Below are positions 1-36,217 of a stretch of 36,217 nt of DNA, one piece after another. Origin of the DNA: Cytophagales bacterium (GTDB lineage: Bacteria > Bacteroidota > Bacteroidia > Cytophagales > Thermoflexibacteraceae); NCBI GenBank assembly GCA_013298985.1, contig JAAFJS010000029.1:1-36217 (forward strand). The letters are read 5' to 3'. Under the pieces are notes generated by a model. That model was not told where the DNA came from. It worked only from the letters and a program-made list of their open reading frames with translations, and did no database searches. A program made the translations under genes and the position numbers. The stretch's first letter is position 1. Each line of letters starts with the position of its first letter.

Positions 1-64
1 TGGGTTTACTTTCCCACTCCGCAAGGCGTTGAAGTAAGATTGCTGTTGCTTTTTCTTTGTCCAT
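1..64 (-). CDS. Partial protein, N-terminus only (runs off left edge)
   Basis: The minus strand has an ATG at 64-62 followed by 21 open codons to the window edge. The peptide begins MDKEKATAILLQRLAEWES and looks like an amphipathic helix. The upstream stretch is A-rich, as is usual for Bacteroidota start sites. Only the N-terminus is visible, so no function is given. It could be a chance open frame, but the charged helical composition favours a real gene. Confidence 0.5.
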   Translation of the reverse strand, partial: MDKEKATAILLQRLAEWESKP

Positions 65-439
65 AATAAGGTGATTTTAATTTTTTTTTGCTAATTTACA
101 AATTATATGCATTTATTCGTACACCCATAGTTTTGTTTCCAAATTTATGATTTTATTTTAAAACTCTATAAAGTCAGTTTCAAATAATTCAGATTTTAAG
201 TAATTCAAATGTTTAAGCGTTTCGAAACTCCATTTACATTCATGCTATGAATTATTATAGTAGTTCCCCCCGCTAAAGCGAGGGGTTATCCTCAACTACG
301 CCTTTTAAGCCGCAATGGAATTGGCGTGAAACTTTATAACTGCTTATGGAGCAAGCGTATAGGAGTGTTATATTGAAATATTTATTTTTGTAGAACATTG
401 ATGCAGACTATAAAAAAATAATGACACAGGAATTTCATC
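65..439. other. Gene-free stretch with GC-rich hairpin
   Basis: This AT-rich gap separates the left-edge gene start from the end of the membrane protein gene. It holds one GC-rich hairpin at 266-285 (CCCC and CGC arms closing on GCG and GGGG, with one C/A mismatch). Next to it are short imperfect inverted repeats between about 300 and 356. This looks like a dispersed palindromic element. A TATTTTTG box lies at 383-390 on the plus strand, but no plus gene follows closely, so it is probably fortuitous. No open frame worth calling was seen. Confidence 0.5.
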
Positions 440-868
440 TTATTTTCCTTGCAGATAAGGCTTCCGTATCATTATCAGTTCACAATTTACGACCAACAAA
501 ACAACTATAATTTCTCCAATAAAATAGGCTAACCCTATCATTGTCAAAGACTTGTACTGTTGTATTAAAAGCCAAAACGTCAGTAGGCAGTAGAGGCAAT
601 TTGCAATGGCAATCCCTTGCAAATAGGGTTTCCACTTTTGAATATTGAGCAAATAACAGCCCATGGAATAAATCGTAAAAATAGCAGCAGGCATTGATAA
701 TGCGTAAATTATCCTTTGCGACATTCCAAAAATAGTGGGGTAGGGGGCTAATAAAAAAACTAACAAGAGGGTAGAAAGTAACGCCCCCATGCCATCTACC
801 AAAAAGATAGTTCTTGGGGATAGTTTTTCAATCATACGATTTAGTTTACTTGTCATAATTTTAAACAA
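440..868 (-). CDS. Four-helix integral membrane protein, unknown function
   Basis: The 142-residue product has four hydrophobic segments at roughly residues 21-42, 50-73, 83-102 and 109-131, so it should sit in the inner membrane. The pattern SPRTIFLVDGMGAL near the N-terminus followed by short loops resembles small uncharacterised membrane proteins common in Bacteroidota; that is from memory. The start is uncertain: ATGs at 868, 856 and 835 are all in frame. The last gives a product starting MIEKLSPR, which leaves room for a promoter before the divergent gene at 886. No partner or substrate can be inferred. Confidence 0.7.
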   Translation of the reverse strand: MFKIMTSKLNRMIEKLSPRTIFLVDGMGALLSTLLLVFLLAPYPTIFGMSQRIIYALSMPAAIFTIYSMGCYLLNIQKWKPYLQGIAIANCLYCLLTFWLLIQQYKSLTMIGLAYFIGEIIVVLLVVNCELIMIRKPYLQGK

Positions 869-885
869 CTTAATTTAAAAATAAA

Positions 886-1599
886 ATGTATTTGCCTGAT
901 TATCAATTTTTTGGCTCAGAAGACTCGCAAGATATTGATGTTGCCTTTTTTATAGAAAAAATGCCTGAAAGCACTCATCAATGCGCGACCCTCAACAAAA
1001 CTTACTGCCAAGCCCTCGCAGACTTGCACCATTACACCAAGCCTGTAAATGGCAACTTGGTCGTGGTACAAGATGGTAGCCTACGCCATGTTTTTAAGGG
1101 AACAACTGACGAATTAAATAACGCCCTTTTTTATACATATTCTCTTCATTACCAGTATGTTGAAAACAAAATTACCTCGCTTTTAAAACGTGACGTAGAT
1201 TTGAAATTTTTGCGATGTACGCGTACTATTTTGTCCTATTTTACCAAGACAGCTCACAGAAAAGAGATAAAACTGGCATTGGACGGCGATATTGATTTGA
1301 AATACGAAGTTTTGAGAAACTTAAATTTGTTACAATCTATTGAAAATCAGTTTCTTAATGTTAATATTATCAAAAGTATAGCTTTCCAGTTAGGGCAAAC
1401 GCTTGCGCTCAACGAAGGTAAGGAATTATATACCAAAAATGAAATAGCCGCTTATTTTCCCTCTTTAAAGCCATTCCTTTACCGAAATAGTAAGGCTAAT
1501 TATCTCCTATTGAATGAGTTACTGCTTATTTTTTTAGATAAGTTAGCAGAAAGAAGAAAAACCATGCAAGACAAGTTTGAATATGGGTATAGATTTTAA
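886..1599 (+). CDS. Nucleotidyltransferase-like protein (tentative)
   Basis: The 237-residue soluble protein has no signal peptide. Near the N-terminus it has FFGSEDSQDIDVAFF (about residues 8-22). This resembles the catalytic signature of the polymerase-beta nucleotidyltransferase superfamily, a GS followed by an Asp-x-Asp pair. The usual loop between GS and the Asp pair is 9-13 residues and here it is only four. A further acidic strand (LVVVQDGSL) follows near residue 60. The C-terminal two thirds are predicted helical. A nucleotidyl-transfer activity is therefore an inference only. The start lies 17 bp from the divergent membrane protein gene and is preceded by an A-rich TAAAAATAAA stretch typical of Bacteroidota. 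No neighbour clarifies a role. Confidence 0.65.
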   Translation: MYLPDYQFFGSEDSQDIDVAFFIEKMPESTHQCATLNKTYCQALADLHHYTKPVNGNLVVVQDGSLRHVFKGTTDELNNALFYTYSLHYQYVENKITSLLKRDVDLKFLRCTRTILSYFTKTAHRKEIKLALDGDIDLKYEVLRNLNLLQSIENQFLNVNIIKSIAFQLGQTLALNEGKELYTKNEIAAYFPSLKPFLYRNSKANYLLLNELLLIFLDKLAERRKTMQDKFEYGYRF

Positions 1600-1742
1600 T
1601 GCGATTTTATCTTTTTTTTAACAATTTCTTACATTGTCCACAAATGAACACCGTTGTATCGTTTTCGTACACATTTTTTAATTTTCAAATTAGCAATTAT
1701 TCATTTAAGTAGTTGATAATTAAATGAATAATAAACTTGGCA

Positions 1743-1750
1743 TAACTTTG
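1743..1750 (+). promoter_or_regulatory. Bacteroidota promoter -7 box, TAACTTTG
   Basis: TAACTTTG fits the TAnnTTTG consensus of the Bacteroidota primary sigma factor. A TTG at 1713-1715 is too far upstream (27 bp) to be a good -33 element. The predicted start, about 1757, lies 45 nt before the small open frame at 1803 and 514 nt before the susC-type gene. Confidence 0.4.
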
Positions 1751-1802
1751 GATTAACACGATAAAGTCAAATAATATATAAAACTTAATACTACTACATA
1801 CT

Positions 1803-1973
1803 ATGAAAACTGTACTTCAAACTCAGTTCTCGTCTGTTTCTGCGTCTGCTCTATATGTGGATATTTTTGCAGAAAACCTTTCTCCAAAGACCAGACTTTT
1901 CTATTCCTTACATATCCAAGAACCAATACCTGACTTTTTCTCGGTCAAGCGTAAGCAATCTATTTTATTTTAA
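1803..1973 (+). CDS. Possible small protein, 56 residues, unknown
   Basis: An ATG-initiated frame of 56 codons follows the TAACTTTG box by about 50 nt and is preceded by an A-rich stretch. The product starts MKTVLQTQFSSVSASALYVD and ends in a basic tail with KRKQ. It has no signal peptide, membrane segment or recognisable motif. It may be a real small protein, a leader peptide for the susC transcript, or a decayed gene. Support is limited to position and start context. Confidence 0.35.
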   Translation: MKTVLQTQFSSVSASALYVDIFAENLSPKTRLFYSLHIQEPIPDFFSVKRKQSILF

Positions 1974-2127
1974 TTCATCTCCGTTTTTGTGTTTGATGAA
2001 GAAGCATTGGTAGAAAAAATCTACTAACGATATACTTTCTTGCTTGATACATCAAATACAGCACGCGATTCATGCCTTCATCATCTTTTATGAGATAGAG
2101 ATGCCTAATTTTATGATTTTAGAAAAA

Positions 2128-2188
2128 TGTAAAACAAGGTATTAGGTAATAAATACGTATCGTGTAAAACAAAGTATTTGGTAATAAA
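2128..2188 (+). repeat. 26-bp direct repeat pair, possible operator
   Basis: Two 26-bp units at 2128-2153 and 2163-2188 differ at two positions and start 35 bp apart. Each begins TGTAAAACAA and ends GGTAATAAA. They lie about 85 bp before the susC start codon, in a place suited to regulator binding. A 35-bp period is about 3.3 helical turns, so two bound proteins would not lie on exactly the same face. A regulatory role is inference. Confidence 0.5.
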
Positions 2189-2270
2189 ATTTAATATATA
2201 TATAAACTAATTATTATTTCTACTTAAAAATTTATTTTTTACTTTAATTTTTAACCTTATTTAAAAAATT

Positions 2271-5200
2271 ATGAGACGAATCTTACTGAGTAATTTTTTG
2301 CTTTTAGTAGCAATTTTGTTTACTTCTGCGGTTTGGGCGCAAGACCGCACCATCAAGGGGAAAGTAACCTCAAAGGAAGAAGGCATTGGGCTTCCTGGGG
2401 TGAATGTGGTCGTCAAAGGCACAAGTGTTGGTACAGCCACCAACACAGATGGTACTTATAGCGTGCAAGTAGCCGCCAATGCGAAAGTGTTGGTTTTTTC
2501 CTTTGTGGGTTTTCAGAACCAAGAGGTAGAGATTGGCAACCGCAATTCCGTAGATGTAGAACTGGTTTCTGATGACAAGGTATTGTCAGAAATCGTGGTT
2601 ACGGCGGTGGGTATTGAGCGCAATACCAAGAAGTTAGGCTATTCTGTGGAGCAGGTTAGCTCAGAAAAATTGGTGCAGAAATCAGAGCCTGATGTACTGC
2701 GCGCCTTGCAGGGCAAAGTGCCAGGGCTAAATATTTCGAGTTCTGGCGGTGCGGCGGGTAGCTCTACGCGTATCACGATTCGCGGTGCTAACTCGTTCAG
2801 TGGCAATAACCAGCCGCTTTTTGTGGTAGATGGGATTCCATTTAACAACGATTTGGTAGAAACCACCAATTCAAGGGACAATGGTGCAGCGTACTCAAGT
2901 CGCGTGGCAGCGGCGGCGGCTTTGTACGGTACGCGTGCAGCAAACGGCGTGATTGTGATTACGACCAAATCAGGGAGCAACAAAGCCTCTGCCAAAAAAG
3001 GACTGGAAGTTACCTACAATACAAGCTACAGCAACGAAAGAATAGCCAATTATCCTAATTTTCAAAACAAGTACGGACCTGGTTCTCAGCAGGTTTACGC
3101 CAATGCAAACGGCACTTGGGGTCCCGAATTTGGCTTGGGTAGGACTTATGCTGGTACAGGTGGCTACACGCCCAATACCACAGGCACAGATTCTATTCCT
3201 ATCTGGGTGGGTTATAATACGTATGCTGCCCAGTTTCCACAGCAAGCGGCGCAGTTTGGACTTAGGGCGGGCGGAAACGTAGCCTACCAAGCCTATCCTG
3301 ACAACGTCAAAGATTTTTTCCGCAATGGAAATGTTTTTGAAAACTCGATTAGCGTTACAGGGGGAACACCCAAAGCAAGCATTACCGCAGTGCTTTCGAG
3401 CATGAAACAGCAAAGTTTTTTCCCTGGTTCTGATTTTAGTCGCTACAACGTCAGCGTGGGTGGAAATACCACACTGGACAACGGATTGATTATTGGTGCA
3501 AATCTTTCATATATTAATAGTATCCAAAACAGTCCTCTTTTTGGGGCAAATGGTACTTCTCCGCTTTCTCGTCTGTTCCAAATGCCGCGCAACTGGCCGC
3601 TTACCAGCCTTCCTTATGAAGACCCCAACGGTACAGGTGTATTCTTTTTTCCGTTTGGTCAGGCAGATAATCCGCTTTGGTCAGTCAATAACAGCATTTT
3701 TAATAGCAAAGTAAGCCGCATCACCACTGCTTTTAGTGCCGCCTATGATGTAAATGATTGGTTCAATATTACTTATAAAATAGGGACAAACTCCTATGGT
3801 GATACGCGTTTGCAACGCATTGCCGCAGGTTCGCTGTCGGGCGCGCAAGGCTTGGGTAGCATCAATCAAGACCAAATTAATTTCCAAGAGATAGAATCAA
3901 ACTTGCTGTTTAACTTCAATAAAAAACTTTCGGAAGACTGGACGGTCAAGGCTACAGTAGGGCATAATGTCAATCAACGCACCACCGACCAGCGTTCTGT
4001 AACCAGTTTGGGCATTATTTCTCGTGGCATAGACCTACTTACCAATACGAATAGCTTGCAGGCACTACCCAGTGCGTACAGTCGTCGCCGTTTGTGGGCG
4101 GTACTTGCAGATATTACTGTAGATTACAAAAACTTTTTGTCCTTGAATTTTACAGGCAGAAATGACAATTCTTCTACCCTTCCCAAAGACAAACGAAATT
4201 ATTTTTACTATTCGGCAAGTGGTTCGTTTAACATCATTGACGCATTTGCGATTAAGTCTGAGGTCATCAATGGCGCAAAAATCAGAGGTGGCTACGCCCG
4301 CGTGGGTCGCGACGCCTCTCCTTACCAAGTTATTAATACGTTTAACATCAACTTTGGACAGGCTACAGGCTTAGAAGGTGCTTTGCGAAACAACGATTTT
4401 CCTTTCAATGGGCAGGCGGGTGCTTCTGCAAACCCTGTTTTTACTGACCCAAACTTAAAACCCGAATTTACCAATGAGGTAGAAACAGGCTTGAACTTGG
4501 AATTATTCAAAAGCCGCATCACCCTGGACGTAACTTATTATAATCGATTGACTACGGACGTGATTGCCAATCGCGCCGTACCGCGCAGTACAGGTTATTA
4601 CAATTTCACCACCAACTTTGGAGCTATCCGCAACAAGGGCTGGGAAATTGGCTTGAATATCGTCCCTCTTGACCTAAATAATGGCTTGAAATGGGATATT
4701 TATGCCGCTTTCACACGCAACCGCAATATTGTAGAAAGTCTTACGGACGGCGTTCAGGAAATTATTTTACGTAATTTGTTTTCAGGAAATACCAATATAG
4801 TGCCTGTGGTGCGCCCTGGTGAGCCTTTTGGTGCGTTGCGCGGTACGTATGCTGCTCGCGATGCCAATGGCAACTTGCTCATAGACCCCAATACAGGGCT
4901 GATAATCCAATCTTTGGACAATAAAATCGTAGGCGACCCCAACCCTGATTTCATTTTGGGTGTTACCAATACCATTTCATACAAAGGTTTTACGCTTAGT
5001 GGCGTGATTGACTACCGCAAAGGTGGCGATATTTATTCTTGGACAAACCAATTTTTGCTCGGTAGAGGTGTAACCAAAGATACCGAAGACCGCGAAATTC
5101 CAAAAATAGTGCCTGGGGTGCTGGGCAATCCTAATACCTTGCAGCCATTGCTGGGCGGAGATGGACAGCCTATCCGCAATACGATTCAAGTGATGGAGAA

Positions 5201-5525
5201 CAACTTGTGGTTTCAGGCGGCTGGGCGTTCGTTTGCCATCAATGGCCCCGACGAAATGCAAGTCTATGATGCAACGACGATTCGCTTGCGCGAGATTACG
5301 CTGGCATACACTTTCCCAAAAACATGGTTAAGCAAAACGCCTTTTGGCTCTGCAACACTTTCATTATCAGGGAGAAACCTCTGGTTTATCGCCCCTAATA
5401 TGCCTCGCCACACGCGTATGGACCCAGAAGTCAATACCTTTGGCAACGGCAATACACAAGGCATTGATTTTTTTGCTGCCCCTGGTGTCAGACGTTTTGG
5501 CGCAAATTTGAGAATTACTTTCTAA
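2271..5525 (+). CDS. SusC/RagA-type TonB-dependent outer-membrane receptor
   Basis: The 1084-residue product begins with a signal peptide (MRRILLSNFLLLVAILFTS, cleavage after WAQ). A carboxypeptidase-regulatory-like beta domain follows (about 25-110, with KGKVTSKEEGIGLPGVNVVVKG). The plug domain is at about 115-235 (VLRALQGKVPGLNIS, then QPLFVVDGIPFNN). A long beta-barrel ends in aromatic-rich RRFGANLRITF. This is the standard SusC build and length (about 1000-1100). Such receptors import glycans or peptides across the outer membrane using TonB energy, with the SusD-type lipoprotein as a lid. That partner is the next gene, 221 bp downstream. The substrate cannot be read from the sequence, since no glycosidase or peptidase is nearby. 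Confidence 0.97.
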   Translation: MRRILLSNFLLLVAILFTSAVWAQDRTIKGKVTSKEEGIGLPGVNVVVKGTSVGTATNTDGTYSVQVAANAKVLVFSFVGFQNQEVEIGNRNSVDVELVSDDKVLSEIVVTAVGIERNTKKLGYSVEQVSSEKLVQKSEPDVLRALQGKVPGLNISSSGGAAGSSTRITIRGANSFSGNNQPLFVVDGIPFNNDLVETTNSRDNGAAYSSRVAAAAALYGTRAANGVIVITTKSGSNKASAKKGLEVTYNTSYSNERIANYPNFQNKYGPGSQQVYANANGTWGPEFGLGRTYAGTGGYTPNTTGTDSIPIWVGYNTYAAQFPQQAAQFGLRAGGNVAYQAYPDNVKDFFRNGNVFENSISVTGGTPKASITAVLSSMKQQSFFPGSDFSRYNVSVGGNTTLDNGLIIGANLSYINSIQNSPLFGANGTSPLSRLFQMPRNWPLTSLPYEDPNGTGVFFFPFGQADNPLWSVNNSIFNSKVSRITTAFSAAYDVNDWFNITYKIGTNSYGDTRLQRIAAGSLSGAQGLGSINQDQINFQEIESNLLFNFNKKLSEDWTVKATVGHNVNQRTTDQRSVTSLGIISRGIDLLTNTNSLQALPSAYSRRRLWAVLADITVDYKNFLSLNFTGRNDNSSTLPKDKRNYFYYSASGSFNIIDAFAIKSEVINGAKIRGGYARVGRDASPYQVINTFNINFGQATGLEGALRNNDFPFNGQAGASANPVFTDPNLKPEFTNEVETGLNLELFKSRITLDVTYYNRLTTDVIANRAVPRSTGYYNFTTNFGAIRNKGWEIGLNIVPLDLNNGLKWDIYAAFTRNRNIVESLTDGVQEIILRNLFSGNTNIVPVVRPGEPFGALRGTYAARDANGNLLIDPNTGLIIQSLDNKIVGDPNPDFILGVTNTISYKGFTLSGVIDYRKGGDIYSWTNQFLLGRGVTKDTEDREIPKIVPGVLGNPNTLQPLLGGDGQPIRNTIQVMENNLWFQAAGRSFAINGPDEMQVYDATTIRLREITLAYTFPKTWLSKTPFGSATLSLSGRNLWFIAPNMPRHTRMDPEVNTFGNGNTQGIDFFAAPGVRRFGANLRITF

Positions 5526-5561
5526 GTAATTATGAATTATTAGTGATGAATTATGAATGAA

Positions 5562-5577
5562 TCGCAACGGTGAACAG
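5562..5577 (-). repeat. Copy of 16-nt dispersed element
   Basis: On the minus strand this reads CTGTTCACCGTTGCGA. It is a relative, with three differences in 16, of the element CGGTTCGCCGTAGCGA at 14472-14487. It lies in the 221-bp spacer between the SusC-type and SusD-type genes. The spacer also holds short repeated ATGAATTAT-type words (5530-5560). No promoter was recognised in the spacer. Confidence 0.45.
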
Positions 5578-5746
5578 TACAAAATACTTATAGCCAATTA
5601 ATTATATGTGATTCTTATTTTAATAATTTAAACTAATGATAATGAACTACTTAAGGAACTAAAAAGAGAAGGAGCATGAGGACGTTTTTTACAGTTCATA
5701 TTTTACAAAAAAACATCTCACAAATAATAGTTAAACTAAATTTAAA

Positions 5747-7360
5747 ATGAGAAAATTAATAAATACAATCCTATACAGCTTGGTGTTATTTATTGGAATG
5801 AGTTGCACCAAAGGTTTTTTAGATATAAATGATGACCCCAATAACCCCACCGTAGTAACCAGTGGGCAGTTATTGACCACCGCGCAGCTCAATGTGATGA
5901 ATGGCTTGGGCAGTGGCAGTGCGGGCATCTCCAATTCATGCAATGTATTTGTCCACCAAACCACGCAGCGCAGTCGCAATGACAGCTATGCCTTTGCCGC
6001 AAGTGATGCCTCAGTGCAGCAAGCATGGGAAAGCCTATACGCAGGGGGAATCCAAAACCTCAATATCGTCATTAAAAATTCCACCGAAGCAAGTAATTTT
6101 CACTATGTTGGCATAGCTCAAATTATAAAAGCGGTGGCGTATAGTTACATGGTCGATGTCTGGGGCAATGTGCCTTTTACAGAAGCAGGCGACATTGGTA
6201 AAAATCCTTTTCCAAGGTTTGACAATGGCGAACAGATTTATCCCGAACTCATTAAGCTGTTAGACGAGGGTATTGCTAACTTGGCTAAAACCAGCAACAT
6301 ACGCGTGGGTGGCGACGATTTGATTTATGGTGGCAACTTAGTTCGTTGGAGAAAATTGGCAAAGACATGGAAACTCAAAATGTATAACCAAGTTCGTTTG
6401 GTACAAAATGTAACCAGTAATGTCAATGCTTTAATTGCCGAAAATGATTTTATTGGCGCAGGTGAAAACTTTGAATTGCGCTACGGAAACATCTCTGTTC
6501 CTGAAAATCGCAATCCCGTTTTCCGTTCTGACTACAATGCAGACCCCAATAACGGCAGGCTAAACTACATTAGCGTTTATTTCCATGAGGTTTTGTTAGG
6601 GCAGAATCAGCAGTATCCGATTATGAACGGCATTACAGACCCGCGTATTCCATATTATTATTTCAACCAGCTTTCTACCGCGCGACCCAATGCACAAAAT
6701 CCAGTAGAATACCGCAATGGGAGCTTTTTGTCTATTTATTTTGCCTCACAGGGACCCAATCAAGGCTTTGACCAGTCCTCTTCGCTGACCATTGTAGGGC
6801 AGTATTTTTGTGGAGGCAGGTTCGATGACGGCAATGGCGTAACGGCGGCAGGCGTAACGGGTAGCTCTGCCCGCGGTGATGGCGCACTGCGCGTGATGCC
6901 TTTCCATAGCTTGTTATTTACACGTGCAGAATTGGCGCAAGCGGGCGCAGGGCAGGGCGATACGCGAGTCTTGTTCCGCGAGGCGATGCTTGCTTCTTTT
7001 GCAGAAGTAAATCGTGCGGCGGCAACGGCAGGCTCGCCCGCTATTAGCAATACCGTCATCAATACTTACATAGAGGCAGTATTGGCAAAATATGATGCCG
7101 CAAGCACACAAGGCAAATTAGAGCTAATTATGATTCAAAAGTGGATTGCAAACTTTGGTTTTGGCTTAGAATCTTACAATGATTACCGCCGCACAGGTTT
7201 CCCTCTCATGTTTGACCCAAATACAGACAATATCGCTTTTACAAACAACAATCGCGGCTATCCTTTGTCATTCCCTTATGCACAAAACGAGCTAAACTTG
7301 AACGCCAATGCACCCACACAGCGCGTAGTAGTCCAAGACAGGGTTTTCTGGGATAGATAA
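5747..7360 (+). CDS. SusD/RagB-type nutrient-binding outer-membrane lipoprotein
   Basis: The 537-residue product starts with a lipoprotein signal (MRKLINTILYSLVLFIGMSC), with Cys20 as lipid attachment. The N-terminal FLDINDDPNNPT and the helical TPR-like region (for example HYVGIAQIIKAVAYSYMVDVWGNVPFTEA) are typical of the SusD-like families of about 480-550 residues. The C-terminal part has GLESYNDYRRTGFP and ends near FWDR, a usual finish for the family. It would sit on the cell surface and cap the SusC-type barrel encoded upstream. Ligand specificity is not evident. No promoter was recognised in the spacer, so it is probably co-transcribed with the receptor gene. Confidence 0.96.
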   Translation: MRKLINTILYSLVLFIGMSCTKGFLDINDDPNNPTVVTSGQLLTTAQLNVMNGLGSGSAGISNSCNVFVHQTTQRSRNDSYAFAASDASVQQAWESLYAGGIQNLNIVIKNSTEASNFHYVGIAQIIKAVAYSYMVDVWGNVPFTEAGDIGKNPFPRFDNGEQIYPELIKLLDEGIANLAKTSNIRVGGDDLIYGGNLVRWRKLAKTWKLKMYNQVRLVQNVTSNVNALIAENDFIGAGENFELRYGNISVPENRNPVFRSDYNADPNNGRLNYISVYFHEVLLGQNQQYPIMNGITDPRIPYYYFNQLSTARPNAQNPVEYRNGSFLSIYFASQGPNQGFDQSSSLTIVGQYFCGGRFDDGNGVTAAGVTGSSARGDGALRVMPFHSLLFTRAELAQAGAGQGDTRVLFREAMLASFAEVNRAAATAGSPAISNTVINTYIEAVLAKYDAASTQGKLELIMIQKWIANFGFGLESYNDYRRTGFPLMFDPNTDNIAFTNNNRGYPLSFPYAQNELNLNANAPTQRVVVQDRVFWDR

Positions 7361-7401
7361 ACAAAAAATAGTCAAATTCTTTATTTTTAACATTAATACG
7401 T

Positions 7402-7962
7402 ATGAAAAAAATTATAAATATATGCTTGTTTTCTTTGGTAATCGTTTTCGCAGGGGCTTGCTCCTACCAAACTGATAAACTGCCCTATCCTATATTTGAG
7501 CAGGGCGCACACTTCATAACTACCTTAGTGCCAGAGCCTAATCCGCTGACAGCCGCTAATGTAGCTACCTTGCGCGTAAGCGTTGCCAGTGCGAGTAGTT
7601 CCTCACTTTCTTTCAAAACGCAAAGCCTCAACGCTGACCAGATTGAGAAAATAGACGTTTTTGTCGCACATCGCAGAGGCGCAGTAAGCACGCCTGCCAT
7701 CTCGCCAACGGCACCGCATGGCGTTTTATTCAAGACAATAACCTCTTTGGGCGGTACAGAAAGCTATTCGGTAAGCGAAATGATTAGCATGACCAAAATA
7801 GCTGCCACAGACCTGCGCGCCAATGACCTCTTTGCCCTCAAATTCGTGGCAACCATGAAGGACGGACGCGTTTTCTCTGCTGACAATTCAGGACCAGGCA
7901 TCAACGTAAACCCAATCGGAACGACATTTCGTACTTTCCTCTTTGTCAATATGACAAATTAG
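7402..7962 (+). CDS. Small lipoprotein of the SusCD locus, unknown function
   Basis: The 186-residue product has a lipoprotein signal ending AGAC (Cys20). The mature part is rich in Ser, Ala and Thr with beta-strand character. It contains ISPTAPHGVLFKTI and DLRANDLFALKFVATMKDGRVF, which suggest a compact beta-sandwich. It starts 41 bp after the SusD-type gene and is most likely the third cistron. Many SusCD loci carry such an extra surface lipoprotein that helps hold ligand; assignment here is by position, not by a recognised family. The stop codon is followed at 8149 by a terminator. Confidence 0.85.
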   Translation: MKKIINICLFSLVIVFAGACSYQTDKLPYPIFEQGAHFITTLVPEPNPLTAANVATLRVSVASASSSSLSFKTQSLNADQIEKIDVFVAHRRGAVSTPAISPTAPHGVLFKTITSLGGTESYSVSEMISMTKIAATDLRANDLFALKFVATMKDGRVFSADNSGPGINVNPIGTTFRTFLFVNMTN

Positions 7963-7981
7963 ACTTTTTGTGAAAGTAGCC

Positions 7982-8019
7982 TTTTCCCCCTCTCAGAAGG
8001 AGAGGGGGTAGGGGAGAGG
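7982..8019 (-). repeat. C-rich dispersed palindromic repeat, copy 1
   Basis: A perfect 9-bp stem (CCCCCTCTC at 7986-7994 with GAGAGGGGG at 8000-8008, loop AGAAG) is followed by TAGGGGAGAGG. Read on the minus strand it has the same order as the copies at 30315 and 34540: CCTC-C-tract, TACCCCCTC, loop, G-tract, A-run. Confidence 0.65.
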
Positions 8020-8148
8020 CAATAAAAAATCAACTTTTGAAAAAGTCCATTAAAGATATGTGAAAACCTCCTCTGCGCGACCTCACGCACAGGAAAGGAG
8101 GCACAAAGGTAACTCGTAAGAGTTGTTTCATTTTAAATAATCATTGAT

Positions 8149-8177
8149 AAAAGACTCTCTATCTTAGGGAGTCTTTT
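8149..8177 (+). terminator. Intrinsic terminator after the SusCD locus
   Basis: An 11-bp stem (AAAAGACTCTC with GGGAGTCTTTT, one T-G pair) closes a 7-nt loop. The 3' arm ends in TTTT and the flanking A/T runs would let it act in both directions. It ends the transcript of the three-gene uptake locus. Confidence 0.8.
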
Positions 8178-8603
8178 ATGCTTTTGTGTCTGTTATATTC
8201 ACATTCTCTCTTGTGCAGTCAGTTTCTCAAAACTGACTTTTTTCTACTCATCTATGTATATTACAAAAAAGACATATTGCTTTTAAATACCTGAAAGACT
8301 GATGCCTGCCTTTGCTTCCTTGTGTAAGTTTTATCAATTTTATGTCGTTTTATTGGATTTTATAAGTGATATTATCCTGATTACTAAAAATAAATCTTAT
8401 CTTTTTCTAAATTCTTATCCTAAACCCTAATTTTATAGTACAATTTATACGCTGTTTTATACAAAATAACCTTTGATTAATCCTATTTTTCTGAAAAATT
8501 GCACTTTAACAAGATAAACATTGTACCCTACTCATACACTTTTAATGCTTTTTTATTATCAACGTAATTTTTATACTTTTTTGCAAATTTATGAACCCAA
8601 AAC

Positions 8604-8635
8604 TTGCTTTTTCACATTTTTATCCCCTATCTTTG
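8604..8635 (+). promoter_or_regulatory. Bacteroidota promoter for the secreted protein gene
   Basis: TTG at 8604-8606, a 21-bp spacer, and TATCTTTG at 8628-8635 match the Bacteroidota TTG/TAnnTTTG promoter. The predicted start near 8642 leaves a 5' untranslated region of about 140 nt before the ATG at 8784. Confidence 0.75.
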
Positions 8636-8783
8636 TAATGTCAATCAGAGAGAAATAAAAATAAAGACTTCTTTGAAAAGTACAATAAATATCTCAAAAA
8701 AGTGAAATTTCTCTGAAAACAAACTTTAAACACGATTTCTCTAACACAAAATATTACACAAGATTTTTTAACTCATTAAAACT

Positions 8784-9611
8784 ATGAAAAATATCGCAAA
8801 ATTAATACTCGCTTTTATCTGTGGTCTTCTCCTTGTCAATGCTGCTAATGCGGCTGAATTTGTCGTTAAAGGCACTTACAATGGCAAAAATTTGTATCTC
8901 CACAATCCTCACAACGAAGACCAAGATTTTTGTATCACTGAGTTTTACATCAATGGTGTTCGCTTCACTGCTCCAAAATCAAGCGCGATTGATGTAGATT
9001 TATCTCACTTACTTTCTCAAACCAATGTTACTATCAAAATCGTACATACCGAAGTTTGCGAACCAAAATTGATGAATGCGGCTGTATTGCGTCAGAATCA
9101 AGAGTTTCATTTCAGCGCAGTAGAAATCAATAAAAATCAAATGAATTGGATTGGCAAGGGCGAGCAAAAGCATGGCGTTTACTTTTTAGAGGCTTTCAAA
9201 CACGATTCTTGGAATACCGTAAAAGTAATTAATGCGAAAAATGTTTCTGTAAACAGCACACCTTATGCAGAAGAAGTTGCTTTGCACACTGGCGTAAACA
9301 AATTTAGAGTTCGTTATGTAAATAATCATGGCAAAATGTTTTTCTCTAACGAAGTAGTTTATTTTTCAAACAAAAGCAGGGTGAGTTTTGCACCAAACAT
9401 GGTAGAAAGTAGCTTGACTTTTTCTTCAGAAGTAAAATACGAAATTCAGGACGAAAACATGAACGTAATTTTGAAGGGTGAAGGCGAGATGGTAGATTGT
9501 TCTAACTTAAAATCAGGCAGTTACTACATGGTTTACGACAATAAAACAGAGAAATTCACCAAAACAGAAGCGGTAGTTGCCGAAGGTGGAAAAACAAAAA
9601 AAGGAAATTAA
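8784..9611 (+). CDS. Secreted protein with T9SS type A-like C-terminal domain
   Basis: The 275-residue product has a signal peptide (MKNIAKLILAFICGLLLVN, cleavage near ANA). The body is beta-rich. One module around residues 30-105 has two conserved-looking cysteines (DQDFCITEF and TEVCEPKL), and a second lies around 110-200. The C-terminal stretch, about residues 215-260, reads KYEIQDENMNVILKGEG, then VDCSNLKSGSYYMVY and TEKFTK. This matches the pattern of type A sorting domains of the type IX secretion system, although extra residues follow it. Secretion by T9SS is therefore inferred; it might instead be a periplasmic protein with a similar fold. It has its own promoter and terminator, so it forms a single-gene unit. 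Confidence 0.8.
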   Translation: MKNIAKLILAFICGLLLVNAANAAEFVVKGTYNGKNLYLHNPHNEDQDFCITEFYINGVRFTAPKSSAIDVDLSHLLSQTNVTIKIVHTEVCEPKLMNAAVLRQNQEFHFSAVEINKNQMNWIGKGEQKHGVYFLEAFKHDSWNTVKVINAKNVSVNSTPYAEEVALHTGVNKFRVRYVNNHGKMFFSNEVVYFSNKSRVSFAPNMVESSLTFSSEVKYEIQDENMNVILKGEGEMVDCSNLKSGSYYMVYDNKTEKFTKTEAVVAEGGKTKKGN

Positions 9612-9615
9612 TTGA

Positions 9616-9856
9616 TGCAAGCGAAACGCTTGTAATAACAGAAGGAACAAGCGAAACGCTTGTTCCAGAAAAAAAAATAAGGAACAAGCGAAACGCTTGT
9701 TCCAGAGGAAGCGAGAAAGAAATCATAGTTAAAAAAGTTTTAGAAATCTTGGGAAACCGATTTTGCCTTTGGCGGAATCGGTTTTTTGTTGGGTGAAAAA
9801 GCACAAGCGAAACGCTTATTCCAGCGAAAAAAATAAGGCACAGGCGCGCCTGTGCC
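9616..9856. repeat. Cluster of short palindromes (GGAACAAGCG type)
   Basis: Palindromes recur right after the stop codon. There is a partial copy at 9616-9634, two perfect copies at 9644-9666 and 9681-9703 (GGAACAAGCG, AAA loop, CGCTTGTTCC), and a decayed copy at 9801-9822. A different perfect 20-bp palindrome lies at 9837-9856 (GGCACAGGCG with CGCCTGTGCC). Copies 2 and 3 are identical over 23 nt. Spacing is irregular, so this is not a CRISPR array. The copies before 9754 lie upstream of the terminator and so within the 3' untranslated region. Confidence 0.8.
9754..9787 (+). terminator. Strong intrinsic terminator
   Basis: AAACCGATT (9754-9762) pairs with AATCGGTTT (9776-9784). The stem continues inwards through two T-G pairs to GCC/GGC around a TTT loop. 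Six T residues end at 9787. It terminates the transcript of the secreted protein gene. Confidence 0.85.
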
Positions 9857-9891
9857 AGTGTGAGAAACACTTATTCCAGCGAAAAGAGTTA

Positions 9892-10998
9892 TCACTTTCC
9901 TATTTTTCTTACTTCCTCGCTAATAAATTGGATTTGTTCTTCAGTCAGGTTCGTGCTTGAAGGCAGGTATAAGCCATTTTCCCAAATATTTTCGGCAACA
10001 GGACAAGCTATTTGCCTGAACCCCTTGCGCGATTGCAAACAAGGTTGGATATTCATTGGACAGAAAAAAGTGCGCGTGTCTATGCCCGCCTGCTTGAGTT
10101 TTTGCATCAATTCGTCGCGAGTCGCCCCAAACTCAGGTTTCACCACGATTCCATACATCCAAAACACATTTTTCGCCCAGTCCATGGTATAAGGAATTTG
10201 TATGCCTTTGATTCCTTCCAAGTGCTTGTCATAGCGGCGCGCCATAAGGATTTTGTCTGCTAAAATTTTATCTAATTTTCCTACCTGTACCAAGCCCATC
10301 GCTGCTTGGTAGCCCGTCATGCGGAAGTTAAAACCCGCTTCCTCATGCCTAAAACGCGGCTGAGTAAACGCCAGATTGCGGAGTAAGCGCAGTTTGTCAG
10401 CATATTCCTTGTTATTAGTCAGCACCATGCCGCCTTCGCCCGTAGTGATGATTTTGTTGGCATAAAAGCTAAAACAAGCCATATCGCCAAAGCTACCTAC
10501 TACCTTTCCCCTGCACGTTGCGCCATGTGCCTCTGCCGCGTCCTCTATGACGATAAGATGGTGTTTTTCAGCAATTTGCATAAGTCTATCCATATCTACT
10601 GGGTGTCCGTAGAGGTGAACGGGAATGATGGCTTTTGTGCGGGGTGTTATCAGAGATTCTATCAAATCCAAATCTAAATTCCAAGTAAGTGCCTCAGAAT
10701 CAACAGGTACAGGAATGGCGTTGTTGTGAATAACTGCCAAGGCAGTCGCAATATTGGTGCTGGCACTGACCAAAACCTCATCACCTTCGCCAATACCCGC
10801 GGCGGTAACGGCAACATGAAGCGCAGTAGAGCCATTGGACACAGCAACGCCATATTTTACACCACAATAATTGGCAAAAGCCTGCTCAAAATCAGGGATA
10901 TACTGCCCAAAAGAACCTGAAATTTCGCCTTTGCGGAGGGCATCAACGACGGCGGCAATTTCATCTTCCTCGATGATAGGGTCAAAAACTTGAATCAT
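9892..10998 (-). CDS. DegT/DnrJ/EryC1/StrS-family sugar aminotransferase
   Basis: The product has 368 residues when started at the ATG at 10998 (MIQVFDPIIEEDE), the usual N-terminus of the family; an ATG 48 nt further upstream is in frame but adds non-family residues. The PLP-binding lysine is K182 in FSFYANKIITTGEGG. EDAAEAHGA (152-160) and the substrate-loop GISGSF-like segment GEISGSFGQ (24-32) are also present. The sequence is closest in feel to GDP-perosamine synthase-type enzymes, which aminate a keto-sugar for surface polysaccharide. The exact sugar cannot be told. It lies 54 bp after the SIMPL gene on the same strand and may be the last gene of that operon. A CAAAAATA box (TATTTTTG on minus, 11013-11020) could give an extra internal promoter. 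Confidence 0.93.
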   Translation of the reverse strand: MIQVFDPIIEEDEIAAVVDALRKGEISGSFGQYIPDFEQAFANYCGVKYGVAVSNGSTALHVAVTAAGIGEGDEVLVSASTNIATALAVIHNNAIPVPVDSEALTWNLDLDLIESLITPRTKAIIPVHLYGHPVDMDRLMQIAEKHHLIVIEDAAEAHGATCRGKVVGSFGDMACFSFYANKIITTGEGGMVLTNNKEYADKLRLLRNLAFTQPRFRHEEAGFNFRMTGYQAAMGLVQVGKLDKILADKILMARRYDKHLEGIKGIQIPYTMDWAKNVFWMYGIVVKPEFGATRDELMQKLKQAGIDTRTFFCPMNIQPCLQSRKGFRQIACPVAENIWENGLYLPSSTNLTEEQIQFISEEVRKIGK

Positions 10999-11052
10999 GG
11001 TAATTTTTTTTACAAAAATAATGAAATTTATCAAAAATTTTCTCACTCTTTA

Positions 11053-11955
11053 CTACTGCCTTTTGAGGGAGTAGCGCACTTTGAGCGCGTAAGTAAACTG
11101 AGGAACAGGCTCTATAATTTGCGGATTAATGACCAAATCAAATTTTTGATAGGATATTTTTTCATAAAACGCAGTTTGTGGTTTATTAACTTGATTGACG
11201 GCTGAGTTTCTTTTGACATTTTGTAGGGAAGGGCTGCTAAATGCTGTATAATTTTTATAACGTTCTGGGGGATAGATACTTGCATAATTTTCTGCTACCA
11301 CTTGGAAACGGCTTCCAAAAGTTAATCCTAATTTTTTAAAACTTTGTATCTTCTTGTTTATCAGATTGATAGCCGTATTTCGCAGGGAATCATACACAGT
11401 TTCCATATTTTCTACTACGTAATCAACCTTGATAATGTCATAGATTTCAAACTTTGCCGCTTCTGTCAAAATCTGCTCAAAGTTATCCGCATTTTTATAA
11501 CTGATGTGCATATTTTTGTTCAGATGAAAACCCGCAGGAACTTCTTGGTAGGTCTTGCTGAACAACCTTTTCTCTGTTTCATATTCATAAACAGGCACTT
11601 GGGAAATAAAATCTATGCTAATTTCGCTTTTTTTGATGCCCAAGGCGAGCAACTTTTCAGTAAAGCCATTGATGCGCTGATTCATCAAAGCATTACAACT
11701 TTCCGCACTTTCTCCAACTTGTGCCAGCCCAATTAGTACAACGTAACTATCTGTTTTTGTATTCATTAGCACATTTGCGCCAATGACAATGGTGCTGTCA
11801 TCTTCGAACTGTACCTCTGGAAAACTGAGATTCATAGGAAACGTACTATTTCCATAATTGGCATTGCCCGTTTCGCGATAGCTGGCATTGCCCTTGACCT
11901 GCGCCTGTGCGTTTATACAAGCCAAACACAAGATTAAAAACAAAAATGATTTCAT
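11053..11955 (-). CDS. SIMPL (DUF541)-domain exported protein
   Basis: The 300-residue product starts with a signal peptide (MKSFLFLILCLACINAQAQ). The middle has the SIMPL/DUF541 pattern: NALMNQRINGFTEKLLALGI followed by KKSEISIDFISQVPVYEYE (about 86-125). A second half follows with DSLRNTAINLINKKIQSFKKLGL (about 190-212), another typical piece. SIMPL proteins are exported or periplasmic and their biochemical role is unsettled. The gene lies 24 bp after the histidine kinase gene and 54 bp before the aminotransferase gene, all on the minus strand, so co-transcription is likely. Confidence 0.85.
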   Translation of the reverse strand: MKSFLFLILCLACINAQAQVKGNASYRETGNANYGNSTFPMNLSFPEVQFEDDSTIVIGANVLMNTKTDSYVVLIGLAQVGESAESCNALMNQRINGFTEKLLALGIKKSEISIDFISQVPVYEYETEKRLFSKTYQEVPAGFHLNKNMHISYKNADNFEQILTEAAKFEIYDIIKVDYVVENMETVYDSLRNTAINLINKKIQSFKKLGLTFGSRFQVVAENYASIYPPERYKNYTAFSSPSLQNVKRNSAVNQVNKPQTAFYEKISYQKFDLVINPQIIEPVPQFTYALKVRYSLKRQ

Positions 11956-11979
11956 CTAAATTATTTTTTTAGTTTTAGT

Positions 11980-14019
11980 TTACGTAATTACCTCGTCTTT
12001 TGCAAAGGGAAAATATACCTTGAAAATTGTCCCCACATTTAGCTCACTTTCCACCTCTACCTCTCCGCCAAGTGCTTCTATCTGCGTTTTGACCAAGTAC
12101 AAGCCCAGCCCCTTGCCATCTACGTGCGTGTGCATACGCTGGTACATTCCAAATATTTTGTATTTGTCCATATTTTCCATCTCAATCCCCACGCCATTGT
12201 CTTTGACGGACAAACAAATATAATCGTCCACAATTTCGCTTTTTATTTCTATTTTTAGTGGGCGGCGTGCATACCTATATTTGATGGCATTGGAAATGAG
12301 ATTGTAAGTGATACTTTGTATGTATGTTTTTACAGAAAAAAGTTCATTTGCTTTTAAAATATCAACAGAAATCTCCGCTTTTGCGCTTTCTATTTCATGC
12401 TGGAGGCTTGCCAAGATTGTTTGCAAAATATCTGTTAAGTATATCTTTTCCAGTGTTTTATCAAAACTATTCCTAATCGCAATCACTTGAGTTAGGTCTT
12501 TGATGGTGCTGTCCAAATCCATAGTTGCCTGCTCCAAATATGACCAAATTTCTTGATTAAGAGGGTCTTGTAGGTTTTCTTTATTATAAATATTGAGCAA
12601 GCCCTGAATCCGCGCAATGGGAGAACGGATATTGTGCGAGATAATGTAAGAAAACTGCTCTAAAGTCTGGTATTGCTGGCTGAGGTCTTTGATGGTGTGC
12701 TGCAACTCTTGGGTGCGTTCGGCTATTTTTTTCTCTAACCCAACATTCAGATACTCAATTTCTTGGGTTCGGATTGCCACTTTTTGCGCCAAATCTTCTT
12801 TTTGTGCCTCTACCAGTTTGATATTTTCTTTCTCTATTTTCTGATTTTCTTTGGTCAGCATATTGATTTTGTCAGCTAACGCAAAGGCAAGGAATAGCAT
12901 CTGCAGTGGCTCACCCGCGGGAATAAAGTGGTAAATTTCTTCCAAATAAGGAAGAACATTGAGGCGCGTAAAAAATAAATACAACTTAGTGATAAGCGGA
13001 AAACAAAAAGCAACAATGTAGAAACGTGCAGGTGAGTAGCCCTGCCTGAGCCTAATTACTGCTACAAAAAAGCCCACAATACGCATCAGGGTAGAAATAG
13101 CATTGTCTGCCCAAGCGACAAAACCATTAAAATCAAGCAGATAGGCAAGCAAATCCACCGCACAAGTAAACATCACCAACTGCAAAAGATAGTAGCTAAT
13201 TTTGTTTTCAGCAGTAACTTTTAGGAATTTTTGGGTAAAAATGACAAGAAAAAAAACAATGATAATTCTGAATAAAAACAAATCAATGAAAAACCTGCTC
13301 GAATTGTCAAATAAAGAGGAAAATCCTGCACTGTGATACAGCAATAAGCCATAAGTAGCCACATAAAGTAGGTAATAAATATAAGCCTGCTCTCTGGTAG
13401 TAAAAAAGACAAATAAGTTATAAAGAAACATGGAGAAAATAATCCCCAAATAAAGCACCACTAAGGCATTTTTTTTGGAAAGAGAAGGAAAAATGCTTTG
13501 GTAAGTACCAAGGCTAATAGGAATATTTAGCCAGCTTTTGCTTCGTAGGGAAATATAGAAAGTGCCTGTTTCGCTTGTTTTGGTGGGTAGCCCGATGATG
13601 AAATTATTGAGTAAGACATCTTTGGAAGCCGCAGAAAGTGCCGCACCTGTCGAAATTACTTTTATAATTTCCTGTTCATCAGCCAGATAATAAACTGTGA
13701 TGCTATCAATATTAGGATTGTCTATTTCCAGCAAACATTTTTGACTGGTACTATTCCTGACTTGGAATTTGAGCCAAATAGTAGAAGTGGTAATATCAAA
13801 ATTGGGAATGGTTTGCGAAGAAAGCTGAAACTTGGGCTGAAAAGAAGGTGCAATAACTTGCTGAACAGTCAGTTTGGCAGAGGGGTCGTCATAAAAATAC
13901 AATAATTTCCCGATACTTAGTGTTTGCTTTTCTTCACTAAGCGTAATCAACGGCTGAGAAAATAGGGGTCTGCCAAAAACTACAATCAGCAATATAAAAA
14001 ACAATCTATTCATTATCAA
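11980..14019 (-). CDS. 7TMR-DISM-type sensor histidine kinase
   Basis: The 679-residue product has a signal peptide (1-21), then an extracellular beta-sandwich of the 7TMR-DISMED2 type (about 25-175, with TSTIWLKFQVRN). Seven transmembrane helices follow at about 183-390. A coiled coil (390-455) leads to a HisKA domain with SYIISHNIRSPIAR (phosphoacceptor H462). The HATPase domain has an N-box at NLISNAIKY (573-581), DNGVGI (607-612) and GKGLGL (635-640). No receiver domain is fused and no response regulator is adjacent. The ligand is unknown; in this receptor class the outer domain may bind carbohydrate. Alternative start: Met3. A TATCTTTG box lies 53 bp upstream. Confidence 0.94.
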   Translation of the reverse strand: MIMNRLFFILLIVVFGRPLFSQPLITLSEEKQTLSIGKLLYFYDDPSAKLTVQQVIAPSFQPKFQLSSQTIPNFDITTSTIWLKFQVRNSTSQKCLLEIDNPNIDSITVYYLADEQEIIKVISTGAALSAASKDVLLNNFIIGLPTKTSETGTFYISLRSKSWLNIPISLGTYQSIFPSLSKKNALVVLYLGIIFSMFLYNLFVFFTTREQAYIYYLLYVATYGLLLYHSAGFSSLFDNSSRFFIDLFLFRIIIVFFLVIFTQKFLKVTAENKISYYLLQLVMFTCAVDLLAYLLDFNGFVAWADNAISTLMRIVGFFVAVIRLRQGYSPARFYIVAFCFPLITKLYLFFTRLNVLPYLEEIYHFIPAGEPLQMLFLAFALADKINMLTKENQKIEKENIKLVEAQKEDLAQKVAIRTQEIEYLNVGLEKKIAERTQELQHTIKDLSQQYQTLEQFSYIISHNIRSPIARIQGLLNIYNKENLQDPLNQEIWSYLEQATMDLDSTIKDLTQVIAIRNSFDKTLEKIYLTDILQTILASLQHEIESAKAEISVDILKANELFSVKTYIQSITYNLISNAIKYRYARRPLKIEIKSEIVDDYICLSVKDNGVGIEMENMDKYKIFGMYQRMHTHVDGKGLGLYLVKTQIEALGGEVEVESELNVGTIFKVYFPFAKDEVIT

Positions 14020-14071
14020 TTATTTATGATTCTAACAATGCCATTTTTTGTCCATTAACAAATCTAATTTG

Positions 14072-14079
14072 CAAAGATA
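14072..14079 (-). promoter_or_regulatory. Promoter -7 box of the histidine kinase operon
   Basis: On the minus strand this is TATCTTTG, matching TAnnTTTG. The predicted start near 14065 leaves about 45 nt before the kinase start codon. No clear -33 TTG was found at the right distance. Confidence 0.6.
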
Positions 14080-14121
14080 AAAAATAGTGCGTACTAAATC
14101 ATTAAATAAGTCAGGCTGTCC

Positions 14122-14241
14122 ATAAAAAAACAGTCTTAGCGCAAAGCACCAAGACTGTTTCAATGATTGTTTCAAATTTACCCCTTATTAAATATCTTAA
14201 AAGTATTTCTTTGAAAAATACTATTTTTTCTTATTTATTTA
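14122..14241 (-). ncRNA. Candidate small RNA, copy A
   Basis: A minus-strand unit of about 120 nt. The promoter is TTATTG (CAATAA at 14275-14280), 20 bp, then TAATTTTG (CAAAATTA at 14247-14254). The body carries AAGGGGTAAATTTGAAAC. The 3' end is AAACAGTCTT, an inner GTGC/GCGC stem around TTT, AAGACTGTTT and seven T residues (14128-14160 with the T-run at 14124-14130). The RNA ends are inferred from these elements. No start codon with a sensible frame was found in it. A paralogous unit follows upstream (copy B). Confidence 0.6.
14124..14160 (-). terminator. Terminator of small-RNA copy A
   Basis: On the minus strand a 15-bp nearly perfect stem (outer AAACAGTCTT/AAGACTGTTT, inner GTGC/GCGC) with a TTT loop is followed by seven T residues. 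The apical GTGCTTTG is shared with copy B while the outer stem is entirely different. Confidence 0.85.
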
Positions 14242-14246
14242 TGTTA

Positions 14247-14280
14247 CAAAATTACTACAACTTTCTCAATGCTACAATAA
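14247..14280 (-). promoter_or_regulatory. Promoter of small-RNA copy A
   Basis: On the minus strand: TTATTG, 20-bp spacer, TAATTTTG. Both parts fit the Bacteroidota consensus. The eight bases and the next six (TAACAT) are identical in copy B. Confidence 0.7.
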
Positions 14281-14415
14281 GTTTTCTTACTCAAAAATGA
14301 TAAGTAGTCATACTTATTTTTATCTATGTAAAACTGCTTAGTTTTATTATTTTTATTTGTAACTATTTGTTTATTAATTTTTTACAGATAAAGAAGATAA
14401 ATAAATTGACATTTT

Positions 14416-14454
14416 AAGAAAAAGTCAATTTCAGCACAAAGCACTGAAATTGAC
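14416..14454 (-). terminator. Terminator of small-RNA copy B
   Basis: On the minus strand GTCAATTTCA pairs with TGAAATTGAC (10 bp). The stem continues through GTGC/GTGC around TTT and is followed by TTTTTCTT. Confidence 0.85.
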
Positions 14455-14471
14455 CGAATAATTATTTCAAA

Positions 14472-14487
14472 CGGTTCGCCGTAGCGA
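14472..14487 (+). repeat. 16-nt element inserted in small-RNA copy B
   Basis: CGGTTCGCCGTAGCGA sits between TTTCAAA and TTTACCCC. In copy A the same flanks are directly joined (about 14170-14184). Related copies occur at 25682-25697 (same strand, two differences) and 5562-5577 (opposite strand, three differences). It can fold as TCGC-CGTA-GCGA. Confidence 0.7.
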
Positions 14488-14584
14488 TTTACCCCCTTAA
14501 TAAATATCATAAAAGAAATTCTAAATTTTTTATGAACCTTCTGTTCTTTGATTTTTACAATTTCCTTTATGCTATATGATGTTA

Positions 14585-14592
14585 CAAAATTA
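14585..14592 (-). promoter_or_regulatory. Promoter -7 box of small-RNA copy B
   Basis: TAATTTTG on the minus strand, identical to copy A over 14 bases. The best TTTG upstream is only 13 bp away, shorter than usual, so this promoter may be weaker than that of copy A. Confidence 0.5.
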
Positions 14593-14750
14593 GCACCAAC
14601 TATGCCAAAAAGCTATCAGCTATCTCACTCAAAATAAGTAAGTAATAACACTCAAAATTTGGCTTTCTTGCTTTTTAGCCAAAAAAATCGCATATTTAAA
14701 AGACTATTTAGCCTTTGCGACAGCTCTAAAACCATAACTTTTAGCTTTAT

Positions 14751-16394
14751 ATGAAAACTCAATTCGTACTTATCTGCATCTTGACTTTGTGGCTGGCAAA
14801 CTCACTTGTTTTTGCTCAGTCGTCGCGCACCTTCAAGGTCTGCGATGTCGAACTAAAAAAAGAGGCTTTCCCTGAATTTGAGTACATTGATTTGCTACAA
14901 GTGCAGAAATCAAACAATTCGGAAATCACTGCCTATCCACGTGCTACCAAAACTAAAATGCTCAATATTGGCACTTTACAGAATCATTTTGTGGTCGGGC
15001 TACAACTTGCCTATGCCTATCATCGTCCTTTCGTTATCTCGCCCGATATGGTTTGGTTGCTCATTTGCCAAGGTTTTGCCAATCACGTTAAGCAAAATGC
15101 GGAACAGCTACGTTCTAAATTTATCGATTTCAAGGGCAAAAAAGACATTATCGTGTATGAAAAACAAGGTGTGAATATTCGCAAGGAAGAAACTTGGGTG
15201 AATATGCTCCCCAAATTTCGTCAAGAAATGCAAAAGGAATTGGGCGCAAACCTGCACAATACGGTCATCAATGAGTTTTCTACCTCTACTGATATTTCTA
15301 AAATTGCTTTTGAAATCTCTCTCATGGACGCAATGAGTCCGTACTTTGATTATGTGTCTGTTGAGTTGTGTGGTATTCCAGAAATTACCTTAGAAGGCAC
15401 AGTAGAAGATTGGAAAAAAGTGAAAGAAAAAACGAATGAGTTGAAAAAGTACGACTTAGCTTGGTGGATAGACGAGTTAAATCCTATTTTAGAGGAGTTT
15501 GTCCATACCGCAGAAGGCAAAGAAAATCAGGAGTTTTGGCAACATATTTATAAGTATCGTATGCTGAGTAATAGAGATTGTGGAGAAAGCCCAGAACTCA
15601 TTACAGGCTGGATTACTAAGTTTTTTCCTTACTTAAAATTGAGGCAAACCAATGACAATCTATTAGAAAAGAATAGTTTTTTATCTTCAAAAAACACCAA
15701 TGTTATTCCTGTCAAATTAGGTTTTCATATTTGGGAGTTTCCTACCAGTATTTCTTCTGCAAAAATCAAATTCATTCCCTTACTAAAACCTGCAAAAAAC
15801 ATGGAATTTATAGCAGGAATGATAGGAATTTCTCAAAATTCGCAAACTTTTGCCCTAAAACCTGAAATTAACTGGGCAGTTTTGGAAAATTTACCTGAGA
15901 AGAAAGAAGGAGAGGGGATTGAATACCCAGAATTAGAAAGTGAAATTAATTTGCTTCCTAAAACTACAGACACAATTTTTGTTAATCATGAAGTTGATAC
16001 TCTTGTAAATGTACCTGTACCAATCGTGATACCAAAGAAATATGAAGAAAAAAATGATACTATTACTGATATTGACAGAAATATATTTACAGTCGTAAGG
16101 AAAAATGCAGAGCCAAAAGGAGGAATGATTGATTTCAATTCTTATCTTTCTAACAATCTGATTTACCCTGAGAGTGCAAAAAAAGAAAAAATAGAAGGCA
16201 AGGTTTATCTCCAATTCGTTGTGAATGAAGATGGTAGCTTGACAGATTTTAGAGTTGTAAAAGGCATAGGTGGCGGTTGTGATGAAGAGGCTTTAAGGCT
16301 GCTTCAAAACTCACCAAAATGGAAGCCTGCCAAGCACAAAGGGAAACTTGTGAGGCAGAGAATGGTAATTCCTATTCATTTTAAGTTGGAATAG
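14751..16394 (+). CDS. DUF4419 protein fused to a C-terminal TonB domain
   Basis: The 547-residue product has a signal peptide (MKTQFVLICILTLWLANSL, cleavage after FAQ). Residues about 60-385 match DUF4419: YAYHRPFVISPDMVWLLICQGFANHV, FSTSTDISKIAFEI, LCGIPEITLEGTVEDW and the FW-x2-IYKYR segment are all present. A low-complexity linker (about 390-455) leads to a TonB C-terminal domain (about 460-547: NNLIYPESAKKEKIEGKVYLQF, VNEDGSL, DEEALRLLQNSPKWKPAKH). There is no N-terminal anchor beyond the signal, so it should be periplasmic or loosely membrane-bound. DUF4419 has no settled function. A TonB-type domain without ExbB/ExbD neighbours suggests protein-protein contact rather than a classical energy transducer. 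The minus-strand frame at 16376 overlaps its 3' end. Confidence 0.88.
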   Translation: MKTQFVLICILTLWLANSLVFAQSSRTFKVCDVELKKEAFPEFEYIDLLQVQKSNNSEITAYPRATKTKMLNIGTLQNHFVVGLQLAYAYHRPFVISPDMVWLLICQGFANHVKQNAEQLRSKFIDFKGKKDIIVYEKQGVNIRKEETWVNMLPKFRQEMQKELGANLHNTVINEFSTSTDISKIAFEISLMDAMSPYFDYVSVELCGIPEITLEGTVEDWKKVKEKTNELKKYDLAWWIDELNPILEEFVHTAEGKENQEFWQHIYKYRMLSNRDCGESPELITGWITKFFPYLKLRQTNDNLLEKNSFLSSKNTNVIPVKLGFHIWEFPTSISSAKIKFIPLLKPAKNMEFIAGMIGISQNSQTFALKPEINWAVLENLPEKKEGEGIEYPELESEINLLPKTTDTIFVNHEVDTLVNVPVPIVIPKKYEEKNDTITDIDRNIFTVVRKNAEPKGGMIDFNSYLSNNLIYPESAKKEKIEGKVYLQFVVNEDGSLTDFRVVKGIGGGCDEEALRLLQNSPKWKPAKHKGKLVRQRMVIPIHFKLE

Positions 16395-16486
16395 GTAGGT
16401 TCGAGCATCATCAATACAGCAAAACAAGATGAGATAAATAGTAAAGCATTGACTGCGAATAAAATAATAGTAAGGATTTTCATCAT
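16376..16486 (-). CDS. Possible single-pass membrane micropeptide
   Basis: A 36-codon frame starts with two tandem ATGs at 16486. The peptide begins MMKILTIILFAVNALLFISS and has one strong hydrophobic segment followed by a short polar tail ending NLK. Its stop lies inside the 3' end of the DUF4419-TonB gene, a 19-bp tail-to-tail overlap. The composition fits a micropeptide inserted in the membrane, but AT-rich DNA readily gives such frames. No clear promoter was found. Confidence 0.3.
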   Translation of the reverse strand: MMKILTIILFAVNALLFISSCFAVLMMLEPTYSNLK

Positions 16487-16555
16487 TGGTTAGCTTTTTA
16501 GTGTAAACATTTCATAAATTACTTGTTTTTATCAAAAAATAAAGGGCTTATTTTT

Positions 16556-16563
16556 TACTTTTG
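16556..16563 (+). promoter_or_regulatory. Promoter -7 box for the enoyl-CoA hydratase gene
   Basis: TACTTTTG matches TAnnTTTG. The start of transcription would be near 16570, leaving about 100 nt of leader before the ATG at 16671. No TTG lies at the right distance. Confidence 0.45.
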
Positions 16564-16670
16564 AGTGATAAAAACATAGAAAACAAGAACTTTGGAGAAA
16601 AGCCTAACAGCAATGATGATATTTTTTGCGTAAATCCTATTATTTAATAACACATAACTCACTTATAATC

Positions 16671-17444
16671 ATGCAATTCGACAATCTACTTTGGGAAATC
16701 AAAGATGAAATTCTTTTTCTTACCATCAATCGCCCTACCAAACTCAATGCGCTCAATCAGCAAACCATGGCTGAAATCAGCAAAGCCTTCGAGCTTATTT
16801 ACCAAGAGGAAGATATCAAGGGCGTAATCCTTACGGGCGCGGGCGAAAAGGCGTTTGTGGCAGGCGCAGATATTGCTGAGTTTGTTGGATTGGCAGGTGC
16901 AGGCGCAAAAGCAATGGCACAACGCGGACACCAGATTTTGTTTCAAATCGAGAACTGCCCCAAGCCCGTCATTGCGGCGGTCAATGGCTTTGCGCTGGGT
17001 GGCGGTTGCGAATTGGCGATGGCTTGCCACCTCCGAATCGCCTCCGAAAACGCCAAATTTGGGCAACCCGAAGTCAATTTGGGCATTATTCCTGGTTACG
17101 GTGGCACGCAAAGGCTCACGCAGCTTGTGGGTAAGGGCAAGGCTCTCGAACTGATGATGACCGCTGACCTGCTCTCAGCACAGGAGGCACTACAAATTGG
17201 GCTGGTAAATCATGTGCTGCCCTTTGACTTACTTTTGCCCAAGGCAGTAGAAATTTTGCAAAAAATTAAGCAAAAAGCACCCATTGCGATAGCCCAAGTC
17301 ATCAAAAGTGCCAATGCCGCTTACAACAATAACGGCTACGAAGTTGAGGCTGAAGGGTTTGGCATTTCTGCCGCCACCGAAGATTTCAAAGAAGGAGCAA
17401 GTGCATTTATGGAAAAAAGAAAAGCAAATTTTCAAGGCAGATAA
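16671..17444 (+). CDS. Enoyl-CoA hydratase/isomerase (crotonase) family
   Basis: The 257-residue length matches crotonases when started at ATG 16671; the longer frame from 16626 would need a TTG start and adds non-family residues. Oxyanion-hole segments are AFVAGADI (61-68) and FALGGGCELA (108-116). Both catalytic glutamates of true hydratases are present, E114 in GGCELA and E134 in GQPEVNLG, followed by PGYGGTQRL. It should hydrate trans-2-enoyl-CoA to 3-hydroxyacyl-CoA in fatty-acid or amino-acid breakdown, in the cytoplasm. It stands alone on the plus strand. The substrate chain length (short chain, crotonyl-like) is inferred only. Confidence 0.93.
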   Translation: MQFDNLLWEIKDEILFLTINRPTKLNALNQQTMAEISKAFELIYQEEDIKGVILTGAGEKAFVAGADIAEFVGLAGAGAKAMAQRGHQILFQIENCPKPVIAAVNGFALGGGCELAMACHLRIASENAKFGQPEVNLGIIPGYGGTQRLTQLVGKGKALELMMTADLLSAQEALQIGLVNHVLPFDLLLPKAVEILQKIKQKAPIAIAQVIKSANAAYNNNGYEVEAEGFGISAATEDFKEGASAFMEKRKANFQGR

Positions 17445-17455
17445 GTAGAAATTAC

Positions 17456-17463
17456 TATTTTTG
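17456..17463 (+). promoter_or_regulatory. Promoter -7 box of the TPR histidine kinase
   Basis: TATTTTTG matches TAnnTTTG and begins 12 bp after the hydratase stop codon. The predicted start, near 17470, leaves a leader of about 30 nt before the ATG at 17499. This supports the internal start over the longer frame beginning at 17463. Confidence 0.6.
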
Positions 17464-17498
17464 TGGTTTGTCAAAAAAATAAGCCTGCGCCTAATCAA

Positions 17499-19418
17499 AT
17501 GATTATTTTAAAAAAATATGTTTTGTTCTTTTTTATTTGTTTTAACACTGCTTTTTTCGGAGTTTTTGCCCAAAAAGAAGCAGGACAGATAGATAGTTTA
17601 CAAATTTTACTGACAAATAAGGACTTACATGATACTTCGAGAGTTGATTTGTTATCCAAAATGTCTTTTATCTATCGAAATAATGCGCCAAAAAAATCTT
17701 TAGAATATACACAGGAAGCCCTCTTACTGGCACAAAAGATAAACTACAAAAAAGGCATGGCGACTTGCTTGGCAGATATTGGCAACTTTAATTGGCAGAT
17801 AGGAGATTATGCCCAAATGATTGATTATACTTTGCAGGCACTCAAAATCGACGAGGAAATTGGCAATAAGAAAGGTATCGCTCGCGACATCAGCAATCTG
17901 GGGTCAGCGTATGACAGCAAAGGAGAACTCGACAAAGCGTTGCGCTATTACGAACAGGCTACCAGCATTGACAAAGAAAACAAAGATGAAAGCAACCTCT
18001 CCAATACACTCAATAATATAGGCGTGATTTATCAGCGCAAAGAAGAGTTTGGCAAGGCATTGGAATATTTTTTGGAAGCACTCAAAATTGCTGATAAAAA
18101 TAGCAACCAGCAATACATAGGGATTTCTTTGAATAATATTGGTGATGTTTACCACAATGCCAAAAACTTCAAAGAGTCTATCCGCTTTCAAAAGCAAGCC
18201 TTGGGCATCGCGCAAAAAATCCAAGACAATGAGGGCATTGCTTACTCTTATGATGGACTGGCAAAGTCGTTTACAGAGATAAACCAACTGGATTCTGCCG
18301 AATATTTTGCCTTCAAAGCCCTCCAAATCAATCGAGAAATGGGATTTAAACCTCAAATCAAAGACAATTTTCATACCTTGAAAAATATAGCTTCCCAAAA
18401 AGGTGATTTTCAAAAAGCGTTAGCGTATGCTGACTCTATGATTATACTGAATGACAATCTATTTGGTGAGGATAAAAACAAACTAATCAGTCAGTTACAA
18501 CAAAAATTTGAGCTGGGCAAAAAACAAACAGAAATAGAATCTTTGCAAAAAGACAACATTATCAAAGCGCAAGAGATTGAAAAACAAAGTCTTTTGCAAA
18601 ATATTTGGGTGGCAAGTTTTGGCGTTGCGCTGGCACTGGTGATTGGTTTGTTTATTTTGTATTACCAAAGAATAAAAATTAACAAAAGGCTCAACAAAAT
18701 TAATCACGAGCTGAACAGCAAAAATAAGGAGTTGCATAACCTCAATACGACCAAAGATAAGCTCTTTTCTATCATTTCCCATGACCTTCGTAGTCCCTTC
18801 AATTCGCTGAAAAGCGTGCTGGAATTGATGAAAGAAAGTGCTTTTTCGCCCCAAGAAATCGAGCATATTTCTTCTCAGCTACACCAAAACGTAGAAAATA
18901 TTTCTTACACCTTAGATAATCTCTTGCAGTGGTCTATTTCGCAGATGAAAGGCGCGCAGACGAATATAGAAAAGATAAATATCTCTGAAATTATTACAGA
19001 AACGATTAATTTTTACCAAGAAGTTGCCAAACAAAAGGACATTTCACTTTTAAGTATTTCATTACCCAATAGTTATGTGAATGCAGATAAAAACCAAATC
19101 CGTCTTATCTTGCGAAATTTGGTGAATAATGCGCTCAAATTTACCTTCTCCAAAGGCACTGTAAGCATTGGGACGCAGGTAAAAAATGGGAAATTGGAGG
19201 TTTCCGTAACGGATACGGGCGTAGGCATGACAGACGAGCAGGTCAGTAACTTATTTTCACCCGCCAACCGTTCTACCAAAGGCACTTCGGGCGAAAAAGG
19301 CACAGGACTTGGACTATTACTTTCCAAAGAGTTTGTAGAAAATAATGGTGGCGAAATGGTCGTCAAAAGCAAAAAGCACGAAGGAAGTAATTTTACTTTT
19401 TCGCTACCACTGGTATAG
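17499..19418 (+). CDS. TPR-containing membrane histidine kinase
   Basis: Started at ATG 17499 the product has 639 residues and begins with a signal peptide (MIILKKYVLFFFICFNTAFF, then VFAQ). Residues about 45-335 form six to seven tetratricopeptide repeats (for example NLGSAYDSKGELDKALRYYEQA) facing the periplasm. A single membrane helix lies at about 370-389. HisKA follows with FSIISHDLRSPFNS (H428) and a HATPase domain with NLVNNALKF (540-548), DTGVGM (572-577) and GTGLGL (601-606). This TPR kinase build is frequent in Bacteroidota. No response regulator is adjacent, since the next gene is convergent. Confidence 0.95.
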   Translation: MIILKKYVLFFFICFNTAFFGVFAQKEAGQIDSLQILLTNKDLHDTSRVDLLSKMSFIYRNNAPKKSLEYTQEALLLAQKINYKKGMATCLADIGNFNWQIGDYAQMIDYTLQALKIDEEIGNKKGIARDISNLGSAYDSKGELDKALRYYEQATSIDKENKDESNLSNTLNNIGVIYQRKEEFGKALEYFLEALKIADKNSNQQYIGISLNNIGDVYHNAKNFKESIRFQKQALGIAQKIQDNEGIAYSYDGLAKSFTEINQLDSAEYFAFKALQINREMGFKPQIKDNFHTLKNIASQKGDFQKALAYADSMIILNDNLFGEDKNKLISQLQQKFELGKKQTEIESLQKDNIIKAQEIEKQSLLQNIWVASFGVALALVIGLFILYYQRIKINKRLNKINHELNSKNKELHNLNTTKDKLFSIISHDLRSPFNSLKSVLELMKESAFSPQEIEHISSQLHQNVENISYTLDNLLQWSISQMKGAQTNIEKINISEIITETINFYQEVAKQKDISLLSISLPNSYVNADKNQIRLILRNLVNNALKFTFSKGTVSIGTQVKNGKLEVSVTDTGVGMTDEQVSNLFSPANRSTKGTSGEKGTGLGLLLSKEFVENNGGEMVVKSKKHEGSNFTFSLPLV

Positions 19419-19457
19419 AAATAGGGTGTGCAAAACAAAAAAACGAAATTTGTGGGA

Positions 19458-19907
19458 TTAATACCTCAGTTTTAGCCCTACTGGTACTTTTAATGTATCC
19501 GAGTCGTACATATTGATATAGATAACCAGGCTTTTTTCTAATCCTTCGTAAGTTACACTGTATTTGTCCAATAGACCTCCACCCAATTCACTATTTTTTG
19601 TTTGAAAAGAGCAACAACTACCGATTCGGGAATATTTGATTTCTTCTCCCTTGGGTCCTGCCAGCGCATTGAGAAATCGCCTTTCATTTTTGGGACCTCC
19701 TAAATCACCACCCACCATAATCGGATTTTTTTCTGTATAACCGTAGGTTTTGTCTTGGCTATAAAGTGTTATTTTGAAAGTATTATCGTCTAATAATTCT
19801 TGCTTTAAATTAGGACTGTCGCGGTCAGTCGTTGCTACTTTTTTGGAAGTATTACAAGAATTTAAGAATACAAAAATGATGATGGCTAAGAAAATTTGTT
19901 TTATCAT
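19458..19907 (-). CDS. Small lipoprotein, unknown function
   Basis: The 149-residue product has a lipoprotein signal ending LNSC (Cys18). The mature part contains KTYGYTEKNPIMVGGDLGGP, NERRFLNALAGPKGEEI and SVTYEGLEKSLVIYINMYDSD. This pattern recalls a family of short Bacteroidota lipoproteins that databases sometimes mislabel as a deoxyphosphooctonate aldolase. That label would be wrong here, because the length and signal do not fit an aldolase. Its start overlaps the stop of the transposase-like fragment by four bases (ATGA), probably by chance. It is convergent with the TPR kinase gene across a 39-bp gap. Confidence 0.8.
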   Translation of the reverse strand: MIKQIFLAIIIFVFLNSCNTSKKVATTDRDSPNLKQELLDDNTFKITLYSQDKTYGYTEKNPIMVGGDLGGPKNERRFLNALAGPKGEEIKYSRIGSCCSFQTKNSELGGGLLDKYSVTYEGLEKSLVIYINMYDSDTLKVPVGLKLRY

Positions 19908-20089
19908 TTGTTTTTATTTTTGCTGATAAAGTGATGCATTTGATTGTAATCACTACTCAATACTTTTTCTGTTATCCGTTCTATATTACTTTTACAAGTG
20001 TACAGTAAACCTGCTAAAAATTGACTACATTTGCTCATGCTGCCTGTCCTGTAACACTTGAAGGCTGTCCCAAAACCTTCAAGGTACAA
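19904..20089 (-). pseudogene. Remnant of a transposase N-terminus
   Basis: A 61-codon minus-strand frame without a good start (TTG at 20089) contains QFLAGLLYTCKSNIERITEK and SDYNQMHHFIS. The words GLL, K-x-NIERITE, SDY and HHFIS resemble the N-terminal region of IS701/IS4-group transposases, where a 'GLL...SNMERM...HFIS..W' pattern occurs. The similarity stops at HFIS, and the frame then reads KNKNK and ends. No DDE catalytic part exists nearby. GGCTGTCCCAAAA at about 20064-20076, inside a small inverted repeat (CTTGAAGG/CCTTCAAG), could be an old element end. It is probably an eroded insertion-sequence remnant. Confidence 0.45.
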
Positions 20090-20204
20090 GTTGATTTTTT
20101 TTCACCAAAGTATTTCATAAACGCAAAAATAACCTTTTTTTGATAAATCATGCAGACTGCCAAAGTAGAACTACTATCTACTAAATTCTAACTACTGCTT
20201 ATTT

Positions 20205-21362
20205 TTAATTCATGGCATAGCGCGCCACGTCTTCCTCTGTAATTTCCTCTCCACTCATAATTATCAGGCGTTCCACCACATTGCGAAGCTGGCGGATATT
20301 GCCCGACCAGTCTATTTCTTTGAGCTTGGCGAGGGCTTCGGGGGAAACCACTTTTTTGTTTTCACCGTATTCGTCAGCGATGTCCTCCAAAAATTTATCT
20401 ACAAGCAAAGGAATGTCGTCTTTGCGTTCGTTTAGCGAAGGAACTTTTATCACTATCACGCTGAGGCGATGGTACAAGTCTTCGCGGAACCTGCCTTGTT
20501 TGATTTCTTCGGGAATATTTTTGTTGGTAGCGGCAATCACGCGCACGTTCACTTTGATTTCCTTGTCGCCACCCACGCGGGCAATTTTGCTTTCTTGCAA
20601 AGCACGCAATACCTTTGCCTGCGCCGAAAGACTCATATCGCCAATTTCGTCCAAAAACAAAGTGCCATTATTCGCCAACTCAAATTTGCCAATGCGTTGC
20701 TTAACCGCCGAAGTAAACGAACCTTTCTCATGTCCAAAAAGCTCACTTTCAATCAGTTCCGAAGGAATAGCCGCGCAGTTTACCTCTATCAGCGAGGCTT
20801 GGCTGCGGTTGCTCTTTACGTGTAACCACTTGGCTACCAACTCTTTGCCTGAACCGTTAGGACCCATAATCATCACGCGAGCCTCCGTAGGCGCGACCTT
20901 GTCTATGGTTTCCTTCACTTGCTGAATGGAGGCAGACTCGCCCACGATGTCGAAGGTGCGAGAAACTTTCTTACGCAACACTTTGGTTTCTGCGACCAGT
21001 GTAGATTTATCGAGCGCATTTCGCATGGTAACGAGCAGGCGATTGAGGTCAGGCGGTTTTTGAATGAAATCAAACGCCCCTTTTTTGGTAGCCTCGACAG
21101 CCGTTTCGATATTTCCATGTGCCGAAATCATGATGAACTGCACGTCTTTGCCCAGTTCCATTGCTTTTTCCAAAACTTCGAGTCCGTCCATTTTGGGCAT
21201 TTTGATGTCGCAAAGCACGAGGTCGTAATCGTTTTGTTTGAGTTTTTCTAATCCTTCTTCGCCGTCCTTTGCTTCGTCGACCTCATACTTTTCGTATTCG
21301 AGAATCTCGCGAAGGCTGTAACGGATAGCTTTTTCGTCGTCTATGATTAATACTTTTGACAT
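20205..21362 (-). CDS. NtrC-type response regulator (REC-AAA+), no DNA-binding domain
   Basis: The 385-residue product has a receiver domain (1-120: acidic D8/D9, phospho-acceptor D52, S80, K102). A sigma-54-activator AAA+ domain follows (about 138-370) with Walker A GPNGSGKE (167-174) and Walker B TLFLDE (234-239). The sigma-54-contacting GAFTGA loop reads GSFTSA (214-219). The protein ends at EEDVARYAMN right after the AAA+ lid, and no Fis-type helix-turn-helix follows. It therefore cannot bind DNA in the usual way and may act from solution or in another role. Proteins of this length occur in other Bacteroidota, so truncation is probably ancestral. No partner kinase is adjacent, but two orphan kinases lie in this window. 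Confidence 0.93.
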   Translation of the reverse strand: MSKVLIIDDEKAIRYSLREILEYEKYEVDEAKDGEEGLEKLKQNDYDLVLCDIKMPKMDGLEVLEKAMELGKDVQFIMISAHGNIETAVEATKKGAFDFIQKPPDLNRLLVTMRNALDKSTLVAETKVLRKKVSRTFDIVGESASIQQVKETIDKVAPTEARVMIMGPNGSGKELVAKWLHVKSNRSQASLIEVNCAAIPSELIESELFGHEKGSFTSAVKQRIGKFELANNGTLFLDEIGDMSLSAQAKVLRALQESKIARVGGDKEIKVNVRVIAATNKNIPEEIKQGRFREDLYHRLSVIVIKVPSLNERKDDIPLLVDKFLEDIADEYGENKKVVSPEALAKLKEIDWSGNIRQLRNVVERLIIMSGEEITEEDVARYAMN

Positions 21363-21395
21363 TTTATGGTTGGTTTTTGAGTTTTTACTATATAT

Positions 21396-21608
21396 TTAAC
21401 TTTTGCGCCATTGTAGATAAATTTCTAACAATATATCATTTTTGTTTTTGTGGATAAAGTGCCAAAATTCCAAACCTGTTGCACGATTTTGGATAATCAT
21501 GAGCTTGACATAAGTAAACACAAAAGTTTGGAAATCCAATATTTTGGCTTGCTGCGCCCAATATTTTTCCAATCCAAGCAAAATCCAATTTGTTGTTTTT
21601 TCTTTCAT
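21396..21608 (-). CDS. Small protein downstream of the methyltransferase, unknown
   Basis: A 70-codon ATG frame begins 11 bp after the stop of the nuclease-methyltransferase gene, with an A-rich run just before. The product starts MKEKTTNWILLGLEKYWAQQ, is rich in Trp and aromatic residues, and ends LEIYLQWRKS. No signal peptide or motif was recognised. Tight spacing suggests co-transcription with the upstream gene, so it could be an accessory subunit or controller. It could also be the tail of a decayed gene. Confidence 0.45.
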   Translation of the reverse strand: MKEKTTNWILLGLEKYWAQQAKILDFQTFVFTYVKLMIIQNRATGLEFWHFIHKNKNDILLEIYLQWRKS

Positions 21609-21619
21609 GGTCTTTATTT

Positions 21620-23842
21620 TTATTCAAAAATACTTTGTTGCCCTTCTTTCCTTAACTGCCAGCTGTCTGCGCCAACTCTTTCTGCTATTTGTTCCAGCAC
21701 ATTTAATACTGTTTGCTTTTCAGGTGTGGTACCATTTTTTAATAGAGGAATAATATGCAAAATTATTTCATCAAAACTTGCTAATTTTTTCTCTAATTCC
21801 ATTCTTCTCAAATACGAAATCAAATAATAACGTACACGCAAATTCAAATCAATATAAGAATTAAATTTTCTATTTTGTCTAATTTTAAACAGTTTTGTAT
21901 CGTGGTCATACTCAAATTTATCCAACAAATAATCTGTTAAATCTGCATAAACATTAGGAATTAAGTGCATAAAGCCCAATTCCAACCCTTTAATAATTAT
22001 TTCGTCGTTAATTTTTTCTAAATTTGAGCCATTATTTTTAGCAATGACTCCTTCTATTGTTTGTAAAACTATTTCACTTATTTCCATTCCTAAATTTGCT
22101 TGTAGAATAGATTTAGGTCTTCGTGTCTTTTTAAAATTGATAATTAATTGCCCTGCAAGGATTGTATGACTGTTTTGCCTTTTCTTGAAACTTGTTTGTC
22201 CATTATTTTGAGAAACAGCTCCTGCGTATTCAAAACCGCATTTTTCCGCAGTTTCTATGATTAAATGCCAAAACTCAGGGTCTTTGTGTGCAAATACAAA
22301 GGACATCCAACGGTCAAATTTTAATACTCGATAGAGTTCTTCAATAGATTTCTTTATTAGTTGATTATAGCTGTCTTTGGTTTTGTGGTGTTCGCCCCCT
22401 TCTATTGCTTCCATTTCAAAATCTTCTTCTGTAACTTCCAAATCCAGCCACCCGTTCCACATGGTAGATAAGTCCAAATAGGGAATTTTTTTGCCATAAG
22501 GCGGGTCTGTATAGATATAATCAACACTTTCCTTTTTCAAAAAACTTAAATCTGTGGCAGTGCCTTTTAGGATTTGTATATTTTGAATTGTATTTTCGTT
22601 AATATTATATTCTATTTCTTTTTTACCTACAAGTATTCTATCAAATTTTCTTTCAAATACATTCATTATATTATTGAATGTAGGCTTTTTAGCTAATCTA
22701 TACCGATAATAAAACCCAAAGTGATTACCACCGCCTTTGGGAGTGGAATGAAATGTTAAATTACAAATTGATAAGGTATTATAAAAAGCAAGAAACAAAG
22801 ATTTTTGTATATTTTTATTTTTCTCTTGCTTAATAAGATATTTAAGATAAGCAAGTTGTGCCAGTTGTGCTGGCGAGAAAAGTTGTTCAATACTTTTTAC
22901 ATCAGAGCCTTTTGGTAAAGGCAAATTAGTGGGATAAGGATATTTTTTTAAAATTTCTTCTTGTTCTTTTTTAGTTAAAGAATCAAAGTTAAGCAAGTTG
23001 GATTTTTCGTAAGCATTTTTAATTCTTTCAAATGTAGTTTGTAAATCACTTATTTTTACAGGTACAATAAGTGCCTCTACCATAAATACACTCAAAGGAT
23101 TTAGGTCTATATGTATTGCTTTTCTATCCGTCATTAATGCTTCGATGGCAGTAACACCTGAGCCACCAAAAGAGTCAAGCACCACATCTCCCACTTTTGT
23201 AAAATTACGAATGTACTCTTGCACTACGTTCCAAGTTTGTCTTGTAAAATAGGAGGTAATTCCAAAATGACGCTTTGCCGCCTGTTTTTTTGTAGAAATC
23301 TCCTCTAAAAGCGGACGATTGAGGTAGTCAAAAGTATCCTTTTTTGTGGGTGTAAGTGTTGGCAAAGTAAAACTTTTACCTGCCTGAAAACTATCAGGCG
23401 AGAGGTATCTTTCTAACTGTTCCCAATAATTTTCTATGTCTTGGAGTAAGAAATAAAGAAAAGGTTTTTGTTCATCAGTCCTAAAAAGGGCAAACTCTCT
23501 GCCATTGCAGAGGGCAAAGTATTTCGTGCGTATTTCGGGGTGAGTAGCATAGGAAAATACTTGTTCTACATTGCCTCCATCAGTTATATTTTCATTAGGG
23601 GCTTTGGCATCAAGCACCCAAGCGTAATTTTCTTCTATTTGCAATAGGTAATCAGGCACAAGGAGAATTGGTCGTTTTTTACTTCCTATTTTTATAAAAG
23701 GGTGCGCCAATGATTTACTTCTCACTATTTGCTTTTGGGCATAGCCTAATCGCTGAATAATGGGCAAAATCAACACTTCCCTCACTGCATCTTCTTTGAA
23801 GTCAGGAGAGTTAAGTTGTTGAAAATCAAATTTTTGAAACAT
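21620..23842 (-). CDS. Nuclease-methyltransferase fusion, restriction-modification candidate
   Basis: The 740-residue product has three parts. Residues about 15-140 resemble the HsdR N-terminal nuclease fold: a PD-(D/E)XK-like site with D64 (VPDYLL) and D78-x-K80 (WVLDAKAP), then CNGREFALF (112-120). Residues about 195-565 form an amino-methyltransferase with SAM motif I LDSFGGSG (222-229) and catalytic DPPY (446-449). DPPY indicates N6-adenine or N4-cytosine methylation of DNA. About 190 mostly helical residues separate the two motifs. The C-terminal 170 residues have no recognised motif and might help target recognition. The gene begins about 35 bp after the 3' end of the RNase P RNA. A single-chain type II-like system is plausible; whether the nuclease part cuts is unknown. 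Confidence 0.85.
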   Translation of the reverse strand: MFQKFDFQQLNSPDFKEDAVREVLILPIIQRLGYAQKQIVRSKSLAHPFIKIGSKKRPILLVPDYLLQIEENYAWVLDAKAPNENITDGGNVEQVFSYATHPEIRTKYFALCNGREFALFRTDEQKPFLYFLLQDIENYWEQLERYLSPDSFQAGKSFTLPTLTPTKKDTFDYLNRPLLEEISTKKQAAKRHFGITSYFTRQTWNVVQEYIRNFTKVGDVVLDSFGGSGVTAIEALMTDRKAIHIDLNPLSVFMVEALIVPVKISDLQTTFERIKNAYEKSNLLNFDSLTKKEQEEILKKYPYPTNLPLPKGSDVKSIEQLFSPAQLAQLAYLKYLIKQEKNKNIQKSLFLAFYNTLSICNLTFHSTPKGGGNHFGFYYRYRLAKKPTFNNIMNVFERKFDRILVGKKEIEYNINENTIQNIQILKGTATDLSFLKKESVDYIYTDPPYGKKIPYLDLSTMWNGWLDLEVTEEDFEMEAIEGGEHHKTKDSYNQLIKKSIEELYRVLKFDRWMSFVFAHKDPEFWHLIIETAEKCGFEYAGAVSQNNGQTSFKKRQNSHTILAGQLIINFKKTRRPKSILQANLGMEISEIVLQTIEGVIAKNNGSNLEKINDEIIIKGLELGFMHLIPNVYADLTDYLLDKFEYDHDTKLFKIRQNRKFNSYIDLNLRVRYYLISYLRRMELEKKLASFDEIILHIIPLLKNGTTPEKQTVLNVLEQIAERVGADSWQLRKEGQQSIFE

Positions 23843-23878
23843 ATACTTTTATAAAAATAGATTCAATATAAATATAAA

Positions 23879-24243
23879 AAAAAACAAGCCTATAAGCCGA
23901 ATTTTGTACTGTTTGCACAGCTCTTATCATTTATCTTGGCTTGCCATCACTGACAAGCTCATGCGACCTACCCGCCTGCTTGGGCGCGCGACCCTTCGTT
24001 AGTTGCCTAACACACAGGCATATTTGGTCTTGCAACCCATAAGGTTTACCCTGCCAAGTGCATCACTGCCCTTGCGGTGCGCTCTTACCGCACCTTTTCA
24101 CCCTTACCCTTGCGGGCGGTATATTTTCTGTGGCACTGTCTATCAGCTTTTTAGGCTGTCTTCCCGTTAGGAAGTACGGCGCGCTATGTTGTTCGGACTT
24201 TCCTCTGACTTTATTCAAATCAGCGATAAGACGGCTTGTTTTG
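23879..24243 (-). ncRNA. rnpB: RNase P RNA
   Basis: The minus strand carries the hallmarks of the catalytic RNA of ribonuclease P, which matures tRNA 5' ends. The P4 5' half AGAGGAAAGTCC is near the 5' end. The conserved 3' segment ACAAAATTCGGCTTAT is near the 3' end. The ends AAAACAAGCC and GGCTTGTTTT pair to form P1. The 3' T-run right after P1 would terminate transcription. The length of about 365 nt is normal. The exact ends are inferred from P1. Confidence 0.95.
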
Positions 24244-24245
24244 GT

Positions 24246-24277
24246 GCAAGGTAATGGATTGGAAATTAATTTACAAA
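24246..24277 (-). promoter_or_regulatory. Promoter of RNase P RNA
   Basis: On the minus strand TTTG (24274-24277) and TACCTTG (within 24246-24253) are 20 bp apart. The second box is one T short of TAnnTTTG. The distance to the predicted 5' end of the RNA is right. Confidence 0.6.
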
Positions 24278-24307
24278 TGTGTGGGCGTTTTGTGGGGGAG
24301 AGATAAA

Positions 24308-24335
24308 AAAACCCTGCCTTGATGGACAGGGTTTT
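24308..24335 (-). terminator. Terminator of the first cold-shock gene
   Basis: On the minus strand AAAACCCTG pairs with CAGGGTTTT, with inner GG/CC pairs, followed by further T residues. It lies 9 bp after the stop codon of the cold-shock gene. Confidence 0.85.
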
Positions 24336-24343
24336 GAGTTTCC

Positions 24344-24541
24344 TTAGATACGATTGACTTCTACCGCATTTAAGCCTTTTTTACCGCGCTTAACTTCGAA
24401 AGAAACGGCATCGCCTTCATTCAAAGAGGTTACACCTTTGAGTTCGCTGACGTGAACAAATACTTCTTGTCCGCCATCGTCTGGAATAATGAAACCAAAC
24501 CCTTTGTCTCCATTAAAAAATTTTACTTTACCTGTTTTCAT
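24344..24541 (-). CDS. Cold-shock domain protein, copy 1
   Basis: The 65-residue product is a single cold-shock domain that binds single-stranded RNA or DNA. RNP1 is KGFGFI (14-19) and RNP2 is VFVHV (28-32). Acting as an RNA chaperone is the family role. It is about 90 percent identical to the copy at 24757-24954, and the main differences are in the loop between RNP1 and RNP2 (PDDGGQ here). It has its own promoter, a leader of about 80 nt and a terminator. Confidence 0.97.
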
Positions 24542-24627
24542 TAAAATTTGTACTAATTTAAACGTATTGTTAATGTAAGCATGGGGAAGGCACTATAAGA
24601 TTAGAGTGAAAACATCATACTTTTTTA

Positions 24628-24635
24628 CAAAAGTA
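24628..24635 (-). promoter_or_regulatory. Promoter -7 box of cold-shock copy 1
   Basis: TACTTTTG on the minus strand. The upstream block (ACGTGTTTTTTGGAC on the plus strand, from 24635) is repeated 415 bp away at copy 2, so the whole control region was duplicated. The leader is about 80 nt, and long leaders are common for cold-shock genes. Confidence 0.65.
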
Positions 24636-24723
24636 CGTGTTTTTTGGACAAAAACGAATATTGTGATTACTTTGTTAAAAAAAGAAATTTTGTTTTGGTG
24701 GGTAGCAAGACAGAAAAGCTAAA

Positions 24724-24746
24724 AACCCTGCCGAGCCGACAGGGTT
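24724..24746 (-). terminator. Terminator of the second cold-shock gene
   Basis: On the minus strand AACCCTG (24740-24746) pairs with CAGGGTT (24724-24730) and is followed by TTT. It lies 11 bp after the stop codon. Confidence 0.8.
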
Positions 24747-24756
24747 CAGCATTGGC

Positions 24757-24954
24757 TCAGATACGACTTACCTCTACCGCGTTCAAGCCTTTTTTACCGC
24801 GCTTCACGTCAAAAGAAACTGCATCTCCTTCATTCAAAGAGGTTATGCCTTTGAGTTCGCTGACGTGAACAAAAACTTCCTTTTGGTCATCATCACCAAT
24901 GATGAAACCAAATCCTTTGGCTCCATTAAAAAACTTTACTTTACCTGTTTTCAT
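24757..24954 (-). CDS. Cold-shock domain protein, copy 2
   Basis: The 65-residue cold-shock domain has RNP1 KGFGFI and RNP2 VFVHV, and GDDDQK in the loop where copy 1 has PDDGGQ. It belongs to a tandem duplication with a period of about 413-415 bp that includes gene, leader and promoter. Retention of two promoters and two terminators suggests each gene is separately expressed. Confidence 0.97.
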   Translation of the reverse strand: MKTGKVKFFNGAKGFGFIIGDDDQKEVFVHVSELKGITSLNEGDAVSFDVKRGKKGLNAVEVSRI

Positions 24955-25042
24955 TAAAATTTGAACTAATTTAAAACGATAATTAATGTAAGCACAAAAG
25001 AAACACGCTAATTGTTTGGCGTGAAAATATCATGCTCTTATG

Positions 25043-25050
25043 CAAAATTA
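25043..25050 (-). promoter_or_regulatory. Promoter -7 box of cold-shock copy 2
   Basis: TAATTTTG on the minus strand, about 90 bp before the start codon. It sits back to back with the plus-strand promoter of the alkyltransferase-like gene, and the two share the TTTTTTGGACAAAAACGA block. Confidence 0.65.
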
Positions 25051-25058
25051 CGTGTTTT

Positions 25059-25089
25059 TTGGACAAAAACGAATAATTTAGTTACTTTG
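25059..25089 (+). promoter_or_regulatory. Promoter of the alkyltransferase-like gene
   Basis: TTG (25059-25061), a 20-bp spacer, and TTACTTTG (25082-25089), close to TAnnTTTG. The start of transcription would be only about 8 nt before the ATG at 25104, so the message is nearly leaderless. Confidence 0.5.
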
Positions 25090-25103
25090 TCAAAAAAAGT
25101 GAA

Positions 25104-25448
25104 ATGAGGCAAGATAAATCAAAATATCAAAACTTTTTTGCTGATGTCTATGAAGTGGTGAAGCTCGTTCCCCCAGGGCGTGTAACTACTTATGGTGCGA
25201 TTGCTGAATATTTGGGCGTAAAAAGCAGTGCCAGAATGGTAGGCTGGGCAATGAACGCGGCGCACAGCGAGCCTGACGTTCCCGCACATCGCGTCATCAA
25301 TCGCAATGGAATCCTCACTGGAAAGCATCATTTCTTTACGCCTACGCTGATGCAGGAATTACTTGAAAAAGAAGGAGTTACAGTGATAAACGATAAGGTA
25401 CAAAACTTTGATGCTCTTTTTTGGAGTCCTACCAAAGCCTTAGAATAA
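25104..25448 (+). CDS. Alkyltransferase-like (ATL/YbaZ-type) DNA repair protein
   Basis: The 114-residue product is the DNA-binding domain of the MGMT family. It has LVPPGRVTTYGAIAEYLG (24-41, recognition helix), ARMVGWAMNAA (46-56, with the arginine finger), and PAHRVINRNG. The active-site cysteine of real alkyltransferases (PCHRV) is replaced by alanine (PAHRV). It therefore cannot take up an alkyl group. ATL proteins of this type bind O6-alkylguanine and hand it to nucleotide excision repair; that role is from family knowledge. The gene is divergent from the cold-shock pair. Confidence 0.93.
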   Translation: MRQDKSKYQNFFADVYEVVKLVPPGRVTTYGAIAEYLGVKSSARMVGWAMNAAHSEPDVPAHRVINRNGILTGKHHFFTPTLMQELLEKEGVTVINDKVQNFDALFWSPTKALE

Positions 25449-25608
25449 TTGAAAACTTTACAGATTTTTTCATTCAGTTCCGTAAGAACGACCGTTTTGT
25501 AGTAGAAAAATAAATGCCGTCCCCCAAGGAGATTTAAAAACAAATTATACATTCTACAAAATCAATGTGTCAAATAATAGATAACTTGCTCAAATAATTG
25601 CAGTTTAC

Positions 25609-25771
25609 AAGCCCATTAGGGCTTAAATGTTGGTAGAATTAAGCTTCCACCTGCTTTTACAAGCCTCGTAGAGGCTTAATACGGTTCGCCGCTGCGATTG
25701 AACTCCTACGGAGTTCTTAATGTTTTGAATATCACGCATCTGCTACCAACATGAAACACCTAACGGTGTTT
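25609..25771. repeat. Composite element of four hairpins with inverted ends
   Basis: Four short hairpins follow each other: AAGCCC/GGGCTT (25609-25624), AAGCCTC/GAGGCTT (25661-25677), GAACTCC/GGAGTTC (25700-25716) and AAACACC/GGTGTTT (25754-25771). ATGTTGGTAG (25627-25636) and its inverse CTACCAACAT (25743-25752) frame the middle. The 16-nt element is embedded at 25682. Such modules are reminiscent of dispersed repeats in Bacteroidota genomes. Confidence 0.7.
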
Positions 25772-25920
25772 TTATATCTGCAAGATGTCTAATGATTAAA
25801 AAACATCAGAAAAACGCAATGATTTTAAAGACTACCAGAAATTAGTAGCATTTTCGGTGAGGTACAGATTTTTTTTTAACAAATTATTGCAAAACAGTAA
25901 TTTTTAATTATTTTTAGGCT

Positions 25921-25928
25921 TAATTTTG
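25921..25928 (+). promoter_or_regulatory. Promoter -7 box of ssb
   Basis: TAATTTTG matches TAnnTTTG and lies 43 bp before the start codon. A TTG at the expected distance is missing. Confidence 0.6.
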
Positions 25929-25971
25929 CAGATTAAAATTTACTTCATTTATCTTTTTATTCATCTCATTT

Positions 25972-26430
25972 ATGGTCAATAAAGTAATTCTTTTAGGAAA
26001 TTTGGGCAAAGACCCCGTAGTCAGAAGGTTAGAAAACGGTACACCAGTGGCTACTTTTTCGCTGGCTACCTCCGAACGCTACAAAGACAAAGAGGGCAAC
26101 GCCCAAGAAAAAACAGAGTGGCACAATATCGTGCTGTGGAGAGGCTTGGCAGAAGTAGCTGAAAAATACCTGCATAAAGGCGATAAAATATATGTAGAAG
26201 GCAAGCTGACCACACGAAGCTATGAGCAGGAAGGCGTAAAAAAATATTTGACCGAAATAGTAGGTGAAACGATGACCATGCTCTCCTCAAAGCCTGCGGG
26301 CGGCGGCGGTTCAAACCTGCCTCCTCCACCTATGGAGGAGCCTGTTTATGTCAAAAACAATACAACAAGCAGTAAAAGCGTTGCAGAAGACGTACCTCCT
26401 GCCCCCGAAACTGACGATTTACCATTTTAA
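25972..26430 (+). CDS. ssb: Single-stranded DNA-binding protein
   Basis: The 152-residue product has the SSB OB-fold (1-110): MVNKVILLGNLGKDP, TPVATFSLATSERY, KTEWHNIVLW and GDKIYVEGKLTTRSY. A Gly/Pro-rich linker follows, and the acidic tail ends DDLPF, the partner-docking tip. It coats single-stranded DNA in replication and repair. A gldE-type gene follows 26 bp downstream. The ssb-gldE order is conserved in many Bacteroidota, so the two are likely co-transcribed. Confidence 0.98.
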   Translation: MVNKVILLGNLGKDPVVRRLENGTPVATFSLATSERYKDKEGNAQEKTEWHNIVLWRGLAEVAEKYLHKGDKIYVEGKLTTRSYEQEGVKKYLTEIVGETMTMLSSKPAGGGGSNLPPPPMEEPVYVKNNTTSSKSVAEDVPPAPETDDLPF

Positions 26431-26456
26431 TTAGTCAAACTAATCTATTCACTATT

Positions 26457-27809
26457 TTGGACAGTTATTTTAATTTTGTTATTGCAGACATCCTTACTAT
26501 GTCGCCCAGTGAAATGTGGTTGGTACTTCCTATCGGATTTGCCGTCATCATTTTACTGCTTGGAGCTTCCGCCTTTATGTCTGGCTCCGAATTAGGATTT
26601 TTCTCACTTTCTCCTCAGCAGCTATTAAAGTGTCGAAGCAGTACATCAAAGGTAGAGAGAGGCATTGCCTCTCTATTAGATAATCCTAACAGATTACTCG
26701 CTACTATACTCATTATGAATAACTTGGTAAATGTGAGCATTGCTACTATTTCCAACTACCTCATGCTTGGGGTCATAGATGAGTCGCAAGGGCAGGGTTT
26801 AGAGGTCTTCCTTCTGACGATTACGGTTACAGCACTCATTGTATTTTTTGGGGAAGTGATGCCCAAAGTAATTGCAGGGCAAAATGCCTTTGCCGTTGCC
26901 AAATTTGCTTCAAGCCCCATGAGCCTTTTGAGTACCTTTCTCTTTCCGTTTTCTTGGATTTTGATGCAAATGGGCATATTGGTAGAAAAACTTATTAAAA
27001 GAAAAGGCTACAATGTTTCCGTTGACGAACTCCAAGATGCACTGGAAATGACTACCAGTAGCGATGAAACCACGTATGAAGAAAAAGAAATTCTCAAAGG
27101 AATTGTAAATTTTGGCACTATCTCAGCAAAGCAGATTATGCGTTCGCGCATAGACATTAATGCCTTTGGTGTAGAGATGAATTTCCACGAACTATTAGAG
27201 GAAATCAATGAATCGGGCTACTCTCGCGTACCCATCTACCGCGACAACCTGGACAAAATCGAAGGCATTTTGTATATCAAAGATATATTGCCCCACTTAG
27301 ACGAAAGCAAAGATTTTGCCTGGCAGAAACTCATTAAAAAGAACATTTATTTTATTCCCGAAAACAAAAAAATAGATGACCTTATGCGCGACTTTCAGCG
27401 CAAGCGCGTCCACATGGCTATCGTAGCCGACGAATACGGCGGCACTTCGGGTTTAATCACCTTAGAGGACATTATAGAGGAAATTATTGGCGATATTAAT
27501 GATGAGTTTGACTCCAAAGATTTGGAATTTGACCGCGTGGACAACTTTAACTACACCTTTGAAGGCAAAACTTCTATCCATGATTTTTGTAAAGTGCTTA
27601 ATATTGACCCCTCTTATTTCAGCGAAATCAAGGGCGAAAGCGAGTCACTTGGTGGTTTGCTCTTAGAACTTTTTGGCAGATTACCACGCGTGGGCGAGAA
27701 AAAACGCTTCCGCAATTTTATTTTTGCAGTGATGACGATGGACAAAAAACGCATCAAAACAGTAAAAATTACCCTCAAAGAAGCGAAAGCGGCTACCACA
27801 GAGGCATAA
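26457..27809 (+). CDS. gldE: GldE-type CNNM/CorC-family membrane protein
   Basis: The 450-residue product has a DUF21/CNNM transmembrane domain (about 20-195, with GASAFMSGSELGFFSLSPQQL and FFGEVMPKVIAGQNAFAVA). Paired CBS domains follow (about 210-340, with GYSRVPIYRDNLDKIEGILYIKDIL and MAIVADEYGGTSGLITLEDIIEEI). A CorC/HlyC C-terminal domain closes it (about 360-440, with LGGLLLELFGRLPRVGE). Position right after ssb supports GldE, a protein needed for gliding and type IX secretion in flavobacteria. The usual next gene gldD is absent here. The start is uncertain: TTG at 26457 gives MDSYFNF, the first ATG is at 26499. Confidence 0.92.
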   Translation: MDSYFNFVIADILTMSPSEMWLVLPIGFAVIILLLGASAFMSGSELGFFSLSPQQLLKCRSSTSKVERGIASLLDNPNRLLATILIMNNLVNVSIATISNYLMLGVIDESQGQGLEVFLLTITVTALIVFFGEVMPKVIAGQNAFAVAKFASSPMSLLSTFLFPFSWILMQMGILVEKLIKRKGYNVSVDELQDALEMTTSSDETTYEEKEILKGIVNFGTISAKQIMRSRIDINAFGVEMNFHELLEEINESGYSRVPIYRDNLDKIEGILYIKDILPHLDESKDFAWQKLIKKNIYFIPENKKIDDLMRDFQRKRVHMAIVADEYGGTSGLITLEDIIEEIIGDINDEFDSKDLEFDRVDNFNYTFEGKTSIHDFCKVLNIDPSYFSEIKGESESLGGLLLELFGRLPRVGEKKRFRNFIFAVMTMDKKRIKTVKITLKEAKAATTEA

Positions 27810-27868
27810 AACAAAGACGGGTGTAAAAGTAAAAATAATGATTGTTTTTTTTAGTGCAGAATCTTCTG

Positions 27869-27876
27869 TATTTTTG
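27869..27876 (+). promoter_or_regulatory. Promoter -7 box of the FG-GAP lipoprotein
   Basis: TATTTTTG matches TAnnTTTG and lies 23 bp before the start codon. The nearest TTG is 24 bp upstream, slightly far. It suggests transcription independent of gldE. Confidence 0.5.
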
Positions 27877-27898
27877 ATTTCCTATAATCATTAAAAAT

Positions 27899-30800
27899 AT
27901 GTTCAAGATTTTTACTTTTATACTCATTCTAACTACTCTTTTCTTTTCTTTTTCTTGCCAAAAAAAGCAACCAGACACCCTTTTTACCCAGTTATTCCCT
28001 TCCCAAACGGGTATAGACTTTGCCAATAATATCACGCCTGACGATACGCTTAACGTACTGTATTATATGTATATGTATAACGGGGCGGGCGTGGGCGTGG
28101 GCGACTTTAACGGCGATAGCCTACCTGATATTTTCTTTTCGGGTAACCAGGTTTCCTGCCGTTTTTACCTGAATAAGGGCAACTTCAAGTTTGAAGACAT
28201 CACCGAAAAGGCAGGACTCCAAACTGACCGTTGGGCTACGGGCGTTTCCATTGCTGACGTAAATGCGGACGGACTCCTTGATATTTACGTTTGCGTAGCT
28301 TATAATAATTTGTGGAACAAAAGCAATGAGAACTTACTCTTTGTTAATCAAGGAGTTAAAGATGGAATCCCTACTTTTAAAGAGATGGCAAAAGAATATA
28401 ATTTGGCGGATACTTCTTACACTACCCAAGCCGCTTTTTTTGACTATGACAGAGATGGAGATTTGGATATGTACCTCTTAAACAACTGGTTAGAAAAAGA
28501 AAGTCATAATCGCCTTCGCCCCAAAGTTACAGACGGTTCTGCTCCCAATACAGACAAACTATTTAGAAATGAAGGCGTTGGCACAAATGGACACCCTACC
28601 TTCAAAGATGTTTCCAAAGAAGCAGGCATTGTCTTTGATGGCTACGGCTTGGGCGTAGTAATTGCTGACCTAAACAAAGATGGCTGGCAGGATATTTATG
28701 TTTCTAATGATTTCATTACCAATGATTTAATGTATATCAACAATGGCAATGGAACGTTTGCTAACAAGATAGCCGAGAGCCTCATGCACCAAACCTACAA
28801 TGCCATGGGAACGGACATCGCAGATTATAATAATGATGGTTTTGCAGATATTGTAGTCGTAGATATGCTTCCCGAAGACAATAAACGCCAAAAAATGATG
28901 ATGATGAACGCCAATCCTGACCGCTATGCGATGATGACAGGCAAGTTTCTGAACTATCAGCCTGAATTTGTGCGGAATACACTTCAACTAAATAATGGAA
29001 ACGGTACTTTCAGCGAAATAGGGCAGTTGGCGGGCATCGACAAAACAGATTGGAGCTGGGCGGCTCTCCTCGCCGACTATGACAATGACGGCTGGAAAGA
29101 CCTTTATATCACCAATGGCTACCGCAAGGATATTACTGATTTGGACTATATTACGTACTCGCAACTCAACGTACAGTTTGGCTCTGATGATTTTAAGCGA
29201 AGCAAGAAAAAAGAAATGCTCAAAGAAATTCCCGAAGTGCGAATCCCCAATTATATGTATAGAAACAAAGGAGATTTGACATTTGAAAATGTTTCTAAAA
29301 ATTGGGGAATTGATGTGCCTTCTTATTCCAATGGCGCGGTTTATGCCGATTTGGACAACGACGGCGACTTAGATTTGGTAGTGAATGACATAGACGAGCC
29401 TGCATTGGTTTTTCAAAATAATGCAGATAAATTGCTGAAAAACAATTATTTGAAAATAAAATTGAAAGGAAACCCAATGAATACGTTTGGGTTGGGCGCA
29501 AAAATAGAACTTTGGGCTGAGGGCAAAATGCAATACCAAGAGCAAAGTCCAGTCAGGGGTTTTGAGTCCACAGTGGATAATATTTTGCATTTTGGATTAG
29601 GGAAAGCACAAAAAGTGGAGTACCTAAAAATTACTTGGGCAGATGGAAAGGCGCAAATTTTAGAAAACATAATGCCTAATAAAACTGTAATGGTAGATTA
29701 TCAAAATGCAAAGGAAATGCCTGATATTCAATCTGTTCAGAGTAAAGCCCTCCCGCCTTTTGGAAATAGCAAAATCGCTATCAACTTCAAACATCAGGAA
29801 TCTGACCACATAGATTTCAAACAGCAGTTCACCTTGCCACACAAATATTCGCAAAACGGCTTTGGTATAGCCGTCGGTGATATAAATGGAGATAATTTAG
29901 AAGATTTTTATGCGGGTGGTGCTTACGGCATGAGTGGTTCTTTTTTCTTACAAGGCAAAGTAGGACAATTCCAAGAAAAAAAATTGACTATTGATACTCT
30001 ACATGAAGACATGGGTGTACTTCTTTTTGATGCTGATAATGACAAAGACTTAGATTTGTACGTAGTCAGTGGAGGAAGCGAAAGGTTAAAAAATATTGAT
30101 TATTACCAAGATAGACTATATTTGAACGACGGAAAAGCCAATTTTACCTTGGCAGAAAATGCCTTACCTGATACCAAAAGCAGTGGCTCGTGTGTAGTGG
30201 CGTGCGACTTTGACAAAGATGGAGATTTAGATTTATTTGTGGGCGGACGCGTTACCCCTAATGAGTATCCGCTTGCGCCAAGGAGTTATTTGTTGAGGAA
30301 TGATACAAAGGCAGCCTCCCCCCTACCCCCTCCAAAGGGGGAAAAAAATCTTTCTGTATTCTCTCCCCCTCGTGAGGTAAAATTCACTGACATCACCCCA
30401 CCTGAACTTGCAGGTATTGGCATGGTAACATCTGCGCTCTGGACAGACTACGACAACGATAAACAAACTGATTTGGTGATAGTTGGCGAGTTTATGCCTA
30501 TCACTTTTTTTAGAAATGATAACAAAAAATTAATTCCAGATTATAGATTTCAGCTTAATAATTTGAATGGTTGGTGGAACAGCATTAGCGCGGGGGACTT
30601 TGACAATGACGGAGATACAGATTACATTGCAGGAAACTTGGGACGAAATACACGCTACCAAGCTGCTGATAATCAGCCAGTTTGTGTTTATGCCAAAGAT
30701 TTTGACAAAAATGGAATGGTTGATGCAATGCTGTGCCACTTTTACGCAGATGGAAAAAACTACCTCATGCACCCGCGAGATAACTTTTTAGAGCAAATGA

Positions 30801-31564
30801 TAGTGATGCGAAAGCGTTTTCCTAATTATGTAGCTTATGCCAATGCGCCTTTTGAAAAGATTTTTGGTGAACAAGATTTGAAAGACGCGTACATTGTGCG
30901 TGCCAACTATTTTGCGACCTCCTACATTGAAAATCAGGGAGATGGAAAGTTTGATATTCGCCCTTTGCCTTTGGAAATGCAGTTTGCGCCTGTGTTTGGC
31001 ACTGTAGTCAATGACTATAATAATGATGGCAATTTGGACGTACTCATGGTGGGCAATTCTTATGCGCCCGAAGTGAATTGGGGGCGATATGATGCCTCTT
31101 TTGGTGCGTACCTACAAGGTGATGGCAAAGGAAATTTCAAAGCTATCCCCAACAATGACAGTGGCTTACTGGTAAAAGGAGATGCAAAGGGCATGGCAGA
31201 GATTTGCATTGGGAAAATTGGCGCGGTTGTCCGTAAGAATACGGACAACCGCGTGAGTGGAAATCATCCTTCTCCCGCTTTGGAGGGGGCTGGGGGGAGG
31301 CTCATTCACCTCATAGCTATCAACTCAGAAGGCATCAAAACCATTGAAAATCATATAGTTAATACACAAAAAGTGATTTCTATTTTGCCAAATGAAAGAT
31401 ATGCCATTTTGACTTTGAAAAATGGGAAAAAGCGAAAACAGGAATTTTATTGGGGAAGAACCTATCTTTCACAATCTTCACGAAACTTAAAAGTAAATCA
31501 GGAAGTAATCAGTGTGGAGGTTTTTGATGAGAAAGGGAAAGTAAGAAAAGTAGATTTAGAGTAA
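27899..31564 (+). CDS. Large FG-GAP/VCBS repeat and ASPIC/UnbV lipoprotein
   Basis: The 1221-residue product has a lipoprotein signal ending SFSC (Cys20). Residues about 60-500 and 650-1100 contain many FG-GAP/VCBS calcium-loop repeats (for example DFNGDSLPDIFFSG, DYDRDGDLDMYLLNN, DFDKDGDLDLFVGG), which predict two beta-propellers. An ASPIC/UnbV domain lies between (about 515-600: KIKLKGNPMNTFGLGAKIEL, then RGFESTVDNILHFGLG). This build is common for Bacteroidota surface proteins that often accompany SusCD. Binding of a ligand is likely but unidentified. Two in-frame stretches, about residues 804-829 and 1107-1135, are encoded by palindromic repeats and look like insertions in surface loops. 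Confidence 0.93.
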   Translation: MFKIFTFILILTTLFFSFSCQKKQPDTLFTQLFPSQTGIDFANNITPDDTLNVLYYMYMYNGAGVGVGDFNGDSLPDIFFSGNQVSCRFYLNKGNFKFEDITEKAGLQTDRWATGVSIADVNADGLLDIYVCVAYNNLWNKSNENLLFVNQGVKDGIPTFKEMAKEYNLADTSYTTQAAFFDYDRDGDLDMYLLNNWLEKESHNRLRPKVTDGSAPNTDKLFRNEGVGTNGHPTFKDVSKEAGIVFDGYGLGVVIADLNKDGWQDIYVSNDFITNDLMYINNGNGTFANKIAESLMHQTYNAMGTDIADYNNDGFADIVVVDMLPEDNKRQKMMMMNANPDRYAMMTGKFLNYQPEFVRNTLQLNNGNGTFSEIGQLAGIDKTDWSWAALLADYDNDGWKDLYITNGYRKDITDLDYITYSQLNVQFGSDDFKRSKKKEMLKEIPEVRIPNYMYRNKGDLTFENVSKNWGIDVPSYSNGAVYADLDNDGDLDLVVNDIDEPALVFQNNADKLLKNNYLKIKLKGNPMNTFGLGAKIELWAEGKMQYQEQSPVRGFESTVDNILHFGLGKAQKVEYLKITWADGKAQILENIMPNKTVMVDYQNAKEMPDIQSVQSKALPPFGNSKIAINFKHQESDHIDFKQQFTLPHKYSQNGFGIAVGDINGDNLEDFYAGGAYGMSGSFFLQGKVGQFQEKKLTIDTLHEDMGVLLFDADNDKDLDLYVVSGGSERLKNIDYYQDRLYLNDGKANFTLAENALPDTKSSGSCVVACDFDKDGDLDLFVGGRVTPNEYPLAPRSYLLRNDTKAASPLPPPKGEKNLSVFSPPREVKFTDITPPELAGIGMVTSALWTDYDNDKQTDLVIVGEFMPITFFRNDNKKLIPDYRFQLNNLNGWWNSISAGDFDNDGDTDYIAGNLGRNTRYQAADNQPVCVYAKDFDKNGMVDAMLCHFYADGKNYLMHPRDNFLEQMIVMRKRFPNYVAYANAPFEKIFGEQDLKDAYIVRANYFATSYIENQGDGKFDIRPLPLEMQFAPVFGTVVNDYNNDGNLDVLMVGNSYAPEVNWGRYDASFGAYLQGDGKGNFKAIPNNDSGLLVKGDAKGMAEICIGKIGAVVRKNTDNRVSGNHPSPALEGAGGRLIHLIAINSEGIKTIENHIVNTQKVISILPNERYAILTLKNGKKRKQEFYWGRTYLSQSSRNLKVNQEVISVEVFDEKGKVRKVDLE
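30315..30344 (+). repeat. C-rich dispersed palindromic repeat, copy 2 (inside a gene)
   Basis: A 30-nt unit differs at one base from the unit at 34540-34569. It includes the hairpin CCCCCT/AGGGGG (30326-30341). Here it is translated in frame as part of SPLPPPKGEK within the FG-GAP protein. Confidence 0.8.
31222..31253. repeat. Perfect 14-bp palindrome inside the FG-GAP gene
   Basis: CGCGGTTGTCCGTA (31222-31235) and its exact complement (31240-31253) flank an AGAA loop. A fully paired 14-bp hairpin within a coding region is unusual. It is translated as part of VVRKNTDNRV. Confidence 0.9.
31272..31303 (-). repeat. C-rich dispersed palindromic repeat, copy 3 (inside a gene)
   Basis: On the minus strand this reads GAGCCTCCCCCC, AGCCCCCTCC, AAAG, CGGGAG, the same order as copies 2 and 4. 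It is translated as part of PSPALEGAGGR. Confidence 0.75.
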
Positions 31565-31634
31565 AAATAAAGCTCATATTGTTAAAAAGCATAAAAGTTT
31601 AAACTTCATTTTCATTTTGAGGGTTTACTAATAA

Positions 31635-32795
31635 ATGAATGACAGTATGCGCGCACTTCGTTTGAAAACCTCTCTCTTTACTTTTTTCTTTGTATTATTT
31701 ACATCAATTTTGTTTGCTCAAGAGCAACCTAAAAAGTCCTTTTGGCAAAAATTGAATCCTAATGCCTTAGCTAATCGCAAGTTAAGTTTTGTTCCCATTC
31801 CTGTAGTTCAAAGCAGTCCGGAAACAGGACTAAAAGTGGGGGTTGCCCTTGACTATTTTTTTAATACTGACAAAGATACACTTCTCGATGAAAAACCTAC
31901 ACGCGACTCTTACGCTTGGATACAGGCATTGTATAGCTTTCGCAATCAAGTTGCTATCGAACCTTCTTGGCAGATTTATACCAAAGATGAGCAGTGGTTT
32001 CTGCGTGGTCGTGGTGGGTATTTGGATTTTAATGAACGTTTTTGGGGCATAGGCAATCAGACCCTGGGACGAACAGATTATGCAGATATTTTTTACAATC
32101 GCTATTATTTTCAGGGCAGGGTATTAAAAAAAATACATCAAAAGTTTTTTGCAGGGCTAAATTATAACTACAGCAATACTCAAAACATTGACTTAGAAGG
32201 CGCACCGCCCTCCATATTTGGAGAAGCATTAGGCACAGAAAGAAGCATGGTTTCAGGCTTAGGGACTACTTTCAGCTTTGACTATCGCAATAACCCTTTT
32301 AGCCCTACCAGAGGCTGGTTTTTAGACGTTTCCTTTACTCACCACTACCATAAATTTGGCAGTGCTTTCAATTACAAAGAAATCCAAATTGATTTTCGCA
32401 AATATTTTAGGATAGGCAAGCAAGACTTTTTAGGATTTCAGACTTTCGTACACAGCACCAAAGGAGATGTTCCACTCAGAGAATTGCCACGCTTAGGAGG
32501 TCCCAATATGATGCGCGGTTATTTTATGGGAAGATACAGGGACAAGCAACTTTGGGCTACGCAAGTAGAATACCGTAAACCTTTGGGTAAACTATTGGTA
32601 GCTGCGGCATTTACTTCGGTAGGAGGTGTAGCTCCAGAGCTTCGTAGCATGAAAATCAGCGATTTACGATACACCTACGGCGCGGGGCTACGCATAATGG
32701 TAAACAAGGCAAAGCATCTCTATGCTCGTTTTGATTTTGCGATGAGTACCGAGGGAGATAGCGGATTTTACTTCCGCATTGCAGATGCTTTTTAG
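31635..32795 (+). CDS. Omp85/BamA-type outer-membrane beta-barrel without POTRA domains
   Basis: The 386-residue product has a signal peptide (about 1-30, ending FAQ). The remainder is a beta-barrel of the bacterial surface antigen (D15) type. The diagnostic loop-6 motif is visible as GGPNMMRGYFMGRYRDK, with MRGY in the role of VRGF. DYRNNPFSPTRGWFLDVSF is the usual preceding strand pair. Its C-terminus ends in Phe (RIADAF), as barrel proteins should. POTRA domains are absent, so it is not a BamA; short members like this may be transport or assembly pores of unknown substrate. Start Met1 or Met5. It follows the FG-GAP lipoprotein by 70 bp, so the two surface proteins may be co-expressed. Confidence 0.9.
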   Translation: MNDSMRALRLKTSLFTFFFVLFTSILFAQEQPKKSFWQKLNPNALANRKLSFVPIPVVQSSPETGLKVGVALDYFFNTDKDTLLDEKPTRDSYAWIQALYSFRNQVAIEPSWQIYTKDEQWFLRGRGGYLDFNERFWGIGNQTLGRTDYADIFYNRYYFQGRVLKKIHQKFFAGLNYNYSNTQNIDLEGAPPSIFGEALGTERSMVSGLGTTFSFDYRNNPFSPTRGWFLDVSFTHHYHKFGSAFNYKEIQIDFRKYFRIGKQDFLGFQTFVHSTKGDVPLRELPRLGGPNMMRGYFMGRYRDKQLWATQVEYRKPLGKLLVAAAFTSVGGVAPELRSMKISDLRYTYGAGLRIMVNKAKHLYARFDFAMSTEGDSGFYFRIADAF

Positions 32796-32829
32796 TAGAT
32801 AATTGAATAGACAGCTTTCTCAAATAAAT

Positions 32830-32865
32830 TGTTATAAAATATTGTTTATTCAGTATTTTATAACA
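32830..32865. terminator. Bidirectional terminator between convergent genes
   Basis: A 12-bp perfect stem (TGTTATAAAATA and its complement) with a 12-nt loop is AT-rich and flanked by A/T runs, including ATTTTTATTTTTTT on the plus side. It lies between the barrel gene and the convergent minus-strand gene. Confidence 0.7.
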
Positions 32866-32874
32866 TAAATATTT

Positions 32875-33495
32875 TTATTTTTTTGCTAATACCTTATCCA
32901 AAATCCATTGTAAAACACCAAGAACTCTGTTTGGCTCATTAAAAGTCAGGGGAATATAAGCAGGGTCTATATAGAGATTTTTTTCCTCTAATTTTAAGAA
33001 GCACCATGAAAAAGCATTGGTTACACAGCCATAAATTATTTTTTGTGGATTTCCTTCTCTTTCATTATAAATTTGAGCAGCATACATTTCAGCACCACAT
33101 TGAGCATAACCTTTGTCAATTTCACCATCTTTTGCCTCCACTAAGCAAAAAACAGGCGCAGTAATTTCTGCTCTTTTTGTTTCAGCAGATAAGATGTAAT
33201 CACAATATCCTTTCAAGCCTTGTGAGGAATCTACATTAAAATCAAATCCTGAAAAAAAGCTAAATTTATCAGGGTTTTGCCTACGTAATTCTTTGATAAT
33301 CGGGCTAATGACACTTTCAGACTTTGCTTTTTCTGTGGTGAGTGCCTCTTTGGAGGCATCTTTTAGTTCTTCTTTTAAAAAAACACTGATGTTAGTATAT
33401 GGGATAATGCTATCAGGAAGCCAAATCTCCATTACATCTTTAATTCCCAAACGCTTACGTAAATCTTCTAACTTTTTGAATTTATTGTATGCCAT
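32875..33495 (-). CDS. PD-(D/E)XK-like protein, unknown function
   Basis: The 206-residue protein has helices at the N-terminus (EDLRKRLGIKDVMEIWLPDS). In the centre is a nuclease-like core: GYCDYILSA (about 94-102, candidate Asp) and then CLVEAKDGEIDKGYAQCGAEMYAAQ (about 116-140), which supplies the E-x-K pair and a Gln-rich helix. This is the outline of PD-(D/E)XK enzymes. Proteins with this outline are common singletons in Bacteroidota and cyanobacteria; their role is not known. A TATCTTTG box 20 bp upstream may be its promoter. It is not next to a methyltransferase, so restriction is not implied. Confidence 0.8.
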   Translation of the reverse strand: MAYNKFKKLEDLRKRLGIKDVMEIWLPDSIIPYTNISVFLKEELKDASKEALTTEKAKSESVISPIIKELRRQNPDKFSFFSGFDFNVDSSQGLKGYCDYILSAETKRAEITAPVFCLVEAKDGEIDKGYAQCGAEMYAAQIYNEREGNPQKIIYGCVTNAFSWCFLKLEEKNLYIDPAYIPLTFNEPNRVLGVLQWILDKVLAKK

Positions 33496-33515
33496 TGCTT
33501 TTCCTCATTTTAGTA

Positions 33516-33523
33516 CAAAGATA
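33516..33523 (-). promoter_or_regulatory. Promoter -7 box of the PD-(D/E)XK-like gene
   Basis: On the minus strand TATCTTTG matches TAnnTTTG, 20 bp before the start codon. No TTG at the expected distance. Confidence 0.5.
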
Positions 33524-33985
33524 ATGAAAAATAAGAGAAAATAGGCTTACAGGGTGTATTAAACTAAAATGATTGTTTAAAAAATATAGATACTTCTTCT
33601 TTATTCATTATCAGATAGTTAAATATTTTTTCTGATGTAATTTCGGCGATTTCTTTCTTAATTTGTGGTGTTCCTACACAAGCCTTTGTCGCACGTACAT
33701 ACCTGGGCGCAAGCGTACAGCTTCTCGTAAAGTGTATATCTTTATATTTTCCATTGAGTAGTCAGGAGATTGGTTCATATAGCGATAGATTTTCATCAAG
33801 AAATGAAATTATTACCTAATTCTGATAAAATAAAGGATAGATTTCTTGCAAAAGTGTTTTTTATCGCCTCACCTGTAGCAAGAAGTCTAATAAATTTCTT
33901 TACAAAAAAAATTTGCCCAAAGCAGAAACTTTTTACCACTTTTTTGTGTAATAAATTCATTTTGAACGCAATAAAACAAGTTATT
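33524..33985. other. Stretch of degraded or non-coding DNA before arfB
   Basis: This region has no complete gene if arfB starts near its conserved domain. The plus-strand frame that reaches back to 33770 has no family character there. On the minus strand a 34-codon frame (33674-33778) resembles the start of a type II topoisomerase ATPase. A second frame of about 65 codons (to 33564) continues it with one shift. It looks like gene debris. Confidence 0.45.
33564..33778 (-). pseudogene. GyrB/ParE-like fragment, frameshifted (tentative)
   Basis: The minus-strand ATG at 33778 opens 34 codons containing LREAVRLRPGMYV. Type II topoisomerase B subunits and relatives have LEAVRKRPGMYIG at the same early position. 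The frame stops at 33674. A frame two bases on continues as YVRATKACVGTPQIKKEIAE to a stop at 33564 and looks coding in composition. No ATP-binding motifs follow. It may be a truncated, frameshifted remnant, a short real protein with one sequencing error, or chance. Confidence 0.3.
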
Positions 33986-34399
33986 TTGAAACCAATTAGT
34001 GATTTTAGTACAGAGTTTTCCTTCCAAACGGCACGTAGTAGTGGCGCAGGTGGGCAGAATGTCAATAAGGTAGAAACCAAAGTAGAGCTTCGTTTTCAGG
34101 TAGATAACTCCGCGCTACTGACCGAAGAAGAAAAAGTATTGGTCAAAGCAAAAGCAAAAAACTTCCTCAACAGTGAGGGCGAGTTGGTGCTTTCTTCTCA
34201 GAAAACAAGAAGCCAACTGGCTAATAAAGAAGATGTTATTAAGAAATTTTACCAGTTACTCACCAAGTGTTTTGCCAAGCCCAAGGCGCGCAAACCTACC
34301 CAAATTCCTGAAAAGATAAAAAAAGCAAGATTGAAGGCAAAAAAGGTCAGGGCTGAGAAAAAAGTAAACCGCAAATTTGATTTCGAGGGTGATGAATAA
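33986..34399 (+). CDS. arfB: Peptidyl-tRNA hydrolase of ribosome rescue (ArfB/YaeJ)
   Basis: The product has the class I release-factor catalytic domain: SFQTARSSGAGGQNVNKVETKVEL carries the GGQ motif that cleaves peptidyl-tRNA. A basic C-terminal tail (IPEKIKKARLKAKKVRAEKK) enters the empty mRNA channel of stalled ribosomes. There is no codon-recognition domain, so this is ArfB rather than RF1/RF2. Length is 137 residues from a TTG at 33986, the normal size. An ATAAAA stretch lies 9 nt before that TTG. An ATG-started frame from 33770 (209 residues) would add 72 residues unlike the family, and another TTG is at 33962. The start is therefore uncertain but the function is firm. Confidence 0.9.
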   Translation: MKPISDFSTEFSFQTARSSGAGGQNVNKVETKVELRFQVDNSALLTEEEKVLVKAKAKNFLNSEGELVLSSQKTRSQLANKEDVIKKFYQLLTKCFAKPKARKPTQIPEKIKKARLKAKKVRAEKKVNRKFDFEGDE

Positions 34400-34539
34400 A
34401 AAGTAGTTTTGAATTTTTGACTATTTGGAATTTATCAAACAGATGTTTAACTTTGGTCTTGAAACTTTTTGAATAAAGTTTGCTGTTGAAAGAAGTTTTT
34501 TTTTGTAGTGCTTTCAAATGTATGATGCTCAAAATTTCA

Positions 34540-34625
34540 CCTCCCCCCTCCCCCCTCCAAAGGGGGAAACAGCCTTTTCTCCTCCTTTGAGGGCGCAGTG
34601 CAACTGGGGTAGGGGGGGGTTATCA
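34540..34625 (+). repeat. C-rich dispersed palindromic repeat, copy 4, with G-rich end
   Basis: The first 30 nt (34540-34569) match copy 2 with one difference. Beyond it, CCTCCTTTGAGGG (34580-34592) and GGGGTAGGGGGGG (34606-34618) form a further arm that can pair back with the C-rich start. The element fills the middle of the 312-bp gap between arfB and the oxidoreductase gene. No promoter box was found in that gap. Confidence 0.75.
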
Positions 34626-34711
34626 TACAATTAAAATCACCACTTTTTTTAGTACAATGTATCCAAATTTTTAGCAGGAAAAGCATTTATTAATCATTAT
34701 TATTTTAGTAT

Positions 34712-36145
34712 ATGGAAAATCAAGACAAAAAAGTAATTTCACGTCGTCAATTTGTAACGGGGCTGGGCGCATCTGTAGCCTTGTTTAGCATTGTACCGCG
34801 CCACGTATTGGGTAAGGGTTTCATTCCGCCAAGCGATAAACTCAATATTGCCGCGATTGGGGCAGGTGGAAAAGGTTATTCTAACATTACAGCGGCATTT
34901 AATGGTGGCGCAGAAAACATGGTGGCGTTTTGTGATGTTGATGATGTAAGGGCTGAAAAAGCCTATAAGGAGTTTGCTAAAGCAAAGACTTACAGGGATT
35001 TCCGCAAGTTATTAGAGGCTGAGAAAAACAACATCGATGCAGTGATAATCAGTACGCCTGACCATACGCACGCGACGATTGCAATGGCGGCAATGCAAAT
35101 GGGCAAGCACGTGTATGTCGAAAAACCGCTTACGCACAATATTTATGAGGCACGTATGCTCACTGAGGCGGCGCGCAAATACAAGGTAGCAACGCAGATG
35201 GGCAATCAGGGAAGCTCAGGCGAAGGGGTGCGCCAAATGACGGAGTGGATTCAAGCGGGCGTGATTGGCGAGGTTACAAACGTTCACGCATGGACAAATC
35301 GCCCTATCTGGCCGCAGGGCTTGACTACGCCTACTGGGAAAGTAGATGTTCCCAAAACCTTAGATTGGGATTTGTGGCTGGGTCCTGCCAAGTTTAGGGA
35401 CTACAATCCTGCCTACCTGCCTTTTGGCTGGCGCGGGTGGTGGGACTTTGGGACTGGCGCGCTGGGCGACATGGCTTGCCACATCATAGACCCTGCATTT
35501 AGAGCATTGAAACTTGGCTATCCTGTCAGCGTAGAAGCCTCAGTAACAGGTGTTTGGGATGCTGGATTTAAACCTGCCAGTGTAGCTGATAGCTGCCCTC
35601 CTTCTTCTACGATTCACTTGGAGTTTCCCGCACGCGAGGGAATGCCTGCCGTTACGATGCACTGGTATGATGGTGGTATGCGCCCACCAAGACCTTCCGA
35701 ACTCAAAGAAGACGAAATGATGGGCGATTGGAGTGGTGGTGTGATTTTCGAAGGCACGAGGGGCAAAATCATGTGCGGTTGCTATGGTGCAAATCCAACT
35801 CTTTTGCCTACGGCAGAAATGGCTTATTTCAATGCTGAAAAATTGAAAACCTTGCCAAGAATAGAAAATAATGCAAATGGACACCAAACAAGCTGGGTGA
35901 TGGCTTGTAAAGGTGGCATAGCGGCAAGCTCTAACTTTGATTATTCGGGACCTCTCACCGAAACGGTACTCATGGGCAATCTGGCACTGCGTAGCTTAGG
36001 ATTGACTTGGGAAAAAGAGGGCAAAAAACTGTCAGGCGACCGAAAATTGCTCTGGGACGGCAAAAATATGAAAATTACTAACTTCGAGCCTGCTAATCAG
36101 TTCGTCAAACGCGAATACAGAAATGGGTGGAGTTTGGGTGTTTAA
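34712..36145 (+). CDS. Tat-exported Gfo/Idh/MocA-family oxidoreductase
   Basis: The 477-residue product begins with a twin-arginine signal: SRRQFVTG (9-16) followed by a hydrophobic stretch and LGKG. The NAD(P)-binding Rossmann fold starts at KLNIAAIGAGGKG (43-55). DAVIISTPDHTHATIAMAAMQMGKHVYVEKPLTHN holds the EKP motif with the conserved lysine. The C-terminal domain includes GALGDMACHIIDPAFRAL, the usual substrate-side signature. Such exported enzymes act in the periplasm on sugars or cyclitols; the substrate is not evident. Exported Gfo/Idh/MocA proteins are common in Bacteroidota and probably fold with their cofactor before Tat export. No neighbour defines a pathway. Confidence 0.95.
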   Translation: MENQDKKVISRRQFVTGLGASVALFSIVPRHVLGKGFIPPSDKLNIAAIGAGGKGYSNITAAFNGGAENMVAFCDVDDVRAEKAYKEFAKAKTYRDFRKLLEAEKNNIDAVIISTPDHTHATIAMAAMQMGKHVYVEKPLTHNIYEARMLTEAARKYKVATQMGNQGSSGEGVRQMTEWIQAGVIGEVTNVHAWTNRPIWPQGLTTPTGKVDVPKTLDWDLWLGPAKFRDYNPAYLPFGWRGWWDFGTGALGDMACHIIDPAFRALKLGYPVSVEASVTGVWDAGFKPASVADSCPPSSTIHLEFPAREGMPAVTMHWYDGGMRPPRPSELKEDEMMGDWSGGVIFEGTRGKIMCGCYGANPTLLPTAEMAYFNAEKLKTLPRIENNANGHQTSWVMACKGGIAASSNFDYSGPLTETVLMGNLALRSLGLTWEKEGKKLSGDRKLLWDGKNMKITNFEPANQFVKREYRNGWSLGV

Positions 36146-36168
36146 TTATATTTGAAATCTAAAAATAA

Positions 36169-36201
36169 AAACCTGTCAGTTCTTTAAGACCTGACAGGTT
36201 T
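36169..36201. terminator. Hairpin, terminator-like repeat
   Basis: AAACCTGTCAG pairs perfectly with CTGACAGGTTT (11 bp), and an inner TCT/AGA continues the stem after a mismatch. No long T-run follows on the plus strand, though on the minus strand TTTTTATTTTT follows. It is 23 bp after the oxidoreductase stop and probably ends its transcript. The same hairpin type is familiar as a repeat in Bacteroidota genomes. Confidence 0.6.
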
Positions 36202-36217
36202 AAGTAAAAAACAACTT

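Follow-up and report, generated by a model that had tools for sequence, protein, structure and literature searches.

Occurrence and extent of the family

The question raised by this locus is whether two similar minus-strand units, lying between a histidine kinase gene and a DUF4419-TonB gene, encode regulatory RNAs, and what such RNAs might do. The window, by which the whole stretch of 36,217 nucleotides analysed here is meant (contig JAAFJS010000029.1, assembly GCA_013298985.1, Cytophagales, Thermoflexibacteraceae), had previously been interpreted from its letters alone, and this sequence-only reading had proposed a tandemly duplicated regulatory RNA family. Both units were recovered where they had been placed: when two mismatches at most are allowed, the window has two occurrences of the pattern TTAATAAGGGGNTAAAT for the core, where 0.07 would be expected. 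Unit 1 is predicted to give a small RNA of about 120 nt (14121..14242, minus strand; folding z −4.65) and unit 2 one of about 163 nt (14417..14580, minus strand; folding z −5.43), the ends being predicted in both cases; both units fold much better than shuffled sequence. Elsewhere in the window, at 23877–24242 on the minus strand, lies the class A RNase P RNA (Rfam, 283 bits).

With unit 1 as the query, eight places in its own genome were matched, unit 1 included. Covariance model R1 was built from nine aligned copies, and model R2 from 29 copies. In the same genome (genus Thermoflexibacter), R1 returned both window units (unit 1, 90.8 bits, E 8e-11 in its own genome; unit 2, 79.7 bits), seven other clear copies, three partial or diverged copies (two on C50 and one on C197) and one weak match without a promoter (C362); the genome is counted as having at least nine copies and as many as 12, the range over R1 and R2 being 9–13. 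The two models found ten copies in one congener (G001), four in another (G002, T. ruber), one in each of four species of a second genus (g5) and two in a genome of a third genus (G008). R2 with stricter filters gave no match in 377 genomes from other families of the order, and within that sample none was seen beyond Thermoflexibacteraceae. The covariance-model search that the sequence-only reading had proposed thus returned relatives in which the pairing is kept. As judged from genome sequence, both window units belong to a multicopy small RNA family not catalogued before, with the general traits of such families: several intergenic genes, each with its own promoter and terminator, a common core and no conserved open reading frame.

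Duplication is therefore supported, but the tandem arrangement is incidental, most copies being dispersed through the genome. Overall, unit 2 resembles L117, a copy from another species, more closely than it resembles unit 1, so the pair is not simply a recent tandem duplication. Two arrays occur in G001 (L071, 1623–5680; L110, 1124–6109), each with four RNA copies in the same orientation that alternate with unrelated genes, including toxin–antitoxin-like pairs, at a spacing of about 1–3 kb. These arrays had suggested an integron-like cassette boundary, which was rejected: single copies keep their synteny from one species to the next, and inspection of the flanking ORFs by eye brought out no recombinase.

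Promoter architecture

The element TAATTTTGTAACAT, formerly read as the start of the RNA, is indeed conserved but is not the start. It corresponds to TAATTTTG, a −7 box of the type TAnnTTTG, which is the Bacteroidota −7 promoter motif of the literature, and the RNAs should accordingly start a few bases downstream (at about 14242 and 14580). The −7 elements lie at 14247..14254 (unit 1) and 14585..14592 (unit 2), both on the minus strand. Upstream of the −7 box there is a 19-nt palindrome, TACTYA-N7-TGAGYA, a putative activator site. In unit 1 it reads TACTTATCATTTTTGAGTA (14288..14306, minus strand; no mismatch) and in unit 2 TACTTACTTATTTTGAGTG (14626..14644, minus strand; one mismatch), 33 nt from the −7 box in each.

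Palindrome and −7 box are both present in 26 units, which come from three genera, and in 24 of these the spacer is exactly 33 nt (one of the 24 having a mismatched −7 box); the two exceptions measure 48 nt, a 15-nt repeat having been inserted, and 32 nt. A search of the entire genome to which the window belongs for the 60-nt architecture of palindrome and −7 box, a single mismatch being tolerated, gave six matches, all six at copies of the RNA. So rigid a spacing suggests a single activator that binds the palindrome and is common to all copies. In genus g5 (L150–L153) the palindrome also lies about 10 nt upstream of the predicted start of a divergent gene (murF-alr by eye), and the factor could therefore affect that gene too. 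Identity of the palindrome with the HrcA/CIRCE site was rejected, since only the inner ACTC..GAGT is shared.

Structure of the predicted RNAs

The RNAs, with a predicted length of about 95–165 nt, begin at the 5′ end with a hairpin that varies from copy to copy and end in a terminator whose stem covaries; between the two lies the unpaired core UUAAUAAGGGG(G)UAAAUUU. The 5′ part differs among copies in sequence and length while the hairpin is kept (mean z −2.65 over 26 copies). In unit 1 it is the hairpin AGTATTT..AAATACT (14202..14222, minus strand); in unit 2 it is long (14508..14572, minus strand), as it is in the related copy L117 (z −5.6 and −5.8). Conservation is highest in the stretch between this hairpin and the terminator, which is unpaired. 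This stretch is kept across three genera, lies at 14170..14200 in unit 1 and at 14488..14512 in unit 2 (both minus strand), and is the proposed target-pairing region; TTAATAAGGGGTAAATTTAAACAAC within the family is near-invariant in genera g5 and g7, and the type B core is one G shorter.

The intrinsic terminator stem–loops were located at 14128..14160 (unit 1) and 14424..14454 (unit 2), both on the minus strand, and folding bore out the earlier statement that both stems are fully paired. That their outer stems differ completely was a misleading impression: unit 1 carries the CAGTC..GACTG stem common in the family, and unit 2 belongs to a minority with another stem. Conservation of the structure is evident over 29 copies, in which the stem is 97.2% paired with compensatory changes in 12 of its 15 pairs; none of 500 shuffles paired as well, and slid controls dropped to 40–60% pairing. 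No start codon or reading frame is conserved across copies, in agreement with the sequence-only reading, and a leader peptide was rejected on the absence of a conserved start codon.

Inserted elements and viral matches

A GC-rich repeat of 15–18 nt (ATCGCNRCGGCGAACCGT / CGGGCGGCGAACCGC) is scattered through the AT-rich genome and inserted in several RNA copies, and it looks like a very small mobile repeat. In unit 2 it is present as TCGCTACGGCGAACCG (14472..14487, minus strand); being missing from most copies, it is not part of the family. Further sites are in L004, L012, L101 and L110 (about 5100–5115), and in L004 a related piece, GGGCGGCACTCCG, is what stretches the spacer of the promoter to 48 nt instead of 33. 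A different element with GGACTTACGCA ends (a MITE or IS end) separates the promoter from the core in the C223 copy (L002, about 47280–47460), and in the C379 copy (L012) it is found immediately upstream of the core. Both copies may be dead as a result; the promoter of C223, split from its RNA by the element, also has the 33-nt spacer.

A phage origin was rejected: the type A core was found in no viral contig, and the 16-nt type B core was found in 35, which is about the number expected by chance (rough estimate), none of them scoring well with R2. The viral contig L396 (IMGVR_UViG_3300003654_000069) contains AAATTTACCCCTTATT, the exact core complement, five times between genes (625, 1626, 1874, 2134, 2511), probably as the virus's own promoter motif by chance.

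Genomic context of the copies

In each of the four g5 species the single copy is flanked by the same pair of genes, and one type B copy lies downstream of one orthologous gene, which we take to be gldJ, in three of three genomes of the window's genus. Other copies keep their neighbours too (IcmF-like and sialidase-like genes, named by eye). For roughly half of the copies that were mapped, the downstream gene is on the opposite strand, so that the RNA does not qualify as a leader. The genes that flank the units in the window are those that had been named, the histidine kinase carrying a 7TMR-DISM region, but other members of the family do not keep them as neighbours. A linkage to polymorphic toxins, a first impression from two flanking genes, was not borne out.

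Candidate targets

Candidate targets were searched for in two ways. In the first search, the 9-mer ATTTACCCC followed by an ATG within 30 nt was sought; most matches were within coding sequence, and ten were at true gene starts, nearly all of these genes encoding exported or envelope proteins as judged by their N-termini. In the second search, the 11-mer AATTTACCCCT, a complement of the core, was required with an ATG within 20 nt, and true starts were called by simple ORF rules. Of the 11 such sites in genomes that carry the RNA, 6 lay at a true translation start, as opposed to 5 of 87 in genomes without it (Fisher p 1.6e-4, an optimistic value because the 11-mer was narrowed after the 9-mer matches had been seen, so that it lends support and not proof). 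The number of sites is not raised in RNA-bearing genomes; the difference is in their position at gene starts only. Among the sites of G011, scored after the test was set, one of three was at a gene start, and one of the six start-site cases (L311) comes from a genome first examined after the test was set.

Three homologous pairs (L191/L205, L200/L280 and L270/L311) keep the site, with only 25–33% identity over the 40 nt upstream (10–13 of 40 positions, the random level). The best duplexes between core and target for these pairs were calculated at −15.5 to −22 kcal/mol. The proteins are TPR/coiled-coil membrane proteins (G000, G002), TPR-caspase-like proteins (G006, G012) and membrane proteins of 72–74 aa (G011, G012). 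Candidate targets are few per genome, a modest number for a multicopy RNA. As to the contact site, for which the terminator apex and the AAGGGG core had both been suggested, the core is the better candidate and the apex is not supported.

Interpretation

The reading that we favour, and regard as fairly probable on these comparative data, is that of paralogous trans-acting small RNAs under one activator, the core of which pairs with the translation starts of mRNAs for exported and envelope proteins. A single dedicated transcription activator would bind TACTYA-N7-TGAGYA 33 nt upstream of TAnnTTTG and turn the copies on together. Each transcript of about 95–165 nt would then present its single-stranded core between 5′ stem–loop and intrinsic terminator, and the core would pair with AAUUUACCCCU(U) in the translation-initiation region of the target mRNA and so block the initiation of translation.

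Alternatively, the RNAs could be real and co-regulated and yet titrate a protein through the exposed AAGGGG(G)U core, as a sponge of the CsrB type, the complements at gene starts being coincidental. That many copies share an identical exposed core and little else would suit such a role; each RNA, however, has one G-rich core and not repeats of it, genus g5 has a single copy, and complementary sites are kept in homologous start regions, and we consider titration unlikely. Still less probable is a mobile or selfish repeat, dispersed like a MITE or REP element, that carries promoter and terminator by chance. Copy number does vary among species, G001 has its two arrays of four, and other repeats occur in and around copies, but synteny is stable within genera, no terminal repeats were seen around the copies, and neither the fixed promoter spacing nor covarying stems with variable 5′ parts would be expected of such a repeat. 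It is very improbable that the core is Shine–Dalgarno-like, pairing with the 16S rRNA anti-SD or preceding a tiny ORF: by inspection, AAGGGGGU can pair with ACCUCCUU, which we take to be the 16S rRNA end, with one G–U pair, but no start codon or frame is conserved downstream of the core, and the type B copies, with one G fewer, break the register. Least probable of all is that the RNA acts in cis on the gene downstream of it, as a riboswitch-like leader or attenuator, for although a terminator follows a short transcribed leader and unit 1 is followed on its own strand by the histidine kinase gene, no gene lies between unit 2 and unit 1, the gene faced is convergent in about half of the copies mapped, and no Rfam leader reached the cut-off.

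A wider reading may be put forward tentatively, although we think it rather doubtful: a family-wide dedicated activator–small RNA circuit, in which the factor's sites, as far as found, stand only before this RNA family, amplified to about ten genes in one genus, might form a hub from which envelope and exported proteins are regulated post-transcriptionally in bacteria without Shine–Dalgarno leaders. Bacteroidota are a phylum without such leaders, and trans-acting small RNAs are scarcely known in Bacteroidota other than Bacteroides. The family offers a defined promoter code, a structure, a range of copy numbers (1 to 10 or more) and named candidate targets, and thereby a testable second case of paralogous small RNAs controlling envelope genes in such a phylum, as well as a route to finding its regulator.

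Comparison with known systems

No Rfam family reached its cut-off; GibS and FopS appeared below it, for unit 1 only. FopS (RF04319; PMC11697453) comprises paralogous small RNAs of Bacteroides, many of them intergenic, that pair with the start region of envelope-protein mRNAs. The present family resembles it in its phylum, its many intergenic paralogues and promoters of the TAnnTTTG type, and also in start-region pairing with envelope-protein mRNAs, which was shown for FopS and is proposed here. FopS RNAs are about 65–70 nt long with the R1′ seed at the 5′ end (PMC11697453), whereas the present RNAs have a 5′ hairpin followed by an internal core within 95–165 nt and, unlike FopS, a fixed upstream palindrome; RbpB binding is a trait of FopS. 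The Rfam FopS model gave 20.0 bits for unit 1 against a gathering score of 56, and no match in 16 loci of other copies.

GibS (RF04182; PMC7366714), also of Bacteroides, is about 145 nt long, largely single-stranded, ends in a terminator and acts at start codons. The present RNAs share its length, its largely single-stranded form, its terminator and, presumably, its site of action, but GibS is a single gene and the present family is multicopy. The GibS model matched unit 1 only (33.2 bits against a gathering score of 115, with base pairs only in the terminator) and none of the 16 other loci.

The csRNAs of streptococci, which belong to the CiaR regulon (PMC3091779), are several similar small RNAs under one regulator with a fixed upstream site. 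They share with the present family two stem–loops around an unpaired region, which in our case would likewise be aimed at translation starts. They belong to another phylum, the core of the present family is not anti-SD, and the CiaR site is a direct repeat, TTTAAG-N5-TTTAAG, whereas the element upstream of the present copies is the inverted repeat TACTYA-N7-TGAGYA. The family would thus work like FopS and GibS and like the csRNAs and is a member of neither group; with the kind already known from FopS and the csRNAs and no Rfam family at cut-off, it represents a new family of a known kind.
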